From the IMG/VR virus record IMGVR_UViG_3300012926_000004, positions 1-64,000 of that record: DNA of 64,000 bases, one strand, 5' to 3'. This DNA comes from a virus. Position numbers and translations under genes: made by a program. The notes below the pieces were generated by a model. That model saw only the letters and a list, made by a program, of their open reading frames with translations. It was not told the origin of the DNA and ran no database searches. Shown here piece after piece: positions 1 through 64,000 of the stretch (the stretch's first letter is position 1; every line of letters starts with the position of its first letter).

Positions 1-912
1 AGCCTTGTCTAGCTTGTTGTCCAAGGCCGCAAACGTAGGTGAGTCGGAGTTCTGCGTGCTGGGATCCATAATCACCAGACGATGTTGCTCGTCAAAGTCG
101 ACGTACAACAACCGGCTAATAGACTTATTCTTGGATTCGATGCGGACTTTGCGGTACCGGGGGCGTTTCTCTTCTGGCAGGTCCAGCCGAGTATGTTCGA
201 TCCCGATCAGGGTACTGGCTTCCTGGGACCAGGCTACGGACCCGAAAACCCGATCGGCCAGTACCGGATATGACTCGCCCTTGCGCATCTTGGCCATGCC
301 AACTGTGCCCAGAATGGTCACATGATGTTCAATACAGAACTTTTGCAGGGTTTGATAGTAGAAATCGCGCACGGCTCTTGAATCGTTGATCTTGCCACCG
401 CCTTCCATCATGTACTGCAGGCCTTCGATGAACAGGAAGTAGACTGGCTGTCGAGCTTGGTGGCAAAGCTCACCATAAAGCCTTTGCAGCGTTTCTAGAG
501 GGGTCTCACTGGAGCCTGGATCCCAATCTCTGACCGGGAACTTGATAGGGTTGCTTAGCTCATCCATCTCCATATGGGCTATGCGGTCGAACAGGATGTC
601 CCAGTTGCCAGAGCAGACGATAGCCCCACATTGGTGAGGCTCATCGCCATCTTTGACTGCGTAGTCTAGGAAGGTACCGCTGGCGATGTAGGTTTCTAGG
701 CAGCTCAACGCCAGGGCAGTCTTGCCAGAGGTACTACTGCCTATCATCAGGTTGACGGAGCGGAGCGGAAACAGCCCTGGCACGCACGGCTTGGGAGCAC
801 GGTGCACTAGCTCAGGGCTGAGCTGATCGCGTGGGACTTCACGGGTATCGATTTCAAACATGTCTAAATCGAGTTCAGCAGGCGGAGGGGCAGGGGAGCG
901 ACGTTTAGCCAT
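1..912 (-). CDS. RecA-like P-loop ATPase (5' part; runs off the window edge)
   Basis: The frame is open from the ATG at 912 to base 1, giving 304 residues with no stop, so the C-terminus lies outside. A Walker A motif GSSTSGKT sits at about residues 58-65, followed by a hydrophobic strand ending in Glu (FLFIEGLQYMM), which fits a Walker B position. Later blocks (ILGTVGMAKMRKGE, VFGSVAWSQEAS) resemble the RecA-fold/RepA-type AAA_25 ATPases used as replicative helicases or recombinases. AAAGG lies 6 bases before the start. It is divergent from the replication genes at 1259. The choice between helicase and recombinase is inference. Confidence 0.8.
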   Translation of the reverse strand, partial: MAKRRSPAPPPAELDLDMFEIDTREVPRDQLSPELVHRAPKPCVPGLFPLRSVNLMIGSSTSGKTALALSCLETYIASGTFLDYAVKDGDEPHQCGAIVCSGNWDILFDRIAHMEMDELSNPIKFPVRDWDPGSSETPLETLQRLYGELCHQARQPVYFLFIEGLQYMMEGGGKINDSRAVRDFYYQTLQKFCIEHHVTILGTVGMAKMRKGESYPVLADRVFGSVAWSQEASTLIGIEHTRLDLPEEKRPRYRKVRIESKNKSISRLLYVDFDEQHRLVIMDPSTQNSDSPTFAALDNKLDKA

Positions 913-1258
913 GGGAAGCCTTTCAGCGGTAGCGGTACTGGTCAGGGAGGGTCGGTGAGGGTGGGGTGGAGCGAGCTGGAGCGCTACTGAGCGACACAGG
1001 CGCAGAGTCGCAAATAGGCCTGAAGAATCCTGTTGCGCTGACGTCTCGATTGGATCTAGTATGAGTGTCTACCAAGTTGGCTGCCCGCTTGATCTGGTAA
1101 CTATGCTGTGTAGTGTATCAGACATTTGTGGTATTGGGTAGCCCTAAGTGATAGAAAGTTTAGCGCGGTTTCGCACGGTGGCAGATGGTGGTTGACAGTT
1201 GCCTGGAGTGTGTGTAGAGTAAGTTTTGTTGACAGCGGAAGGGAGTCCGCGAGCAAGC
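913..1258. other. Divergent intergenic region with plus-strand promoter
   Basis: These 346 bases separate the minus-strand ATPase from the plus-strand replication block and hold no convincing gene. The right end carries TTGACA at 1192 with a TAGAGT -10 box and a second TTGACA at 1229. A TTTAGCGCGG stretch near 1159 contains the TTAGCG half-site also found at the XRE and nozzle promoters. The left part is GC-rich with G-runs (GAGGGTGGGGTGG near 947) and shows no clear promoter for the minus gene. Confidence 0.5.
1192..1220 (+). promoter_or_regulatory. Sigma70-like promoter for the replication block
   Basis: A perfect TTGACA (1192-1197) is followed after 17 bases by TAGAGT (1215-1220), which matches four of six -10 positions. 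It points at the nuclease gene beginning at 1259. Confidence 0.55.
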
Positions 1259-3232
1259 ATGCCGATGAATTTTATCCCTGAAGTTTCTGATGATCTAGCC
1301 AAGACCGCTACGCAAGTGATTCCTGAGGCTCGTCGGATTTATGTCGATCGCACGCGGCATAAGGACCGGCAGCGATGCAAGCGGCTTCGCTGGTTGTCCT
1401 ATCACGCCGGAGCTACCTCGAATGGCATCCAGCCCAAGCGCAAGTCTATCCACCTAGTCATTGGCTCAGCAGTGCACGTAGGCATGGAGCATCTCCTCTG
1501 GGGCATGCAGGATTACATCAATCAGCACAACCTTACCGTTGACGAAGGCTTCGCAGCGATCTCAGGGATCAACAGCCAGCGTGTGTGCGAGTTTCTTGAA
1601 GACCAAGCTGTAGACGCGGCACTCAAAGACCTCGTAGCAATGACTGAGTTCGGCGTTGAGCTGGACGACCAGGAGAAGTTCGCAGCAGAGAAGGCTAAGA
1701 CTGCGCTGACGACTGGGTCGCTGAATTCAGCAACAGCGTCCTCCGGCGGCGACTCGATGATCGAGATCACGTTTGAGGATATGGTTCCAGCAGTGCCTGC
1801 GCCTAAGGCTGTGCTGCCTGCACCTGTCCAGTCCAGCATCGTAGACGTATTGCTTGGAGCCAACGCCCTGTCTACCGTCGACTGGGGAACGCCGATCTAT
1901 CCAGCGTCCAAGAACCTGGTTGAGATCATGGAAGGTAACGACCCAGCGTTTCAGGTTGGCGATCCAGCGCTCGCCTCCATCGAAATCAACGTCCCAAGCG
2001 AACAAGCGAACGCGATGAAAACGGCTGGGCTCGACAACTACTTGCTGGAAGAACTAGCCGCCCAGATCGAAGCCCTAGTCCGCGCCTATGCGCGTCGTCG
2101 CTGGAAGCCACTCCTCGATCAGTTCGAGATCCTCGAAGTCGAGCGTGAAGGTGAATGGCAGTTAGGCAAGATCGAGTACGATCGCTGGGTTATCGAGCCT
2201 GCAATCACATCTGTACCGGGAGCTGTAGACCCTTTCTATAGCCAGACTCTGAAGAGGTATGTTGACCAATACGAAATCTGGTTCATGTCCCGGCATGATG
2301 CGCTGTTGAAGGAACGCCAGACTGGGTACCTGTACCTGCAGTCGTACAAGACTACCGGCTCATGGGACCGGCGCAAGGAAGCTGACGCACAAATAGACAT
2401 GCAAGGCCTCTCCGAAGCTGTCGATGTCGAAAAGCGATTCTCGGAAGCCTGGCATATCATCCAACACAGTGGCGGCCCGATCACAAGCATTGATAACCTA
2501 GCCGATCAGATGGGCGATGGCCAACAGCTAAATCGTCTGGTGAACTTGCGCACGGCCAATTGGCTAGCCACGCTTCCAGAGCCGCCACGCATCCTCGGAG
2601 TCCGCTACGAGTACATGAACAAAGGCGCACGACGGCAGGACAAGAACGATACTGAGATGCCGAACCGGTACGTGGCCGACACGCCGCTAATCCGAGCCTA
2701 TAAAACCGACGGCATCACAGCCGACGATCGCAAGTGGGGTTGGTCTTACGAAGTCTGTGACGCCTACGGCAAGTCCAAACGTCTCGACTATCGCACCTGG
2801 AAGAAGGCACCGATATGGCGGTTCATGACGATCAAGCAGTGGATTGACTTGCTCGATGCGGACAAGGTCCAGCCTGAGTCCTACGACAAGGAAGGCACCC
2901 GGCTCGACGCACTGGCTGACCAGTTCATGACACCGATCCATTGCTTTAGAAACGAAGACGACATGCGGGACATGCTGGAGCAATTGCAGGCAGAAGAAGA
3001 AGAGAACGCGAGAGACGTGCTCGCTGTCTACGCCGTCCGCTCCGACCCAGGCAAGATGCGCTCTGAACTCAATCGACGCTTCTCGCAGAACCGTGCCAGC
3101 TGTTCGTACCCAGGCAAATGCCAGAACCACGAAATCTGCTACGGCAGTGCTGATATCCGTCGTGACCCTGAAGGCAGCGGCCTGTACCAGATCCGCGTGG
3201 CAAACCATCCGCAGGAGAATTATCAACCGTAG
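1259..3232 (+). CDS. PD-(D/E)XK nuclease, Cas4/AddB-like with probable Fe-S cluster
   Basis: Predicted exonuclease for phage recombination or DNA processing (657 aa). The nuclease core shows Asp347 (MSRHDALL) and Lys364 (LQSYKT), the D...xK signature. Near the N-terminus RCKRLRWLSYH and a G-x-x-x-H block (IGSAVHVGMEH) match the first conserved motifs of the family. Cysteines 615, 621 and 627 (CSYPGKCQNHEIC) plus Cys40 form the one-plus-three cysteine layout that holds a 4Fe-4S cluster in AddB and Cas4 nucleases. I chose the ATG at 1259 because GGAAGGGAG lies 13 bases upstream; a TTG at 1226 would add 11 residues. The ATPase at 3671 is a likely functional partner. Confidence 0.85.
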   Translation: MPMNFIPEVSDDLAKTATQVIPEARRIYVDRTRHKDRQRCKRLRWLSYHAGATSNGIQPKRKSIHLVIGSAVHVGMEHLLWGMQDYINQHNLTVDEGFAAISGINSQRVCEFLEDQAVDAALKDLVAMTEFGVELDDQEKFAAEKAKTALTTGSLNSATASSGGDSMIEITFEDMVPAVPAPKAVLPAPVQSSIVDVLLGANALSTVDWGTPIYPASKNLVEIMEGNDPAFQVGDPALASIEINVPSEQANAMKTAGLDNYLLEELAAQIEALVRAYARRRWKPLLDQFEILEVEREGEWQLGKIEYDRWVIEPAITSVPGAVDPFYSQTLKRYVDQYEIWFMSRHDALLKERQTGYLYLQSYKTTGSWDRRKEADAQIDMQGLSEAVDVEKRFSEAWHIIQHSGGPITSIDNLADQMGDGQQLNRLVNLRTANWLATLPEPPRILGVRYEYMNKGARRQDKNDTEMPNRYVADTPLIRAYKTDGITADDRKWGWSYEVCDAYGKSKRLDYRTWKKAPIWRFMTIKQWIDLLDADKVQPESYDKEGTRLDALADQFMTPIHCFRNEDDMRDMLEQLQAEEEENARDVLAVYAVRSDPGKMRSELNRRFSQNRASCSYPGKCQNHEICYGSADIRRDPEGSGLYQIRVANHPQENYQP

Positions 3233-3261
3233 TTGACAAAGGTTTCGCGTAGTGGTATTGT
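3233..3261 (+). promoter_or_regulatory. Sigma70-like promoter
   Basis: TTGACA at 3233-3238, a 17-base spacer, then TATTGT at 3256-3261. It starts directly after the nuclease stop codon and drives the ribbon-helix-helix-like gene and the ATPase. Confidence 0.65.
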
Positions 3262-3276
3262 AGCTCCTGAGAGCAA

Positions 3277-3294
3277 GACAACAGAGACAACAGA
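3277..3294 (+). repeat. Tandem 9-bp direct repeat downstream of promoter
   Basis: GACAACAGA occurs twice in perfect tandem, 15 bases after the -10 box. The position in the early transcribed region fits an operator or leader element; this is inference. Confidence 0.5.
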
Positions 3295-3356
3295 TAAGTA
3301 AATGATCCTCTTCAGCACCCTCTTCTCCATTACCACACATTTCAGAAGGAGCACCA

Positions 3357-3593
3357 ATGCCCAGCGAATACCGCAATCCCAAGCTCAGCAAGAGCGACCC
3401 AATGGTGGTCGAGCATATCAAGATTCCGAAGTCAGTTCTAGCCTCATTGAACATCTCAGCCGCGAGCCGTCAACGTCATCGCTCGTTTGTAGTGCGCGAG
3501 ATCCTGGAAACATGGAAGGTCCAATTCGACAAAGACATGGCTGCAAACGCAGTAGCAGCAGCTAAGTCCAGCAGAAAAACCTCAGCGGCTTAG
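3357..3593 (+). CDS. Small ribbon-helix-helix-like protein
   Basis: 78 aa. The middle shows a strand-helix-helix pattern (HIKIPKSVLASLN then SRQRHRSFVVREILETWK) that resembles Arc/CopG-type DNA-binding folds, with a basic tail. AGAAGGAG stands 5 bases before the ATG, which favours this start over an overlapping frame at 3302. It sits alone behind the 3233 promoter and before the ATPase, so it may be an early regulator. The family call rests on pattern only. Confidence 0.6.
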   Translation: MPSEYRNPKLSKSDPMVVEHIKIPKSVLASLNISAASRQRHRSFVVREILETWKVQFDKDMAANAVAAAKSSRKTSAA

Positions 3594-3611
3594 TCAGACC
3601 GCAACGTAGTA

Positions 3612-3632
3612 CAGCTCACAGCTCACAGCTCA
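3612..3632 (+). repeat. Tandem 7-bp repeat, three copies
   Basis: CAGCTCA is repeated three times without interruption in the gap between the small ribbon-helix-helix-like gene and the ATPase. Too short for a CRISPR; a protein-binding site or slippage product are both possible. Confidence 0.7.
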
Positions 3633-3670
3633 CAACAACGCTTACCTAATCGCAGAAGGAGCATTACTTC

Positions 3671-4708
3671 ATGGCACGTTCGGGAGTCATCTATGGAGCC
3701 TCAGGCACATTCAAATCGACCGCAGGCAAACACTTCTCCAGGTACATCTACAAGAAAACCGGCAAAGCCACGCTATTATTCAGTCTAGACGGCGGTGGCT
3801 GGGGGCCAATGGAGCCTGAGATCCGGGGTGGAATCATCCTTCCGTACCGCGGCAACACGCAAGTCCCTCTGCCAGTGCTGCGCAAGATAAGCCAGGGCTA
3901 CTGGCCTGAGGATTCCGGCGAGACGGAGATCAGCAAAACCAACCTGCGCTCGATTGACTGGGCACGGTTCGGCGGCCTATTCGTAGAAGGTCTGTCCTCG
4001 ATCAGCCAAGCTCTAATGCGGCATCTAGCCGATCAACAGATCAAGACTGGCGAGGAAGCTACTAGTCCGTTCTCGCAGCGCGTGGTCGTCGAAGGCCAAG
4101 TAGTCACTGAAACGTTTGCCGGCAACAGCAAAGCGCATTATGGATTCGTGCAAAACCAGTTGTACTCCCTGGTCACCAACTTTACCTCTCTCCCTCTTGA
4201 ATACGTTCTGTTCTCCGCGCTTGAATCACGTACTGAAGAAGATGATCGCTCGACGATCTACGGGCCGCAGGTCGCAGGCAAAAAGGCTACTGCACTCGTC
4301 CCTAGCTGGGTCGGCGACTGTCTGCACTCCGAAGCTTATCCTGTTGAGAAATTCATCCAGGTTCCTGACCCTAAAGACGCGACGAAGAAGATCGAAACCA
4401 GAGTCGTCGAGACTCTAGTCCGCACGTACTTCGTCAAGCATCCAGACCCCAGCACTGGAATCATGTTTCCGGCGAAACCTCGAATCGACTCTGAGAAAGT
4501 CGGCGAACTGATGAAGCTATTTCCAGGTGGATATTACGAGCCGTCGCCGTCCCATGGCCTCGACACCTATCTCGAAGCTATTGACTCATTCAACGAGTCC
4601 TCAGGAGATGACGCTGGTGACTGGCGTGCTGAAGTCGATAAAAAGTTTGGTCGTGTGACTGTGGCTGGACCGATTGCCACAGCTTCACTTCCTAAAGCCA
4701 CCAAGTAA
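3671..4708 (+). CDS. P-loop ATPase, Sak4/RecA-like recombination candidate
   Basis: 345 aa. A Walker A motif GASGTFKST lies at residues 9-17, right at the N-terminus, and a strand ending in Glu (GLFVEGLSSISQAL) near residue 105 is a plausible Walker B, similar to the FIEGL strand of the ATPase at 912-1. Phage Sak4-like ATPases have such an N-terminal P-loop and are commonly found beside exonuclease and ssDNA-binding genes. AGAAGGAG precedes the ATG. The neighbouring nuclease (1259) and candidate ssDNA-binding gene (5123) suggest a recombination set. The exact family is uncertain. Confidence 0.7.
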   Translation: MARSGVIYGASGTFKSTAGKHFSRYIYKKTGKATLLFSLDGGGWGPMEPEIRGGIILPYRGNTQVPLPVLRKISQGYWPEDSGETEISKTNLRSIDWARFGGLFVEGLSSISQALMRHLADQQIKTGEEATSPFSQRVVVEGQVVTETFAGNSKAHYGFVQNQLYSLVTNFTSLPLEYVLFSALESRTEEDDRSTIYGPQVAGKKATALVPSWVGDCLHSEAYPVEKFIQVPDPKDATKKIETRVVETLVRTYFVKHPDPSTGIMFPAKPRIDSEKVGELMKLFPGGYYEPSPSHGLDTYLEAIDSFNESSGDDAGDWRAEVDKKFGRVTVAGPIATASLPKATK

Positions 4709-4746
4709 GACAGAGACAGAGAACCTGCTGCTTGCTGTGCTGCCTT

Positions 4747-4760
4747 GGTCAACGTTGACC
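4747..4760. promoter_or_regulatory. Perfect 14-bp palindrome, operator candidate
   Basis: GGTCAACGTTGACC is a perfect palindrome 39 bases before the ribbon-helix-helix gene at 4800. Small regulators of that fold often control their own transcription through such sites. It shares the TCAA...TTGA core with the palindrome at 12803. Confidence 0.5.
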
Positions 4761-4799
4761 TGAAGTAGAACCATCAACCTGAAGAAAGGACCGAACCTA

Positions 4800-5039
4800 A
4801 TGACAACCGAGAATGAAGTCGTAGGAGTTGGAGCACCGGCACCGACAAGCATTACCGCAACACCAGCTTCAACAGCATCAGTAACTACGGCGTTGCCAAA
4901 GCAGAACACTACCGTCTCCATTACCCTGGACGCTGATGTTTATGCCTACTACGCGGCAAAGGCTAAGGAAGACGATCGTAGCCTGGCTAAGTATCTGCAG
5001 CGCGAGCTGAAGGCTAAGTTTGATTCTGGAATAGAGTAA
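4800..5039 (+). CDS. Ribbon-helix-helix (CopG/Arc-like) protein
   Basis: 79 aa. After a flexible Ala/Thr/Pro-rich arm of about 35 residues comes TTVSITLDADVYAYYAAKA, then DDRSLAKYLQRELK. This strand followed by two helices, with a Ser-Leu at the turn, is the classic ribbon-helix-helix layout that binds DNA as a dimer. GAAAGGA stands a few bases upstream of the ATG. A perfect palindrome lies upstream and could be its operator. Target genes cannot be named from sequence. Confidence 0.7.
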   Translation: MTTENEVVGVGAPAPTSITATPASTASVTTALPKQNTTVSITLDADVYAYYAAKAKEDDRSLAKYLQRELKAKFDSGIE

Positions 5040-5122
5040 GCCGGCAGGCCCATCAGCTAGGCAACCCACATCCACCGCTCAGCCTGTCTGAGCCACAACA
5101 GCACCGAAAGGAAGCACTAACA

Positions 5123-5842
5123 ATGGCTACCAATCCCGCAACTGATTTTGCATCACCCGTATACATGGAAGAGACGGCTGGCGACGCATCTCTCGCTGAC
5201 GTAGTCGTAGTCGACCTCAACGATCCCAACCTGCTGCTGGCAGAGTTCGACACCAACTCTGACATCGATCCTTACGCAGCTCCTCCGCCAGTAGCTGACG
5301 GCACCTACCTCGTCAAGATCAAGCAGATTGACGTCAAGGGACCGAACGGCGAGCTGGTACGTCACACAGTACGCACCGGCACCGGCGAGAATGCCAAAGC
5401 CTATGCGTTCACGGCTCTCGAAGCGCGCATCATCGATCCCGGCGCTCCGTTCGATAACTTCGTTGTTTTTGACCGTTTTGTCAGCACTCTACCTGCCCGT
5501 AACGGTGGCGTGCCGATCGTGCGCATCCTTACCTGCCTGGGCGTACAGCTTCCGGCTCGTATCAATGCAAAGATCTTGCTCGATGCCTTCTTCAATGCAG
5601 TAGCGAGCGAGCCCGAGCTTCGTATCGAGACCGAGTGGGAAGGTTCTGTGAGCAAGGAAGATGCTGACAAGCTGTATGCCGCTGGCGTGGACAAAAAGAA
5701 GTTTCCACGGGTTTATGGAATGCGTAAGTTCCCCCAAGACAGCAAGGGGAACCCGATTCCTGAGATCGTTGTTGATTCGCCGATTGGCAAATTGGAGCTG
5801 CGAGCGAACGTTCGCATTACAGGGTACTTTCCTAAGGCGTAA
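5123..5842 (+). CDS. Candidate ssDNA-binding or recombination accessory protein
   Basis: 239 aa, not confidently recognised. An acidic N-terminal third (residues 1-55) leads into a beta-rich body with GTYLVKIKQIDVKGPNGE and a charged C-terminal part (YAAGVDKKKFPRVYGMRKF). Phage genes of this size, following a P-loop ATPase and ahead of a helicase and polymerase, are often ssDNA-binding proteins, and the beta-rich composition allows an OB fold. This is inference from context. GAAAGGAAG precedes the ATG. A strong hairpin follows the gene. Confidence 0.5.
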   Translation: MATNPATDFASPVYMEETAGDASLADVVVVDLNDPNLLLAEFDTNSDIDPYAAPPPVADGTYLVKIKQIDVKGPNGELVRHTVRTGTGENAKAYAFTALEARIIDPGAPFDNFVVFDRFVSTLPARNGGVPIVRILTCLGVQLPARINAKILLDAFFNAVASEPELRIETEWEGSVSKEDADKLYAAGVDKKKFPRVYGMRKFPQDSKGNPIPEIVVDSPIGKLELRANVRITGYFPKA

Positions 5843-5888
5843 CCAAGATTGGCGAGCAGTGGTGTGCAAGCTGATGAAGTGAACCGAA

Positions 5889-5920
5889 GTGAGCTGGCAG
5901 TTGAAAGGCTGCCAGCTCAC
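5889..5920 (+). other. Perfect 12-bp stem-loop without a U-tract
   Basis: GTGAGCTGGCAG pairs exactly with CTGCCAGCTCAC around an 8-base loop. No run of T follows, so this is not a standard terminator. It may be an RNA processing or stabilising element between the putative ssDNA-binding gene and the next gene at 5949. Confidence 0.75.
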
Positions 5921-5948
5921 CTCCCTAACATGGCCCCGGAGCTCGATC

Positions 5949-6206
5949 ATGGGATATACAGATTTCGACAACAAAGGTTCGTATCAAGGCGACGCTGAGC
6001 GCAATGCGGAAGCGATACGCATCCTCAATCGCATCAAGCCTGCAGTGCTATCCGCCGCAGCCTCCGACGAAGATCTACCAGAGTTCAGCAACAACGCGAT
6101 GGGATTTGTGATGGGCTTGATCGATACCCTAGATCTAACAGGCACAGTTCAAGTCACGGTAAAAATGCTGTGGTGGCTCCGCGATCTCAACGATAAGGTG
6201 GACTGA
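5949..6206 (+). CDS. Hypothetical protein, 85 aa
   Basis: Not recognised. Mixed helical protein starting MGYTDFDNKGSYQGDAE, with no Cys cluster or membrane segment. The ATG at 5949 is preferred over an upstream codon at 5889 because GGAG lies 7 bases before it and the upstream codons fall inside the strong hairpin. It ends 7 bases before the HNH gene, so the two are probably co-translated. Confidence 0.6.
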   Translation: MGYTDFDNKGSYQGDAERNAEAIRILNRIKPAVLSAAASDEDLPEFSNNAMGFVMGLIDTLDLTGTVQVTVKMLWWLRDLNDKVD

Positions 6207-6213
6207 TCCAGCC

Positions 6214-6594
6214 ATGGCTAAATTCGCAGGCGGAGTCAGCGTCGACAAAAAGGGATACCTGGTGATCAAAGCTGGGAAGCATCGAGACCGCAGGGTGCAT
6301 ATTATGATCGCGGAAGCGATGCTGGGCCGGGAGCTAACGGCTGATGAGGATGTCGACCATCGCAACGCCGACAAGCTCGACTGCGACTGGCGTAACCTGA
6401 AGGTTATCAGCAAGGCTGAGCACGGTGCTGTCTCGAACCGCCAGCGATGGTTCCTGGAAAACCGAGCCGAGCAAGAACGTGCTGAATGGGAAGCTTGGAT
6501 ACACAACGGCGGCAATCGCCCTGATGAAGGCCAAGACGTAGATATCACAGACGAAGACATAAAGTTCAACCCAGAGGATTTCCCCAATGCCTAA
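6214..6594 (+). CDS. HNH endonuclease
   Basis: 126 aa. The HNH core reads VHIMIAEAMLGRELTADEDV followed by DHRNADKLDCDWRNLKVIS and then KAEH; the His after Asp, the Asn of WRNL and the terminal His are in the expected order of the HNH_3 type. An acidic tail (DITDEDIKFNPEDF) follows. It overlaps the helicase by 8 bases and sits inside the replication block, a common place for phage HNH genes. Whether it is a homing enzyme or a nicking enzyme for replication cannot be told. Confidence 0.85.
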   Translation: MAKFAGGVSVDKKGYLVIKAGKHRDRRVHIMIAEAMLGRELTADEDVDHRNADKLDCDWRNLKVISKAEHGAVSNRQRWFLENRAEQERAEWEAWIHNGGNRPDEGQDVDITDEDIKFNPEDFPNA

Positions 6595-8131
6595 CGATTA
6601 CGATCTTGACCTATACCACGATGATGAGCCTGCTGAAGTAGCTGCAGCACAGCCTTACGATCCGGCTTTGAACCTGACCTTGGCTGATGTAGCTGTAGAC
6701 GAAGTCAGCACGACCCAGGCCTCCACCGAAGACCTCTACATCAACTTCGACGAAGATGGCGAGGGCTCGACTTCGTTCGATCCACAGCAAGGCACGCTAC
6801 GTGAGACCGAATGCAGTTTTATTACGGGGTGTGCGGGTTCTGGCAAGTCGTATACCCTCCGTCAAAGGATCGCTGAAGATGCCAGTTATGCAGTGCTAGC
6901 GGCCACAACCGGCATATCGGCTATCAACCTAAACGCGGCCACGATTCATTCTCTGCTAGGTTTTCGGGACACCGATTCGCTTCGTGATGCTTACATCAGT
7001 GGCAGCGCACAAGGCAAGCTCAAAAAGATCGTTGGCGAAGGCTACAAGAACGTTGTGATTGATGAGGTCAGTATGCTCAGTCATGAGGCTCTGGATCTGA
7101 TTGTCAAGATTTTCGATAACGTCAACCAGAACCTGGCTTACCGTGAAAAAACGATCGGCCTGATCCTGACTGGCGATTTTTGTCAGCTACCTGCTATCCC
7201 AGACAAGCCGCGTGTGCCGGGCAGCAAAGTCAAGATGCCGACTCCGTGGGCTTTCGATGCCCAGTCATGGAAGCGGTTCGATAAGAACACACTGAAGCTA
7301 ACGAAGGTCTGGCGGCAGTCGGACGAGCGATACCTAGCGGCACTGAACTATGCACGCCAGGGCAAAGGCGACATGGCCGCTGGCGCACTCGTTTCCGCTG
7401 GAGTCACGTTTGCTGGGACCTCAGATTCTAACTTCGACGGCACAACGATTGTAGGCAAGAACGAACAAGTGGACCGGTTCAACGAGGCGTCACTGATGAA
7501 GCTGCCTGGAAGGTTGATTGGGCTGCCGTCACGCCGCTGGGGCCGCGAGAGATCCGAATGGAAGAACATTCCAGTGCAGACTAAAATCCGCGAAGGCGCT
7601 TATGTCATGCTGCTGGTCAACAAGTACAACGGCTTTCAGGATCTGGAATACGCTAACGGAGACTGTGGCCACGTGCGCGGCATTCAGCCGAGTCAGAACG
7701 GTGCACCACCGCAGGTAATGGTAGAGCTGGCTCGCAATAACCGGATTGTGTATGTGTCGGCTATTATCCGTGCTGTAGAGACCAAGGACAAGCCGGATGA
7801 CATGACAGGCGAGATTGACATCAATCTGCGTGATGACGTGGGTGGGTATATTCCACAAGCGCATTATCGATGCAACGCGCGTAAGTATGTATCGGGACAG
7901 CTGGAGTATTTTCCAATCCGGTTGGCGTATGCCACAACGTGCCACAAGGCTCAGGGGTTGTCGCTGGATCGTGTACAGATCGACATGCGCGATTGGATGA
8001 TGAAGAGTCCGGCGATGACCTATGTGAGTTTGTCTCGGTGCAGGACGATCGAGGGTCTACGGATTATCGGCCGACCGGATGACGTGCGTGACAAGTGCAG
8101 GATCGATCCGAGGGTGCTTCGATGGCTATAG
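6587..8131 (+). CDS. Superfamily 1B DNA helicase, Pif1/RecD/Dda-like
   Basis: 514 aa, 5'-3' helicase by family. After an acidic arm of about 75 residues the motifs appear in order: Walker A GCAGSGKS (about residues 80-87), ATTGISAINL (Ia), VVIDEVSML (Walker B), LTGDFCQLPAI (III), VWRQ (IV), ATTCHKAQGLSLD (V) and YVSLSRCRTIEGL (VI). All nucleotide-binding motifs look intact. The ATG overlaps the end of the HNH gene. It likely works at the replication fork or in recombination together with the polymerase at 9698. Confidence 0.92.
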   Translation: MPNDYDLDLYHDDEPAEVAAAQPYDPALNLTLADVAVDEVSTTQASTEDLYINFDEDGEGSTSFDPQQGTLRETECSFITGCAGSGKSYTLRQRIAEDASYAVLAATTGISAINLNAATIHSLLGFRDTDSLRDAYISGSAQGKLKKIVGEGYKNVVIDEVSMLSHEALDLIVKIFDNVNQNLAYREKTIGLILTGDFCQLPAIPDKPRVPGSKVKMPTPWAFDAQSWKRFDKNTLKLTKVWRQSDERYLAALNYARQGKGDMAAGALVSAGVTFAGTSDSNFDGTTIVGKNEQVDRFNEASLMKLPGRLIGLPSRRWGRERSEWKNIPVQTKIREGAYVMLLVNKYNGFQDLEYANGDCGHVRGIQPSQNGAPPQVMVELARNNRIVYVSAIIRAVETKDKPDDMTGEIDINLRDDVGGYIPQAHYRCNARKYVSGQLEYFPIRLAYATTCHKAQGLSLDRVQIDMRDWMMKSPAMTYVSLSRCRTIEGLRIIGRPDDVRDKCRIDPRVLRWL

Positions 8132-8340
8132 CTGAACGTAAGACAGTACTGCACGTTCGTCCTCGGGAATGTTCTTGCTGCCTTGAGTTTGAAACAGTTG
8201 ATGTGACCGAGGGCGAAGCGTATGCACAGTTTATATCCTCGCTGAATGTGTCGGCGGATAAGTTAGAACTGGCTATCGAACTCTGGAAGGGTGTCTATCC
8301 GCATGGAGTTGTAAAACGCCACGATGTCACAGTGAATTGA
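8122..8340 (+). CDS. Hypothetical protein, 72 aa
   Basis: Not recognised. Starts MAIAERKTVLHVRPRECSCC with a Cys-Ser-Cys-Cys cluster near residues 17-20 and an acidic helical C-terminal half. The ATG at 8122 has GAGGG 7 bases upstream and overlaps the helicase end by 10 bases; a GTG at 8095 is less likely. Position suggests co-translation with the helicase. Confidence 0.6.
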   Translation: MAIAERKTVLHVRPRECSCCLEFETVDVTEGEAYAQFISSLNVSADKLELAIELWKGVYPHGVVKRHDVTVN

Positions 8341-8343
8341 ACT

Positions 8344-9156
8344 ATGAAGCATAGCGAGCTCAAACTAAAAGATCGCAGCTCGGGAATGACTACACTGGCA
8401 TGGCACGACGCCTGCAAAAAGGAAGCTGAGGAATCTATGGCGGAACATGAAGTGGCTGGAATCGATCCACAGAAACTAGTCGTTCTGGAAACGATCGAGG
8501 ACAAGCGTGTAGCTGAGTACATTGCTGAGCAGCTGCGGCAGTCTGTAGTCAAACTGGCCGACAGGGTCGAGCAGGATTACGTAGCGGATTGGAAGGCGGG
8601 CGTGGCAGAACGAAACGGTGAGATTCAAAATGCTTGGGGAGATGTTGTGCAAGCTGAGGACGTAAAAACAGTCAGACAGATTGATGATCTGTATGTGAAG
8701 TTCCCGACCGAGGATGAGGATGAGGACGAGGCTACGGTTGCGGTTGCCGTTGTCGAGGAGCCTGTGCTGGTAGAGGATGCTGATGGCATTCCAGCTCACC
8801 TGCTAGACGTGCCACCGCATCTCTGGCCGACCTACGGCGGCATTGAGCGCAACAGCATGCCTAACCCTAACCGTCTGCCGGACTGGACGGCTGAGGCCCC
8901 GCCGCAAGCTCATCGTCGCGTTCGTACTGAGCCACGCGCCAAGCACGTCCAGTCAGCATTCAACAAGACGTTTACGCGTGACAACCCGAAGCGTCCAGGG
9001 ATGAACCTACCGATCAAGCGTGCTGAGAGTAAGAATCCTGAAGGTTTGACGGGGCGGCAATTGAAGAAGGCGCGCAAAGCTTTACAACGTGAACAGAAAG
9101 CTGTTGATTTAGCACGAACAGAGATGTTCGAGAAAGTTAGCGAGGGGGTAGAGTAA
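8344..9156 (+). CDS. Hypothetical charged protein, 270 aa
   Basis: Not recognised. The N-terminal half is helical and acidic with a pure acidic patch (TEDEDEDE) around residue 125. The middle is Pro-rich (IPAHLLDVPPHLWPTYGG) and the C-terminal third is strongly basic (GRQLKKARKALQREQK). Such acid-then-base layout suggests an adaptor or nucleic-acid-contacting protein, but no fold is evident. Its stop overlaps the start of the next gene by one base (TAATG). Confidence 0.6.
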   Translation: MKHSELKLKDRSSGMTTLAWHDACKKEAEESMAEHEVAGIDPQKLVVLETIEDKRVAEYIAEQLRQSVVKLADRVEQDYVADWKAGVAERNGEIQNAWGDVVQAEDVKTVRQIDDLYVKFPTEDEDEDEATVAVAVVEEPVLVEDADGIPAHLLDVPPHLWPTYGGIERNSMPNPNRLPDWTAEAPPQAHRRVRTEPRAKHVQSAFNKTFTRDNPKRPGMNLPIKRAESKNPEGLTGRQLKKARKALQREQKAVDLARTEMFEKVSEGVE

Positions 9157-9605
9157 TGGCATTGGAAGCAGATGATTGGGGAGTAGCTGAAGCAACGCCG
9201 AGTGACCGTGAGATCGAGGAGCACGATGCAGGTTATGCGATTACGCGCTTAGTTCAGCTCGTGCATGAGCGCAACGTAGCAGTCGGCTGGTGGTCGGATC
9301 TGTACACGAACATGCCGTTGGATCGCAACGTTGGCGAGATGTTGATGTTGGTCGTGTCCGAGATCTCCGAGGCGATGGAAGGTCATCGCAAGCGTCTATA
9401 TGACGATCACATTATTGGCAGGCCTATGGTTGAGGTTGAGCTCGCTGACGCGCTGATTCGCATATTTGATATTGCAGGCGGGATCAAGTTCAACGGTCAG
9501 CCTTTGGATCTGGGTGGCGCTTTCGAGGAGAAGTTAGCGTATAACCGAGAACGGTTGGATCACAAGGCAGCAAGCCGTTTGGAAGAGAACGGTAAGAAGT
9601 ACTAG
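9156..9605 (+). CDS. MazG-like nucleotide pyrophosphohydrolase
   Basis: 149 aa. The all-alpha NTP pyrophosphatase signature is present: VVSEISEAMEGHRK supplies the E-x-x-E helix, and VEVELADALIRIFDIAG supplies the second metal-binding E-x-x-D helix. The family hydrolyses NTPs or dNTPs to the monophosphate plus pyrophosphate. Phage copies may sanitise nucleotide pools or alter (p)ppGpp-linked responses. It lies directly before the polymerase gene and overlaps the upstream stop by one base. Confidence 0.85.
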   Translation: MALEADDWGVAEATPSDREIEEHDAGYAITRLVQLVHERNVAVGWWSDLYTNMPLDRNVGEMLMLVVSEISEAMEGHRKRLYDDHIIGRPMVEVELADALIRIFDIAGGIKFNGQPLDLGGAFEEKLAYNRERLDHKAASRLEENGKKY

Positions 9606-9697
9606 CACTAGCACTAACTCTATCAACTTTCCATCAACATCAAAGCCGTGCTAACGTAGACGGCCTAGCCCTTGTACGTTTGAAAGCTGACCTGCTT

Positions 9698-12600
9698 ATG
9701 TGGAGACAAAAACCTAGCTCATGTGATGGATGCCAGTGCCAGCCGATGGGATCTGACTTTAGCCAGCCTGAAGGTTTGGGTTTGCTGGGCGTAGCGATCG
9801 TAGCTGAAGCCAGTGGTGAGAAGGAGGCTGCTGAACAGTTGCCACTGAGGCCCCATGCACCCTCAGGCATGATCCTGGAACGAACCCTGCGCCGTCTTGG
9901 TTACACGCGCGATCAGTTTGCTATCACCAACTGCATCCGCTGCCGACCGACAGAGAACTATCTCGACGGAGCACCTTACGAGAAAGAAGTTATCAAACAT
10001 TGTCAGCCTAATTTACTCAGCTTCTTAAGGCGGTTCCAGCCTAAGGTTGTAGTCGCGCTCGGCAACGTAGCTTTCAGAACGCTGACCGGAATCTCAGGCG
10101 AGAAACAATCTGTGACGCACATGCGAGGATACGTGTTCAGAGCGTTGCCGGAGTTCTGCGCGGCAGCAGGTACGCAGGACTTGTTGGTGGTGCCAACCTA
10201 TCATCCAGCTTTTCTACGCCGCGGAAAAATCAACCTAACAGGAGTCTTCGCTCGGGACATACAACGTGCTGTCAACATCCGTTCGGGCAAGGATCGCTCG
10301 TTTATCCTTGATCTGCCAGACTTCGCAGCTCAAGAGATTGCATGGATCGAGAACCCAGATAACAAAGAACCGTTTGGTGGGCCGCCGCCAGAGTTCTATC
10401 AGAAGATCGCTGAGACATGGCTAGCGAAATATAACCTGCGCTACCAACTCAAGCCGAACCTACAGGAACTTGACATCTTCTGCCGTGATATCAAAGCGCG
10501 CTCGGAGTCCTGGGCCGTGCAATCCCCTGACATGAAAGCAGCTGACCTGTTAGGGCTATCGTGGGATCTGGAAACCTTCGAATCAGCCTCACTCGACGAA
10601 GACGAATCGGATGGCTATACGGACACCAAAATCCGTCTCTTCCAAGCGTCGATCCAACCAGGCACTGGCATCGCTATGCCCTGGGAAGGGAACTACATTC
10701 ATGCTGCACGATTCCTGATGAAGCTACCGCTGCCTAAAATCGGCCATAACTCCTGGTTGTTCGATCAACGGGTTATGCGCGCAGTTGGCGAACGTGACTT
10801 CGGCAGTCGGCTGAACCTGAAGCACAATGGTGATAGCTACGATACCCTGCAGATGTTCCATTACTGGCAGCCGGATCTTCCAGCGCATTTGCAGTATGCC
10901 GCATCGTTCACACAGTTCCCATTTCCGTGGAAGCATCTCAATGGGGTCAATCTAGAGTTGTATGGCATTGCTGACGTGGACGCAGCGCTGCGTACGTACA
11001 TCATCATGCGCAAGACGATGGAAGATCGCAAGATTTGGTTTGACAATGAAAATCCCCAGCGTCAGGCTGCAGGGTACCTAGCTATGGTCCAAGCAGTGCG
11101 GCCTATTCTCGCGGACATGGAAGACCGGGGTGTGCCGATCGACGATGCCCGGCGGATCACACTGGATAAAGATTTCGAAGAAGCCCAGACTGAGGAGATG
11201 ACGTATTTAGACGCGAAGTTCCCAGATGGCGCACGGAAGCTAACGCCCAAAGAAGGCTATAAGGGAATTCCGAAGCGGGTGAAGGAGCTGTTGGAAGAGC
11301 TGCGGCCTACCGTAGTGCCTGAAGTTCAGAGCGCAAAGCCTGGAAAGCCGCCAACGAAGAAGGCAATTGCTGAAGCTACTAAGGCTGCGTTCGCAGCACG
11401 ATACGCTAACTTGCAGCTGGACGAATTGGAGCTGATCCGCAACACTAAATTCTTCGACCCGCCGGAGATCAACGAGGATGGAATCGAGGAGCCTGGCGAA
11501 AGCTACTACTTCGATCAGCGTGTGTTTGGCCAACAGCAACTTGATAATGGAATCAAGACTGCAGGTCAGACTCTATGGTGCCGTGTGTATCAGTTCTCAC
11601 CAAACTCCTCGAAGCAGCTAATGAGTTACATGCGGTTCCGTGGGCACAAGGTTCCAACTAAAAAAGGCGGCGAGGAAACAACTGGTAAAGTTGAGCTGGT
11701 TCGGTTGTCAGCTAAGCATGGAGATGACTTCTATACGCGTGTGATCGATTGCCGCGAACTGGGTAAGATGCGCAGTACTTACATCGAAGGCTTCAAGCCA
11801 CACGCTGACGGCAGAGTGCATTCAACGTTTACGTTCGATACGGCCACAATGCAGCTCAGCAGCCGAAAGCCTAACCAGCAGAACGTTATCAAGCATGGCA
11901 AGCTGGCCAAAGCTGTGCGGTCAATGTATAAGCATCCAGCAGGCAAGTTGTTTGTCGAGTGGGATTTCAAAGCCTATCACGTGCTGACGACTGGCTTCGA
12001 AGCTCGCAGCAAGAACTACATGCGCCTGGCTCGGCTCGACATGCACAGCTTTGTAGCCGGCCACTTCAACCGTGACTGGGACGCGTTCAAGTTGTTCAAT
12101 GAGCCTGATGAGGAGCTGTTAGCTAAGTTCAAATGGTTCAAGTCGGACAAGGCTCGGAAGGTAATCCGAGATAAGAAAGCTAAGCCGAGCATTCTAGGCA
12201 TTGGCTTCGGCCTGGGCGTAAAGAAGCTGTATGAGATGAACCGCGAGTCGTTCAAGGATCTGCGCGAGGCGGAGAATCTGATGCAGACGATCAAGGATTT
12301 GTTCCCGGAGGTTTTCAGGTGGCAGAACCAGATCAGAGATCTCGCACACAAACAACAGTTTCTGCGGAATAGGTTCGGCGCGCTCAGGCATTTCTATGAA
12401 GTGTATGCCCCAGACGGCCGTGGAGGCTGGAAGCCTGGCGATCAGTCAGAGCAAGCCATTGCGTTCTTGCCGGCTAGCTCCGCATTCGGCAACATTCGCG
12501 AGTGCATGAAGACGATGGACCGCAAGGGTTTGCTAGAGAAATGGGAACTGGTCAACACCGTGCATGACTCGTTCGTGTTTCTGGTCGAGCCTGGGCTTAT

Positions 12601-12772
12601 GCCGCAGCATATTGCTGAGATGTATCCTGTGTTGCACGCTCCTAGCAGGGTACTGATCGATGAGGAGCTTGCACCACAGGGGCTGCAGGTGGACGTTGAA
12701 TGCAGTAGTGGAATTACATGGGCCGATTCTGAGGAGGTAGCTATTCCTGCTGAAGTGCTTGCGGCAGACTAG
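9698..12772 (+). CDS. Uracil-DNA glycosylase / DNA polymerase A fusion
   Basis: 1,024 aa. Residues 1-200 resemble family 4 uracil-DNA glycosylases: two N-terminal cysteines (CDGC), a degenerate first motif (AEASGEKE), ITNCIRCRPT, a second cluster Cys (KHCQPNLL) and VPTYHPAFLRRG. Next comes a 3'-5' exonuclease (LSWDLETF, GHNSWLFDQRVM, YGIADVDAALRTY), then a family A polymerase: SSRKPNQQNV, motif A FVEWDFKAYHVLTTGFEA, motif B SILGIGFGLG and motif C VNTVHDSFVF. Motif A replaces the usual Glu with His, and motif C has HDS instead of HDE. The start is uncertain: a TTG at 9680 would add six residues. SPO1-type phages are, as I recall, a precedent for such a fusion. Confidence 0.9.
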   Translation: MWRQKPSSCDGCQCQPMGSDFSQPEGLGLLGVAIVAEASGEKEAAEQLPLRPHAPSGMILERTLRRLGYTRDQFAITNCIRCRPTENYLDGAPYEKEVIKHCQPNLLSFLRRFQPKVVVALGNVAFRTLTGISGEKQSVTHMRGYVFRALPEFCAAAGTQDLLVVPTYHPAFLRRGKINLTGVFARDIQRAVNIRSGKDRSFILDLPDFAAQEIAWIENPDNKEPFGGPPPEFYQKIAETWLAKYNLRYQLKPNLQELDIFCRDIKARSESWAVQSPDMKAADLLGLSWDLETFESASLDEDESDGYTDTKIRLFQASIQPGTGIAMPWEGNYIHAARFLMKLPLPKIGHNSWLFDQRVMRAVGERDFGSRLNLKHNGDSYDTLQMFHYWQPDLPAHLQYAASFTQFPFPWKHLNGVNLELYGIADVDAALRTYIIMRKTMEDRKIWFDNENPQRQAAGYLAMVQAVRPILADMEDRGVPIDDARRITLDKDFEEAQTEEMTYLDAKFPDGARKLTPKEGYKGIPKRVKELLEELRPTVVPEVQSAKPGKPPTKKAIAEATKAAFAARYANLQLDELELIRNTKFFDPPEINEDGIEEPGESYYFDQRVFGQQQLDNGIKTAGQTLWCRVYQFSPNSSKQLMSYMRFRGHKVPTKKGGEETTGKVELVRLSAKHGDDFYTRVIDCRELGKMRSTYIEGFKPHADGRVHSTFTFDTATMQLSSRKPNQQNVIKHGKLAKAVRSMYKHPAGKLFVEWDFKAYHVLTTGFEARSKNYMRLARLDMHSFVAGHFNRDWDAFKLFNEPDEELLAKFKWFKSDKARKVIRDKKAKPSILGIGFGLGVKKLYEMNRESFKDLREAENLMQTIKDLFPEVFRWQNQIRDLAHKQQFLRNRFGALRHFYEVYAPDGRGGWKPGDQSEQAIAFLPASSAFGNIRECMKTMDRKGLLEKWELVNTVHDSFVFLVEPGLMPQHIAEMYPVLHAPSRVLIDEELAPQGLQVDVECSSGITWADSEEVAIPAEVLAAD

Positions 12773-12794
12773 TCCAGGCTGTGGAAGAAACCAC

Positions 12795-12823
12795 TTGACA
12801 CTTAGCTCAACTTGAGCTACCTT
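12795..12823 (+). promoter_or_regulatory. Promoter with palindromic operator in the spacer
   Basis: TTGACA (12795-12800) and a weak TACCTT (12818-12823) are 17 bases apart. The spacer holds TAGCTCAACTTGAGCTA (12803-12819), a perfect 8+1+8 palindrome overlapping the -10 box. A repressor bound there would block polymerase. No U-tract follows, so a terminator for the polymerase gene is less likely. Confidence 0.6.
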
Positions 12824-12863
12824 ACCTCTAGACCTTTGGAAAGCCGGAGGCTTCTAGCCAACC

Positions 12864-13223
12864 ATGATCATCCAAACATATGCCGAGACAAGACTTGAAC
12901 TAAGCAGTGGGATCTCAACCAGTGAAGCTGTTTGCCGCTTATGTGAGCACCGCTACGACGCTGATGACGAAGCCGGATACACGGAAGGCTGCTGTGACCA
13001 ACACGAACGCTGCCAACATGCCGACTGCCTGGAGTCATCTCATCCTAAGTCTGATGAAGGATTCTGTGCTTGGCATGCTCTGCTGGATGCCACGGAGTAC
13101 GTACAGCGTATCGTTGCTGGCGAGGAGCCCAGCGATAAGTACATTCCAGCCAAGCATGCAGAAAGCGTCTGGGCTGGCCGAGTCTGGGAGCTGAACAAAC
13201 TGGGTCGACAAATTCAACACTAA
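12864..13223 (+). CDS. Cys/His-rich protein, probably zinc-binding
   Basis: 119 aa, not assigned to a family. The first 70 residues carry many metal-ligand candidates: VCRLCEHRY, CCDQHERCQHADC and FCAWH. The rest is helical (ATEYVQRIVAGEEPSDKY, VWAGRVWELNKLGRQ). It is the first gene behind the palindrome-bearing promoter at 12795. GGAGG lies 14 bases before the ATG, longer than usual. Zinc binding is inference from the cysteine pattern. Confidence 0.6.
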   Translation: MIIQTYAETRLELSSGISTSEAVCRLCEHRYDADDEAGYTEGCCDQHERCQHADCLESSHPKSDEGFCAWHALLDATEYVQRIVAGEEPSDKYIPAKHAESVWAGRVWELNKLGRQIQH

Positions 13224-13245
13224 CCGAAGGGAGTATTATTCCGCC

Positions 13246-13509
13246 ATGCCGAGATTCGATATCAGCACTCTAGAGGATCTACGAAATGCCAGCCGCGAAG
13301 CTTTCAAGCCCAAGTATGAGGACGAGGATATCGTCCTTGTTCTCCACCCTTTCAGATCGACTCGCAAGCGCGAAATCATCGGTGCAGACAAACGTTACAA
13401 ACGTGCCGATCCCGTTCGCTGCATTGTTCCGTCAGGCTGGCGTGGTGGCAGGTTCAACACCGATGCCCTCATCCAAGTCCCTTGCGATTCCAGGGGATGT
13501 GCTGTCTAA
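13246..13509 (+). CDS. Hypothetical basic protein, 87 aa
   Basis: Not recognised. Starts MPRFDISTLEDLRNASREAF and is rich in Arg and Lys (HPFRSTRKREIIGADKRYKR). GAAGGGAG lies 12 bases before the ATG and the upstream gene ends 22 bases away. Another frame is open over the same bases, so the call is moderate. Confidence 0.5.
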   Translation: MPRFDISTLEDLRNASREAFKPKYEDEDIVLVLHPFRSTRKREIIGADKRYKRADPVRCIVPSGWRGGRFNTDALIQVPCDSRGCAV

Positions 13510-13612
13510 GTTCGATGTCAATCCCTTTGAAGCGAGCATGCCGTATCTCGATCTCGCAGCAGTTCCTACAACTTCACTGCCAACCCCGCAACCGCACCAG
13601 GAGATCCAACCA

Positions 13613-13996
13613 ATGAGCTTTCTCACCTCTGTAATCTCTGGCCTGTCTAAGGCTGAAAACTTCCTCATCAGCATCTTCACAAAGGCGTCCGCCGTGGCTA
13701 AAGTTATTACCTCTGTATCGCCCAAGACCTTGGCTGCAGTTCTGGCCGTTTTCTATGACATCACGAAGCTGATTGCGAGTGAAGGTGTTGCGGTGGCTGA
13801 TATCAGTTCGGGCAAGTACCAGCAGGGTGTAGGGGAATTGTTTAGTCCTACCACGCAGGCTTTGCTCACTGCTATCGCAGCTGACATCAAGGATCTCGAC
13901 AGCACAGTCATCGACGACCTAAAGAAGCTCGGGATCGCTATCAACCCGCCTGCAGCAGTCGCGCCAGTCGCCGTAACTCCAGTAGCTACTGCCTAA
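13613..13996 (+). CDS. Hypothetical amphipathic protein, 127 aa
   Basis: Not recognised. The N-terminal 60 residues are amphipathic to hydrophobic helix (MSFLTSVISGLSKAENFLIS, then TLAAVLAVFYDITKLIAS), followed by a helical part and an Ala/Pro/Val-rich tail. The frame stays open upstream to 13286, but AGGAGAT lies 8 bases before this ATG and the upstream stretch looks non-coding. Position before the lysis genes allows a membrane-acting role; no evidence beyond that. Confidence 0.5.
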   Translation: MSFLTSVISGLSKAENFLISIFTKASAVAKVITSVSPKTLAAVLAVFYDITKLIASEGVAVADISSGKYQQGVGELFSPTTQALLTAIAADIKDLDSTVIDDLKKLGIAINPPAAVAPVAVTPVATA

Positions 13997-13999
13997 GTT

Positions 14000-14032
14000 C
14001 TAGCTGGGGCCGCAGGGTCCCTTCGAAGCTAG
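14000..14032 (+). other. Two-tier hairpin after the 13613 gene
   Basis: CTAGCT and AGCTAG can form an outer stem around an inner GGGGCC/GGTCCC stem with a four-base loop. No U-tract follows. It may pause transcription or protect the upstream message. Confidence 0.45.
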
Positions 14033-14083
14033 TTATCCTGCAATACGAAAGGAGACCAGCGGAGAAATTGCCAGAGCACGAAG

Positions 14084-14113
14084 AAGGTCACCTGATAACC
14101 GGGTGGCCTTTTT
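14084..14113 (+). terminator. Rho-independent terminator
   Basis: AAGGTCACC (14084-14092) pairs with GGTGGCCTT (14102-14110) with one G-U pair and a nine-base loop; the T-run TTTTT ends at 14113. It closes the plus-strand replication/early block and argues that the zinc-finger gene starts downstream, at 14140. Confidence 0.75.
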
Positions 14114-14139
14114 CATTGGGGTTCTTCGTTGGATTATGT

Positions 14140-14349
14140 ATGACCGCACTTGAAATCGCATGCCGAGTTTGCTCGGCTCAACCTGGAGAACCTTGCGCCA
14201 GCACAGCCTCCCTACAACTTCAACCTGGCGAGTTCCATCACGAACGTGGCGATGATGCTGCTTTCTGGTCGAATGTCGGCTCGTCCACAACTGCTCAAGC
14301 TAAAGTTACCAAAGTGATAGCTGAGGTCGCAGCCGATGAGCTATTCTAA
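14140..14349 (+). CDS. Small zinc-finger-like protein, 69 aa
   Basis: Starts MTALEIACRVCSAQPGEPC. The pattern Cys-x2-Cys-x-A-x-PGE-x-Cys followed by GEFHHERGDDA matches the C-x2-C...C...H-x-x-R layout of small zinc-finger proteins common in phages. A TTG at 14068 would lengthen it but falls before the terminator stem. No strong ribosome binding site is seen. DNA or RNA binding is inference. Confidence 0.55.
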   Translation: MTALEIACRVCSAQPGEPCASTASLQLQPGEFHHERGDDAAFWSNVGSSTTAQAKVTKVIAEVAADELF

Positions 14350-14377
14350 TCCCCTACTCACTGCAAGAGGTACCACT

Positions 14378-14572
14378 ATGTCTAACCCTCATCTGCCTCG
14401 GGTTCAGCCTGCAACCGGCATGCTGGATCCCTTATACGACTCGACTAGTCACTGGGACGATGAAGATATAGGGTCGAACCCGCCAACGATCATAGCCATA
14501 GCCGTGGTTTATATTGTGTTCTTAGTTGGAGGCATTGCAGGTTACTTTCTGCGCATGCTGGTTCATGCCTAG
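14378..14572 (+). CDS. Single-span membrane protein, 64 aa
   Basis: The first 38 residues are soluble and acidic (TSHWDDEDIG). A single membrane helix follows (TIIAIAVVYIVFLVGGIAGY), ending with a short basic tail RMLVHA. AGAGG lies 7 bases before the ATG, which favours it over an ATG at 14336. Beside the endolysin, this could be a pinholin-like or other lysis protein, but size and one span are the only evidence. Confidence 0.6.
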   Translation: MSNPHLPRVQPATGMLDPLYDSTSHWDDEDIGSNPPTIIAIAVVYIVFLVGGIAGYFLRMLVHA

Positions 14573-15084
14573 ACAGTAGGCGGTAGCGGCGGCTTTGGCA
14601 GCTCAGCAGCGATCGCCGCAGCCACAGCAGGCGGTGCCTGAGCGATTGTAGTCGTCGTGGTGACCAACGAGCCGTCTGGAGCGTGTTGCGTCGTCTGGCT
14701 AGCCACCAGCGCCTTCCAGGCGGCCTTGGTACGAGGATTCCTGATCCAAGCATAGAACGCGGCCGTCGTCAGCCCAATCTCTTTGAGCCAGTGCGGCAGG
14801 ATCGACCAGATCCAATCGAACATATGAGTGAACGGCGGGAAGAACGTATAGCCGAAACCGCAGCCGAGGATGGCTACGGTGCCGACGTGGGTAAACCCAC
14901 CGTGAGTTGTGACCCAGGTTTTAGCCCACAGCAGATGCTTGGTCAGGAAGGTTTTGAACGAGGATGCGGTTGCGGCTACAGCGATGGCCGTAGCTGGGAT
15001 CGTGGTCGTAGTGGTGATGGTTTCAACGGTCACGGGCGTTGGCGTAGCGGCAGCAGGCAGGGAAGACTTCACTTCATCAGGCAT
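14569..15084 (-). CDS. Membrane-associated protein next to endolysin
   Basis: 171 aa starting MPDEVKSSLPAA. A Thr/Ala-rich N-terminal stretch (ETITTTTTIPATAIAVAATA) is followed by a hydrophobic and aromatic middle (GTVAILGCGFGYTFFPPF, MFDWIWSILPHWL) that may form two membrane helices, and a second TTTTTI stretch near the C-terminus. GGAGG lies 7 bases before the start and the gene overlaps the endolysin by 8 bases, so the two are translated together. A holin role fits the context but is not shown. Confidence 0.6.
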   Translation of the reverse strand: MPDEVKSSLPAAATPTPVTVETITTTTTIPATAIAVAATASSFKTFLTKHLLWAKTWVTTHGGFTHVGTVAILGCGFGYTFFPPFTHMFDWIWSILPHWLKEIGLTTAAFYAWIRNPRTKAAWKALVASQTTQHAPDGSLVTTTTTIAQAPPAVAAAIAAELPKPPLPPTV

Positions 15085-15691
15085 TTGGTACCTCCAGAGG
15101 TGCAACAATGGATGCATCTAGAAACTCATTCTTGGTCCATAAGTTACGCTCAGCGAACCCTTTATCGTTGACGTTCCGAGCGCATTGCTGAGACACGGTC
15201 AGCCAGTCACGCTTAGCGATGGCAGCATTGAACAGCGGGTATTTCGGCGGCGCGAGCTTGACCGGGCCGAGGTTGTATCGCATGTCGATCAGTGCGATCT
15301 TGGCCGGGTCCGGCATGGAGTCGTAGCCTGGATAGATCCGCCTGAGATCCGTCTCGCAGGAGTTGACCTGGCTGACTAGCAACCTATGCTGCTCGGCATC
15401 CGGCAGCAGCGGACTTGTAGCCGACTTATAGAACTTAGCTCCGAACTGCTGGCCATAAGGCATGCCTCGGACTCTGGCGTAGTCTTGTTCGATCTCAGTA
15501 GGAGTAGCCGGCCGACTGCCGTCGGGAGACATGAACTTGAGATTGAGTGCAGCCAGCGCTGACACAACCTGCAGGCCGATAGCTGTCGTCACCCAGCCCT
15601 TGATGTCAAGGTACAGCCAGGCTATGGGTGTCTCCCAGTTAGTCAGCCAGTGATAGCTCTCGTCCAAGTACGTCGGCGTAGGCGTTGCCAT
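15077..15691 (-). CDS. Endolysin, T4-type lysozyme (GH24-like)
   Basis: 204 aa; muramidase cleaving the peptidoglycan glycan chain. Glu20, Asp29 and Thr35 are spaced E-x8-D-x5-T exactly as in T4 lysozyme, in NWETPIAWLYLDIKGWVTTA. Later family landmarks are present: ALIDMRYNLG, a Pro-rich loop, AIAKRDWLTVSQQCARN and GFAERNLWTKNEFLDA. There is no signal peptide, so a holin is needed for release. GGAGGT stands 8 bases before the ATG. It is divergent from the membrane gene at 15776. Confidence 0.9.
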   Translation of the reverse strand: MATPTPTYLDESYHWLTNWETPIAWLYLDIKGWVTTAIGLQVVSALAALNLKFMSPDGSRPATPTEIEQDYARVRGMPYGQQFGAKFYKSATSPLLPDAEQHRLLVSQVNSCETDLRRIYPGYDSMPDPAKIALIDMRYNLGPVKLAPPKYPLFNAAIAKRDWLTVSQQCARNVNDKGFAERNLWTKNEFLDASIVAPLEVPNA

Positions 15692-15775
15692 CAGCAGTTA
15701 CCTCCGTGCGTGCGCCGAGCGCAGCTCAGTCGTTATTATCTTCCCACAAGCGGGCTAGAACTATAGCATGTTTCT

Positions 15776-16252
15776 ATGGATAACTTTTGGCTAGCCGTCA
15801 CATTCTCTGCACACTGTCTGTTCCTCTGGATCGTGTTCAAGCGCAAGTTCCAAACCTTGATCCCGTTCCTAACCGGTCTGATCATCTGTCGCGTGATCGA
15901 GACGCCTATTGAGTCCTGGGCTTATCATCACAATAACTATCTGCTGCATTGGAATCTGTTCTGGGGTTTTGGCGTTTTCAACCTGCTGCTGCTGGCAGCC
16001 TCGTTCGCCGAGACCAGAAAGATCCTGCCTGCGGTTGCCTGGACGATTGGCATCTATCTGGTTCCCAAAACCATCGAGTACGTAACCCTAGTCAGCTGTG
16101 AAGAGAAGCAATGGCCGAGCCTGGCTGCCAGCCTGATGCGCCCAATGAATTTGCTCTGCGTTCTGTCTTGGTGTTATATCCTTAGGCCCAGGGCACCTAA
16201 GCCTAAGAAGGAGAACCTAGATGATGGAGCAAGCAGTTCAGCGCATGGATGA
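15776..16252 (+). CDS. Multi-span membrane protein, 158 aa
   Basis: Four or five hydrophobic segments are visible (WLAVTFSAHCLFLWIVF, LIPFLTGLIICRV, LFWGFGVFNLLLLAASFA, ILPAVAWTIGIYLV, MNLLCVLSWCYIL), ending in a basic and polar tail. No family recognised. No Shine-Dalgarno is seen; a TATAGC box ends 8 bases before the ATG, so the message may be leaderless. Its place in the lysis region suggests a membrane role there. Confidence 0.65.
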   Translation: MDNFWLAVTFSAHCLFLWIVFKRKFQTLIPFLTGLIICRVIETPIESWAYHHNNYLLHWNLFWGFGVFNLLLLAASFAETRKILPAVAWTIGIYLVPKTIEYVTLVSCEEKQWPSLAASLMRPMNLLCVLSWCYILRPRAPKPKKENLDDGASSSAHG

Positions 16253-16379
16253 CACTGGCGGTCCGCCGCCTCGGCCGCCTCATAGTGGCAATGTAGTCGA
16301 GCAGGAACCTGAAGGTCTGGTCGAGGACGAGGTTGTAGTCGTCGACGAGACTGAAGAGGACGAGGAAGACGACGAGTAA
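16221..16379 (+). CDS. Small acidic protein, 52 aa
   Basis: Overlaps the end of the membrane gene by 32 bases in another frame, with an excellent AAGAAGGAG 7 bases before the ATG. The product begins MMEQAVQRMDDTGGPPPRPP and ends with a run of Glu and Asp (ETEEDEEDDE). No family. The strong ribosome binding site and conserved-looking acidic tail support it as a real gene. Confidence 0.6.
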   Translation: MMEQAVQRMDDTGGPPPRPPHSGNVVEQEPEGLVEDEVVVVDETEEDEEDDE

Positions 16380-16387
16380 CTAGGGGA

Positions 16388-16415
16388 GCTGGGTCAGCGA
16401 TCCTCCTGATCCAGC
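16388..16415. terminator. Hairpin between converging genes
   Basis: GCTGGGTCAG and CTGATCCAGC form a 10-bp stem with one G-U pair and an 8-base loop, exactly between a plus gene ending at 16379 and a minus gene ending at 16416. It lacks a U-tract but its place fits a two-way terminator. Confidence 0.5.
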
Positions 16416-16757
16416 CTACCCGAGATGCACTCCCTTACCCAGCATCAGAATAATGCCCCAGATCGTGGTTATAATCAGACACAACAGCAGCCACACGATC
16501 TTCTTACCCCATCCGTTGATTCCTGCTATATCATCCTTCATTTCCTTGATCTCCCTGTCATGATTCAACAGGCGGTCAACGACGGAACGATTTTGAGAGT
16601 CGAAGCCTCGGATAAGATTCTTGTCGTGAATCTCTACCATGTCCTCTAGGTCTTTCACACGCCCTCCAAGGTCTCCCAGGAGCCGCATGGTCTCAGCAAA
16701 TGATGTCGGCGGTGACATAGACTGTTCTCCCAAACCTATAGGTGTAACCTCCGGCAT
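16416..16757 (-). CDS. Coiled-coil protein with C-terminal membrane anchor
   Basis: 113 aa. A helical, heptad-rich region (FAETMRLLGDLGGRVKDLED, NHDREIKEMKDDIAGIN) leads to one membrane helix near the C-terminus (KIVWLLLCLIITTIWGIIL). This layout resembles XhlA-type hemolysin/holin accessory proteins, which sit beside endolysins. GCAGG precedes the ATG. Function is inferred from layout and context. Confidence 0.6.
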   Translation of the reverse strand: MPEVTPIGLGEQSMSPPTSFAETMRLLGDLGGRVKDLEDMVEIHDKNLIRGFDSQNRSVVDRLLNHDREIKEMKDDIAGINGWGKKIVWLLLCLIITTIWGIILMLGKGVHLG

Positions 16758-16908
16758 TGCAGCCTGCCATATTACTTAGCCAAGGAGGGCGGATCCAGGT
16801 GAAGCCGAGGTACAAAGCAAAGCAAGCGCAACAGGCAAAGTTTACCAACAGCAGTCGGCTTTAGCCTATAGAGTTTGATGGGAAAATGTAACTTTGGTCA
16901 CCTAAATA

Positions 16909-18273
16909 TCAACTGCCACATAGCTCCACGTAAATTGTGGCTGTAGTCGTAAGCGGGACAAGCGAGGAAGCTCCGAGCAGGAGAATGCCGGTGCCGGATA
17001 CCACTTTGCCGGATATCGTGCTGCCGGACAGAGGGTTCACGATGGCTACGTACTGGTCTGTAGCGTTAGTTGTGGCAGGCGAGATCGGTGTCACGTGGAT
17101 CGAGCGAACCGTTGTGATCCCAGCCGCGCCGAAACTCATCGTCCAAGTACCGGTAGAGGTCGTCGTGAAAGCTCCCGACTGGAAGCATTTCATGTTGGCT
17201 ACCGCGCCGGCTGAGTTGTAGTAAAGGACGCCAGCCGGACCAGTTGCGCCTGCTGGGCCAATAGCTCCAACCGGGCCTACTGCACCTACAGCGCCTTGAA
17301 TACCTTGAGGGCCGACAGCGCCAGCTGGGCCGGTTAGACCTTGAGTTCCTGTAGCTCCTATGGGACCGACGCTACCGGTGGCACCTGTGGGTCCGGCTGG
17401 GCCAATACCACCGGTAGCCCCGTTTGCACCCGTAGCTCCCACAGCCCCGGTATTGCCATTTGGTCCGGTGTTCCCGGTAGGACCTTGGGGGCCAGCCGCG
17501 CCTGTGGGTCCTGCGCTGCCAGTGAGGCCAGTTGGTCCTGTAGCGCCTGTAGGTCCACTGGGTCCAGTACTGCCAACACTGCCCTGTGGACCTGTAGGCC
17601 CTGTACTCCCCGTGAGGCCGATGGGCCCGACAGCACCTGTAGCTCCAGTTGAACCGTTAGGACCTGTGGCACCTTGCACCCCCTGAGGGCCGACGGAGCC
17701 TGTTGCTCCGGTTGGCCCAGCTGGACCAGTTGGTCCGGCTGACGTTAGTTGATTCGCTTGAATGAATGATATCCAGGAGGCCGAGTCCGCGCAACCGGGC
17801 GTGATCAGGTGGCCGACGTAACCGGGGGTGAGAATGTTGGTCAATCCATTCGTGGGCGAGTTGACACTAATGATCCGGCCAGAGGTAGGAGTTGTACAAG
17901 GGATGTCTAAGAGTGAAGTAAAGCCGGATGAGTGAAGGGTACCGGGCGTAGTTGTGCTGGCTATAGCAATCTCGTTCAGCACGGGCGTGTTGTCGAACAA
18001 CGTCGGAGCTGAGCCATAAATAGCCATGTAGACGAAGTCACCGGGGTTGCCTCCCTGGAGGATTATGCCACTAATCGATCCGGTCCCAGGATACGGAATA
18101 ACACAGAAGATCGGAGCACAGGAAACGTTCTGAACGACTTCGCCGGCGACTAGAGCGGTACTGCCGCTAGCAATGCGAACCGCAGTCAGGGATTGCTGGG
18201 TTGAGGCTGGAACTGTAAAACCGAGAGCAAGGCAAAGAAGTGAAGCAAGATAGAGCTTAGAATAGACCGTCAC
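16909..18273 (-). CDS. Collagen-like fibre protein with signal peptide
   Basis: 454 aa from the GTG at 18273, which has TGGGGT upstream; a TTG at 18291 is the alternative. The N-terminus is a typical Sec signal ([20 protein letters not shown] then AST-Q). A globular domain of about 150 residues follows, then roughly 55 Gly-X-Y triplets ([13 protein letters not shown] type), and a C-terminal beta domain ([20 protein letters not shown] ... YVELCGS) that could nucleate a trimer. Collagen-like repeats are common in phage fibres; a signal peptide on one is not. It overlaps the upstream gene by 17 bases. Confidence 0.8.
17228..17742 (-). repeat. Collagen-like Gly-X-Y coding repeat
   Basis: A run of 9-base-like units encoding GPT/GAT/GPA triplets on the minus strand. 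The strong codon periodicity opens false frames on both strands, including Pro-rich antisense frames. Confidence 0.85.
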
Positions 18274-19132
18274 AGTGATACCCCACGACAACAGCGGAGC
18301 CGGTTATGGCTGTGCCCACTTCAGCCTGGATTGTTGTTGCTGTGACTATGGGAACGATGAGGCCGACGTTCCCTACAGTGGTTGCTGAGAGGGTTTGCGT
18401 GGAGACGAAGCAGACACGCGTGTGCGCGCCGCCGAGGAAGGTGTAGGTGGGCGAATCAGTCTGGCCGGTGGCTATAGTGAGCTGGCCGGCTACGTCGGAG
18501 TTGGAAGGTGTGCCGGTGCGCAGGATCGGAGCTATATTCTGGGTGGCGGTTTCGGCTGCGAAGGTAGCGTTGACTGGCGTAGTCGCGCCGATGATGGTGT
18601 TGTTGATTGAGCCGCCGGTGATCGTAGCAGCGGGCGTGGTTAGCGAAGTTGTCGAGATTGAGGTCATGCCGGTTATGCTGCCGCCGGTGAACGCTGGGAC
18701 TGCAGTAAAAGCTGGAACTGCAGTACCGGCTGTGTTGTTCATGAAAACGGAGCGTGCGGCCTGAGGTGTTAGCGTGAACGAGGTGAACGGAGTTGAGGTA
18801 GGGTTCGAGGTGGCAGTAGTGAACAGCGGCGGCAGGTTGCCTGCGGTCACGTTGGTCACTGTGCCTGGGTTGCCGCCTTGGGCTGTGCCGTCCCACGGGA
18901 CCCATCTAGCGAGGGTGGAGTTATAGAAGAAGAGAGCTGTTGGGGTTGGAGTGTAGGTGACTGCGCCAGCTGTTGCAGTGCCGAGTAGCGGAGTCCAGCC
19001 GGAACCTGTATTGACATAAGCCGCTGCGCTAGAAGGCGTAACCTGAGCAGCACATTGCCCTACGAACATAAGCATCGATATCGGACAGAGAAGAGAGCAA
19101 AAGTGAAGCAAGTAGTGCGCTGGCTTGAACAT
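18257..19132 (-). CDS. Secreted-type fibre-like protein, 291 aa
   Basis: A long hydrophobic N-terminus ([20 protein letters not shown] then CAAQ) looks like a Sec signal, possibly a lipobox-like end (GQCAA). The next about 100 residues ([60 protein letters not shown]) are clearly homologous to the start of the 1,359-aa protein at 23348. The rest is Thr/Gly/Ala-rich beta. AGGGG precedes the ATG. Role unknown; probably a fibre or exported surface protein. Confidence 0.7.
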
Positions 19133-19150
19133 GGCCGTTTACCCCTGGAA

Positions 19151-19175
19151 GGGTACCTGCGACATACAGGTACCC
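19151..19175. other. Perfect 9-bp stem-loop between fibre genes
   Basis: GGGTACCTG and CAGGTACCC flank a 7-base loop in the gap between the 1,359-aa fibre gene and the next gene. No U-tract on either strand. It may be a processing site that sets the relative amounts of two messages. Confidence 0.65.
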
Positions 19176-19268
19176 AACTAGGTTATCCGGTCTAAATATC
19201 GCACGTAATTTGGAACGTGGCACCAGAAACTACTGGAGCTACATCGGTGCGTGTTGAAAAGTTGAGCG

Positions 19269-22200
19269 TTATAAGGTGCACGCTCCCGTAAATGTTTCAC
19301 CACCACCAACCGGTTGAACATTGGCTCTGGTGTCGAAGATGATAGAAAGTGTCGTGCCGCTGAGGATCGTGGCTCTGGGTACATTGCCTGACAGAGGAGA
19401 CGCTCCACCGGTTCCACCCCAAAGCAACTGAGCTGTCGCGTTTGTCGGAACTGCCCAGCATATAGAACCTATAGATCCACCAACGATGTTGCAGGTATAG
19501 ATATTGGTTCCTGCAACAGGAACGGGCACCACAGCAGCTTGGCAAGAATTGATGGTATGAACTCCACTACCACCTTTTGTGTAGCCACCTGCTCCAGCAT
19601 TGACAGTCCCACCTCCTAAGATTCCAGAAGCTGAAAGCGGTCCCGTATGTACCCATGATCCAGTGCCACTACTTGATGTGATACCAGTAATACCGCTTGC
19701 CTGACCGCCTGCAATCGATATCCCAAAAATTCCAGCGTTCCAAGCATCATTGGTAAAGCCGAGCCCGACGGTTCCGCCCGAATACTGCAGCATTGCGATT
19801 CGGTTGTTCGCTGTTCGGGTTGGATCGTTGAATACCGCATTGCTTTGATTCCCCGTGGTGTTGGTAAACAACTGCACGTTAGAGACACCCTGATTCTGAG
19901 GCGTATTCGGGCCACCTGCCGCAGCGATGATGCTTGACGGTGAAGTTATAGTTCCTGTGGTTGAGAATGGACCTGTATGAGCCCAGGCTCCTGTACCGCT
20001 ACTTGAAGTTATGCCTGTTATACCAGTGCCCTGGCCTCCAGCGGCATTAAAGAATGTGGTCGCAAGGGACTGATCATCACTCTTGAAGCGAAGCTGGTAG
20101 CTACCCTGAAACCATAGAGCTTCGGCGATTCGGTTATTCGCGGTTCTTGCCGAGTCATAGTAAACAACGTCTGCCACATTCGGCTGCCCGACCAGAGCCA
20201 CACCAGTGTTAACGGTGCTTGCTGGGGAAGTATTATTGGTAGAGTTCACTGTACCCTGCCCTGTGAAGTTCCCAGTCGTAGTCAACGTCGTAAACGCTCC
20301 CGTGTTCGGCGTTGTGTTTCCGATCGCGGGAGGCGATGCAAAGCTAGCGCTGCTGCCAATCACACTAATAACGCCACTGCCATTTACTGTGGTCGAGGTT
20401 CCGTCTCCCTGCACCTGACCAAGTGTTGTGTTCGTTGCGATCGGAACCGTAGTAGCTGGGTTAAGCAACTGCCATGTACCGCTAGCAGCGCTGTTATAAA
20501 GCACGACTGCAGTCGTACCGGTCGCAAGGTCACCCGCGGATAGAACAACTCCGCCAAGCTTCGTAATCGTTCTAGCTCCAAGATTGTTTACATTCAAAGT
20601 TGGAGTGGTCGTGGTATTCGCCGCAACAGGATTGAAGGTGATGATTTCACCCGAGCTTAGTGCTGTAACCGCCGTGTTCGCTACAACTGCAGCGTTTACC
20701 AGACCTGTGTCATTGACAGGCGTGTCCTGCAGCACTGGCATGATCTGAATGCCCGTGAACGTGTTAGCCGCGAGCCCCGCTCCCCCACCAGCAACATTCG
20801 CCGTGATCTGACCGCCGGCGCAAGTGGTAGTCGTTCCGTCGCACTGAAGGATGCCGGCAACGCTGTTGCTTCCGACGGGGAGATTAGTGGTAGGCAATGT
20901 CCCTGTAACATCAGCTGACGCTAGGTTGACGGCCCGTGATGCGCCATCTGCCACCCCAGCCGTAATATGGTAGAAACCAGTTCCTGTTGGTACCGTAGCG
21001 CCCGCCACAGTCGCCGGCCCCCAATTAGTTCCGTTATACTGCAGAACCTGTCCCGAGGTTGGTGCCGTGGCAATCACAGGAACACTCTGAATAGATGTCG
21101 CGTTGCCTGATGCACCACCACCAGCCTGGCCTACAAACTGTTCCCAATGAGCTCCTGAATTGGCATCTGCCACAGCCGTTCCTGCAGTTGCACCAAGCAC
21201 TGATCGAAACACACACTTGGTGTTGTTCGGGCAAAGGATTGAGGTCCCCAGGTCGATGTTCTCACCGGAGATCGCCTGAACCGTTAGCGTGTTCGTGCCT
21301 GTGGCTTGAATGTTACCGACGTAGCGCTCAGTGCCTACCAGTCCCACAGCGCTTGGCAAGGTGATCGCGAACGATCCGCCAGTTGGATTACCTCCAACAG
21401 CAACATCTTGAGGAACCTCTGCATAAGCCGAGGTCTTCAACTGTGGGCTGGTTCCGTCGCGTTGGGCATCGAACCAATTCACATATGAAGCTACAACATT
21501 AGCTATGGTCTGTTGGCCGGCTGCTGTTGGATGTACATGGTCGCCAGTAGCCGAGAAGCAGGCTGCTCCTCCGCTGCAAGCTGTGCCGCCGCCAGCACTT
21601 GCCCCGTCTGCACCAAGCCCTGCAAAACTAGCTAAATCGATCATGCCATCAGCGCCGGCAAAATCCTGACGAATCAGATTGTTGTATTGGTTCTTCAGAC
21701 CGTCATTGGCTGGGCTAACTCCACCAGCGACACCACGACTGATCATGGTGATTACTAGCACACGTGGCGCAGGATTCATGGCTTTATAGCATTGCACGAC
21801 GCGACGCAAGCGTTGGTACGCTACGATAGGTGTTACGGTTCCGAGGGGAGCACTAACCTGGGCCAGATCGTTTGTACCCGCGAAAATAGTCACTGTGGTA
21901 TTCGCGTTTGGATTGAACGATCCCTGGCCGCGAGTCTGGCATTCGGTGAGAAGGTTGGCCAACTGCCATCCTGGAGTAGAAATGTTAGTCGATAGGTAAG
22001 TATTGAGCGGGGCGGGTGTGGCACCGCCGAGCAGCGCGGGCCAGCCAACGTTGCCTGCGTTCAATCCATAGGTTATAGAATCACCCACAGCCAGGAGCTG
22101 ATTGCCGCCGGAGTCGCTATATGCAGGCACTGGAGTTTTGATCACGCCACGTGCTTGCATGGAATTCTGAATCGAGCCGACGTTGGTTTGGATCTCGTCG

Positions 22201-23348
22201 AGAGTTAGAGCGCGATTATAGGCATTGTGAAAGTAAATCGGCCAGGGATGTTTATAGGTAGAACTCAGCGTGGCGTATGGAGGAGTACCGAGTGCGAATG
22301 ATCCTATGGGAACGAGTGCCGCCGATCCTGAAATTGCATATTGATATATCGGCGCTGGTTGACTATCGATAAAGTATTCGTCAGAGCTGTTAGTGCCTGT
22401 GCCGCGACGCCATGTGATTACATGGCAGCCATCGGCTGAAGCTGTAGATTGTGTGATGATGTTAGCGTTGTTAGTGGTATTTGGCGAGAGGCCATACTTG
22501 CCTAATGTAGCTTGCTGTGGCGTGCTGGCCATGCCTCCGTTTAGGAATACGCCCAGAGCTTGCGTAGTCGCACCGGATGGAGCTGTAGCAGATACGAGTC
22601 CCGCAATCAGCGTATCGAAGTAGCCGGCCGTAGGCAGAGTCTGAGCATTAGTACAGGTAAAGGTCTGCATGGTTAGCGCTGTGTTAAGACCGGGATTCAG
22701 CAAGACATAGCCAGATGGCGTGACAGCGCCTGTTCCAGCAGCTACGTTGAAACCGCCTGCAAGATCTCCAGCGAGATTGATGTTGCCTACGACTGTTGGT
22801 GGATTAGCGCTACCTGGTGAGAAGTCAATCGGGGTTGTGCCATTGGCCTCCTGGAAGTGTAGCTCTTCGATCAGACCTGGAACTATGGCAGAGACTCTGG
22901 CGGAATTAGCGAACTGTCCAGTCGGGAACGTTGGGTTTGTTGAGAATGTTGGAGCTGCTGCTGCATTAGTAAAGTTACCGAAGAACGAATTCGCAGCTTG
23001 GCTCGATAATGTAAAAGTCAACGCTGGAGTCGTCGTCGGCGTTGCCACACTCGTCGTAAACAACGTCGGTAGGTTCCCAGCCGTAAAGTTAGTGACCGTG
23101 CCTGAACCGCCACCGCCCGATGTGCCCGGCCATGGCACCCATTTACCCAAGCTCGAATTGAACACGTACAACGCAGCGGGTGTTGGGTTGAACGCTAGAG
23201 CTCCCTGAGTCGCAGTGCCGAGCAACGGCGTCCAGCCTGAGCCGGAGTTCACGTAACTCCCAACCGGAGCGGGAGTCTGCGCTGAAGCTGTAGCAGCAAT
23301 CATCAATATGGCAAGAGCAAGGGCCAGGAAGCGCATAGTAAGTTTCAT
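19269..23348 (-). CDS. Large fibre-like protein with signal peptide and SGNH hydrolase domain
   Basis: 1,359 aa from the ATG at 23348 (AGGAGA 7 bases upstream). A Sec signal (MRFLALALAILMIAATASAQ) is followed by the [12 protein letters not shown] repeat domain shared with the 18257 gene and a lectin-like region. An SGNH/GDSL esterase domain follows at about residues 415-620: AVGDSITYGL (block I), IFAGTNDLA (block III) and GDHVHPTAAGQ (block V with the Asp-His pair). The C-terminal 500 residues are Thr/Ser/Gly-rich beta with two copies of a YYD/FND-x-x-RTANNRIA module. SGNH domains in phage tails deacetylate or cleave surface polysaccharide. The signal peptide is unexpected. Confidence 0.85.
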   Translation of the reverse strand: MKLTMRFLALALAILMIAATASAQTPAPVGSYVNSGSGWTPLLGTATQGALAFNPTPAALYVFNSSLGKWVPWPGTSGGGGSGTVTNFTAGNLPTLFTTSVATPTTTPALTFTLSSQAANSFFGNFTNAAAAPTFSTNPTFPTGQFANSARVSAIVPGLIEELHFQEANGTTPIDFSPGSANPPTVVGNINLAGDLAGGFNVAAGTGAVTPSGYVLLNPGLNTALTMQTFTCTNAQTLPTAGYFDTLIAGLVSATAPSGATTQALGVFLNGGMASTPQQATLGKYGLSPNTTNNANIITQSTASADGCHVITWRRGTGTNSSDEYFIDSQPAPIYQYAISGSAALVPIGSFALGTPPYATLSSTYKHPWPIYFHNAYNRALTLDEIQTNVGSIQNSMQARGVIKTPVPAYSDSGGNQLLAVGDSITYGLNAGNVGWPALLGGATPAPLNTYLSTNISTPGWQLANLLTECQTRGQGSFNPNANTTVTIFAGTNDLAQVSAPLGTVTPIVAYQRLRRVVQCYKAMNPAPRVLVITMISRGVAGGVSPANDGLKNQYNNLIRQDFAGADGMIDLASFAGLGADGASAGGGTACSGGAACFSATGDHVHPTAAGQQTIANVVASYVNWFDAQRDGTSPQLKTSAYAEVPQDVAVGGNPTGGSFAITLPSAVGLVGTERYVGNIQATGTNTLTVQAISGENIDLGTSILCPNNTKCVFRSVLGATAGTAVADANSGAHWEQFVGQAGGGASGNATSIQSVPVIATAPTSGQVLQYNGTNWGPATVAGATVPTGTGFYHITAGVADGASRAVNLASADVTGTLPTTNLPVGSNSVAGILQCDGTTTTCAGGQITANVAGGGAGLAANTFTGIQIMPVLQDTPVNDTGLVNAAVVANTAVTALSSGEIITFNPVAANTTTTPTLNVNNLGARTITKLGGVVLSAGDLATGTTAVVLYNSAASGTWQLLNPATTVPIATNTTLGQVQGDGTSTTVNGSGVISVIGSSASFASPPAIGNTTPNTGAFTTLTTTGNFTGQGTVNSTNNTSPASTVNTGVALVGQPNVADVVYYDSARTANNRIAEALWFQGSYQLRFKSDDQSLATTFFNAAGGQGTGITGITSSSGTGAWAHTGPFSTTGTITSPSSIIAAAGGPNTPQNQGVSNVQLFTNTTGNQSNAVFNDPTRTANNRIAMLQYSGGTVGLGFTNDAWNAGIFGISIAGGQASGITGITSSSGTGSWVHTGPLSASGILGGGTVNAGAGGYTKGGSGVHTINSCQAAVVPVPVAGTNIYTCNIVGGSIGSICWAVPTNATAQLLWGGTGGASPLSGNVPRATILSGTTLSIIFDTRANVQPVGGGETFTGACTL

Positions 23349-23398
23349 CGTTAGGTCTCCTAAATTTGATTGCTGCAGTGCTACATTGCCTACTTCAA

Positions 23399-24904
23399 CT
23401 ACCAGGTGCATAGATATTTCACAGTCAGAATCGCGCCAGGGGTATTCGCTGAAGCGTTGACTAAGTTGAAAGTCAGCGTGGTCGTAGAGCTGCCGGATAC
23501 GACTACATCGATCCCAGCATAGTTATTGGCGTCAGTCCGGCCTGTGGCCATGCACAACATGCTAGCTGGCGGAACGTAAATAGGATTTCCAGAACCATTG
23601 AACGTTATGGAACCTAAGGCTCCAACGCCTCCGGCCGAGCTGAACTGAGAGTTCCATGTGCCGGCGTTAGTTCTGCAGGTACTGCTAAAAGCAGTTGGAT
23701 TGCAGTTGAGGCCTGATTGCAGAAGAGTGGTGTTGGTTACAGTAGCTCCAGCTTGCAGAGCAGTGCCGCCGCCGAACAAGCCTGGTGCAGCAACGTTTCC
23801 TGTAGGAGCAAACGTAACGGCGTTCGGAACAGGACTGGAGCCGGCGGAAGCGATGGTCAAAGTTCCTGCATTTCCGTAGGTGATCGATAAGCTGTCAGGT
23901 GTGCCTGTGGTGTACGTGAGGCCTACGTTGACTCCTGTTCCGCAGATGCCGTTGAACGTCAGGCAGCCAATTGAGGTGCTGCTTGGGAACGAGGTTATCT
24001 TGATGTTGTGCCCAGGTCCGGCAGCGAGCGTGTCTGTCGTAGTTGTGCCTATGACGTTGATGCTGTTGTTAAAGAATTGGAACGGCACAAAGGTATTGGC
24101 GACATCGGTGTAGGCGATCGAGGTAGGCAGGTTCGCACGTGGCACGCGTGTCGTGTTGTCGAGCGGAGCGTAGCCATTAGGCTGGCCTTTCTGGCTGAGT
24201 GGCTGAGCAGCATTAGCGATCGAAAGAGCGAGGTTAGCTTGGGTCTGTGCTGTGGAGGCTGCCAACAGCGCCGAGTTCACGCCGGTGTCAACGTAGTTCT
24301 TGTCTGAGGCCTGGAGAGGCGAGGTAGGGTCGCCGGGCAGCACGAGCGCGCCGGTCATCGTGTCGCCTGCGCGGTTCACCTTGCCGTTCCAGTTGGTTTG
24401 GTCTGCTGACGTAGGTAGGTAGAAACCAGGAGCCGTAGCTACGGAGATAGCGGGAGTCGTCGTTGGGTTCGTTACAGACACCAGGAAGCCATTGGCTTGA
24501 ATGCCTGAGACGCTGGTAACTGTGCCGCCGGCTCCGCCTGAACCTGCGCCGGCTGACACGGAGTATGAGTAGGTCAAGCCGGTTTGTGGTGTTATTTGTA
24601 CAAGGTACAAGCCCGAGGCCAGAAAGAATGAGTAGTTACCGTATTGGTCTGTAGCTTGCGGGTTTAGGATCGGCACGTTGAAGTTTGCATCGGCGTAGAG
24701 CTGCACGCCTGAGATCAAGCAAGGATTGCCTATGGAGAAGACGTTGCAGACACGAATAACTGCGTTGGCGGCCGGCTGACCGCCAGGCGAGACTATCTGG
24801 CCAGAGATCGCGGCAGCGTTTGGTGCCTGCGCGTGCAGAGCCGCGGCCAGCGCCAGGCTCGTGATCGTGGCTAGAATTCTACGGAGTGTGGTCAAGACAG
24901 GCAT
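23399..24904 (-). CDS. Secreted-type fibre protein with carboxypeptidase-regulatory-like domain
   Basis: 501 aa. Signal peptide (RRILATITSLALAAALHAQA), then a carboxypeptidase-regulatory-like Ig domain (SGQIVSPGGQPAANAVIRVC ... DQYGNYSF ... LYLVQITPQTG). Next is a phage tail-fibre repeat (AGDTMTGALVLPGDPTSPLQ then ASDKNYVD) and a coiled region (AQTQANLALSIANAAQ), ending in a beta domain. It is a close relative of the 24922 gene. The mix of a secreted-protein Ig domain and a fibre repeat suggests a chimera of host and phage sequence. Confidence 0.8.
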   Translation of the reverse strand: MPVLTTLRRILATITSLALAAALHAQAPNAAAISGQIVSPGGQPAANAVIRVCNVFSIGNPCLISGVQLYADANFNVPILNPQATDQYGNYSFFLASGLYLVQITPQTGLTYSYSVSAGAGSGGAGGTVTSVSGIQANGFLVSVTNPTTTPAISVATAPGFYLPTSADQTNWNGKVNRAGDTMTGALVLPGDPTSPLQASDKNYVDTGVNSALLAASTAQTQANLALSIANAAQPLSQKGQPNGYAPLDNTTRVPRANLPTSIAYTDVANTFVPFQFFNNSINVIGTTTTDTLAAGPGHNIKITSFPSSTSIGCLTFNGICGTGVNVGLTYTTGTPDSLSITYGNAGTLTIASAGSSPVPNAVTFAPTGNVAAPGLFGGGTALQAGATVTNTTLLQSGLNCNPTAFSSTCRTNAGTWNSQFSSAGGVGALGSITFNGSGNPIYVPPASMLCMATGRTDANNYAGIDVVVSGSSTTTLTFNLVNASANTPGAILTVKYLCTW

Positions 24905-24921
24905 AGCAGGTCTCTCGCTTT

Positions 24922-27567
24922 CTAAGGCGTTGTACTCAGCAGCATATAAAGTGTTATGCCACTAATTGTTATAGGAAACGATCGGTTAGCTACAGCCGTT
25001 GAACCTGCGATTCCAGCAGCATTGATCGAAAGAGGTTTGCTGAGATTCAGAGTTCCATCCTGCTGAATATCGGGGCCAAGCTGGCCATTATTGACAAAAA
25101 ATTGCATTGTCTTTAGGGCGTTGAATTCCAACCTATTTGGAAAATTAACCGTGTCTACAGCTACACCGTTGAAATTGCCAGAACCCAGGTTCCCGCAACC
25201 TGTTGAGATCGTCAAACACAAAGAATCTAGGCCAGCAGAACCTCCAGGGACTAGACCTATTTGTGTAGTGCCTGTCCCCGCAAACACAGATCCTGAAGTG
25301 TTCAATTGAGTTGCATTGATGCCCCCGTTTACTGTAAATATCCCATTGGGGAACATGGTCACCCAAGTTGTACCCAGAGTTGAGAAATTCAATATCCCTG
25401 CCGGGGTACTTTGCAGCTGCCAGTCGTTGACCCCTGAGGCAGTTCCTCGAATGCTTATTGACGTTCCAGCCGCATTTGAACTTGAGAATATGGTATTTAC
25501 TATGGCCGAGTTGAAGTTAGTCCAAGAACCGATTCCAGTATTGGTGGAGACCGCTGTGATCCCAGTAGCTTGACCGCCCGAAGCCTGTAAGAACGGTGTT
25601 CCAACTGATTGAGCATCATTCAGGAATCGCAAGAAGAAAGACCCGTTCAACCACAGCGAATCGGCTATATGATTATTGGTTGTTCTAGACTGGTCGTAGT
25701 AGACCACTTCCGCGCCCACGCCGGGATTGCCGACTAACGCCACACCAGTATTCGTGATGCTTGCTGGCGTGAAGTTGGCAGTAGCGTTTACTGTTCCCGC
25801 GGCTGTGATGTTTCCAGTGGCTGTGATTGTTGTACCCGCAATGACGTTTGGTGTGGTCGTGCCAATAGGCCCAGGCGCGAGCAGAGCGTTGTTGATTCGA
25901 GCTGCCGCAATATTGCCGGTGGTGATGTTAGCTCCGTTGATCGCTGTGATACCGGAGCCTGGTCCGACGAAGCCTGTAGAGGCTGTGATCGTAGTACCGC
26001 CAAGCGTAGTAAACGTTCCAGCCGCGGGCGTAGTGCCTCCAATAACGGTCCCGTTTATGGTCCCGCCGGTGATTGCAGCAATTGGGAACCGTGCTGGAGC
26101 AAGCGTGCCTGAGGAGATGTTCGAAGCGTTAAGCGCGGTTAGCTGTGATCCGTCGCCAGTGAAGCCTGGGCTGGCTGTAGTTGAGACGTTGCCGGTGGCT
26201 GTGATCGCGCCGGTGGAGACTGAGCCGGAGGTTAGCAAGTTGGCGATGGTTGCAGTAGTGGCAGTGGCGAGGCCTGTAACTGAGATACCTGCTCCGAAGT
26301 TCTGGCCGACCGTGAAAGTGTTGATGACGTCCGTGTAGGCGATGTCAGGTGGAAGCTGTGCTTGCAAGATATGTCCGCCAGCATCCAGCCCAGCATAACC
26401 ATTAGGCTGATTCTTCTGGTTCGAGGGTTGGGCAGCATTGGCCACAGTCAGCGCAGTGTTGGCCGTCGATAAGGCGTTCGAGGCCACAGCCAGCACGCTC
26501 GCATCGCCATTGTCCACGTAGAGTTTGTTCGCGGCCTGAGTGTTGGTCGTAGGCTGGCCGGACAGATTCAGCGGTCCAGTCATCGTGTCACCGCTGCGAT
26601 TGACCTTAGCATTCCAATTGGTTTGGTCGCCGGTAGTTGGCAGGTAAAAGCCTGCGGACGTAGCTACAGAAATCTGCGGCGTTGTAGAACCAAAAGCTAC
26701 AGATACCGTAAATCCGTTGGCGGTAGTGCCAGTGACGTTCGTGACTGTGCCGCCACCGATCGGGACCTTGGTGAACAAGCCTGTGGTGGCATCGTAGGCG
26801 ACTAGAGCCTGACCTGCGGTCTGCGTGATCGACTGCGGAAAGACTCCTGGGGAGCCGCCGCCGAAGCCGCCAGCTGCCCAAGCGTAGGAGTAGGTTATGC
26901 CGGTTTGCGGCGTCACCTGAATTAGGTAGAGACCGATGTTCGTGAAGAAGGAATAGTTCCCGTATTGGTCTGCGGATTGTGGGTTCGCGATAGGTACAGT
27001 CAGCTGCGAGTCAGCATAGAGCGAGACTCCAGTGGTCGGGCAGGGCGAGCCGAAGGCTGTTACGCGACAGACCCGGACGAGCGCACCCGATGCGGGCTGG
27101 CCTCCAGGCGACACGACCTGACCTGACACGGCTGAAGCATTCGAGGACTGAGCTGTAGTGGCCGGCGTGAACGCCAGGCAGCACAGCATCACGACCATAG
27201 CTGTGACAACAGTCACCAGGTTCAGCCTAGCGCGCGAATTCTGTCGATGCCATTCCGTCATACAAGCTTTGTGGACTAGATAGTTCAGTTTCTTGCCGCC
27301 GCCTGAATGTAGTCGGTCGTCACGTAGCTGGCCTGTCGGTTCCCAGTTGCCGCCGGTCATGCGCGACTCCTCGATGCCGATCCGGCCGCCGTTAGGGCAG
27401 GAGTCTAGAGCGCACTGGCCCTGCTGTTCCGCCCACAAGAGTTGTTTGCGCCGAATGTACTCAGCCCGGCCGGGTGGGTTATTCAAGCAGATCTCTCGGC
27501 CGTCATCGTAGCGGCGAGTTGCAGGTTCCTGCGGAGCCTGCCTAAACCTTTTGCGCATATACCGCAT
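24922..27567 (-). CDS. HNH-like zinc module fused to a signal-anchored fibre protein
   Basis: 881 aa. Residues 1-110 look like an HNH/zinc module: YIRRKQLLWAEQQGQCALDS with Cys52 and Cys57, LRDDRLHSGGGKK, and LNYLVHKACMTEWHRQN. A hydrophobic segment follows (TVVTAMVVMLCCLAFTPATT), then the carboxypeptidase-regulatory-like domain, the SGDTMTGPLNLSGQPTTNTQ fibre repeat and a long beta region, as in the 23399 gene. GGAGG lies 7 bases before the ATG at 27567, so the full length is supported. Met103 (27261), just before the hydrophobic segment, has no ribosome binding site. The two parts may be an in-frame fusion of formerly separate genes. Confidence 0.75.
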   Translation of the reverse strand: MRYMRKRFRQAPQEPATRRYDDGREICLNNPPGRAEYIRRKQLLWAEQQGQCALDSCPNGGRIGIEESRMTGGNWEPTGQLRDDRLHSGGGKKLNYLVHKACMTEWHRQNSRARLNLVTVVTAMVVMLCCLAFTPATTAQSSNASAVSGQVVSPGGQPASGALVRVCRVTAFGSPCPTTGVSLYADSQLTVPIANPQSADQYGNYSFFTNIGLYLIQVTPQTGITYSYAWAAGGFGGGSPGVFPQSITQTAGQALVAYDATTGLFTKVPIGGGTVTNVTGTTANGFTVSVAFGSTTPQISVATSAGFYLPTTGDQTNWNAKVNRSGDTMTGPLNLSGQPTTNTQAANKLYVDNGDASVLAVASNALSTANTALTVANAAQPSNQKNQPNGYAGLDAGGHILQAQLPPDIAYTDVINTFTVGQNFGAGISVTGLATATTATIANLLTSGSVSTGAITATGNVSTTASPGFTGDGSQLTALNASNISSGTLAPARFPIAAITGGTINGTVIGGTTPAAGTFTTLGGTTITASTGFVGPGSGITAINGANITTGNIAAARINNALLAPGPIGTTTPNVIAGTTITATGNITAAGTVNATANFTPASITNTGVALVGNPGVGAEVVYYDQSRTTNNHIADSLWLNGSFFLRFLNDAQSVGTPFLQASGGQATGITAVSTNTGIGSWTNFNSAIVNTIFSSSNAAGTSISIRGTASGVNDWQLQSTPAGILNFSTLGTTWVTMFPNGIFTVNGGINATQLNTSGSVFAGTGTTQIGLVPGGSAGLDSLCLTISTGCGNLGSGNFNGVAVDTVNFPNRLEFNALKTMQFFVNNGQLGPDIQQDGTLNLSKPLSINAAGIAGSTAVANRSFPITISGITLYMLLSTTP

Positions 27568-28441
27568 TGATAGCCTCCAGGGATTGCCTGATTTTGGTCG
27601 TGAGGTCCTGCGTGTGATGTGCAGCTGTGGTCAACGGTGCTTGGCCGGTGGCAATCCGCTCGGCTTGCTCCTCAGGGGACTCGTTGCCGACGTTGGCTGA
27701 CCAAGGCTGGTTGGCTGGCCATAGCTCAGCGAGGGAAGTTACTTGCTGCTGCAAGGCAGCTATCTCAGCACGGAGCTGAGCCTCGCGTTCAGCCGCGCCT
27801 AGAGCATAGTCCAGCGTAGCAGCATTCGTGGTCAGGTTCTGCTGCTTGCGCAATACCTGCATGCGGTCATCCAGGCGCTGCTTCTGAGTAACCGGCACCT
27901 TGATATCCATGATGACCCTGGGCTCGACCAGAGCTTTGGGCGAAGCTTGCTGATTGCGCTGCTCGACCAACAACGCAAACTTGCGCATTGGCAGCGCGCG
28001 AGCTTCCTGGAGCCAGGCGTACTCGGCCCAGACGTTTGGATGGATCCGGGTCAACAGCCGAGCAGCTTCCACAGTCACGGTCGACATCTGGTCCATAGTC
28101 AAGCCCTCAAGGCGCTCGCCGAGGATCATATAAGTTCCCCACATGGACTGACTGAGGCCGAGGTCTTCCCGAGCTGCGTCTTCGTCGACGAAGCCAAGTT
28201 CCTGCCAGGCTTGACGTTGGCGCAGCTTCCAGCCGTAGAAGGCAATCTCGACCAGGGAGTTCCTAAGCTTAGTCGCCGCTGACCTGACCTTGGCGAACAT
28301 CTCAGGCGACGACAGTTCGCCGCTGGCCATGATCTGCGGCTGTGGCTGGATTGGGAATTTTGTGGGGACAAGACTGGGCCGCCCCTGATTTGCAACCTGA
28401 GCGGCTAGACTAGACGTGCGGACTGGATCGATGAAGGCCAT
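27542..28441 (-). CDS. Hypothetical helical protein, possible helix-turn-helix
   Basis: 299 aa, not recognised. The segment WQELGFVDEDAAREDLGLSQ followed by SMWGTYMILGERLEGL reads like a helix-turn-helix of the type seen in phage DNA-binding proteins. The C-terminal third is coiled coil (AEREAQLRAEIAALQQQVTS). It overlaps the following fibre gene by 26 bases. Its location between virion genes could mean a late regulator or a tail chaperone; I cannot decide. Confidence 0.55.
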   Translation of the reverse strand: MAFIDPVRTSSLAAQVANQGRPSLVPTKFPIQPQPQIMASGELSSPEMFAKVRSAATKLRNSLVEIAFYGWKLRQRQAWQELGFVDEDAAREDLGLSQSMWGTYMILGERLEGLTMDQMSTVTVEAARLLTRIHPNVWAEYAWLQEARALPMRKFALLVEQRNQQASPKALVEPRVIMDIKVPVTQKQRLDDRMQVLRKQQNLTTNAATLDYALGAAEREAQLRAEIAALQQQVTSLAELWPANQPWSANVGNESPEEQAERIATGQAPLTTAAHHTQDLTTKIRQSLEAINAVYAQKV

Positions 28442-28510
28442 TGCCGCCAGTGTAGCTGGGCTGGCAGGGTTAGGGATAGAGTTTTACATGGATTTCTGAG
28501 GTTCCAGGCC

Positions 28511-28729
28511 TTAGCTCATGCGCTGATATTGATATTGGTTCAAGATAGACTGGTTGAAGTAGGCTTTTGGGCGCATGCCTGATGTGGCGAATCCCTCGGC
28601 TGTGAGTTGCGGCACCCCTTGATACGTGTAGACCGGACCTCGATTGAACGTTATGTATAGCGTCTGCGTATCGTCATCGTATTGGACTTGCTGGATATTG
28701 CCGCTAGGGTCAGTCGGGATCACGCGCAT
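28511..28729 (-). CDS. KTSC domain protein
   Basis: 72 aa. The pattern VQYDDDTQTLYITFNRGPVY then TYQGVPQLTAEGF, ending KAYFNQSILNQYQYQRMS, matches the KTSC domain, found alone in many phages and at the C-terminus of some lysyl-tRNA synthetases. Function is unknown. I use the ATG at 28729 because AGGTGAGG precedes it and the domain begins soon after; a longer frame reaches 28789. Confidence 0.8.
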   Translation of the reverse strand: MRVIPTDPSGNIQQVQYDDDTQTLYITFNRGPVYTYQGVPQLTAEGFATSGMRPKAYFNQSILNQYQYQRMS

Positions 28730-28782
28730 GTAGTTCGCCTCACCTAGACAACACAATATCATGTAAACTAGGTCGTAACAAC

Positions 28783-29589
28783 ATGCCAACTATTCCTGCT
28801 GCCGGAGCCATGCTACGTGAGGTTTTTCAAGCTAACTCTGCAGACGCTGCGGCAACTCCTGTCATTACCCTGGGCACTCTTGCTACGTCGATCGGCTGTT
28901 CAGTTACTACTTTGGTGCCGCTGGCGGAAGCCGGATTTCTAAGGCTGAAATCAGCGCCGCCGTTGACGAGTCAGAGTTATGTAGAGGTCGTGCCTGAGGC
29001 TGCGGTGGTCTGGCTGCGGTCCTGGATCCAGCCGGTACAGGCCAAGCCGTTGTTTAGTGCTGCGGATCTGGCTGATTTGCTGGAGGTCACCACAGCTGAG
29101 GTCGTGAAGGTGGCCGCACAGCATGCGATTCCGACAGCCTGGGAGCCGGGGCTGGGCGGGTTCACGTTCTCAGTGTTCGCCGCTCGGCAGCTAGTCCTCG
29201 CTGTCGTGCAGTCTCGCCAGATAGCCGTCGAAGCTCCCAGGTGGGACCGTCAGGCCATGCTCTGGCTTCTGCTCGAAGCTGATCCCGAGGCAGAGTTCCG
29301 CCAAGTCCCGTTGACGTATTCCGAAGCAATCGAAAAAGAGATCACCCGAACTCTGAGTCTGGAGGGACCGGCTAGAAGCTTGCGCGCTGCCGCTTTGATC
29401 GAGAGATTCGAGGATGCGCGACGACTGCTGGCGGCTGCGGCTGCTAGCCACGGCTCTCCGACCGACTCACAGCCCGCTTCTCAGCCCGGCCACGACGCTC
29501 CTGCCGACGAGCATGCGTCCGAGAAATACGCGCACCGGTTTTTGCGGCTAAGGCCCGTTCCTGCACCTTCCGCCCGTGCTCGCCCTTGA
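28783..29589 (+). CDS. Plus-strand island gene, possible regulator
   Basis: 268 aa, the only plus-strand gene inside the 44-kb minus virion block. It contains two stretches that could be winged-helix-like (TLGTLATSIGCSVTTLVPLA, and FSAADLADLLEVTTAEVVKV), followed by helices and a Pro/Ser/His-rich tail. The last 146 bases overlap the convergent small gene at 29701-29444, which explains the odd C-terminal composition. ATCATGTAAACT stands 13 bases before the start region. Reality and function are moderate guesses. Confidence 0.5.
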   Translation: MPTIPAAGAMLREVFQANSADAAATPVITLGTLATSIGCSVTTLVPLAEAGFLRLKSAPPLTSQSYVEVVPEAAVVWLRSWIQPVQAKPLFSAADLADLLEVTTAEVVKVAAQHAIPTAWEPGLGGFTFSVFAARQLVLAVVQSRQIAVEAPRWDRQAMLWLLLEADPEAEFRQVPLTYSEAIEKEITRTLSLEGPARSLRAAALIERFEDARRLLAAAAASHGSPTDSQPASQPGHDAPADEHASEKYAHRFLRLRPVPAPSARARP

Positions 29590-29701
29590 CCGCAGCTTCG
29601 AGTTTGCGCGCTGGAATCGGATTGCCTTCCTTGACGCCGAGATCCCGATGCAGCTGACCCTTGTGTGCACCAAATGCTTTCGCCATCCATTTCTTAGCCA
29701 T
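29444..29701 (-). CDS. Small basic conserved phage protein, 85 aa
   Basis: Starts MAKKWMAKAFGAHKGQLHRD then LGVKEGNPIPARKLEAAVKG, a sequence type I recognise as common small proteins in phage structural clusters (a K-x-x-GxLHRxLGVxxGxxIP motif). The C-terminus is very basic (RTHARRQERRGRAEKRA). GGAGGAAG stands 10 bases before the ATG. Function unknown; charge suggests nucleic-acid contact. Confidence 0.7.
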   Translation of the reverse strand: MAKKWMAKAFGAHKGQLHRDLGVKEGNPIPARKLEAAVKGEHGRKVQERALAAKTGARISRTHARRQERRGRAEKRAVSRSESRG

Positions 29702-29703
29702 GA

Positions 29704-29940
29704 TTAGTCTTCCTCCTCTAAGTCCTCTAGAGCTTTGTTGATGTCTGCTACAACGTCTTCAGCTGGACGCTTGACCAGGAATCCTTCGCCTGTGGTAGGC
29801 GACTGGCCAGCAAAGAATATGCTGCATGTGTCGCCGCCTTCATGTTCCTTGACAGCTACGACCTTGCGTGGCTGAATGCTGAGGTAGCCATCAATATCGA
29901 TCAGAAGAGCCTGCTTGGTGCGAGTTAGCTGCTGTCTCAT
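29704..29940 (-). CDS. Hypothetical protein, 78 aa
   Basis: Not recognised. Beta-type N-terminal part (ALLIDIDGYLSIQPRKVVAV, GDTCSIFFAG) and an acidic helical tail (DINKALEDLEEED). It starts within the stop of the 901-aa protein (ATGA overlap), so it is translationally coupled and probably a minor virion or assembly protein. Confidence 0.6.
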   Translation of the reverse strand: MRQQLTRTKQALLIDIDGYLSIQPRKVVAVKEHEGGDTCSIFFAGQSPTTGEGFLVKRPAEDVVADINKALEDLEEED

Positions 29941-32642
29941 TGCGGGGCCTCTTCATCTTCATCCTGATCCTGGAACAATGGATTGCGCGATTTAATCTTG
30001 TTCTTGCCCTTGGCAGCTTCCTTCTCAGCCCGCTGTTGCATTCTAGTCTTAGAAGCTTCGACTTGTTTTGCCATCTCGTCGATGGAAGCTTGGTCGACAT
30101 CAGGCTTGTTGGGAGTTTGCTGTTGTTGAGCTTTGTTGGCCGCAACTCCGGCACCGAGCAGTCCCAGCCACGGGCTCGGACGCTTGAGCTTGCCACGTTT
30201 TTCAGCTTCGGTGGCTAGCTGCCGGATCATTTCTTCGACACCAGTGCGCTGGTCGGCGGGTAGCGCCATAACCTTACGTAAACCTTCAGCAGTAGGCTTA
30301 CTTAGCTCAGCGATCAACTTCGGCGAGTCCATCATGTTGGCGATGATACGCGGACCGAGTGCAATGCCAAGCGTGATCGCGCCAGTGCTAAGCGCTGTGG
30401 CTAGCGGGTGAGCGCCTGCGCCGGTTATCGATCGTGCCAGGCCTTCGATCAGGCCAAGGCCGCTGCCGACTACGCCTGCGATTCGATAAGGCGAGACTTC
30501 CCGCATCTTGACTAGCTTGGTCAGCATGTTCAGCTTGCTAAGTTCCTGGATCTTCTCAGGGGTCAGGTCGGTGATGTCAGCCTTGACAGGTTCAGGTGCA
30601 GCAGGTTCCGGCTTGTACTTGGGCTCAGGCACGGTTACTTGAGCTGGTTCGGCTGGAACTTTAGCTTGAGCTTTAGCTGTAGCAACTTCTGTAGGCAGAG
30701 CTTTACGCTGGCGGATCGTATCGCGCAGCTGATCGACTAGTTTGCCTGCATTCGGATCGTAATGCGGCGTCAGGCCGTTCGGCTTGCCGGTCAGCATCTG
30801 CCGTGCGCGGTTGGCCTCGGCTGGGTTCGAGTCAAGGAAAGGCTGTGTGGCGTTGTAGGAGTCAGCGGCTTTGATGCCAGCAGCTACAGGCGAGCCAGAT
30901 CCCGAGGGACCTGTGTTCTCGAAGAACGTATTTTTATAAGTCTGCCAGTAGTTCTTGGCGCGAGTCAGCTTCGAGCCCGCGCCATACTCATCAGCCATAT
31001 GCTTGATCATGGCGTCGGTTTGGTTCTTGACATGACGCAGAGCGTCGCGAACATCGCCAGCCATCTGGTATCCGCCCTGACGGATCGCCTTGCCGAGTTC
31101 CGAGCTATAACCCATCAGATGGTTGATGTCGATGGACTTCTCGGCAGGCGACTCAGCGTCACGAGCTGCATTGTAATTCTCGGAATATTCCCCAACTTCC
31201 TTCTGAACTACACCACGCATCGCATCGGTTAGAGTGGCATAAGTAAACTTGGGGCCAAAGGCCTTTCGCGCTGTCTCATCGTAGAGATTCGTTGTGCCAG
31301 CTTCTTCTTTGGCTCGGTTCAGGATGTCCTCGAAGATCTTATGTGAACCTTCAGAGCCGAGGTATTTGTCCTGGGCTTCGCCGACAGCTTCAACTAAAGG
31401 TGCCATCGGTTCCGTAGCATTGCCAACCTGCTTACGAACTGTGTCATATAAGGTATCTACCGCGGCTTTAGCCCCAGCTTGGACCACCGGCAGCCGGCGA
31501 TAGATCCGGTCGCGCAGTTCCAGCTCCTGACGTGCAAGCTGACCACGAGACGTATCAGCCTCGGTCGCGTTGTTGGCCGTGTCGACTAGATCCTGATGAG
31601 CTTGGTTCGCAGCTTCCTGCTTCTCAGCGAGCCTGTTCTGGTACTCAGCTTTCTTCTCGATGTTGGTTTGGCGTATGTCCGCGATGTCGTTGGAATGCTT
31701 TTCGAGCGCGGTTTGGGTTTTCTCCGCAGCCTTAGCGGTCTCCTCGACGTTCTTTGCACCGGTTTCGAGAGCGATCTTGCCGACCGAGCTCGGTGAAGTG
31801 TTGACGATTGCACGTTGGCCAGTAGCTACTTTGTCCGCCACCCAGTTCTTGATCTCGGCAGGTGACCGCGTAGCTGCATGCAGCACGTCACCCTGGCCCT
31901 GAAACTCAGCAATCGTCCCGACCGGATCATCCAGCAACTTCTGTTTGATGTCTTTGAGCTCGGCCGTCATTTTATCCTTGGCAGCTTTGATCGTGTCTGC
32001 TGAGTCGTAGCCTTCAGCCTTGAGCTTGGCGATTCCCTCGTCGCCGATAATGGCACCGGTTACGCCGCCTACGACATCAGGGAGCTGCTGGACTACGGCT
32101 TTAGCTGTGTCCCAGGGATGGAGCAAGGCGGATGCCGCGCCGCCGATACGCTTCCGAGCATAGTACTCAGCAACGTTCTCTCCCCCGCCCAGCTTCGGAT
32201 CGCCGTAGAGGAGTTTGTCCATGTACGTAACTTGATCGTCAGGCGTATTGTGCTGGATCGCAGGCCGGGTCAGGTAGCCGATCACGCGATCGCGCCAGCC
32301 AGGTTCTTGAGCTGGGACTTCCTGCTTGACGTGGCCGGCAATAGCGTCGTAATCGATGCCTGAGGTTGCAGCAGGGGACGTTGAAGGCGTAGTAGGCTGA
32401 CTGGATGCCGGAGCGATCGGGGACGCAGCAGCAGCCGCCTGGGGGTTCGCAGCAGCAGCTTGCAAGTCAGTACCGGATGCATTGATGAACTGGTTGACGG
32501 AAGGCGCGGTTGACTTGGCAGCAGGCTTCGTAACCTTCACGGCCGGGTGCCCGGCAGGCAGCTTAGCCGGCGGAGGCACCGCAGCCTTCACGCCCTGAGC
32601 AATAGCGTCGTAGTCGATCGTGCCTGCGCTCTGGCCTTCCAT
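29937..32642 (-). CDS. Large internal virion / ejection-type protein, 901 aa
   Basis: Two copies of a short motif (TIDYDAIAQGVKAAVP and GIDYDAIAGHVKQEVP) flank a low-complexity Ala/Pro/Ser linker near the N-terminus. A long helical and coiled-coil body follows (EETAKAAEKTQTALEKHSND, QNRLAEKQEAANQAHQD). A hydrophobic stretch near residue 750 (VVGSGLGLIEGLARSI, STGAITLGIALGPRI) and a Lys-rich tail complete it. Long helical proteins with late hydrophobic segments between nozzle and fibre genes are typical of podovirus ejection proteins. The start codon directly follows the stop of the 716-aa gene. Confidence 0.6.
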   Translation of the reverse strand: MEGQSAGTIDYDAIAQGVKAAVPPPAKLPAGHPAVKVTKPAAKSTAPSVNQFINASGTDLQAAAANPQAAAAASPIAPASSQPTTPSTSPAATSGIDYDAIAGHVKQEVPAQEPGWRDRVIGYLTRPAIQHNTPDDQVTYMDKLLYGDPKLGGGENVAEYYARKRIGGAASALLHPWDTAKAVVQQLPDVVGGVTGAIIGDEGIAKLKAEGYDSADTIKAAKDKMTAELKDIKQKLLDDPVGTIAEFQGQGDVLHAATRSPAEIKNWVADKVATGQRAIVNTSPSSVGKIALETGAKNVEETAKAAEKTQTALEKHSNDIADIRQTNIEKKAEYQNRLAEKQEAANQAHQDLVDTANNATEADTSRGQLARQELELRDRIYRRLPVVQAGAKAAVDTLYDTVRKQVGNATEPMAPLVEAVGEAQDKYLGSEGSHKIFEDILNRAKEEAGTTNLYDETARKAFGPKFTYATLTDAMRGVVQKEVGEYSENYNAARDAESPAEKSIDINHLMGYSSELGKAIRQGGYQMAGDVRDALRHVKNQTDAMIKHMADEYGAGSKLTRAKNYWQTYKNTFFENTGPSGSGSPVAAGIKAADSYNATQPFLDSNPAEANRARQMLTGKPNGLTPHYDPNAGKLVDQLRDTIRQRKALPTEVATAKAQAKVPAEPAQVTVPEPKYKPEPAAPEPVKADITDLTPEKIQELSKLNMLTKLVKMREVSPYRIAGVVGSGLGLIEGLARSITGAGAHPLATALSTGAITLGIALGPRIIANMMDSPKLIAELSKPTAEGLRKVMALPADQRTGVEEMIRQLATEAEKRGKLKRPSPWLGLLGAGVAANKAQQQQTPNKPDVDQASIDEMAKQVEASKTRMQQRAEKEAAKGKNKIKSRNPLFQDQDEDEEAPQ

Positions 32643-34793
32643 TTACTTGTGCCCCGCTGCAGCTTCGGCTGCTTTGACTCGTTTGCTGAACTCGTCAGCT
32701 TGGGCTTGTGTGTCAAACGTATGCGGCTTGCCTCCAGCCATGACCGTAACCGGCTTCGGAGCTTCCTGGCCTGGGATCTCCGTCGATCCGATTAGCGGCG
32801 CAGGTCCACCTCCAGAAACCATACGCTGGTTGCGTGCTTGATAGCTTGCAGCCTGACCATTCAAGATATTCTGCGCATCCAACAGCTTCCTATACATCAA
32901 TCCTGGCGAGTCCTTGCTCGGATCCGGCAGATGCTCCTGGACGCTCTTGATGAGGGCCATGTTGCGGCCGATTTTAGACCATGGCGCAGTGCCGGCAATC
33001 TTGATGAACGAGTTCCACTGATTGACCGCTGTAGCAAGTGCTCCTGGATCGATACCGAACTGGTACTGGCCATACTTGAACCGCTGGTTGAGCGAATCCA
33101 TTAGACCACCCTCATCCTTGAACGGTGCAAGCATCTTGATAGCTTGCTGGAGAGGCGGACCAACGTCTTCCATAGCGTCCGCAGAGAGCCGTTCTTGGTT
33201 GGGCACACGCCCACCGACAGTCTGGCCAGGCTGAGCGATTCCACCAGTGTAAGGATTACCGCCCGCTGCTGGAGCTGAAGCTGGAGGCTGCTCACCACTT
33301 GGCTGAGGCTGAGGTGGAGGACTACTTCTAGTCGTAACTGGATGACCTTTAGCACTCAGCGAGGTAACCGAAACCTGAGTCGGCGTGCCTTGAGGTGTGT
33401 AGTTTGATGCAGGCGTGGATGCTCCAGCTCCTGTTGCCGGCGCACTCGGAGGCAGCCCGCCCGTCGTCGGCGGATTTGCAGGCAGAGCTGGAGCTGTCGT
33501 GTTCATCTGCCCTGGAGCATTCCCTTGACGCTGCTCTGGCAAGCCACTCGTCGGAGCGCCTGGGAAACTCTTTTGGCTAGTCGTCTGGACCTGTACCATC
33601 TTGACGCCGCCGTCGGGCTGTGGCACAGCGATCATATGCGTGCCGGTAGTGCTAGAAGCCTGAGCCTCGTTCCATAGTTTACGAGCTTCTAGATATTGCT
33701 TGGCGGTGGGCTGCGGCCCGTAGCCTGCAATAGCAAAGTCACCGAAGCTGCCAACCTTGGGAGGAGCTACGTTCGGCAGTTTGCTTCCCAAAGCACGGTA
33801 CTTCTCGGACTTCTGGTCAGCAGTCAGCGTTGGGTCCGCCATGATCTGTCGAGCTAGAGCATCCTTAGCCTGAGCAAGACCTGAGCCTGGCTTACTCAGC
33901 ATCGTGTTGAGCTGGTCTAGACGGTTCTGCTGTTCGTCGGTCGGATTCGGGACTCCACGAAGGTTCACCAGCTCGTTTTCGAGATGCTGCGTGCCTTGAG
34001 CGGTTTGTGCCGTTTCAAGACCGGTTTGTGCTTGCGTGCCTGCCGTCTGCGCCGCGGTCTGCACGCGCTGCTGATAAGCCGGAGTGAGGTACGGTGCGAT
34101 CTGGTGGTACACCGGTGGACCGGTCTGCTGCAGGCCTTCATAGACTGCCGAGGAAACCTTAGCCGGATCTTGACTCTGGAACGCGCCTTGCAGCTTCTGC
34201 ATGATTGATTGCTGACCGTTCTTGCCCTTGCCAGGCTTCTCGACATGCTGGCCATAGAAATCCATCATGGCCTTCCAGGACGTGTCTACACCTTCCTTAG
34301 CCTTGATGTAGGCGGGGTCGTCTTGCGGGATTCCTTTTTGCGCGAGATCACTGAGCTGCCCTGCAGCATTGTTATACAAATTCTGCAATCCGGTAGACTG
34401 CTGATGGACTTGTGCTGCCTGTTTGAGGTCATGCACAGCCTTACCTTGCATGTAGCCATGCAGAAGTTGATTGCCGAGGAAAGCTGCCGCGCCGAGCTTG
34501 CCCGAGCTGCCGAGCTGCTGCGGCGTCATCTGCGGCTCTGGCGGCAGTGGGTTCTCTATAGGCTGCTGCGTCTGTGGCAGCTGAGCCTGTTGATAAGGCT
34601 GTGCTGCATTCGGATCATAGCTGGGAGCATAAGCTGTGCCGAGTGGCGTCGGAGCTCCGCCCGGAGCAGCTCCACCAGATGCGGCGGTGCCCTCCTCTGC
34701 GGCAGCCGCGCCGGCAGCACCGCTAGCCAGATCCGCAGGAGAAATGTACGGAGGCGGTCCTGTCGTCGAATCGTAACCAGAAGTTGCTGCCAT
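32643..34793 (-). CDS. Internal virion-type protein, Pro/Gln-rich, 716 aa
   Basis: Low-complexity N-terminus (Ala/Gly/Pro then Gln/Pro up to about residue 85), a helical middle (QQRVQTAAQTAGTQAQTGLE), a long Pro/Thr/Ser linker around residues 400-520, and a more globular end (PLQQAIKMLAPFKDEGGLMD, WNSFIKIAGTAPWSKIGRN). No enzyme motif is seen. With its neighbours at 29937 and 34815 it forms a set consistent with podovirus internal or ejection proteins. Assignment is by context. Confidence 0.55.
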   Translation of the reverse strand: MAATSGYDSTTGPPPYISPADLASGAAGAAAAEEGTAASGGAAPGGAPTPLGTAYAPSYDPNAAQPYQQAQLPQTQQPIENPLPPEPQMTPQQLGSSGKLGAAAFLGNQLLHGYMQGKAVHDLKQAAQVHQQSTGLQNLYNNAAGQLSDLAQKGIPQDDPAYIKAKEGVDTSWKAMMDFYGQHVEKPGKGKNGQQSIMQKLQGAFQSQDPAKVSSAVYEGLQQTGPPVYHQIAPYLTPAYQQRVQTAAQTAGTQAQTGLETAQTAQGTQHLENELVNLRGVPNPTDEQQNRLDQLNTMLSKPGSGLAQAKDALARQIMADPTLTADQKSEKYRALGSKLPNVAPPKVGSFGDFAIAGYGPQPTAKQYLEARKLWNEAQASSTTGTHMIAVPQPDGGVKMVQVQTTSQKSFPGAPTSGLPEQRQGNAPGQMNTTAPALPANPPTTGGLPPSAPATGAGASTPASNYTPQGTPTQVSVTSLSAKGHPVTTRSSPPPQPQPSGEQPPASAPAAGGNPYTGGIAQPGQTVGGRVPNQERLSADAMEDVGPPLQQAIKMLAPFKDEGGLMDSLNQRFKYGQYQFGIDPGALATAVNQWNSFIKIAGTAPWSKIGRNMALIKSVQEHLPDPSKDSPGLMYRKLLDAQNILNGQAASYQARNQRMVSGGGPAPLIGSTEIPGQEAPKPVTVMAGGKPHTFDTQAQADEFSKRVKAAEAAAGHK

Positions 34794-34814
34794 ACTGAGC
34801 CGCCTATACCTTTC

Positions 34815-35378
34815 CTAGAAAGCTGTTGCGAGTCCGCTGCTGAGTGAACCTGCCAGGCCGCCAAGTAAGCCCAGCTGCGATCCCTTGCCTGAGGTAGCGT
34901 TCTGGTAGACCGAGTTGTAGCCTTGGTTGGCTGAACTCAGACCAGAGATTGCGGTGCCTGCAGAGGAAGTGGACTGGCCAACGCCTTGACCGGCGAGCTG
35001 AGCTAGAGCATTGAACGAGTTCAGGTAGCCCGAGCTGGCGGTCTGGCCAACCTGCGCGCCTTGGTTCACATCAGCCTGCTCCAGCGCCAGGTTCTTCTCG
35101 CCGCCTGCAGGAGCGTTGTTCATGATGTTCTGCTTGGCACCGGCAGTGGCGAGGTCGATCTGCTGCGTGGCCGGCGCAGTCGCTCTAGCTATAGCGTATG
35201 GGTCGCCTGTCGAGAGTGTCTGGTAGAAGTTTTCAGCCTGGCCGAACCCTGGGAAACTGGCATTGAACAGCTTCTGACTATTCGCTGATTGCTGTTGGGC
35301 GATCGCAGTCAGAGCGTCCGAATTACTGACGAGCGAATTCTGTGCGCTATCGGAGAGCTGCGAGCCGCCTTTTCCCAC
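34815..35378 (-). CDS. Internal virion-type protein, 187 aa
   Basis: Begins with a GTG (AGGAGG 6 bases upstream). Helical, Gln/Ala/Ser/Gly-rich (DALTAIAQQQSANSQKLFNA, FPGFGQAENFYQTLSTGDPY), with a glycine-rich possible membrane-inserting end (LGLLGGLAGSLSSGLATAF). That tail could insert in a membrane during DNA ejection. It precedes the two large ejection-type genes in transcription order. Confidence 0.55.
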   Translation of the reverse strand: MGKGGSQLSDSAQNSLVSNSDALTAIAQQQSANSQKLFNASFPGFGQAENFYQTLSTGDPYAIARATAPATQQIDLATAGAKQNIMNNAPAGGEKNLALEQADVNQGAQVGQTASSGYLNSFNALAQLAGQGVGQSTSSAGTAISGLSSANQGYNSVYQNATSGKGSQLGLLGGLAGSLSSGLATAF

Positions 35379-35388
35379 GTAAAGCCTC

Positions 35389-36369
35389 CTACCGCAGGCC
35401 TTGGAGCACTCCTCTAAGACGGTTCACGAAGACTTCTCGCGGTAGAGTGCTGATCGTGGCTGCAGTTAGGCTGCCGGTAGCATTGTCCAGCAGATAGTTC
35501 GGGATCGTGCCAATGTCCACGAAACCGAGCTTGCTGGCATACTTGGCCGTTAGCCTGTTGCCAGCGTAGCGCACACCGTGGACATTGGCCAAGCGAAATT
35601 CCTGAAAAAGGTAGGCTAGGCCTAAGAAGCCAAGGACGGACTGCTGTGGCGTACGCCAGGCTTCCTGAAAGAAGGTATAGCCGACGAACATGGAGTTGGA
35701 GGTTTTGTTGAACGAGTAGGTCGTGACTGCCGGAAAACAGAAGCCAAGCGTGTGGAAGTAGGGCTGGATGGCAGCTTCAAAGTCCTCGGGCAGGGGATCC
35801 TCTGGGTCGATGGGAGCTGGGTTCGCACGCCATTCGCCCAGGCTCAGCAGGCCTTGGTTGTGCAGATAGGCGCAGACTGTGTCACAGGTCAAGTCAGCCA
35901 TACCGCAGAAGAGGTTTGGCAGGGAGCCCAGACGGCTGCGGCCAGAGTCTTTGGCCTTCTGCCAGAGATGTGGTAGGTAAGGTTGTGGAGTGAAGAATTC
36001 AGGCCGGGTGCGGTCGTAGGGCAGCACAGCACAGCCCTGAAATTGGTAGCAGTTGGCCGCGATCCACGACAGCGGGTCCTCGATAGCCTCGTCGGTGATG
36101 ACGTCTGGGATGTGGACGTAAGGCAGTTCTGCCTTGTCGAGGTCGGCGAGGCTGATGTTAGGCATTTTCAGAGCTTCAGTCAGGAACTCTGGTAGAGGAG
36201 GAACTGCAGCAGCTACGTCATAAGAAGCTTCGTAGGCGGCCTCAGATGCAGTCGGCTGCGGCACGATTGGAGCTTCCTGAGCAGCAGCAGTGTCCATCAA
36301 CGCCTGCGCCCAGCCTGGGATTTTGAGCTCTTCTACCTCTACCTCATCTACGTTGTCAACATCAGCCAT
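35389..36369 (-). CDS. GNAT-like acetyltransferase-fold protein
   Basis: 326 aa. The C-terminal half carries a GNAT-like end: FFQEAWRTPQQSVLGFLGLA, RLANVHGVRYAGNRLTAKYA, then SKLGFVDIGTIPNYLL. In GNAT enzymes this order (helix, strand, Asn-x-x-x-x-K/R, xLGF, strand) forms the acetyl-CoA site. The N-terminal 90 residues are acidic and Pro-rich. Podovirus structural clusters can carry such a gene; its substrate is unknown, and it may be a structural use of the fold. GAGG precedes the ATG. Confidence 0.6.
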   Translation of the reverse strand: MADVDNVDEVEVEELKIPGWAQALMDTAAAQEAPIVPQPTASEAAYEASYDVAAAVPPLPEFLTEALKMPNISLADLDKAELPYVHIPDVITDEAIEDPLSWIAANCYQFQGCAVLPYDRTRPEFFTPQPYLPHLWQKAKDSGRSRLGSLPNLFCGMADLTCDTVCAYLHNQGLLSLGEWRANPAPIDPEDPLPEDFEAAIQPYFHTLGFCFPAVTTYSFNKTSNSMFVGYTFFQEAWRTPQQSVLGFLGLAYLFQEFRLANVHGVRYAGNRLTAKYASKLGFVDIGTIPNYLLDNATGSLTAATISTLPREVFVNRLRGVLQGLR

Positions 36370-36377
36370 GGCTAGCC

Positions 36378-36680
36378 TCAGACAATCCGCTGCGGTCCAG
36401 CTCCAGGAACGAGCAAGCCTGATTGTGATCGCTTATGCTGCTCCAACTGTTGCACGACATTGTCTAGGTTAGCTGCAGACTGCCAGATGACTCCAGCGAT
36501 AGGATTGGCAGGGGTTAGAATGCCTGACTCAATGCCGATACTCAGCAAGCTAGACAATCCCTTAGCTATCTTGGCTAGAGCTTCTACACCCTGTTCTACG
36601 GTGAAACCTGGATAAAGCTTTATATCAATCAGCACAGAAGGCGTAGCTTCGCTCGGAAATTCCGTTACATTGTCAGCCAT
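36378..36680 (-). CDS. Hypothetical protein, 100 aa
   Basis: Not recognised. A short N-terminal strand region then helices (GVEALAKIAKGLSSLLSIGI, NLDNVVQQLEQHKRSQ). GGGAGA precedes the ATG. It lies 9 bases upstream of the GNAT-like gene, so it is part of the same operon. Confidence 0.6.
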   Translation of the reverse strand: MADNVTEFPSEATPSVLIDIKLYPGFTVEQGVEALAKIAKGLSSLLSIGIESGILTPANPIAGVIWQSAANLDNVVQQLEQHKRSQSGLLVPGAGPQRIV

Positions 36681-36735
36681 CTAGATCTCCCTTGAGGTGG
36701 TGCCAGTCAGCAGGCCTAAGTTCACTGAGGCGATA

Positions 36736-37050
36736 TTACACGATTGCATGTATCGCTGCAATAGGAAGTTCTAGTGGCTGCTCAGCCTTGGTGTGGTGGC
36801 TATGGCTATGGCTGCTCTCCCAATCATCCTTCATCAACCGGATCACGGCATGGTTCTCGACGTAGTGCGTGTCCCAGAACTCCTCGGCATGTTTATGGCA
36901 GTAGTAGCCGTGATCGATCTTCCAGCGGACTGTGTTCGGGCAGTGCAGCCTGGTCGGCAGAATATGTGCGCAGAGTGGTTTGGCTTTGGCATGGCGACCG
37001 GCGGGCAGAACAGCAGAAGGCATGACGGCAATTGAAGCTGTAGCGCTCAT
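36736..37050 (-). CDS. Cys/His-rich protein, 104 aa
   Basis: Not recognised. Two zinc-ligand pairs (LCAHILPTRLHC and YYCHKHAEEFWDTHY) and a His-rich end (SSHSHSHHTK). It starts inside the stop of the large nozzle gene (ATGA overlap). A metal-binding structural or chaperone role is possible. Its stop codon lies inside a CAATCGTGTAA motif related to the promoter-like element seen elsewhere. Confidence 0.6.
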   Translation of the reverse strand: MSATASIAVMPSAVLPAGRHAKAKPLCAHILPTRLHCPNTVRWKIDHGYYCHKHAEEFWDTHYVENHAVIRLMKDDWESSHSHSHHTKAEQPLELPIAAIHAIV

Positions 37051-40000
37051 GAGTTCAAGTCCGTTCTGGCGTAGCCTTTAGCACCCTCGTCTATCGCCTT
37101 GGATTCGATCTGCGGTGCGGCCCAAAACTGAAAATTAGTAGTCTGATCCGTTGAGATAGCGATCATGCGCCAGAGGCGCGGCTTCCAGGCGCGGAAAAGT
37201 TTGCGGATCACGAGACGGTTGTTCTGGCTCGGGCTGGCCGGCAGCGTAAACGTGTAGTACGGAACCGGATTGCCGTCAGCGAACAACCTGATTGTGATCT
37301 CGGCTGCCGAAGTGTAGTCGAAGTAACCCTGCTTGATGATTTTGGATTCGTCCGAGCCCAGCTTGATCCAGTAGGTGTCAAAGTTGACATTAGGGTCGGC
37401 CAGCATCGCAGCATAGACGTTTTCCTGGTACAGAATCGGTGCTGTCGTGACCGAGATCGTGTGTCGGATCGACGCTGAGTAAGCCTCGAAGCCGTCGCCT
37501 CCGCCTTGGTTCGGGAAGAACCCGGCTGGTTCGGAGACTATGAGCTGAACCTTGTCGCGTAGATTGCCAGTATTGATCGCAGCTAGAGGAATCGTCACCG
37601 GCGGTTCCGTATTGAAAATCATCTGGGTCAGCATGGTCTGCGAGAACGTATTGCAGTCGGTTTCGAGCATGTTCCATTGCTTTGGGTAGTGAGGCTTGCC
37701 GAGGTCGTAGAACGGTGACTGGATAATCATCTGGACAGGCAGCTTGGCCAGGGTCCCGCCGGAGTAACCGCCATCGTCATAGTCCTGAGTCAGGACCTGG
37801 TCCTGGACGATATAGTTCTGGCCGACGTTCGGGCCGGAGGCTAGGACTTTGGCTGCGAGTAGTACGTTCGTGTCAGGCTCCCAGAGCATCGCTGTAGCCG
37901 GCACATCGTCGTATCGGAATCGCTGGTAGACAGTGTCAAAAGCTATCCGGTACCGGTTGCCGTTCAGCGCCCAGTAAGCCTGATAGACGACATTGTTGTA
38001 GTACGCCATGACTACGGTCGAGACGCGTGCCGGGTCCAACACCGGCACTGGAGTCAGTGACTGCTGCTGACGGTAAAGGAATTCGATCGGCAGAGTCATG
38101 TAGTTGCCGTCCGCGCCGACGAACTGGCGGAGACCGTCTGTTGCGAGATACCAGACAGCGGATTCGGTCTGGCACCAACCGGTTGAGGAGACTGCGCCGT
38201 GAATTGAGCCTGTGGGTTGTGCTACAGGCTGTGCGCCACCGTTGATGATCCACCAGGTTTGCGTGGTGGCGACGAATAACGTGCCGCGCCAGTTGACAAT
38301 GATCTTGATCGGGTACTGTGGCGAACCAACAGGGATGTACTGCTGCGGGCCAAAAGACTCGGGCCGGCCGCGTTTCGAGTAGTACAGGTAATGTGGGTTG
38401 TTGGTGTCGCCGCCAAGCCAGACTTGGTCATAAGCCAAGGCGCACAGGTTGCAAGGCATACGCGGAATCGAGTAAACCGCAACCGGCTCGCCGGCGTTGT
38501 GTTGCAGCCGGACAATAGCTGAGAATGTGCCCACACCGCCAGCGATCACGCGAGTCTGTTCGAGGTTGTAGCTGTAGCCTATGTCAACGATCTGGTTCGG
38601 CACGAAGTTAGCGCCGGCCTGTGAGACGGTTATGGTTTGCGGTGCAAAACCTGAGAACACAGAGAAGCCAGGGCCGACTGTAGCTGCCGAGAGCGACGTG
38701 ATGATTGGAGCCTGCAGGGACGAGGTCACAGGTGGATCGTTGTCAAGGATTAGGGGAGCTGCCTGAGCCAGGACAGCATCCGGCACAACATCCTTGATCT
38801 GGAACTGCCCGCCGCCTACAATGTTGGGTATTTGTAGCAACTGAAACCAATTGGACGAGCGTACGCCGCCGCGTCGATAGAACCTGAGGTAGGTCACCTG
38901 TGGATCGTTGCTGTAGAGACCGGTTAGCTGGTTGGCCTGGCTGAGCACAATCGGCGCTACGAGCGAATTCACCCAGCCGTATTGTGAGCCACCGAAGTTC
39001 TGTATTGGTGTGCCATTGGACTCGGTGCCGGTAGCGTCATTGTAGTAGGTCTGGCGGTAGTCGAAACCAACGCCGCCGAAGCTGGTCGGACCATAGCCCC
39101 ACTGCAGGTAGAGTCCGTTACAAGCAACCGTAGACGCGCCAATCGTGTTCGTGTCGATGATTAGTTCCCAGCCAGAGACGCGCGCCCAGTCAACGCCCGA
39201 TTCGCCAGCTGTACCTACAGGCACAAAGTCGCCGCGGCGCAGGCGCACTGCGATCCAGGAGGTCGAGCCAGTGCCAAGATTCCCGGGCTGGAGCTGCGCT
39301 GTGGTCGAGTTCGGCGGCTGTGACGTGGTCAAGCCTAAGGTGTTAGCCAGAATCTGTTGTTCCTGAGTCGTGTAGGCTGTTTCGAGGTTCTGCACGCCAG
39401 TCTGAAAATAAGCCGGAGCAATATCCTTGTAATAGTAACTGGTGGTGTACTGGCTACCAGCGATATCGAACTGTAGGCGAATATTGTCAACCGCCGCAGC
39501 ATTCGAGACGGCTAGCGTCAGCACGATCAGATCGTCATCTGTGACTTGGTTGTTCTGGCTGAGGTCGAAGTTCGCTGTGACTTTGACGGTAGCTTCCGTG
39601 TTCTGGCCTACAGATCCTTGCCAGGCATTGATAGGATAATTTGAAGCCACAGTCGGAGCCTGACCGTAGAAGCCCCAGACTGAAGCTTGTGGGTTGTACG
39701 GCACGGAGTAGATGTTGTTGATGATGGCCTGAGCTGGCTGTGTGCCCGTGGGCGTCATGTAACAGATGCCACCGGTAGCGTTCAGGAAGACTGCGCTAGG
39801 GAAAGGCACAGTCAAGGTGTTGGTACCTGTAGAAGTACCTAAGTAGTAACCGCCGATCAGCGAATTCGTAGTGCCCTGGATCGAGCAGTTGGTGGTGCCA
39901 CCAATCGGGACACCATGTGGGCCGTTCATTGTGATCTGCAGTAATTGGTATAGCCCGCCCGAGAGGCCAATTGAGATCACACTGAAGATCGTCTGCTGAG

Positions 40001-40724
40001 TGACCACAGTCCCGCTGCCAGTGTTCGATAGCATGCCATTTGCGATTTGCGCCAGCGAGCCGACGTTCGCGTTGAACATCTGAGGAAAGTCTGTGACCTG
40101 GACGCCGAACTGAAAGTTAAGGGTGGCTACAGAAGTCTGATTCCAACCGCCCGAGAAGCCGGTTGTGGCATAGCTGTTACCGGCGGCAAAGCTGTCTACG
40201 AGTAGGAGGAGCGGCGCATAAGGGTAGGTGTTGAGCGTGTTCGGCGACGGGTCGATTCCGGTGAGAGTAGGTGTGCCCGCGCCCGTGTCCTTGATGGATA
40301 TATTGGCGTCATAGATGAAATTGAACGGTAGCGCTGTCTCGAAGCAGTTGGTGACAACAGATTGCCAGGGCTGACCAGAGAGCCCGGTGCGAATCTGACT
40401 GAACTGGCCTTGACCACCGCCAGCTAGACGGTAGAGGATTCCGCCGGTATCGCCGGCATAGCGCCATGACTGGCCTTTGTAGGACAGGCGGGACATGGAG
40501 TTGATGGCGTTTAGGAAGGGATAGTTCGAGGTGCCGAAGCCTAGCGGGTCCCGGTTGATGATCACGGTGCCATAGCGGCTGGACATTATGTTCTCAGCAC
40601 GTTCCAGGCAGTTCAGAAGGTCGAGGTATGTATTCGGAGGCGGCTGATCGGCGATAGCGCGGGCAGTTAGGCCATGCGACTGATATAGAAACGAAACCGG
40701 CGCGTAACTTGTGTCTTGTGCCAT
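37047..40724 (-). CDS. Large tail protein, nozzle / tail-tubular B-like
   Basis: 1,225 aa, beta-rich with no signal peptide. The N-terminus (NTYLDLLNCLERAENIMSSR, YGTVIINRDPLGFG) resembles the opening of podovirus nozzle proteins, which start with a conserved Asn/Gly-Arg segment. The later region CALAYDQVWLGGDTNNPHYL, YYSKRGRPESF, VNWRGTLFVATTQTWWIING and SAVWYLATDGLRQF repeats like a beta-propeller, as the nozzle platform does. Large insertions make it longer than the T7 homologue. It is first in its operon behind the palindrome-bearing promoter. Homology is too weak to be certain. Confidence 0.55.
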   Translation of the reverse strand: MAQDTSYAPVSFLYQSHGLTARAIADQPPPNTYLDLLNCLERAENIMSSRYGTVIINRDPLGFGTSNYPFLNAINSMSRLSYKGQSWRYAGDTGGILYRLAGGGQGQFSQIRTGLSGQPWQSVVTNCFETALPFNFIYDANISIKDTGAGTPTLTGIDPSPNTLNTYPYAPLLLLVDSFAAGNSYATTGFSGGWNQTSVATLNFQFGVQVTDFPQMFNANVGSLAQIANGMLSNTGSGTVVTQQTIFSVISIGLSGGLYQLLQITMNGPHGVPIGGTTNCSIQGTTNSLIGGYYLGTSTGTNTLTVPFPSAVFLNATGGICYMTPTGTQPAQAIINNIYSVPYNPQASVWGFYGQAPTVASNYPINAWQGSVGQNTEATVKVTANFDLSQNNQVTDDDLIVLTLAVSNAAAVDNIRLQFDIAGSQYTTSYYYKDIAPAYFQTGVQNLETAYTTQEQQILANTLGLTTSQPPNSTTAQLQPGNLGTGSTSWIAVRLRRGDFVPVGTAGESGVDWARVSGWELIIDTNTIGASTVACNGLYLQWGYGPTSFGGVGFDYRQTYYNDATGTESNGTPIQNFGGSQYGWVNSLVAPIVLSQANQLTGLYSNDPQVTYLRFYRRGGVRSSNWFQLLQIPNIVGGGQFQIKDVVPDAVLAQAAPLILDNDPPVTSSLQAPIITSLSAATVGPGFSVFSGFAPQTITVSQAGANFVPNQIVDIGYSYNLEQTRVIAGGVGTFSAIVRLQHNAGEPVAVYSIPRMPCNLCALAYDQVWLGGDTNNPHYLYYSKRGRPESFGPQQYIPVGSPQYPIKIIVNWRGTLFVATTQTWWIINGGAQPVAQPTGSIHGAVSSTGWCQTESAVWYLATDGLRQFVGADGNYMTLPIEFLYRQQQSLTPVPVLDPARVSTVVMAYYNNVVYQAYWALNGNRYRIAFDTVYQRFRYDDVPATAMLWEPDTNVLLAAKVLASGPNVGQNYIVQDQVLTQDYDDGGYSGGTLAKLPVQMIIQSPFYDLGKPHYPKQWNMLETDCNTFSQTMLTQMIFNTEPPVTIPLAAINTGNLRDKVQLIVSEPAGFFPNQGGGDGFEAYSASIRHTISVTTAPILYQENVYAAMLADPNVNFDTYWIKLGSDESKIIKQGYFDYTSAAEITIRLFADGNPVPYYTFTLPASPSQNNRLVIRKLFRAWKPRLWRMIAISTDQTTNFQFWAAPQIESKAIDEGAKGYARTDLNS

Positions 40725-40733
40725 ACCACATAC

Positions 40734-40762
40734 AGCATATTGTGGTTAGCGCGCTAACTCAA
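40734..40762 (-). promoter_or_regulatory. Promoter of nozzle operon with palindromic operator
   Basis: On the minus strand TTGAGT (40762-40757), a 17-base spacer and TATGCT (40739-40734), with only 9 bases to the ATG at 40724. The palindrome GTTAGCGCGCTAAC (40745-40758) overlaps the -35 box and the spacer. Its half-site TTAGCG is the same as in the direct repeats of the XRE gene promoter. Confidence 0.6.
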
Positions 40763-40833
40763 TAACCACTTGCGTTCCAACATGCATTGATGTAATGTGT
40801 AGTTGGGTTTATGTTTTGGTTCGATATCTACGC

Positions 40834-40860
40834 AGGTGGGTGATTTGCAGTCACTCACCT
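40834..40860. terminator. Hairpin at the end of the 40860 gene
   Basis: AGGTGGGTGA (40834-40843) pairs with TCACTCACCT (40851-40860) with one G-U pair and a seven-base loop; it touches the stop codon of the minus gene. A T-run (TATTTTTTG) follows on the plus strand only, so it is a good plus-strand terminator. For the minus strand it would be a hairpin without U-tract. Confidence 0.55.
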
Positions 40861-41177
40861 TATTTTTTGCCTGCGAACAGAACCCGGCCTTGCATCGCAG
40901 CCGCAGCTGAGCGGGTGTTGTCTATGTGCCGTTTTCGCTCAGCAATCTTGTCGTGATGTTTCTCCAGCCAGCATTCGATCGCGCAACACATCGAATCATG
41001 GCATGGTGTTACACCTTGTTCGTGAAATGCACACATCAATGCTTCGGGAGCGACCATCATAATCTCGTCTGGTCCTTGTGTGGTGTTGCCCTGCTCGTCG
41101 GTTTCCTCGAACCTGACCTTGCAGTGCACGTAACCGGTCATGCCGTCAACGGATTGTTCTAGTATTCTAAGTGGCAT
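40860..41177 (-). CDS. Cys-rich hypothetical protein, 105 aa
   Basis: Not recognised. N-terminal beta part (MTGYVHCKVRFEETDEQGNT) and a Cys/His-rich helical part (MCAFHEQGVTPCHDSMCCAI, CWLEKHHDKIAERKRH). Metal binding or disulfides are possible. It follows the 41195 tail gene by 18 bases on the minus strand and ends at a strong hairpin. Confidence 0.6.
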   Translation of the reverse strand: MPLRILEQSVDGMTGYVHCKVRFEETDEQGNTTQGPDEIMMVAPEALMCAFHEQGVTPCHDSMCCAIECWLEKHHDKIAERKRHIDNTRSAAAAMQGRVLFAGKK

Positions 41178-41194
41178 ATGAGCTCCCTTTCTTC

Positions 41195-42217
41195 CTATAG
41201 TCTCGCTACGATCCGGTTGCCGTTGTTCTGTGCAATCGGGATCGTAGCGCCTGCAGCTGATTGGGTTGAGACTACACCGGATGAATCGACTACGACCACA
41301 GCGATCATAACCTGACCATCGATATTGGCTTCGAGACGGTGTTGCTGCGAGTCGGAGTCGAACGGGCCTGAGATGGCTAGGTTCTGGCTGGGGTATTTGA
41401 GGTAGACGTAGAAGACGCCGGAGGAGGTGACTGTGCCGCCTGAATTGCCTACCGGATCGGGAGCCTGGCCGAATTGGTTCCAGATCAATGTAGTTGACGT
41501 AGCTGAACTGAGGATGAATGTGCCAGAGTAGCTTGGGCCGGAGCCGGCACCGCCACCAACACCCGCAATCAACACAGATTGGCCTGCAGTTAGACCAACA
41601 AAAGTGCCCGTAGCTGTGACCACACCAGCAGCGTTTCTGTTGATCGAGACGATTGCTTGCGAGGTCGGAATCGGCACCGTCGCCGTAAACGTATTGAATG
41701 GAGCCTGTGAGCCGTCAACACGCAGGTGGTACCCAGCAGGGATCGTAAAGCTGACTACGCCACCACCCGCAGCTCCTGCCTGCACCGTTGTCGTGTTCGT
41801 CGTCGGCGCTGTGTTGCTTACTGCGGTTAGATAAGTCGAGTACTTCTCCTGCTGTTGCTTGCTGTTCAGCGCACGATAGGTCCGTAATGTGTGCGTGCCA
41901 CCTGCCTCCAACTTCGGCTGCAGCACGCTCGCCGAGTAATTCGATTCAGCATGGCTCTGGCTGATAGCGTCCGTGGAGCTCTGGGGCTCGCCCACGTTAC
42001 TGATTGTGCTGCCGCCTACGTCTACGCCGTTCGCAAGCTGTGCTGGGCCAGTCGTGCCTAGCACCGAGTTCAACTTCGTAAACACCTGACTGAAGATTGT
42101 ATTGAACGTAGCCGGATCTTTCAGGTCGTCCGCAGTCAGCTGCGTGTACTGAATCGGCGTTGTGCCGGTGTTGGTGGCTACGGAGTTATTCGGATTGGAT
42201 TGAAATGGTCCTGGCAT
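41195..42217 (-). CDS. Tail or head-tail structural protein, 340 aa
   Basis: Helical N-terminal third (LTADDLKDPATFNTIFSQVF) with a short coiled part (AISQSHAESNYSASVLQPKL), then a Gly/Thr/Val-rich beta region ending VVVVDSSGVVSTQSAAGATI. This helix-then-beta layout resembles short tail-attached fibre adaptor proteins. No signal peptide. AGGTGA precedes the ATG. Assignment by layout and location. Confidence 0.55.
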   Translation of the reverse strand: MPGPFQSNPNNSVATNTGTTPIQYTQLTADDLKDPATFNTIFSQVFTKLNSVLGTTGPAQLANGVDVGGSTISNVGEPQSSTDAISQSHAESNYSASVLQPKLEAGGTHTLRTYRALNSKQQQEKYSTYLTAVSNTAPTTNTTTVQAGAAGGGVVSFTIPAGYHLRVDGSQAPFNTFTATVPIPTSQAIVSINRNAAGVVTATGTFVGLTAGQSVLIAGVGGGAGSGPSYSGTFILSSATSTTLIWNQFGQAPDPVGNSGGTVTSSGVFYVYLKYPSQNLAISGPFDSDSQQHRLEANIDGQVMIAVVVVDSSGVVSTQSAAGATIPIAQNNGNRIVARL

Positions 42218-42241
42218 AAATCACCTGGCGTCTAGCCTAGC

Positions 42242-43444
42242 CTAGCTATTCCCTTGCATGTTCAGTGGAGCTTCGACGAATCCGTGCAGGTATCGGTCGC
42301 ATGCGATCACGCCCATGTCGAAGCGCATGCGACAGTAAGCAGCGTAGGAAGGTGACCGAGCCTCGCCGTCTTTGGTCAGTGCATACTCCATGGCCTTGTA
42401 CTTGACGAAATGCAGCATCATGTCTGGCAGGAGGAAGCCATCCAGCAAGCCCAGGGTATCTGTGTCACGCACACTCGCCATGTACTCAGCGTAATAGTTG
42501 TTCATCGGCACTGGTGCGAGGCCCAGGCCATAGTTCCCAGCACGGTCTTCATACCAGAAGCCTGGATCCGCACCGCCATTGTTGAAGTACCATTGCGGAT
42601 CGCGGTTGGCCACTTGCTCTTGCGTAGTCTCGTACAGCCGAGGGTAGAGTAGAACGTTTATCGTGCCTCCAGTCGATGAGGCGTTTGGTCCCGGCTGGCT
42701 CCAGATTACTTGGCCTCCGCCGGCAACTACGATCGGAAACAAGCTGGAGTTAGCTGTGCTGATTGAGTTGAAGCTGGGATCGGCTACGTCGGTTACGTAG
42801 ATCAGTTCCTGTGATGTCAATGGGCATGGACCAGCCATCGTGGCCTGAATGAAGCCACCGAGCGTGCGCGTTATGGTAGCGATTGGGTAGGACACGCGGC
42901 CGACTTGCAGTGCGACTCGTTCCAACTCGATAAAGTTCTGCGGATAAGTCTGGAACTGCTGGCCGATATTGAACACGTGCTGGTCAGTCAGGATCTGATA
43001 GATGATCGGGCACTTGATCAGGAATTCGTTTTGAGCGCGGGCCACGTACCCTAGCATTTCGGTCTGGGTCCACAGTGGATCTGTGGGTGCCTGGGTCGGG
43101 AAGGTGGGCGCGAGGATTGTCTCGCCGATGCTATGTGCGTTCAGCAGCGGCTCGATCGAGACTTCCTTGGTGGTGTAGTTCACGAAGATCACGTTGCCGA
43201 CTTCAGCGGTGGGCAGGTTCCAGCCGACTACGACTTGCGCGCCCACGTAAAATCCAGTCAGGTCGTTGACGCCGATCACGAAGCCGTTAGGGCCGCCGTA
43301 GCCGCCTGTGCCGAAGCCGCCGTCGCCAAAGCCACCCTGCCGAAAAGTCGTGATCGTAGCGTTCACGACTTGCTCGATTAAATGGTAGCTGATCTCCATA
43401 AGGAGGTCACATGGTGTGCGGATTCCATTGATACGAGCGGCCAC
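42242..43444 (-). CDS. Structural adaptor-like protein, 400 aa
   Basis: GTG start with AAGGAG 6 bases upstream. A Gly-rich segment near residues 37-55 (GGFGDGGFGTGGYGG) is followed by beta and then helices (PLWTQTEMLGYVARAQNEFL, and MMLHFVKYKAMEYALTKDGE). The middle and end share style with the 230-aa protein at 48473 (a W-x-x-DRA block, then F/L-x-x-P-P) and such proteins are often head-tail or tail adaptor components. Exact role unknown. Confidence 0.5.
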   Translation of the reverse strand: MAARINGIRTPCDLLMEISYHLIEQVVNATITTFRQGGFGDGGFGTGGYGGPNGFVIGVNDLTGFYVGAQVVVGWNLPTAEVGNVIFVNYTTKEVSIEPLLNAHSIGETILAPTFPTQAPTDPLWTQTEMLGYVARAQNEFLIKCPIIYQILTDQHVFNIGQQFQTYPQNFIELERVALQVGRVSYPIATITRTLGGFIQATMAGPCPLTSQELIYVTDVADPSFNSISTANSSLFPIVVAGGGQVIWSQPGPNASSTGGTINVLLYPRLYETTQEQVANRDPQWYFNNGGADPGFWYEDRAGNYGLGLAPVPMNNYYAEYMASVRDTDTLGLLDGFLLPDMMLHFVKYKAMEYALTKDGEARSPSYAAYCRMRFDMGVIACDRYLHGFVEAPLNMQGNS

Positions 43445-43454
43445 AGCAAGCTCC

Positions 43455-44120
43455 TTAGGCGAGTTGTTCCAGCGTGAAGTATACGTTGTAGATCGGTGCA
43501 GGGCCGGTGTTGCCCTTACAGATTATTTGGATCTGCGTGTTGGCAAGAGCATGGATCGGAAACGTCAACGGGATGCGCGGGCTGATAAGCGTGTTGTGCG
43601 TACCGTCGGCCGACTGCCAGTTGACAGTGAACTGGCCGATTTGTTCGTTCGAGGAATCGGTGGTGAAGTTGCCACGGTAGATGCCGTCTGCAGGGACTGT
43701 ATAAGCGTTGATGATCTGGTCGCCTTGTTGGTTGGGGACGAGGAGGTTGGCGACAACGGAATAGGTTGGGAGCAGGGAAATGGGTAGGACGAGCTCGACG
43801 GCGTAGTGGATCGTGGTGAGGTCGGTTGGGAGCGCGTTGAGCGTGGCCAGGCTAAGCGTTTGGCCGGCTGCGACGAAGACTGGGAGGGTTGCGAAGTTCC
43901 CCCAGGCAGTGTTGAAGGTGTCAGGTTCTGCGGCACGGTTCTGCAGGCCATCGTTCCAAGCTACCTGGACCTTGTTGAGGGTTGAAGCTGTGATGAGAGT
44001 CTCGTAGAAGGAGACGATGACAAGCGAGTCGATCAGGGGTGTGTAGATCGCGGTGGGCGCTAGGTTCCCGGAGAACTGGTTGAAGGAGCCTGATGCGACG
44101 ACGGTGGAGGGTTGGGGCAT
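43455..44120 (-). CDS. Beta-rich structural protein, 221 aa (paralogue of 44145)
   Basis: Begins with SGSFNQFSGNLAPTAIYTPL, IDSLVIVSFYETL, which lines up with SSFINFTGDLQVSTLFMPVT, DSFVAVQFYMTS of the next gene upstream; the ends (YAVELVL versus YAIDLYS) also match. The second half looks like another copy of the same fold. GAGG precedes the ATG. Probably a small virion decoration or fibre-base protein. Confidence 0.6.
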   Translation of the reverse strand: MPQPSTVVASGSFNQFSGNLAPTAIYTPLIDSLVIVSFYETLITASTLNKVQVAWNDGLQNRAAEPDTFNTAWGNFATLPVFVAAGQTLSLATLNALPTDLTTIHYAVELVLPISLLPTYSVVANLLVPNQQGDQIINAYTVPADGIYRGNFTTDSSNEQIGQFTVNWQSADGTHNTLISPRIPLTFPIHALANTQIQIICKGNTGPAPIYNVYFTLEQLA

Positions 44121-44144
44121 GGGTTGGGCCTCGGCTAGTTCTAG

Positions 44145-44486
44145 TTAGTTACTGTACAAGTCAATTGCATAGTAAATAGACGCAGCTGGATCTAGAATCT
44201 GCGCCCCTTCAGTAGATAGCGATAGTGCGGTGCCGCCCTTGATTCGGAATGGCAGCGAGATTGATTGTGCGTTTGGGGCCACGGACAGGTTCGTGATCAG
44301 GACCGAGTTGCCACCGTTCTCGTCCTGCCAGGAGAACCGTGCATGCCGGTTCAGCTTGGCTGAAGAAGTCATGTAGAACTGCACTGCGACGAAGGAGTCG
44401 GTGACCGGCATAAAGAGGGTCGAGACTTGCAGATCGCCGGTGAAGTTGATGAAGGAGCTTTGGAGAATGGTTGAGGGGGATGCCAT
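44145..44486 (-). CDS. Beta-rich structural protein, 113 aa
   Basis: The ATG at 44486 has AGGAG 9 bases upstream and is preferred over one at 44522. Pattern SFINFTGDLQVSTLFMPVTD, RFSWQDENGGN, LPFRIKGGTALSLSTEGAQI is shared in order with the 43455 gene, pointing to tandem duplication. No Cys or membrane segment. Virion role by context. Confidence 0.6.
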   Translation of the reverse strand: MASPSTILQSSFINFTGDLQVSTLFMPVTDSFVAVQFYMTSSAKLNRHARFSWQDENGGNSVLITNLSVAPNAQSISLPFRIKGGTALSLSTEGAQILDPAASIYYAIDLYSN

Positions 44487-44500
44487 GAGGGAAAGCTCCT

Positions 44501-45553
44501 TTAGTTGTGGTTGGCGATACAAGTGATCGAAGCGAAGCTTATGGAATGATCGCCTTGGGTGGCTTCCTGTACAGTTACTCCACTAGGACTCTGAGAAGTA
44601 ATTCCAGTAAGAACAGCACGACCTGATGTTGGATTGCCTGGGTCACTGGGGCCATTACCGGTGCAAACAGCCACATAATTGGAGTCTCCAAACGGGCCTC
44701 CCGTCCAAGTCACAGTAACAGAGCAAACTGAATATGAAGATGGCGTGGTTGTACACCCAATTGCCGAACCATTCTTGATTCCCGATGAGGCACTAACCGC
44801 TGTCAAGATCCGACCATCAGCGCCTACTGTAATGTTTGGAGTGGTATAAGCCCCAGGCGCAACTCCCGTCGCCGACAATCCAATATCCGTGCTCTGGTTC
44901 CCAGGGTTATTATTTACAGTAAAGCTGCCATTGAAGTTCAACCGATTCTGCTGCGGCAGCGAACTGTTAGCGAACTGCACAGTCTGATAGAACGGAGTCG
45001 GGATCAAGCTAGGCGGCAGCGTAGCCGAGTCAGCATACGTAGTACCATTCCCAAGCAGCAGATGGTTCAGCGGTGCCGTACCGTGTAGCTGCAGCCCACC
45101 CGGGTTGATAATGCCGTTGCCGTTGCCGACTATGTTTGAGTCGACTGTGATCACGCCGGCAGCGGTTCGAGTCAGGCCAGTGTCAGACACGTTCGCGCTG
45201 ACGCCAAACTTGAGCGTCGTGGGCGAGCCGTAGACCATCGGAAACTGCAAGTTGATGTTGGTACCTAAAGGCTGCGCAACCTGTTGGCTGACTGTAGGCA
45301 CGGACTGAATCGACCTGGCTATCGCAGCATCCGTGATCAACGCGTTGTTGTTGATCGGTATATCCCAGTTCAGGTAGCCATGAGGCAGCATCCATTCCTG
45401 GTAGTTTGTCGTGCAGGTTACTCCCCCACCCGGTACGCATGTCGACTGAGCATGTGCCGAGCCTACTACGAACGCGATCAGCAAGAACAACTCCAGCACC
45501 AGCAAGGCAGGCAGCCAAGCCATCAGCCTAGTCCTGACAACAATCTTGGTCAT
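44501..45553 (-). CDS. Fibre-like protein with signal peptide, 350 aa
   Basis: A long signal sequence (MAWLPALLVLELFLLIAFVV then GSAHAQ) precedes a mature part with Cys pairs (STCVPGGGVTCTTNYQEW) and typical fibre beta text (GVAPGAYTTPNITVGADGRI, LTAVSASSGIKNGSAIG). The VGADGR block is frequent in phage fibre proteins. GGAGGTG precedes the ATG. It overlaps the upstream gene by 26 bases. Like the 16.9-27.6 kb genes it appears made for export. Confidence 0.7.
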   Translation of the reverse strand: MTKIVVRTRLMAWLPALLVLELFLLIAFVVGSAHAQSTCVPGGGVTCTTNYQEWMLPHGYLNWDIPINNNALITDAAIARSIQSVPTVSQQVAQPLGTNINLQFPMVYGSPTTLKFGVSANVSDTGLTRTAAGVITVDSNIVGNGNGIINPGGLQLHGTAPLNHLLLGNGTTYADSATLPPSLIPTPFYQTVQFANSSLPQQNRLNFNGSFTVNNNPGNQSTDIGLSATGVAPGAYTTPNITVGADGRILTAVSASSGIKNGSAIGCTTTPSSYSVCSVTVTWTGGPFGDSNYVAVCTGNGPSDPGNPTSGRAVLTGITSQSPSGVTVQEATQGDHSISFASITCIANHN

Positions 45554-46016
45554 CGGTCACCACCTCCGCGCAGTTGCAGTCATAGTCTGTAGTGTCCCTC
45601 AAGTGAGCTTCAGAAGGATAGAGTTTTGGTTGAGTTTCTGCGGTCAGTCCTCGGGCGCGTCTGCGCTTGATCCACTGCTTGAGGTAGAAGTCGGTGGTTT
45701 TGGGCTGGTTCAGGAATTCGACTAGGACGTCGCCGCGGAGTTGGATGTTGTTGTGGCGCACGGTCAGGCAGTGGTGCTCGGCAGTGCGGTCGATCATGGC
45801 GCGGAGGGATGCTGGACGGACTTGCGGCAGGCCAAGGTTATTGGCAACGAGTTCGACTGCAGCGACGAGTGGAATATGCGGAAAGTCATCCAGGGGGTCA
45901 AGACGGAGCTGCTGTTCCAGGTATTCGAGGATGGCCAGGGTCGAATCGCGAGGGTAGCTACGAGTTGCCAGCAGCTTTAGCGTGCCACTACTCAGCTGAC
46001 GTGTCACTGTCGTCAC
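45528..46016 (-). CDS. Hypothetical protein, 162 aa
   Basis: Not recognised. Helical N-terminal half (STLAILEYLEQQLRLDPLDD, IPLVAAVELVANNLGLPQ), a basic middle (FYLKQWIKRRRARG) and a Cys-rich end (DYDCNCAEVVTDDQDCCQD). GTG start with GGA close upstream. It overlaps both neighbours, so it belongs to the XRE/VWA/zinc-finger module by transcription. Confidence 0.55.
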   Translation of the reverse strand: MTTVTRQLSSGTLKLLATRSYPRDSTLAILEYLEQQLRLDPLDDFPHIPLVAAVELVANNLGLPQVRPASLRAMIDRTAEHHCLTVRHNNIQLRGDVLVEFLNQPKTTDFYLKQWIKRRRARGLTAETQPKLYPSEAHLRDTTDYDCNCAEVVTDDQDCCQD

Positions 46017-46593
46017 CTGAATCCATAGAGAACGATGAAGGTTGGACTGACTGAGGCTGAGATTGCGCTTCGGGAAGTCGATGTATGCCTGATGGGTCGA
46101 CTAGGATAGCTGACGAGTGAGCGGGGATCTGGCCGGTTCGAGCTGCCATAATTGCCTGGCTTGCCTCTGAAGGCTTCCGGCCGCGCCGGGTTTTCTGGGT
46201 TTTACGGCTGCGGCTTCTGGTTTTGGCTGGCGGAATGATCTGCGGAGCCACTAGTTTAGCCTCAGCTACGTGCTTCACAGCCCGGATCCCAGACTCCTGC
46301 TCGGCTATAGCAGGTTTGTCTGCTGGCTTCGCGCCCAGCCATCCCTTCGCCATGCAGAACCCACACCGCTCCGGCCGAGGCTCCTGGCCGTTGCGCGCAT
46401 TCTTGAAGATGACGCCCGCGCCGTTGCATTCATGGCATTTCTTCAGCCACTTGGTGCCGAAGCACATCGGGCAGGCGCGGCCGGGAAGCACGCCCAGGCA
46501 CAAGCAGCGTTTGTAATTGACTGGAGGTGTGATATTGAGCTCTTCAGGCTGGGCGGAGCGCGGCGTAGTGAAAGCAGATAGGAGAGAACTCAT
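45988..46593 (-). CDS. DnaJ-type zinc-finger protein
   Basis: 201 aa. The N-terminal third carries Cys motifs of the DnaJ central domain: CLCLG, ACPMCFGTKW, KKCHECNGAGV and ERCGFCMAKGWLG, four pairs able to bind two zinc ions. There is no J domain. The rest is Lys/Arg-rich (KTRSRSRKTQKTRRGRK) then Ser/Gln-rich. Such stand-alone domains bind unfolded protein. GAGGTG 8 bases before the ATG lies in a long hairpin, suggesting translational control. Confidence 0.75.
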   Translation of the reverse strand: MSSLLSAFTTPRSAQPEELNITPPVNYKRCLCLGVLPGRACPMCFGTKWLKKCHECNGAGVIFKNARNGQEPRPERCGFCMAKGWLGAKPADKPAIAEQESGIRAVKHVAEAKLVAPQIIPPAKTRSRSRKTQKTRRGRKPSEASQAIMAARTGQIPAHSSAILVDPSGIHRLPEAQSQPQSVQPSSFSMDSGDDSDTSAE

Positions 46594-46651
46594 AGCAAGG
46601 CACCTCGACTACAGGGTATCGTGTAAATGTCGTGTAGTCTAGTGCCTTGCT
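46594..46651 (-). promoter_or_regulatory. Leader stem-loop covering the start of the zinc-finger gene
   Basis: AGCAAGGCAC (46594-46603) pairs with GTGCCTTGCT (46642-46651), a perfect 10-bp stem that ends at the ATG. Inside it GACTACA (46607-46613) pairs with TGTAGTC (46633-46639). The GAGGTG ribosome binding site straddles the internal loop and outer stem on the minus strand, so folding would hide it. Confidence 0.65.
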
Positions 46652-46678
46652 GTGGGTCAGGTACAACAGGTGGTACGG

Positions 46679-47377
46679 TTAGGGCTTCGGCATGTTAGGC
46701 AGAGCCGCGTAAGCGTCTTTGCTGAACGGCATGTTGGCGTTCGCAGCGAGACGGTCTTCGACTGAGAACGATACGCTAACGTTATGCTTGAGAGCGCCGC
46801 CGCGCACAGCTCCAACGTAAGCTGATGCCGAATTCATGGTGTTCATCAGAGATTTTCGATCTGTGCTGTAGGTCAGCGAGGAGTCCCTGCTGATATTCAT
46901 CTTCGCTGCAGTCTTGATCGCGTCCTGGTTAGCTCCAAGGAAGATAAACTGCCAGTTGTAGGCTTCGCGTTGAGTCTTGACCAGGGCTGCAATCATGTCA
47001 GCGGTGTATTCCTTGCTGGCGTTCTCTTGGCCGTCGGTAAGGGTCAGCACGATCACATTCTCGGGGCGATCAGCGTCGGATTGTGCAGCTAGTTCCTCGC
47101 CGAGCTTGACGATTGTGGTGCCTTGGGCGTCGAGTAAGGCGGTCGAGCCGCGCGGTACAAACGTTTCCTGAGTCAAGTCAGTCACGTCTTGTAACATCTT
47201 CGTCCAGACTTGGTCGATCACGTCGTCGAACTGAATCAGCGATACTTTGACGTCGCCTGGCAGCTCTTTCTGCTTCCTGATGAACTCGTTGAAGCCTGCG
47301 ACGGTGGCCTCGCGGCAGGTAGCCATAGAACCGGACCGGTCAAGCACAATAGCGATGCGCGTGTAGTTAGTCTTCAT
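46679..47377 (-). CDS. von Willebrand factor A domain protein
   Basis: 232 aa, cytoplasmic (no signal). The metal-ion-dependent adhesion site is complete: DRSGSM at residues 13-18, Thr in RGSTALLDA, and Asp in LTLTDGQENAS. The core alternates strands and helices as expected (RIAIVLD, KVSLIQFD, VIVLTLTD, WQFIFLG). VWA proteins often serve as metal-dependent scaffolds with ATPases or chaperones. It overlaps the XRE gene by 11 bases. In phages VWA genes are uncommon; the target is unknown. Confidence 0.85.
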   Translation of the reverse strand: MKTNYTRIAIVLDRSGSMATCREATVAGFNEFIRKQKELPGDVKVSLIQFDDVIDQVWTKMLQDVTDLTQETFVPRGSTALLDAQGTTIVKLGEELAAQSDADRPENVIVLTLTDGQENASKEYTADMIAALVKTQREAYNWQFIFLGANQDAIKTAAKMNISRDSSLTYSTDRKSLMNTMNSASAYVGAVRGGALKHNVSVSFSVEDRLAANANMPFSKDAYAALPNMPKP

Positions 47378-47627
47378 CTGAACCTTCTCCCTTGTTGGTT
47401 GTGAGTGCGTTCGCCGCGGCTTCGAGATCCACTTGGAATCCGGTCACAGAAGACGCCTTGAAAGAGCGTGCGAGTTTTGGGCCTGGGGTGCGATGACCGT
47501 TGTAGACATCGCTGAGATAGCTTGGAGTTATGCCTAGATGTGCAGCATACTGAGCGTTCGTCAGCTTGCCTTGGCTATCTTTGACCATGGTTAGGAATTG
47601 TTCGAGTGAAAGATAGGTAGTAGGCAT
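47367..47627 (-). CDS. XRE/Cro-type transcriptional regulator
   Basis: 86 aa. A helix-turn-helix is clear: LTNAQYAAHLGITPSYLSDV then YNGHRTP, where QYAAHLGI and PSYLSDVYNG are the recognition pair. A Lys/Arg patch and acidic tail follow. No Shine-Dalgarno exists; the -10 box ends 6 bases before the ATG, so the message is probably leaderless, as for lambda cI from PRM. Two GATTAGCG repeats in its promoter suggest self-regulation. It heads the VWA and zinc-finger module. Confidence 0.8.
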   Translation of the reverse strand: MPTTYLSLEQFLTMVKDSQGKLTNAQYAAHLGITPSYLSDVYNGHRTPGPKLARSFKASSVTGFQVDLEAAANALTTNKGEGSDED

Positions 47628-47633
47628 ATCTGT

Positions 47634-47661
47634 AAGATACGCTAATCCGCTAATCAGTCAA
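47634..47661 (-). promoter_or_regulatory. XRE gene promoter with tandem operator repeats
   Basis: On the minus strand TTGACT (47661-47656), then a 16-base spacer that is exactly two copies of GATTAGCG (47655-47640), then TATCTT (47639-47634) and ATG six bases later. The spacing makes the repeats a likely binding site facing one side of the helix. Confidence 0.65.
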
Positions 47662-47678
47662 CAAGAAAACCTGGAGAA

Positions 47679-47753
47679 GGTGAGAGATCGGCCTAGCCAT
47701 ACCGATTCACAGTTTTTTAGTCTGAGTATCCCCTCGCGGTTCGTACTCTCACC
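47679..47753. other. Structured intergenic stretch
   Basis: GGTGAGAG and CTCTCACC can close a domain of about 75 bases containing ATCGG/CCGAT and GAGTA/TACTC hairpins. It looks like a three-way junction but does not fit tRNA rules. It lies upstream of the XRE promoter and after the stop of the 47781 gene. Confidence 0.45.
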
Positions 47754-47780
47754 CTCAATCCAGGGTTAGTGTAGCAGAGG

Positions 47781-48473
47781 TTAGCGCAGCGTCGTCAAGG
47801 ACATTGTGGTCGGCACGCCTTGGTGCTGGCTGAACAGGCGGTCATCGCGACGGTCTTCGATTCCAGTAGCGCGTTTGGCGATCTCTAGGTACTGTCCACG
47901 GAGCACATTGCCTTCCTGCGCGTCCATGCCGAGTTCTTTGAGGCGGCAGTAAGCCGTAGCGTAGAGTTCCAGAGCTATGTTCAGTTCCTCGTGGAACGGC
48001 GCTTGTGTGGTCGGGTCGAAAGGCCATAGCGAGGTTACCGGATGCAGGACGCCCGAGGCCAACACCTGAATCGGAGTATTCGGAGCCGGATGCACAAAGA
48101 ACTGAGTCAAGCCGATCGGTCCCCAGCGCGCGGGTATGTCTGCCCGATCTGCGGTCCAGTCTGGCCCCCACGACGTCATCGTGTAGTCCATGGAATGCAG
48201 CGTGGTCTTGTGCAGCGTGTAGTTCGAGCCATGCATGTTGGTCAGGCAGAGTACGTTCGGCGGAAGCGCCTGGAAGCAGGTGTTGGCTGAGAGGGTTATA
48301 AGCTGGTTGAAGTACTGGACCGGTCGGCCGAGCAGCAGCATTAAATCATTGATCGCTTCCGCCAAAGCTGGGTTTACTTCGTACTGCTGCAGCCAGAATA
48401 TGCCAGTAGGATCCTGCAGCCGCTGCAGAACCTGAGGAGCCAGCTGCGCTATGGTTTGAGTGACAATAGCCAT
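47781..48473 (-). CDS. Phage adaptor-like structural protein, 230 aa
   Basis: Helical start (QLAPQVLQRLQDPTGIFWLQ), then a block typical of phage adaptor or tail-completion proteins: MDYTMTSWGPDWTADRADIP followed by RWGPIGLTQFFVHPAPNTPI. The helical end (NIALELYATAYCRLKELGMD) also fits. AGGAG lies 9 bases before the ATG. The family name is not certain. Confidence 0.6.
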   Translation of the reverse strand: MAIVTQTIAQLAPQVLQRLQDPTGIFWLQQYEVNPALAEAINDLMLLLGRPVQYFNQLITLSANTCFQALPPNVLCLTNMHGSNYTLHKTTLHSMDYTMTSWGPDWTADRADIPARWGPIGLTQFFVHPAPNTPIQVLASGVLHPVTSLWPFDPTTQAPFHEELNIALELYATAYCRLKELGMDAQEGNVLRGQYLEIAKRATGIEDRRDDRLFSQHQGVPTTMSLTTLR

Positions 48474-48491
48474 TGCAGCGGGCTCCTAAGG

Positions 48492-49067
48492 TTAGATGAG
48501 GATGATGGAGGGTAGGTAGGTATCAGGAGCGGTACCCAGCAGCCAAAAGTGAGGCGTGTCGAATACGTTCCCAGATGCCGAGGAGCCGATGTCGAAAGTG
48601 CGGCCGGCTGAAGGGTCTACCTGGTCGATCAACGTAGTCGAGGTTACCGATACCGTTGGATCCTCACCGATGTACAACTCGCCAGTGTTCCCCGAACCAG
48701 CCTGGATCTTGATCCGAGCGCAAGGAATGCTAAGGACGATGAACTCGCCGATTTCGTGGCGGCGCGTCAAGCCTTGCAGGGTGACTACGGAACCTGCGAT
48801 AGCGATCACCTGCGCTGAGTCCGGCGGCAAAGTCCCTGCAGGCGGAAACACCAGGAACGAATCCGAGATGCCTAGCATCACGCGGTCGCCTTTGCGGAAG
48901 TAGCTGACGTCGGTAACCGTAACCTGGACCGTGCTGCGGTTGCTGGCAGAATCCATGCGCCCAGTGTACTGGTCAGGCGTGGGCACAGCAATCGTAGTCG
49001 TGGTGGTGCCAAAAACCGGCTGCGCTGTCCCTGTTACTGTTTTGAACCCAAACCCACGTGCTGGCAT
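48492..49067 (-). CDS. Beta-rich structural protein, 191 aa
   Basis: Not recognised by family. Beta text throughout (STVQVTVTDVSYFRKGDRVM, SAQVIAIAGSVVTLQGLTRR, LYIGEDPTVSVTSTTLIDQV), no Cys cluster and no membrane segment. It resembles head-decoration or tail-knob proteins in composition. The ATG overlaps the upstream stop by one base (TAATG). Confidence 0.55.
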   Translation of the reverse strand: MPARGFGFKTVTGTAQPVFGTTTTTIAVPTPDQYTGRMDSASNRSTVQVTVTDVSYFRKGDRVMLGISDSFLVFPPAGTLPPDSAQVIAIAGSVVTLQGLTRRHEIGEFIVLSIPCARIKIQAGSGNTGELYIGEDPTVSVTSTTLIDQVDPSAGRTFDIGSSASGNVFDTPHFWLLGTAPDTYLPSIILI

Positions 49068-49423
49068 TAGCGGTCCTCCTTTTTGAACTCAGACCGGAAT
49101 GTCATGCCATTGTGACCGCTGCCGACGTTGTTGAGGACTTGCTCGCGCACACGCTCAGTCATGTTGCCCTGATCGTGAGCCTGATAGGGGACGGGATTGC
49201 CGGATGTCGTGATCGACATAGTCGGTCCCCACATAGGGCGTAGTTTACTGGGGTTCACGAACTCGTCTACCGAATGAGCATTCGTCGGGTACGGCACGCT
49301 CTCGATCGGCGAATCAGCCAGTTCATCCTCGAAGTCATGGCCATAGCGATGCGCGTGCGGGTACCCGGCATCTACGGCCTCACCCAGATAGCGAATTTGC
49401 TTGCGATTCTTCATCTCAGCCAT
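49067..49423 (-). CDS. Hypothetical protein, 118 aa
   Basis: Not recognised. Polar and His-rich (GYPHAHRYGHDFEDE) with Pro-rich middle and charged end (MTFRSEFKKEDR). AAGGAG lies 12 bases before the ATG. Upstream of it stands one of three TGCCCTAACC motifs. Probably a small virion-associated protein. Confidence 0.5.
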   Translation of the reverse strand: MAEMKNRKQIRYLGEAVDAGYPHAHRYGHDFEDELADSPIESVPYPTNAHSVDEFVNPSKLRPMWGPTMSITTSGNPVPYQAHDQGNMTERVREQVLNNVGSGHNGMTFRSEFKKEDR

Positions 49424-49497
49424 GGCGCGGGAAAGCTCCTTGGGATGAGGTTAGGGCAGAGTGGAGGCCGGTGGCAAGGGTTTTCATGGTTTATTTG

Positions 49498-49806
49498 TTA
49501 TTCGAGGGCGATGGAGGCGTTGGCCGTCATTATGCAGATTCTCAGGTAGCGTAATGCCGCGGTCTGGTCCGCCGAAGACTTAGTGTTCGCTGCAATCACA
49601 AGCGCCAGCTCCTTAGCCTTGTCACGAATCGCTTGGTAGCGTTGCGGCTGGTCATCTTTAGGCGCGTGATACGTGAACCAGTTCTCGATCTGAGACTCGA
49701 TCGAGGGCGTGGCGGAGTACGTGAACGGTACCTGCAGCGGTGTATTGCTCATGGCTTCAGCAAGCACACCCAACTTAGCCAGTTCTTCCTTAGTGTTTTC
49801 GGTCAT
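49498..49806 (-). CDS. Acb2/Tad1 hairpin-domain protein (candidate anti-defence sponge)
   Basis: 102 aa. Pattern IENWFTYHAPKDDQPQRYQA, IRDKAKELALVI, then ALRYLRICIMTANASIALE matches the small family whose members typically read E-N-R-F-T-Y-H-x-P-K ... Y..IR..AKELA ... A...NAAIAR, now linked to the Acb2/Tad1 hairpin domain. Tad1 and Acb2 bind cyclic nucleotide or ADP-ribose signals and block Thoeris and CBASS. Here some positions differ (W for R, ALE for AR-x), so activity is uncertain. The ATG at 49806 overlaps the upstream stop. Confidence 0.65.
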   Translation of the reverse strand: MTENTKEELAKLGVLAEAMSNTPLQVPFTYSATPSIESQIENWFTYHAPKDDQPQRYQAIRDKAKELALVIAANTKSSADQTAALRYLRICIMTANASIALE

Positions 49807-50204
49807 TTCAACCTGCCTTCCTTCATATCCTTGATCTGTTGCTTGGCGATCTCCGGGTACAGCCATTTCACATTGTCCTGGATGTTCCCCGAGACAGGCT
49901 GCGGTGGCTTGTCCCAGTTCTTCTGGTCCATGTTGGCTGCATGATGCTTGAAGTTGTAGCGTTTTTCAGCTTCGTGTAGCTGGCGACGTGAGGTCACGCG
50001 AACCTTGTTGCCGAGTTCGTCGGAAACGTGATCGAGTACTAAATCGTCGTACATTGTCGCGCCGTGGCCAGAGGTCAGCGAGTGGCGCGGATTGCTGCAG
50101 ACATGGCAGGTAACGATCTTGCGCGCACCGCGGAACTTCATGGAGTAGTGCGTCGTTTCGTGGCTGCATTCGCTGCAGGTTTCTTTTGATCGTTCACGGG
50201 ACAT
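49803..50204 (-). CDS. Zinc-ribbon-like protein, 133 aa
   Basis: Two Cys pairs at the N-terminus (TCSECSHE and VTCHVCSN) form a zinc ribbon. Then comes a segment seen in small phage head proteins (RVTSRRQLHEAEKRYNFKHH, MDQKNWDKPP). Basic helical end (IAKQQIKDMKEGRLK). It is coupled to the Acb2/Tad1-like gene by a 4-base overlap. DNA binding or virion assembly are both possible. Confidence 0.6.
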   Translation of the reverse strand: MSRERSKETCSECSHETTHYSMKFRGARKIVTCHVCSNPRHSLTSGHGATMYDDLVLDHVSDELGNKVRVTSRRQLHEAEKRYNFKHHAANMDQKNWDKPPQPVSGNIQDNVKWLYPEIAKQQIKDMKEGRLK

Positions 50205-50213
50205 GCTATCTAC

Positions 50214-50435
50214 CTACCCCAATCCATAAGGTGCCATCATTGGCGATGCTAAAGTCGAGTTGGCCTGTGGTGCCTGGTGCGGTTTGTAGCGGAGTACGCG
50301 GCCGAGTTTACGGCCGGTTGGATCGCAGAACCATATCCCACGCGCGTCGTGTTGCACGTAGCCGACCTTGCGCGCGACTTGCTCACCATAGATCGGCTGG
50401 CGGGTGAAGTTCTGCGGTTTGAAGCCGATGGTCAT
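50214..50435 (-). CDS. Hypothetical protein, 73 aa
   Basis: Starts MTIGFKPQNFTRQPIYGEQV at a TAATG overlap with the upstream stop. Contains RKVGYVQHDARGIWFCDPTG and GRVLRYKPHQ, beta-type and basic. No family recognised. The overlap supports the start over longer frames. Confidence 0.55.
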   Translation of the reverse strand: MTIGFKPQNFTRQPIYGEQVARKVGYVQHDARGIWFCDPTGRKLGRVLRYKPHQAPQANSTLASPMMAPYGLG

Positions 50436-50785
50436 TAGTCGGCAGCTTCGGCAGGGGCTACTCGGCCTGGATCTGCACCGTTCCAACCGGCCATCATGTG
50501 CTTTTTGTAATGAATAACGCCGTCCGCGACGAACTTCAACACAGTCTCGAAGTTTGTAGCCGGCGTGGCGCCGAAGTATGGCCCCATCCAAGTCTGTTTT
50601 TCACCTTGGGTCAAGTCGGCCCAGGCTGGAAATGTCAAATCCGTGGCAAGATGGTGAGGATCCATCAGGCGCAGCATGCGAGCAGCTTCGTAGCCGATGC
50701 CCACTGCGTACTCTAGCTCGTACATCGTTGTGATATCTTCCTCGGATACTTGCAAGGTGCCGTCTTTATTATCTACTACGCTCAT
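50435..50785 (-). CDS. Hypothetical protein, 116 aa
   Basis: Not recognised. Acidic start (DNKDGTLQVSEEDITTMYEL), helical middle with aromatic residues (FPAWADLTQGEKQTWMGPYF) and an end with AAD. Gene starts within the stop of the DUF559 gene (ATGA). AAAGGGG lies 8 bases upstream. Confidence 0.6.
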   Translation of the reverse strand: MSVVDNKDGTLQVSEEDITTMYELEYAVGIGYEAARMLRLMDPHHLATDLTFPAWADLTQGEKQTWMGPYFGATPATNFETVLKFVADGVIHYKKHMMAGWNGADPGRVAPAEAAD

Positions 50786-51309
50786 ACTGTTTTCCCCTTT
50801 CGCGTGCGAGGTCGTGTATTGATCATAAGCGAATCCAAGGTGAGCGATGCCGCAGCCAGGCTCTTTTCGATCTTTGGCACGCAGGTAAACCCAGGCTCCT
50901 CACCGAGTTCGGTCAGCACGCGCCAGAGAATGATGGCGGGGTCACGTAGCTGGCCGTTCCAGAACCGGATGACTTTGTAGCCTGCTAGGTTGAGTTGCTT
51001 GGTGCGGCGCGCGTCGTTCTGGCGGGCCTTGGCCGTGCCGTGCACTGAGCCGTCGAGTTCCACAATCAGCTTCTCTTCAGGGAACAGAAAGTCGGCGAAG
51101 AATTCCCGGACGGAGGCTTGGAAGCGGTACCTGCCGACTGTTTTCGGGTGCCCGTCCAGCAGCTGCTTCATCTGCAGTTCCGAAGGCGTAGCTCTGGCCT
51201 GCAGATAAGTCTCCTTCTGCCGAACCGTCATCAGCTCCCAAAGTTCGCGTTCATGTTTGGCATTCACACGGCGACGGAGAATAGTAGCTGCGGTGTAGGC
51301 GTGTGACAT
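50782..51309 (-). CDS. DUF559/Vsr-like PD-(D/E)XK endonuclease
   Basis: 175 aa. The core reads ATPSELQMKQLL, GRYRFQASVREFFADFLFPE, KLIVELDGSVHGTAKARQND, RRTKQLNLAGYKVIRFWNGQ. The D-F (Asp), E-L-D-G (Glu-x-Asp) and following His and R-F positions match DUF559, a Vsr-related nuclease fold. Family members are usually unassigned in function; phage copies may act as homing or nicking nucleases. The message seems leaderless (promoter ends 6 bases before the ATG). Confidence 0.8.
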   Translation of the reverse strand: MSHAYTAATILRRRVNAKHERELWELMTVRQKETYLQARATPSELQMKQLLDGHPKTVGRYRFQASVREFFADFLFPEEKLIVELDGSVHGTAKARQNDARRTKQLNLAGYKVIRFWNGQLRDPAIILWRVLTELGEEPGFTCVPKIEKSLAAASLTLDSLMINTRPRTRKGKTV

Positions 51310-51315
51310 GGTTGC

Positions 51316-51344
51316 ATGTTACATGGATTGGTGTTGTCGAGCAA
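51316..51344 (-). promoter_or_regulatory. Leaderless promoter of the DUF559 gene
   Basis: On the minus strand TTGCTC (51344-51339), 17-base spacer, TAACAT (51321-51316), then six bases and ATG at 51309. The end of the spacer reads AATCCATG, like the promoter at 60875. The -35 is weak (three of six). Confidence 0.45.
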
Positions 51345-51366
51345 GGAAGATCGTAGGAGCTGTAGC

Positions 51367-52284
51367 TTACCGCCCGTAGCCGCCGAAGTCAGCTGCAGCC
51401 ATGCCGTGATTGATGGCGTAGTTGGCATCAGGGTTTCCGTAGAGATCCGGTGCCATGGACATCTTTTCCCACTCATATATCAAATTCTGGCGGTACAGGT
51501 TCTCATCAGCCATCGCCATCATGATCAGCTCGGACTCGGCCTCGCCACGTAGACGGTTCGACTCGGCCGAATCGTAGTACTTGTTGAGCTTCGGTCCGCG
51601 GTAGACGAGAGCCGCTGCGATCAGATACTTGGCGATGATGTCAGACCTGATGTACGCCGGGAAGTTACTATTGTCGCCAGTGATGTTGGGCGGCTGAATG
51701 ACGGCTATGAAAGGCAGCGCCTGGACGATCGAGGGCGTCGGCCAGAGCTCGACCATATACTCGCCGTTGACGCCCAGAGGCATCTGAGCAAGCGCGCGCG
51801 GCGAGAACGTATTGATCCGCCAGGGATCCAGCGCGTCCAGTGACTGCTGGTTGTAGCCCAGCTGTAGCCGCCACGCCATGATCAGGTTTTTGGCAGTGTG
51901 CACGTACTTGATATTCGGCCCGAGGTTGAAGTAGTACTGGGCGATGAAGTAGCCGATGCCGGTTGGGTAGCTGACTCCGGCCCAGGGCAGCTCCAGCGTC
52001 AGCGTCTGCGTGAACTGGTTCATGGCAATAATAGTCATCGGAGGCGTGTTGTAGCCTACACGGAACTGACGGCCGATGACGATAGGTGACCAAGAGGTGC
52101 CGATGCCTTGTACTGTAGGTGAGCCAGCGGTGAGAATAGCGGAGCCACCGATGATGTAGCCTTGGGTCGCTATCTGGCCGCGGACCATCAGCGGAAACCA
52201 AGCGCGCCGGTCATAGATCTTGCGTACGATGCCGTTCAGCTCGACATAGGCCGTGTTGGGGTCAAAGTCAGGGTTCCAGGACAT
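51367..52284 (-). CDS. Head-tail adaptor-like structural protein (N-terminus uncertain)
   Basis: 305 aa from the ATG at 52284. Beta then helical text (MTIIAMNQFTQTLTLELPWA, YPTGIGYFIAQYYFNLGPNI, AYIRSDIIAKYLIAAALVYR) like adaptor proteins. The frame stays open 35 codons further upstream, to the TAG that ends the HNH gene, without any other start codon, and there is no good ribosome binding site at 52284. The upstream peptide (PPVIISNQVLPSSAQPYVNQ) looks coding. The true 5' end may have been cut off by the HNH gene or lie in a separated exon. Confidence 0.6.
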   Translation of the reverse strand: MSWNPDFDPNTAYVELNGIVRKIYDRRAWFPLMVRGQIATQGYIIGGSAILTAGSPTVQGIGTSWSPIVIGRQFRVGYNTPPMTIIAMNQFTQTLTLELPWAGVSYPTGIGYFIAQYYFNLGPNIKYVHTAKNLIMAWRLQLGYNQQSLDALDPWRINTFSPRALAQMPLGVNGEYMVELWPTPSIVQALPFIAVIQPPNITGDNSNFPAYIRSDIIAKYLIAAALVYRGPKLNKYYDSAESNRLRGEAESELIMMAMADENLYRQNLIYEWEKMSMAPDLYGNPDANYAINHGMAAADFGGYGR

Positions 52285-52389
52285 AGCCTGGCCAACGACC
52301 TGGCCTGCGTTCTGCTGGTTGACGTAGGGTTGTGCGCTGGAGGGAAGAACTTGGTTGGATATGATAACTGGTGGCGCGATCGGCGTAAG
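52285..52389 (-). other. In-frame coding-like extension upstream of the adaptor gene
   Basis: Thirty-five codons with no stop and no ATG, GTG or TTG link the HNH stop codon (TAG, 52392-52390) to the adaptor ATG in the same frame. See the adaptor and HNH entries. Confidence 0.6.
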
Positions 52390-53025
52390 CTACCCAACCT
52401 TCCTTCGATACCGGGCCCTAGCCCTCGCGTCCCGGCATGTTATACACATACGGCCACGCTTAGCTCCAACTGTACTCGATCTCAGGGCTCTAAGGTAAGT
52501 GTTTTCCTGAGTAAATTCGTGACCATTTACGCAATGAGTTCGGCGAGCGTTGATTGCCGCAGGGCATATAGGACTTCGAAGCATGTTTACACGGTGAGTC
52601 ACCGCCTCCATATGATAAGGGTTGACGCAAGCTCGAACACGGCAGAGATGATCAAGCTCTAGACCTTCTGGAACCTTTCCTCGCATTAGTTCATAGAGGA
52701 CTACGTGCCCGCCTAGATCCTGCCGGATAGCGCGATCTCTGATTTTGACTTTGGCATAGCCCGCCTTGTGCAAGCCTTTTTGCCAGATCCAGCATCCGGT
52801 CTCAGGGTCTACTTTGATACTCGACATCATTCGAGTGAGCAGATCCTGCTTAGGATATTCTCGGTTCTCATGTTGGTTGATGGCGGTGCAGGCACGGCTG
52901 CAAAAGAGCCGATTCTTATAAGGCTTGACGAAGAATCCCTTCCCGCAGATCTTGCAGGTGACTTCAATGTCTGGATAGAGTAGAGGACGGCCAGGCTTGC
53001 GCTTCTCAATATTGGATTGTGACAT
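52390..53025 (-). CDS. HNH homing-type endonuclease with zinc fingers
   Basis: 211 aa. N-terminal zinc-ribbon (VTCKICGKGFFVKPYKNRLF then CSRAC), an HNH core (ETGCWIWQKGLHKAGYAKVK, LELDHLCRVRACVNPYHMEA with D-H, N and H in place), and a C-terminal CVNGHEFTQENT...CITC pair. This is the layout of free-standing phage homing endonucleases. No ribosome binding site is visible at 53025. It stands between a decoration-like gene and the adaptor, where it seems to be an insertion. Confidence 0.85.
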   Translation of the reverse strand: MSQSNIEKRKPGRPLLYPDIEVTCKICGKGFFVKPYKNRLFCSRACTAINQHENREYPKQDLLTRMMSSIKVDPETGCWIWQKGLHKAGYAKVKIRDRAIRQDLGGHVVLYELMRGKVPEGLELDHLCRVRACVNPYHMEAVTHRVNMLRSPICPAAINARRTHCVNGHEFTQENTYLRALRSSTVGAKRGRMCITCRDARARARYRRKVG

Positions 53026-53055
53026 AGTAATCCAATACTACACTGATAAACTAAA

Positions 53056-53127
53056 CCCAATCAGCCATCCGCATCTCGCGTGAACTTGATGGCACCACCG
53101 AAGGGAGTCGGGGGATGACTGATTGGG
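53056..53127 (-). terminator. Long inverted repeat, terminator for the capsid operon
   Basis: CCCAATCAGCCATCC (53056-53070) pairs with GGATGACTGATTGGG (53113-53127) over 15 bp with one G-U, around a 42-base loop holding its own CCGA/TCGG hairpin. On the minus strand it is followed by TTTAGTTTATC. It ends the capsid/decoration operon before the HNH gene. Confidence 0.65.
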
Positions 53128-53185
53128 ATTGCTGGTCAGGAGCCGAGGTGAACCTAACCAGGTTTCGTGAAGACAGCCGGCTGAG

Positions 53186-53506
53186 TTAGTAGCCGTATGC
53201 CATGATGCGGACAGTGCCAGGAGCAAGATTAGTTCCAGCAGCGGCTTCGACATTGATGCCCGTCATAGCCTTGAGCCTAGGCGGTGTCGTAGATGAATCA
53301 AACTCCCATCTGTAGCCTTGTGCTGGTGCTGTAGAACCAACTGACCAAGCGCCTCGGATACGTGCCAGGCCGAAGGCGATCGGCAGAATCGGATAGCCTC
53401 CAGTGACATAGTCCGAGGAAGCGAAATTAGCGATGTTTACTTGAACAATGCCAGACGGTCCAAGAACTTGTCTGGAATCTGCATCTTCAGTCCATGTGAT
53501 AGCCAT
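53186..53506 (-). CDS. Small beta-rich virion protein, 106 aa
   Basis: Starts MAITWTEDADSRQVLGPSGI, continues beta (VQVNIANFASSDYVTGGYPI, YRWEFDSSTTPPRLKAMTGI) and ends GTVRIMAYGY. This style fits small head or tail decoration proteins placed after the capsid gene. Strong ribosome binding site GGAAAGGA. A candidate pseudoknot sits just upstream in its leader. Expression level is probably set there. Confidence 0.6.
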   Translation of the reverse strand: MAITWTEDADSRQVLGPSGIVQVNIANFASSDYVTGGYPILPIAFGLARIRGAWSVGSTAPAQGYRWEFDSSTTPPRLKAMTGINVEAAAGTNLAPGTVRIMAYGY

Positions 53507-53522
53507 TGCAGTAGTCCTTTCC

Positions 53523-53571
53523 GAGAGCTAAGCTATAGCGGGGATTCGGGCTCTCAACCTTGGTCCCCGCT
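53523..53571 (-). promoter_or_regulatory. Candidate H-type pseudoknot in the leader of the 53506 gene
   Basis: On the minus strand AGCGGGG, GAGAGC, CCCCGCT and GCTCTC appear in that order, so two stems of 7 and 6 bp interlock with short loops (9, 6 and 8 bases). The last stem touches the GGAAAGGA ribosome binding site. Such pseudoknots can control translation. Confidence 0.55.
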
Positions 53572-53578
53572 TTAGGAG

Positions 53579-54238
53579 TTAGCTACCCCAGAAGGTATCG
53601 CCGAAGTCACCGACAATGATGTCAGCAGTGAAGCCGCCTGTAACTGCTACGCCAACCGTCAGCTGACGTCCAAGAATCGGAGTAATGACAGCGGGGATAG
53701 CCGCTGCGGACTGAGCTGTGAATGGAGTGCCTGCAGGAAGCATCGTGATGATGTTGCCTACAAGTCCAGCTGCCGTGCCGATAAGAGCACCGGAGAGGAA
53801 TCCGCCAACCTGAATCCAAACGCCGCTGCCATTCAAGCTGGGAGGAGCAAGTGGAGTATTGGTTGGGTTCGCAACAAGACCAGCAATGTCGGTCGTGTTG
53901 GGCAGAAGCCAGCCTGCAACGAAGACGTTGGCGATGGTTGCGGTAGTAGGCAAGGCAACGGTTCCACCCATGGCTTCAGCGAACACTGGAGTCACAGTCG
54001 TGAACGTTGAATCCTTCCAATAGACAGGCGCGGGAGCTACAACCGGTGCTGTGGTAAGCAGCGTTGGGTTGTAATAGACATACTTGAGTACAGCTGGCGA
54101 CCCCAGACCAGGCTGCGTGCTTGGCAGAGCCTGATTGATCGGAGGCGCGTATAGCGTTCCGTAGGGGTTCTTGCCTGGCTGGGCATCCAGGATCGTGCGC
54201 GGGTTACCACTGGTCAAACGAACATAAGGAGTGTACAT
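53579..54238 (-). CDS. Head decoration-like or structural protein, 219 aa
   Basis: Beta-rich with Gly/Thr/Pro (GGTVALPTTATIANVFVAGW, LGRQLTVGVAVTGGFTADII) and a hydrophobic Gly/Ala-rich middle (GFLSGALIGTAAGLVGNIIT). It directly follows the capsid gene in transcription. GGAGG before the ATG is strong, as for an abundant virion protein. No recognised family. Confidence 0.6.
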   Translation of the reverse strand: MYTPYVRLTSGNPRTILDAQPGKNPYGTLYAPPINQALPSTQPGLGSPAVLKYVYYNPTLLTTAPVVAPAPVYWKDSTFTTVTPVFAEAMGGTVALPTTATIANVFVAGWLLPNTTDIAGLVANPTNTPLAPPSLNGSGVWIQVGGFLSGALIGTAAGLVGNIITMLPAGTPFTAQSAAAIPAVITPILGRQLTVGVAVTGGFTADIIVGDFGDTFWGS

Positions 54239-54355
54239 AGTGTTGCCTCCGTGTTGGGTGATGCTGCCAGACTTTCGGACGCTGGCGGACCGGTTGCGAT
54301 ACGGAGGCAGAAGCTAAGTCGGTATTGCTACTGACCTAGCTCCCACCCCTTACTC

Positions 54356-55342
54356 TTAGGTGTTCTGTACAGCCGACAGCACGAAGCTGACACGCGGTTG
54401 GCTATTGACAATGTCCCCGAGGAACATGGTCTGGCCAGCGCCGTCAACAGAGTCAGGCAGTTCCTTGAAGCCGGTGAAACCGAACTGGAAGAGAGGATCC
54501 TCGACCACGTAGGCTTTGAGGAACTCGTCGCGGACGCCAAATACATAGCCGGGGCTGATGTATTGATCGACCATGACGCGCTTGTTGCCGTAGAACTTCA
54601 GGGATGTCGGGCCGAAGGAGGTCGTCCCTGGATCGTCATCCATGATGCGCTGCGCCGGGAACATACGCATCCACAGCGTGTCCCAGATGTTCTGCGTGGT
54701 GAAGACCAAGTTCGGCTGGATGTTACCGAAGCTGCCGTTACCGATCGACTGCTGCAGGAGCTGAACCGAGATAGGAGCGTTCACGACCTGAGCATAGCCA
54801 TTGATACCAGCGTTCGGGCCGGTGCCAATACCTGCACGAGCCAGGCCGCCGTATTGCGGATAGGTCGTGCCGTCATCGTTGGCAGCCAGGAGACCGTCGA
54901 GAGCATTGACGCCTGAGACAACACCCTGACCATCACGGAAGGTGTCCTGAGCGAGATACTGCATCATAGACTGATACAGGTTCGTCATCTGGACCTGAAC
55001 GTAGGAGAGCGCTGCTGCCTCGCCTTGGTTCAGTGCGATCCGCTTACGGCTGAGAGTAACTGAGGTGTAGTACTCCTTCGGCTGGAAGACCATCGCGGTG
55101 TCGGTCTCAGCTGCCGAGATGTCGAACGTTCCACCGTCAACAGTAGGACCACCCTTGAGAGGTGCGTACTGCAGAGGTACCTGAATGTTCGTACCCGAGA
55201 ACACTTCGAAGTTGCCTGGACGAAACAGGAACGGGAAAATGGTGGACACCTTGAAGTACACGTCCTGAATCGTCGGCAGGATGTGTTGATACGTGATCGA
55301 GGTGAGGTTGTCGTAGAGCTGCTGGTTTCCCTGAAAGGGCAT
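54356..55342 (-). CDS. Major capsid protein, HK97-fold type
   Basis: 328 aa. The text is typical of phage major capsid proteins: a helical arm (NLTSITYQHILPTIQDVYFK), an E-loop-like region, YYTSVTLSRKRIALNQGEAA, the spine helix MTNLYQSMMQYLAQDTFRDG, and the P-domain with NIWDTLWMRMFPAQRIMDDD and LKFYGNKRVMVDQYISPGYV. It lies between a scaffold-like gene upstream and decoration-like genes downstream. CGGAGG precedes the ATG. No N-terminal protease domain is fused. Confidence 0.85.
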   Translation of the reverse strand: MPFQGNQQLYDNLTSITYQHILPTIQDVYFKVSTIFPFLFRPGNFEVFSGTNIQVPLQYAPLKGGPTVDGGTFDISAAETDTAMVFQPKEYYTSVTLSRKRIALNQGEAAALSYVQVQMTNLYQSMMQYLAQDTFRDGQGVVSGVNALDGLLAANDDGTTYPQYGGLARAGIGTGPNAGINGYAQVVNAPISVQLLQQSIGNGSFGNIQPNLVFTTQNIWDTLWMRMFPAQRIMDDDPGTTSFGPTSLKFYGNKRVMVDQYISPGYVFGVRDEFLKAYVVEDPLFQFGFTGFKELPDSVDGAGQTMFLGDIVNSQPRVSFVLSAVQNT

Positions 55343-55484
55343 ATTCGGTCCTCCGAGTTTTGCCAGCGGCTTGAGGCGGCTGGTTCTAAATTTTGAAGCT
55401 ACAACTTTGCTGCCTTACTGCTACTACGACTGCGTGGAGCTAACTACTTTCAGCCGACTCAAGCCTTAGCGATGCTACTGCTAT

Positions 55485-56273
55485 TTAGGCTCTCATCAGT
55501 TTTCTGAAATCTGCGACCATGGCGTCCTTTTGGTCGCCGGTCATTGAACCTGGTTGGTCAGTAATGCCTGTTACCTTGGCATTGGCCTGAACCATGCGGG
55601 CCAAAGGCGTATCGAGAGTAGAGAGTGTGCCGGGGACGTTAGCCGTAGCCCGAGCTGCAACACCTTCTTCGATACCGTCCTTGACGCGCTTTGTGATGCG
55701 GTCTTCGCTGACGAAAGCATCGTGCGCCTTGGTCATCGAAGGAAACTTGCCTGCGTTCTCGGGAGCGTTCAGAAACTCCTCGAACTTGGTTGTGTCGAGC
55801 TCTGTACCGAACTCGCGGTCGTGGCTGCGATGAATGCGGATCAACTCGTCGCTGCCCTTGATGGTTTTGCCGAGCAGGCCTGCTTCGAACTCAGCAGCTT
55901 TGCTATTGAAGAACTTCTCAGCCGCTTTCTCCATGATGGCCTGAGCGTCAGCAGACTTGATGCGCTCATCGATTTTGGGAATGTACTCGTCGGACAGGCG
56001 CTTATCGATCTTGTTCATCAGGAGATCGAGCTGAAGCTGGATCTCGCCTGCAGAGAGACCACCGCCGGTGCCTGTGCCAGTACCGGTTGTACGCTCACCG
56101 AGCTTAGGCAGCTGGGACTCGTCGCCACGCACAAACGCATCATACAGCGTAGCCTGAGCTTCAGCCTGCTGCCGTGCATCCGGGTTGCGCTCTACGAGTT
56201 GCTCGAACACTGCTTTATCCTCAGGTGTCGTGAACCGGTTCATCAGATCTTGTAATGCTGCTGGTATAGCCAT
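55485..56273 (-). CDS. Scaffolding protein candidate, 262 aa
   Basis: Highly charged and helical (KAVFEQLVERNPDARQQAEA, QLQLDLLMNKIDKRLSDEYI, AAEKFFNSKAAEFEAGLLGK), with a Gly/Thr linker (TTGTGTGTGGGLS) after residue 60. Phage scaffold genes usually sit immediately before the capsid gene and are helical and acidic, as here. GGGAGA precedes the ATG. No protease motif seen. Confidence 0.7.
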   Translation of the reverse strand: MAIPAALQDLMNRFTTPEDKAVFEQLVERNPDARQQAEAQATLYDAFVRGDESQLPKLGERTTGTGTGTGGGLSAGEIQLQLDLLMNKIDKRLSDEYIPKIDERIKSADAQAIMEKAAEKFFNSKAAEFEAGLLGKTIKGSDELIRIHRSHDREFGTELDTTKFEEFLNAPENAGKFPSMTKAHDAFVSEDRITKRVKDGIEEGVAARATANVPGTLSTLDTPLARMVQANAKVTGITDQPGSMTGDQKDAMVADFRKLMRA

Positions 56274-56334
56274 TGTGTTTCTCCCTTAGTGCCGGTGCGG
56301 GTTAGTGGTGCGTTAGACTGCCTCGTTTGAGTAC

Positions 56335-56751
56335 CTATGCTGCTGCTGCTCCGCCGCCTGCGCCGCCCGATCCAGTACCCAGATCCGGTGGAGCGCCTAC
56401 GGTTTGATCCGCGGTTGGTGTCGTGCCTGGAACCATGGAACTGTCGAAATCTACGCCCATAACCTGCTTGAAGCCTTCCTTGAGAGCGTCCGCTGCAGCT
56501 TGGGTGTACTTCGTAATGTCCTGACCTTTAGGCTTCATGCTGCCGATTGAACCCAGCAGAGCAATCAGCTTGGTTATGGTATCGACGTAGTTCTGCGTGT
56601 CCTTGTCGTTACCGCCGCTGGTTCCAGCCGTTGCAGCTTGATCCGCCGGCGAAGTGCCCGGTCCACTCGACTGCTGCGCCATCATCTGACCCTGTTGGGA
56701 GTAGATACTTGGCGGTGCGCCGTTCTGTGGTGTTGCCGTCGGTTGAGCCAT
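56335..56751 (-). CDS. Small virion-type protein, Gln/Gly-rich ends, 138 aa
   Basis: Low-complexity N-terminus (Gln/Ser/Pro/Gly), a helical middle (YVDTITKLIALLGSIGSMKP, AAADALKEGFKQVMG) and a Gly/Ala tail (GTGSGGAGGGAAAA). It stands between the 78-aa protein and the scaffold. Perhaps a minor head protein; no family. Confidence 0.55.
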   Translation of the reverse strand: MAQPTATPQNGAPPSIYSQQGQMMAQQSSGPGTSPADQAATAGTSGGNDKDTQNYVDTITKLIALLGSIGSMKPKGQDITKYTQAAADALKEGFKQVMGVDFDSSMVPGTTPTADQTVGAPPDLGTGSGGAGGGAAAA

Positions 56752-56840
56752 CGGTCAGTAGCCTTTCGAGTAAGTCAGGTTGCAGTTGAAGTTTGCTGAG
56801 GCTGAGGCTGAAGTCTTGCTGTCAGCCCCTACCTGCAAAC

Positions 56841-57077
56841 TTAGTGGCTCTTTGGCTGATTCTTCCGGTTGTCATCGATCGAATCCTGGAAGCAAATATC
56901 GCGCTTCGGAACGAGCGGTGTTGCCGTGGTCGTTGAGCCAGCCAGTTCGCCGAAGTTCACGAACGTGCCCTTGACCATGGACGGCTCAGGAACTTCCTCG
57001 CCATAGCTTGGCTTCAGCTCGGGATCGTCTGGGATCTCGTGGCCGGCATTGATGGAGTGGTGAGAGTGGCGTGCCAT
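56841..57077 (-). CDS. Hypothetical protein, 78 aa
   Basis: Not recognised. His/Pro/Glu-rich opening (MARHSHHSINAGHEIPDDPE), then mixed. AGGAG lies 8 bases before the ATG. It belongs to the head operon by position. Confidence 0.5.
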   Translation of the reverse strand: MARHSHHSINAGHEIPDDPELKPSYGEEVPEPSMVKGTFVNFGELAGSTTTATPLVPKRDICFQDSIDDNRKNQPKSH

Positions 57078-57181
57078 CGGGTAGTCTCCTTAGTTTGGTT
57101 TTGGGTCCCTGGTCGAGTTATCGATCAAGAACCCGATTGTTTGACGGTTGAGGCCAGATCCGAAGTTCGGATGCCTAAGGC

Positions 57182-57307
57182 TTAGCGCTTCTTGCGCTCC
57201 GAGGTCTTACGCTCGTGACGCTTCTCTTCGCGCTTTACCTTGTGCTTCTTCTCTTCGCGCTTGTGCTCCTCACGCTTCTCTTCTTTAGCTTCATGTTCCT
57301 TGCGCAT
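57182..57307 (-). CDS. Tiny Lys/Arg/Glu/His-repeat peptide, 41 aa
   Basis: Encodes MRKEHEAKEEKREEHKREEK and on to RKTSERKKR: almost only Lys, Arg, Glu and His, in a K-R-E-E-rich rhythm that would form a single charged alpha helix. AGGAG stands 9 bases before the ATG. A real, if short, gene at the head of the scaffold/capsid operon; the composition suggests binding to nucleic acid or a scaffold surface. Confidence 0.6.
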   Translation of the reverse strand: MRKEHEAKEEKREEHKREEKKHKVKREEKRHERKTSERKKR

Positions 57308-57450
57308 CGGGTTTTTCTCCTAGAGGGTACGAACTAGCGATGGCCAAAACCACTGCTGTCATGGCTATAGCAACAGGCATGCTGGGGTTAGGGCAATGGT
57401 TTTTAGGGTTTTTCTGAGGGAGCTACATGAAGGCGTGTAATTTAGGCGGG

Positions 57451-57472
57451 GCGAGCTTGCGGCGAGCTTGCG
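57451..57472. repeat. Tandem 11-bp repeat
   Basis: GCGAGCTTGCG occurs twice head to tail in the gap between the portal operon terminator and the capsid operon. It may be a binding site for the capsid operon promoter region. Confidence 0.6.
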
Positions 57473-57482
57473 AGCCAGGCGC

Positions 57483-57511
57483 AAAAAAGAGGGCCTACAC
57501 TCAATAGGCCC
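57483..57511 (-). terminator. Rho-independent terminator after the portal operon
   Basis: On the minus strand GGGCCTA (57511-57505) pairs with TAGGCCC (57497-57491) around TTGAGTG, followed by TCTTTTTT. It separates the portal genes from the scaffold/capsid operon. Confidence 0.85.
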
Positions 57512-57585
57512 ATCGCAGAATAAACATTGGCTTCCCACAACACAGGTAGAGTAGCACACGAGCGAGTGCGTGCATGCAAGATATG

Positions 57586-57873
57586 TTATTTGCGATTTAC
57601 TGAGCGGACTCCGGCTGTGCGTTGTTTTGGGATCGCAGGGCCGCCAGCTTTGCGTGGTTTCGTGCCGCGAGTAGGCAGCTTTTTTGAGGGCGCAGTCACG
57701 CGCGGTGCGGTGGTGGCGGAAGTCGAGGAGTTGCGCTTGGGAGTTACGCGCTCAGGCAGCTTTTTGATATTGGGCGTGGCGGCTGCCCACTCTTTGGGCA
57801 TGGATTTAGGGATTTCTCCGCGAGCGGCAGCAGCAAACATCCAGCGTTGCTGACTTTTCGATTTTAGGGGCAC
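57586..57873 (-). CDS. Small basic conserved phage protein, 95 aa
   Basis: Starts with GTG, and GGAGGT lies 7 bases upstream. The opening MPLKSKSQQRWMFAAAARGE and PKEWAAATPNIKKLPERV is a motif I recognise from many phage and bacterial small proteins, followed by a Lys/Arg/Pro-rich tail. Function unknown. It directly follows the portal gene. Confidence 0.65.
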   Translation of the reverse strand: MPLKSKSQQRWMFAAAARGEIPKSMPKEWAAATPNIKKLPERVTPKRNSSTSATTAPRVTAPSKKLPTRGTKPRKAGGPAIPKQRTAGVRSVNRK

Positions 57874-57885
57874 GATACTACCTCC

Positions 57886-59706
57886 TTAGTGCGGTCCTTG
57901 TGGTCCTTGTTTCGCCTGCGCTGCGGCTGCGTTCGCCAGCATCGCCAGCTTGAGCTTGTCCAGAGCCTCTTCCTTGAGCTCTCGCTCGTTCTGATCCATG
58001 TCAACGTTCGCATCAAGCACCCGGAAGAGGTTCTTACGGCTGAGGTCCCCAGTGCGGCGGAGCACAGCAGCCATCTGAACCCTGGTTTCCTTGTCAAAGG
58101 TCAACGCAGAGCCTGGCCGGATCGAGAATTGGAATTTGCGTACTACTTCTTCAGGCCGAGTACCGGAGTGCGTGTTCAGCATGGACCCATACAACGGCTG
58201 GAAATCGCTCGGCATGATGCCATCCTCGCCGAGGATCGCTACGCGATGGCCGACAGTGTAGAACTGCAGCATGTTCGACATGACGAGCTGGCCGGCTTTG
58301 GTCATGAAACGCTCTAAGGCGCGGCCCATGACACGGACGAGGGCCGAGCGCGAGTTGTTGATGAGTTCCAGCGAGTCGTGACTGGGGATTTGGTCCTTGG
58401 CTGCAGCATCGTTGATCGCGGAACTGCCAGTAGACTTGTCCATTTCGTCCTGAATCATCTGAGCGAAAGGCATGGCCAGGCTCGGAATCTCAGGCTGCGG
58501 CCGGAATGTAGGTGCACTGCCGGAATTCTGATTGAATTCGAGCTTGCCGCCTGAAATCGTGGTCGAGATATTGTCCAGATCGCCTCGGGAGACGGAGTTG
58601 CGAGGCGCAATGATCGTTGGAGTCAGGCCAGCCTTGATCGTTTCGAGCAGGCCGGACATAATCCGGTTAAGGACGTCCTGCGGGCCTATTTGGTTGCCCA
58701 TAACGGACATGCCTTCAGCCGCCCACGGACCCTTGAGGGGCTTGAAGTCTACGTAGGGATGGTGCTGGTTGTAGAAATAAGGGTTGCAAGTGTCGTCCAG
58801 GACCTTTTTGCCTGCGGTGACGACTAGCCGGCCACGTGGGTAGAGCGGCTGGCCAGGTGCAACCTTGTAGCCCCAGTTGGCCTTGGCTGGACCCATCTGA
58901 ATGGTCTCGCCAGTCTCGTTCAGGCTGGGGTCAAGCATCCAGAACTGACGCATCATCGCCATCGGATAGAGTTGCTCGGAGCCGTTCGCGCCACCGGACT
59001 TGACGCCCAGGACGCGGCGCATCTGCGGCGACAGCTTGGACCATTCGGCAGAGGAGAGGCTGGAGGGGCGCATCGGCTGAGCGAGCGCTGTGATACCAGG
59101 CGCTTCGGGCTCGACGTCGCGGGCTAGGTCGCCATAACGGCGGATCAGGGATGCGATCGAGACTAGGTCTTTCTCGATCACGCACTCGGATTTCTCTAGG
59201 CTGCCGTCGCCACCGAGGATAGACAGCTTCATCGGATTGATCGAGATGATCTCGGTGTCGCCGTAGCCGCCTTTGAGCTTGGGGTTCCACTGGACTTTGC
59301 CGAAGCCGCGCGCCAGGAGTCCCATGCCTACGATGTCTTGCAGGGCCTCGGGATAGCCAGGGTCGGTGGCCCAGAACTGCAGAAACTGTGTGAGCTTGGC
59401 CTGGATTGTAGAGAAGTCGTTGTGTCGGTCCCAGACCTTGATCTGAGGCTCAGGCTTACCTTCGGTCAGCAGGGAGACGAGCTCCCAGTACTGCCGGAAC
59501 ATGTGGTTCGTGACGGGGCGCGCGGAGCCATATGCGGTCGGGCGATTCGGCCACTGATTCCCGCACAAATATTGGATGATCTTGGGAAACAGCTTCAAGG
59601 CAGGCGACTGCGAAGTCTCTTCTTCGGCCTGGCGGACTGCTAGCTCTGTCCAGGCAATCACTTCGGCTTCGAGTTTGGCTGGCGGTATCGTGCTGAACTT
59701 TGGCAT
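57886..59706 (-). CDS. Portal protein
   Basis: 606 aa; forms the dodecameric DNA gate at the capsid vertex. The opening (KIIQYLCGNQWP, RPVTNHMFRQYWELVSLLTE, GKPEPQIKV), the central strand/helix order (GMGLLARGFGKVQWNPKLKG, INPMKLSIL) and the C-terminal wing (NDAAAKDQIPSHDSLELINN, MGRALERFMTKAGQLVMSNM) fit portal proteins of the podovirus type. Length is also right. A zinc-ribbon protein lies upstream. Confidence 0.75.
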   Translation of the reverse strand: MPKFSTIPPAKLEAEVIAWTELAVRQAEEETSQSPALKLFPKIIQYLCGNQWPNRPTAYGSARPVTNHMFRQYWELVSLLTEGKPEPQIKVWDRHNDFSTIQAKLTQFLQFWATDPGYPEALQDIVGMGLLARGFGKVQWNPKLKGGYGDTEIISINPMKLSILGGDGSLEKSECVIEKDLVSIASLIRRYGDLARDVEPEAPGITALAQPMRPSSLSSAEWSKLSPQMRRVLGVKSGGANGSEQLYPMAMMRQFWMLDPSLNETGETIQMGPAKANWGYKVAPGQPLYPRGRLVVTAGKKVLDDTCNPYFYNQHHPYVDFKPLKGPWAAEGMSVMGNQIGPQDVLNRIMSGLLETIKAGLTPTIIAPRNSVSRGDLDNISTTISGGKLEFNQNSGSAPTFRPQPEIPSLAMPFAQMIQDEMDKSTGSSAINDAAAKDQIPSHDSLELINNSRSALVRVMGRALERFMTKAGQLVMSNMLQFYTVGHRVAILGEDGIMPSDFQPLYGSMLNTHSGTRPEEVVRKFQFSIRPGSALTFDKETRVQMAAVLRRTGDLSRKNLFRVLDANVDMDQNERELKEEALDKLKLAMLANAAAAQAKQGPQGPH

Positions 59707-59817
59707 GCTGTCTCGTGTCTCGCAGATCCTGTTGAAGCTTCAGAGGTAGAGTCGCATGGCGGCGCGGTGCACGGCAAGGTTTTTAGCTGGAAGTTTTTGG
59801 CTGGCGGTTGAGTACTC

Positions 59818-60579
59818 CTACCTGCGGCTTAGATCTTGAGGCTTGGCTATGTGCGCGATTGGCGAGACAGCGCCTGCAGGGAGCGGCTTCGGCCGAGGCG
59901 GCGGTAGCTGGTTGGAGGTAGCCTGCTGCTGCTGGTGATAGTACTCGGGATCGTCAGGGTCGATGATCTGGGGGAACTGGGTCTGTGGGGGCAGAGCGAG
60001 TGAGTCGGGATCAATCGCAGGCTGTTGGCTGCCAGTACCTAACAAGGCACCTAGAGCACCAAGACCGTTGGTGGCCTGCTGTCCGCCGCCAAGTGCGCCG
60101 ATAAGCTTCAAGACGGGTTCCAGAACCTTTTGCTGCATGCGTGCCTCGTCCAGGGACTTTTTGACCTCGATATAGGCTTTGGCCAGGCCTACGATGTCAC
60201 GGCCCTTGGTAATCGTCATGTTCAGTTCTTTGCTGAGGTCGGCGAGCTCGCGTGCGTATTGGCCTTCAAGCAGGACTGTGTCGTCATCGACGAGTGCGTG
60301 GAACAAGGCGCAGAGAGTTGTTTGGAGGTTCACTGGGAACTTGGACTGGAGCGTGGCCAGGTCGCTCGGGTAGATCCACATCGGCTGTGCGATCGTGTTC
60401 GGGGGCTGCTTCTCGGCCATAACCATCTGCTGCATGCGTGGCTTGCGGGCCATGAGGGTTTGGTACTCCCACTGATGCTTGTTGACCTGGCAGAACATGC
60501 CTTTTTGCTCGTTGATGATCAGCGAATCAATACCTTGACGGTCGCATGCGGGACAATATATGCCTGTGTGCTTGGACAT
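59818..60579 (-). CDS. Zinc-ribbon-tipped hypothetical protein, 253 aa
   Basis: N-terminal Cys/His set (IYCPACDRQGIDS then GMFCQVNKHQWEY) likely binds one zinc. A helical middle (ARELADLSKELNMTITKGRD, AYIEVKKSLDEARMQQKVLE) and a Gly/Gln/Pro-rich tail follow. GAGGA lies 5 bases before the ATG. It precedes the portal gene in transcription and may be a packaging or head accessory protein; no terminase motif is present. Confidence 0.55.
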   Translation of the reverse strand: MSKHTGIYCPACDRQGIDSLIINEQKGMFCQVNKHQWEYQTLMARKPRMQQMVMAEKQPPNTIAQPMWIYPSDLATLQSKFPVNLQTTLCALFHALVDDDTVLLEGQYARELADLSKELNMTITKGRDIVGLAKAYIEVKKSLDEARMQQKVLEPVLKLIGALGGGQQATNGLGALGALLGTGSQQPAIDPDSLALPPQTQFPQIIDPDDPEYYHQQQQATSNQLPPPRPKPLPAGAVSPIAHIAKPQDLSRR

Positions 60580-60630
60580 GTGGTTCCTCAGCTACACGTT
60601 ATCATGTAAAGCCGGGTGAGGGAAGTAGGT

Positions 60631-60822
60631 TCAGCGTAGCAGGACCGTGCCGTGACCAAGGCCGCCTGTCAACAACTCGATCAGCGCTACGAGGAAGGTG
60701 ATGGCTACGATCAGGCGCACGATCCAGACGAACTGAGGCGGGATCGGAATCAGGCTGACGATGTAACTGATGATGCCGAAGATAATGAACAGGATCAGGA
60801 GCGAGATCAGAAAGCTAAGCAT
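60631..60822 (-). CDS. Small two-span membrane protein, 63 aa
   Basis: Two hydrophobic helices (MLSFLISLLILFIIFGIISY and WIVRLIVAITFLVALIELL) around a Pro-rich turn (SLIPIPPQF), resembling Thivi_2564-type small membrane proteins found in bacteria and phages. The ATG at 60822 has GAGG 9 bases upstream; an ATG at 60837 lacks one. Holin-like action is possible. Confidence 0.6.
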   Translation of the reverse strand: MLSFLISLLILFIIFGIISYIVSLIPIPPQFVWIVRLIVAITFLVALIELLTGGLGHGTVLLR

Positions 60823-60874
60823 GGCTAGAAACCTCATGTGGGTCGGATGCAGCGTGCGGAAGCTGGGTTGGTTA

Positions 60875-60903
60875 TTGACATGTTACATGAATCGATGTAA
60901 AGT
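60875..60903 (+). promoter_or_regulatory. Leaderless promoter with inverted repeat
   Basis: TTGACA (60875-60880), 17-base spacer, TAAAGT (60898-60903), then six bases to the ATG at 60910. TTACATGAATCGATGTAA (60883-60900) is an inverted repeat of two TTACAT half-sites that overlaps the -10 box. Confidence 0.65.
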
Positions 60904-60909
60904 CGTGGC

Positions 60910-61296
60910 ATGTTGAAGCCTTCTAAGTCCGATGAAGTCCGCCCAGAAGTGCAGCATATGATCGATCTGCATCGCAGAATGTCGTTGCTGGGCGCGGAGG
61001 TAGACCGCAGCAGGCATGACAATATGCAGCATCTAGAAGATATCAAGGAAGTTGTGTTGACGATCCAGGAGTGGCAGAGGAAGCAGACTTGGTGGGCGGT
61101 GGGCACAGTACTGGCGTTTGGCGTTGGTCTATCGCCAGCGTGGGCTAGAGAAGTAGAGATTGCTTTTGGTGGGACTGTACTGGGGACAGGACTTCTGATA
61201 TGGATCCTTATCGCGGCGGTAGACTTCATCAAGGATGCCGTGCAGCACCGTAAGGAACATAGGGCGGCAGAGCCCGGAAAGGCAGGTCAGCCATAA
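60910..61296 (+). CDS. Membrane protein with N-terminal coiled coil, 128 aa
   Basis: Helical N-terminal half (PEVQHMIDLHRRMSLLGAEV, HLEDIKEVVLTIQEWQRKQ) then two membrane spans (WWAVGTVLAFGVGLSPAW, GTVLGTGLLIWILIAAVDF) and a basic tail. No ribosome binding site; transcription should begin about at the ATG. It resembles in layout the 16416 coiled-coil membrane protein. First gene of the last plus block. Confidence 0.65.
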   Translation: MLKPSKSDEVRPEVQHMIDLHRRMSLLGAEVDRSRHDNMQHLEDIKEVVLTIQEWQRKQTWWAVGTVLAFGVGLSPAWAREVEIAFGGTVLGTGLLIWILIAAVDFIKDAVQHRKEHRAAEPGKAGQP

Positions 61297-61784
61297 TGTT
61301 TTTTAAGGTTCCGATGATCGACGGTGGAAAGGTGGACGACGAGTGGGAGTTCGGCGAGACGAATGGGTCAGATGGTGATCTGGAGTATAGGAACTACTGG
61401 AGTTTCTTCGCAGGATGGTTTGGGGCTGGATCGATTTTACTCGCTCTTAGCACAGCGCTATGGTGCTTTGGGTTCCGGCCGGTGCCGAAGTGTGTGGTTG
61501 TGAGCGCCAGTACTGAGTACCGATACGAGTTCGCATGGGTTGCGCAGGATGGTAAGGAGTGTGGTAGGTTGTGGCGCAATACCGATGGTCCGCTGTGGCA
61601 TGCGCAGCCGAGCGGGTTCTTCTGGCCGGACAAGGAATTTACTGAAGTAGGCAATGCTTTCCGGTATATGAACGAGCACTGTGCCCCGATGGGGCCGTAT
61701 GCTGTGCAGATCCCGGAAGAGGGTAAGCCAGTGGTCGAATGGAATTTCCGCGGCGACAAGGTTCATCCGCGGGCGGATAAGTAG
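61296..61784 (+). CDS. Single-span membrane protein, 162 aa
   Basis: One strong membrane helix (WSFFAGWFGAGSILLALSTA) near residue 45 divides a cytosolic acidic arm from a larger outer part with two or three Cys (KCVVVSASTEYRYEFAW, KECGRLWRN, NEHCAPMG). Start overlaps the upstream stop by one base (TAATG). Not recognised. Confidence 0.65.
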   Translation: MFFKVPMIDGGKVDDEWEFGETNGSDGDLEYRNYWSFFAGWFGAGSILLALSTALWCFGFRPVPKCVVVSASTEYRYEFAWVAQDGKECGRLWRNTDGPLWHAQPSGFFWPDKEFTEVGNAFRYMNEHCAPMGPYAVQIPEEGKPVVEWNFRGDKVHPRADK

Positions 61785-61958
61785 ATGAAGCGCTGGCTGC
61801 GTTGGGCGAAGGCGTTGGTGGGTGATATCAAGTTCGCCTGGCACTATCGAGGCTATCAGATTTATGTGGAACATTTTCCAGTCAGTGCGTGGGTGTTGCG
61901 GACTTATATCAGACGTCATGGAGAGGTTGATTGGTATGCGATACGGAAAGAAAAGTAA
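61785..61958 (+). CDS. Small aromatic-rich protein, 57 aa
   Basis: Immediately follows the upstream stop (TAG then ATG). Encodes MKRWLRWAKALVGDIKFAWH and YRGYQIYVEHFPVSAWVLRT, basic and aromatic. It overlaps the next gene by 23 bases in another frame. Short but supported by tight coupling. Confidence 0.5.
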   Translation: MKRWLRWAKALVGDIKFAWHYRGYQIYVEHFPVSAWVLRTYIRRHGEVDWYAIRKEK

Positions 61959-62745
61959 GGCTGCGGAGGTTGCTGAGGCTCTGGAGTTGGAGAAGACTCG
62001 GCTTAGTGATAATGCCGCTGCGGCTGAACATGCGCGGCTGATAGAGAAGGATGTGCTGAACTTCGCCAAGGCCAAGTCTAGCGGCGTAGTTGAGTATTGG
62101 ACTGAGGCTGAGAGAGTAGCGCTGGAGAATGCGTTGCGAGAGATGCACGGCCGCGAGCCAGTATTCGGGCATGCGACTGAAGTCGGGTCATATCCAGTTG
62201 AGTTCGGCGACCATTGCCCGGCGTGCGTGTTAGGTCAGAGCCTTGAGAAGGGCGAAGGCACGCATTTAGAGGGGACTATTGAGTATCCTGATGTGCCTGA
62301 TGCTTTAGCGGATCTGAATCCGAGACCGTCATGGTGGACCGAGAATGTTGCTGCTCAAGCTGAAGTTGCGGCGGCTGCACAGAAAGCTCGTGCGCAGGCT
62401 GTTCGCCCGCTAACAGCCTCCGAGATGAATGTAGTCTACCAGATTCGTAATGCTGTTGAAGAGTACATGGAGAATCAGAAGGTGATTGAGATGTTGTCAG
62501 GGGTTGGATCCGGTCAGACTGGTGCAGTAGGCCGTGCAAAGCCAGTAGCCGATCTCGCCGATCATGGCAATCCTTGGAGAGAAGCTGATGAGCTGCGCGC
62601 TGAGGTGCAGAAGCTCAGACAGGAATTGATGAATGCAAAGTCTGTATCAGCAGCTCGGCAAGCTGATATCGACTACATGACAGTCGAGCTGACTAGACTG
62701 ACGAATATGCTGAAAGCGCCGAAGGCATTGCTAAGGGAGAGTTGA
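61936..62745 (+). CDS. Helical, coiled-coil protein, 269 aa
   Basis: The ATG at 61936 has GGAGAGG 9 bases upstream and is preferred over upstream codons in the same frame. Long helices (AAEVAEALELEKTRLSDNAA, ELRAEVQKLRQELMNAKSVS), with a Cys-x-x-Cys and His (FGDHCPACVLGQ) in the middle. No family. It overlaps the 57-aa gene. Confidence 0.55.
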   Translation: MRYGKKSKAAEVAEALELEKTRLSDNAAAAEHARLIEKDVLNFAKAKSSGVVEYWTEAERVALENALREMHGREPVFGHATEVGSYPVEFGDHCPACVLGQSLEKGEGTHLEGTIEYPDVPDALADLNPRPSWWTENVAAQAEVAAAAQKARAQAVRPLTASEMNVVYQIRNAVEEYMENQKVIEMLSGVGSGQTGAVGRAKPVADLADHGNPWREADELRAEVQKLRQELMNAKSVSAARQADIDYMTVELTRLTNMLKAPKALLRES

Positions 62746-62746
62746 C

Positions 62747-63685
62747 ATGATGTTGATAGTTGCAGGTTTAGTAGCTGGGATGTTGATGCAGGCCAAGGCA
62801 AGCTCAGATCAGATAACGCTTGCTGAAGCCAAGGCCGCGGGGAACGTGATCTATTACGTAAACTGTGCGACGAACGAGGTGCTGCCGAAGGGCAAGACGT
62901 CGGAGTGTTGGTTTGCCAATGACGGTACGGTAGCAGTGCCTGCGCCAGGCTATGTTGCTACACCATTCTTCGGGGGAGTTGATGATCGTCAGGTTGTTAT
63001 AGGTACGGAGGATAAGCCCACGCCGATTATTATCGAAGGCGGCAGCTACGGCGGCATGCCGATCACGGTGCCGAAGGGCAGTTATGTTGTAGTGATCACG
63101 CCGCCGTCGTCTCAGTCTAAGATCACGATGGCTCCAGCTCCTGAGCCGAAGCTGCATGACTGGAACGGCCAGCAGTGGCAGGATCACGGCATGCCGAACT
63201 GTCTCAATCCAGATTTTAAGAATGGTGGCAATCAGCCTTGTGTCACGTATGGGCCTGGTCAGGAGCAAGGTGGTTTCATCGATCATGGCTATAGTACTTG
63301 CGTTTACCTGACCGGCAAGTCTGATCCTTGCATACCGATGGGCGTTGGTGGAGCGCCGCCGCCGCCGCAGATTCCAACAGCTACGATCACGGTCACTGCT
63401 GACAAGGCTAAGTCGCTGCTGACTGTGGCTGTGGCGTGCCCGGCGGGCTACATAGTCAAGATGCCGTTGCTCAAGGAAACGCCATCGGACAAGAACGTCG
63501 CTGAGAGTCTAGAAGCTATGTTCAGCTCGACATGCTCGAACTCAGGAGGTGTGCGCGCGGGCGAAGTGACACCGACGATCACGTATACGTTGGATCTCTG
63601 GAAGACCGCACTGGAGTGGTCGAATCAGCACTGGATCGATACGAATCTAGGCGGCAGCGGTAAGCCCAAGCAGAAGGAGAAGTGA
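62747..63685 (+). CDS. Secreted-type protein with many cysteines, 312 aa
   Basis: The opening (MMLIVAGLVAGMLMQAKASS) looks like a short signal peptide. The mature part has scattered Cys (YVNCATNE, SECWFAND, MPNCLNP, QPCVTYG, STCVYLTGKSDPC, VACPAG, SSTCSNS), fitting disulfides in the periplasm. It is Gly/Pro-rich and has a charged end (GKPKQKEK). Together with the upstream membrane proteins it forms an envelope-directed gene set. No family recognised. Confidence 0.6.
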   Translation: MMLIVAGLVAGMLMQAKASSDQITLAEAKAAGNVIYYVNCATNEVLPKGKTSECWFANDGTVAVPAPGYVATPFFGGVDDRQVVIGTEDKPTPIIIEGGSYGGMPITVPKGSYVVVITPPSSQSKITMAPAPEPKLHDWNGQQWQDHGMPNCLNPDFKNGGNQPCVTYGPGQEQGGFIDHGYSTCVYLTGKSDPCIPMGVGGAPPPPQIPTATITVTADKAKSLLTVAVACPAGYIVKMPLLKETPSDKNVAESLEAMFSSTCSNSGGVRAGEVTPTITYTLDLWKTALEWSNQHWIDTNLGGSGKPKQKEK

Positions 63686-63690
63686 TCGCA

Positions 63691-63786
63691 ATGTTGCAGC
63701 GAGTCGTATGGTTGTTGTTCGGCAAGCCAGGCCAGTTAGTAGGCAGTAGGTACGAAGCTCTGAAAGGGTTAGTAGGGGAGCGGTAA
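63691..63786 (+). CDS. Tiny membrane-leaning peptide, 31 aa
   Basis: Encodes MLQRVVWLLFGKPGQLVGSR followed by YEALKGLVGER. AAGGAGAAG lies upstream across the previous stop. It is short; accept with caution. Confidence 0.4.
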   Translation: MLQRVVWLLFGKPGQLVGSRYEALKGLVGER

Positions 63787-63791
63787 CGCCA

Positions 63792-64000
63792 ATGGCCATG
63801 ATGGATCTGACTAAGATTCCGATAAAAGGTGTGACCTGGTTTGAGGCGCATTTCAGAGTGCCTACTCCTCGTCAGCATGTGGGAGGTGCTGTACGTCCAG
63901 GCGCTGATATCAACATCGCTGACGTAATCTTCGAGGATAATAGTTACGTTCAGTTCGAGTTAGTGCTGTATCAGAGCCTGCATCGCATGGCCAGGCTGCA
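63792..64000 (+). CDS. Hypothetical protein, 5' part (cut by window end)
   Basis: 69 residues before the edge: MAMMDLTKIPIKGVTWFEAH, FRVPTPRQHVGGAVRPGADI, NIADVIFEDNSYVQFELVLY. Beta-type, not recognised. GGGGAG lies in the tail of the upstream peptide gene. Confidence 0.5.
   Translation, partial: MAMMDLTKIPIKGVTWFEAHFRVPTPRQHVGGAVRPGADINIADVIFEDNSYVQFELVLYQSLHRMARL

Follow-up and report, generated by a model that had tools for sequence, protein, structure and literature searches.

The gene and its surroundings

The window analysed here is a stretch of 64,000 bases out of a 65,155-base virus record. Its minus strand carries an open reading frame (ORF) for a 102-residue protein of the Acb2 type, which starts with the ATG at 49806 and ends with the stop codon at 49498-49500 (table 1). 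The encoded protein is MTENTKEELAKLGVLAEAMSNTPLQVPFTYSATPSIESQIENWFTYHAPKDDQPQRYQAIRDKAKELALVIAANTKSSADQTAALRYLRICIMTANASIALE, and its most recognisable motifs are IENWFTYHAPK, RYQAIRDKAKELA and TANASIALE; the pattern F-T-Y-H-A-P-K, Y..IR.KAKELA and A..NASIA, to which an earlier note on this DNA had drawn attention, is present in the ORF as described. The ATG at 49806 was preferred because it overlaps the stop of the upstream gene (ATGA) and is preceded by GGAAGG, whereas an alternative start at 49866, which would give 122 aa, was discarded for its 64-base overlap with the same gene. In the N-terminal extension, FTYSATPS (residues 28-35) looks like a faint repeat of the pocket motif FTYHAPKD (residues 44-51), at positions 49648-49725 of the window, which may be due to chance.

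Table 1. Features of the hairpin gene and of its neighbourhood (positions in the window)
Feature	Position	Strand	Evidence or remark
Acb2-type hairpin protein	49498..49806	-	PF24729 42.9 bits; PHROG 31113, PHROG 1454; dN/dS 0.11
Hairpin core, residues 36-102: short helix 36-43, long antiparallel helices 53-74 and 79-101	49498..49701	-	AlphaFold core pLDDT 97.4; PDB match 7uq2
N-terminal extension, residues 1-35, lower-confidence helix 3-20	49702..49806	-	pLDDT about 65-72, residues 1-30
Tyr46 codon	49669..49671	-	aligned with T4 Acb2 Tyr8 (hhalign)
Arg61 codon	49624..49626	-	aligned with T4 Acb2 Lys23 (hhalign) and Pseudomonas Acb2 Lys26
Subfamily signature Ala79 (for Arg), Arg86 and Arg89 (for Thr and Glu/Gln)	49540..49572	-	column counts of the two types
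Gene directly upstream, 133 aa, two CxxC pairs, zinc ribbon by eye	49803..50204	-	stop overlaps ATG of the hairpin gene
DUF559 protein, 175 aa	50782..51309	-	PF04480 67.6 bits, cut-off 20.6
Tail-like gene	51367-52284		
Major head protein	54356-55342		PHROGs
Portal	57886-59706		PHROGs

The gene was compared with its counterpart in a sister phage, a syntenic IMG/VR contig of 100,815 bases (L003) with 91-93% DNA identity to the window. The two copies are 88% identical, with dN of 0.075, dS of 0.70 and dN/dS of 0.11, a ratio indicating that the ORF codes for protein and did not arise by chance; it is a genuine phage gene, kept by purifying selection. The other genes compared between 47367 and 54238, which are late genes, share 95-100% identity with the sister phage (dN at most 0.018, dS 0.16-0.44), so that no gene close by has diverged as far as the hairpin gene. 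Farther away, a gene with a vWA domain (46679-47377; 90% identity, dN 0.068) and the one at 45528-46016 (89%) are as diverged as the hairpin gene. Its higher divergence could be due either to faster change or to replacement of the allele.

Both proposals of the earlier note about the surroundings, a zinc ribbon and a DUF559 gene as neighbours and a location inside the virion operon, are borne out by the genes listed in table 1, and the 133-aa upstream protein matches no Pfam family above cut-off. An HNH endonuclease gene at 52385-53046 (PHROG 826, E 5e-43) is missing in the sister phage, where about 34 bases join the flanks; judged by this comparison of sequences, it is a homing-type insertion. 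The tail-like gene that follows it starts 34 residues later than in the sister phage, since the place of the sister's ATG, beside the HNH stop, reads ACG.

A location between the major head protein and tail-like genes could mean that the hairpin domain has another job in this phage, for example as a small virion or assembly factor, and a relative in Gordonia phage Gray indeed lies directly after the portal. We consider this quite unlikely. A recurrent neighbour gene was sought in the contigs of 64 relatives and in the window, and none was found except an HNH nuclease in three of the 65; the genes annotated next to it include ssDNA-annealing proteins and exonucleases as well as terminase, portal and head proteins, and the gene has no fixed place among them; it thus behaves like an accessory gene and not like a set component of the virion. 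The greater divergence of the hairpin gene relative to the other genes at 47367-54238 also speaks against a virion role, as does the fact that all 66 aligned relatives match the Acb2/Tad1 hairpin family of Pfam (PF24729) and no other Pfam family. In the region 1501-3198 of Gordonia phage Gray the relative, of the SRE type described below, has the portal directly on one side and an RNA ligase on the other, after which comes a gene annotated as a VIP2-like ADP-ribosyltransferase; this is another case of the gene inside a head module.

Family membership and predicted fold

The protein belongs to the already described Acb2/Tad1 hairpin family, whose studied members sequester alarm molecules that bacteria produce when infected. 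Residues 45-100 match positions 1-57 of the 58 in the PF24729 profile (Acb2_Tad1_hairpin) at 42.9 bits, above the curated cut-off of 27 bits, with an E-value of 5.8e-11, and the profile search thus places the protein where the earlier note had suspected it to be. The same model gives 71.4 bits for T4 Acb2 and found no match in 14 control genomes. The two PHROGs were matched with E-values of 2e-15 (PHROG 31113) and 5e-14 (PHROG 1454), and neither has a known function. A match to HTH_Tnp_Tc5 (15.7 bits) is below cut-off and absent from all relatives, and was rejected. Searches of the PDB sequences with the protein and with a profile of its own branch found no solved Acb2 or Tad1; in contrast, a profile of the sister branch does find solved chains, namely Tad1 (7uav, 8kbb-8kbh) and Acb2 homolog 43 (9ptq, E 7.5e-7). 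The latter is a chain of 76 residues that consists of the hairpin alone, and differs from the window protein at the hairpin tip (GREK instead of SADQ).

The AlphaFold model of all 102 residues has a mean pLDDT of 87.9 and consists of helices only (table 1), with no beta strand predicted. The helices of the core agree with the layout of the Acb2 protomer, a short helix followed by two long antiparallel helices (PMC10419184), and the two-helix hairpin, of which the earlier note had named the dimer as a structural check, is seen in the model. When the core alone was searched with Foldseek, the best PDB match was T4 Vs.4/Acb2 in complex with cGAMP (7uq2), with a probability of 0.91, a TM score of 0.69 by query length and an E-value of 0.99, which is not significant by itself because a two-helix hairpin is a simple fold. 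With the full-length model T4 Acb2 appeared at rank 19, again with an E-value that is not significant, probably owing to the low-confidence N-terminal part. Among predicted viral structures, 12 of the 13 best matches to the model are named Acb2/Tad1 hairpin proteins, with a probability of 1.00, and the other one is unnamed. The N-terminal extension is missing in most relatives and has an end-to-end match in the sister phage only.

T4 Acb2 shares with the window protein the Pfam hairpin domain, the short helix and the helical hairpin. It is only about 19% identical over the aligned fold, has a longer stretch between the long helices and lacks the 35-residue N-terminal extension. In the hhalign alignment, which places residues 40-97 on T4 residues 2-79, Tyr46 falls on Tyr8 and Arg61 on Lys23, with no gap between them. 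In the chain of the Pseudomonas phage Acb2 (p26; 8h2j, 8h2x, 8h39, 8ixz-8iy2, 8j8o), where the helices are likewise further apart in the sequence, the counterparts of the same two residues are Tyr11 and Lys26; we take both to be ligand contacts, and Lys23 of T4 and Lys26 of Pseudomonas Acb2 to be the basic pocket residue of the first long helix. When Tyr8 of T4 Acb2 is replaced by alanine, both the binding of cyclic dinucleotides and the activity that depends on the ligand are disrupted (PMC12657218). Tyr46 and Arg61 are each kept in 65 of the 68 members of the subfamily to which the window protein belongs (the ADQ type, see below). Tyrosine at position 46 is not strictly kept, since the sister phage has a histidine there (Y46H, one of 12 differences).

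Two other residues of known Acb2 proteins are missing in the window protein. The base-stacking Phe82 of T4 Acb2 falls on Ala100, so that the aromatic residue at the C-terminal end is absent; because position 100 is alanine in nearly all short family members and in Pseudomonas Acb2, this aromatic is no general mark of the family. The hairpin-tip arginine of Pseudomonas Acb2 (Arg67) is replaced by Ala79, and this arginine does not define the Acb2 family either, since T4 Acb2, a proven sponge, is also without it.

Proposed function

Acb2 forms a hexamer of identical subunits, from which bound cyclic oligonucleotides are released unaltered. By analogy, we propose, with a probability of about 0.7, that the gene encodes a phage sponge of the Acb2 type that would sequester a cyclic oligonucleotide defence signal and so protect the phage from CBASS-type defence. 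The basis for this reading is the family, the predicted Acb2-like fold, the kept tyrosine and basic residue, purifying selection and the accessory-type distribution. The small helical protein would presumably be made during infection and would assemble into an oligomer comparable to the Acb2 hexamer, with putative pockets between protomers formed by the region of Tyr46 and by Arg61. The oligomer would then bind a cyclic oligonucleotide second messenger and withhold it from a CBASS-like defence of the host, so that the defence effector would stay off and the infected cell would remain alive for phage production.

A sponge of the Tad1 kind, with the same hairpin and a cyclic ADP-ribose isomer (the gcADPR of Thoeris) as its main ligand, is improbable. 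The hairpin domain is common to Acb2 and Tad1 in Pfam, in the solved Tad1 chains it is the C-terminal hairpin that the sister-branch profile finds, and sponges can bind several signal classes (PMC12043709). However, Tad1 has an antiparallel four-strand beta-sheet (beta1-beta4) before its hairpin, and its gcADPR pocket is built by loops and the tail of one protomer together with helices of the other (PMC12043709). The window protein has instead a low-confidence helical extension of 35 residues without any strand, and the absence of the beta-sheet half argues against the Tad1 way of binding gcADPR. In addition, Tad1 is a poor fold match to the core model (rank 33, probability 0.10 in the PDB fold search), the arginine pair after MWMN in Tad1 corresponds to Ala-Ser, and the arginine of the Tad1 SRE motif is absent as well.

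Two branches of the hairpin family

The core was compared across 145 different sequences, taken from isolate phages and from IMG/VR contigs, and two types can be told apart. The consensus of the SRE type is FTYHPP ... P-S-R-E-K-S-L-A-L-T-x-L-E-E-A-V-M-W-A-N-A-S-I-A-R, and the ADQ type, which includes the window protein, reads FTYHAP ... P-S-A-D-Q-T-A-A-I-R-K-L-R-E-x-V-M-T-A-N-A-S-I-A-L/C. As the ADQ type (68 sequences) was defined by Arg86, this residue is present in 68 of 68 by construction; Arg89 is found in 66, Ala79 in 60 (arginine never occurs at position 79) and Thr94 in 64. The 76 sequences with Thr86 show the reverse arrangement, with Arg79 in 74, Glu or Gln at position 89 in 72 and Trp94 in 71, and Arg79 and Arg86 occur together in none of the 145. 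Positions 79, 86 and 89 were in no search pattern, whereas position 94 and in part position 43 were named in the patterns, and the counts at both are biased by retrieval. A tree built without the signature columns still groups the types (7 changes, compared with 48 in shuffles), as far as 56 columns with few resolved forks allow; the smallest supported set in it that holds the window protein comprises 59 ADQ and two SRE rows.

These counts change the weight of two residues that the earlier note had singled out. Tryptophan in place of arginine after EN was thought to break a conserved pattern, but position 43 is Trp in 25, Leu in 24 and Ile in 15 of the ADQ sequences, compared with Asn in 28, Arg in 22 and Ile in 15 of the SRE type, so that Trp43 is typical of its clade and arginine is not the rule. 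Likewise, the LE in place of R at the end is not unusual, as position 101 is never arginine in the 68 ADQ members (it is in 54 of the 76 others). We therefore rejected Trp43 and Leu101 as marks of an unusual single protein; Ala79, Arg86, Arg89 and Thr94 mark the subfamily better. The suggestion that these odd spots may mean a different signal is weak where it relies on Trp43 and Leu101-Glu102. The coordinated swap at positions 79, 86, 89 and 94 gives a stronger reason for it, and is a better lead to a changed ligand site, though no more than a lead.

The column of Arg79 aligns with Arg67 of Pseudomonas Acb2 (chain alignment), a probable contact of cyclic trinucleotides at the trimer axis, and with the arginine of the Tad1 SRE motif. 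In the ADQ subfamily the tip arginine is gone and two arginines stand two to three helical turns further on, and the trimer-axis site may select another signal as a consequence. This site could have been rebuilt, with Arg86 and Arg89 as new contacts, to take up a signal for which known Acb2 and Tad1 proteins have little or no affinity; such a rebuilt site would be one form of the sponge reading and does not compete with it. The near-perfect exclusion between Arg79 and Arg86/Arg89, the clustering of the types in the tree without those columns and the alignment of Arg79 with the two known arginines all point in this direction. On the other hand, the swap may be a structural compensation in helix packing, and T4 Acb2 does its work with no arginine at the corresponding place. 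On balance we treat a rebuilt site as a tentative possibility, with the odds against it.

The literature and solved structures searched hold no characterised member of the ADQ branch, which is widespread. The closest isolate relative is ORF101, a hypothetical protein of Tunturiibacter phage Tunturi_1, whose host is a soil bacterium of the Acidobacteriota. It is 62% identical over residues 37-102 and has the ADQ signature and the ALE end; it differs by the absence of the N-terminal extension, an Ile for Trp43 and another gene neighbourhood. The portal of the window phage has no match among isolate phages. The ADQ type was seen in environmental viruses and in contigs of Acidobacteriota or Planctomycetota. 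Relatives lie on 11 bacterial contigs, assigned to Acidobacteriota (including Pyrinomonadaceae and the isolate Acidicapsa dinghuensis), Planctomycetota, Calditrichia, Ardenticatenales, Geobacteraceae and a betaproteobacterial bin. The Acidicapsa relative is of the ADQ type with Trp43 and is probably part of a prophage, because it adjoins an endolysin-like gene and has an integrase nearby. The Acidicapsa genome has neither a SMODS cyclase nor a ThsB match, which is weak evidence, coming from one host genome. That the ADQ subfamily forms a functionally separate class of sponges, with a pocket rebuilt for a signal that the characterised Acb2 and Tad1 proteins do not bind and matching the defence signalling of Acidobacteriota, Planctomycetota and similar environmental bacteria, is an idea that we regard as rather doubtful.

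Sponges for nucleotide signals are a recognised route by which phages disarm bacterial immunity, and the characterised Acb2 proteins in the literature surveyed come from enterobacterial and Pseudomonas phages. The gene described here represents a large sister branch, found in phages whose environmental hosts have been little studied. While the hairpin family itself is known, the relocated arginines of the ADQ branch are the point of interest, a clear change, open to direct testing, close to positions that are believed to line the ligand sites of known proteins. A different ligand would make the branch a pointer to an alarm signal used by bacteria that are difficult to study; if it is the same, two arrangements of arginines can do one job.

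Some annotations of family members deserve a comment. In Paenibacillus larvae phages (records H4-H7, H12, H13 and others) members are annotated as 'phosphomannomutase', a name that the Acb2/Tad1 match does not support, and 7uav, a solved chain of Tad1, is named 'ABC transporter ATPase'.
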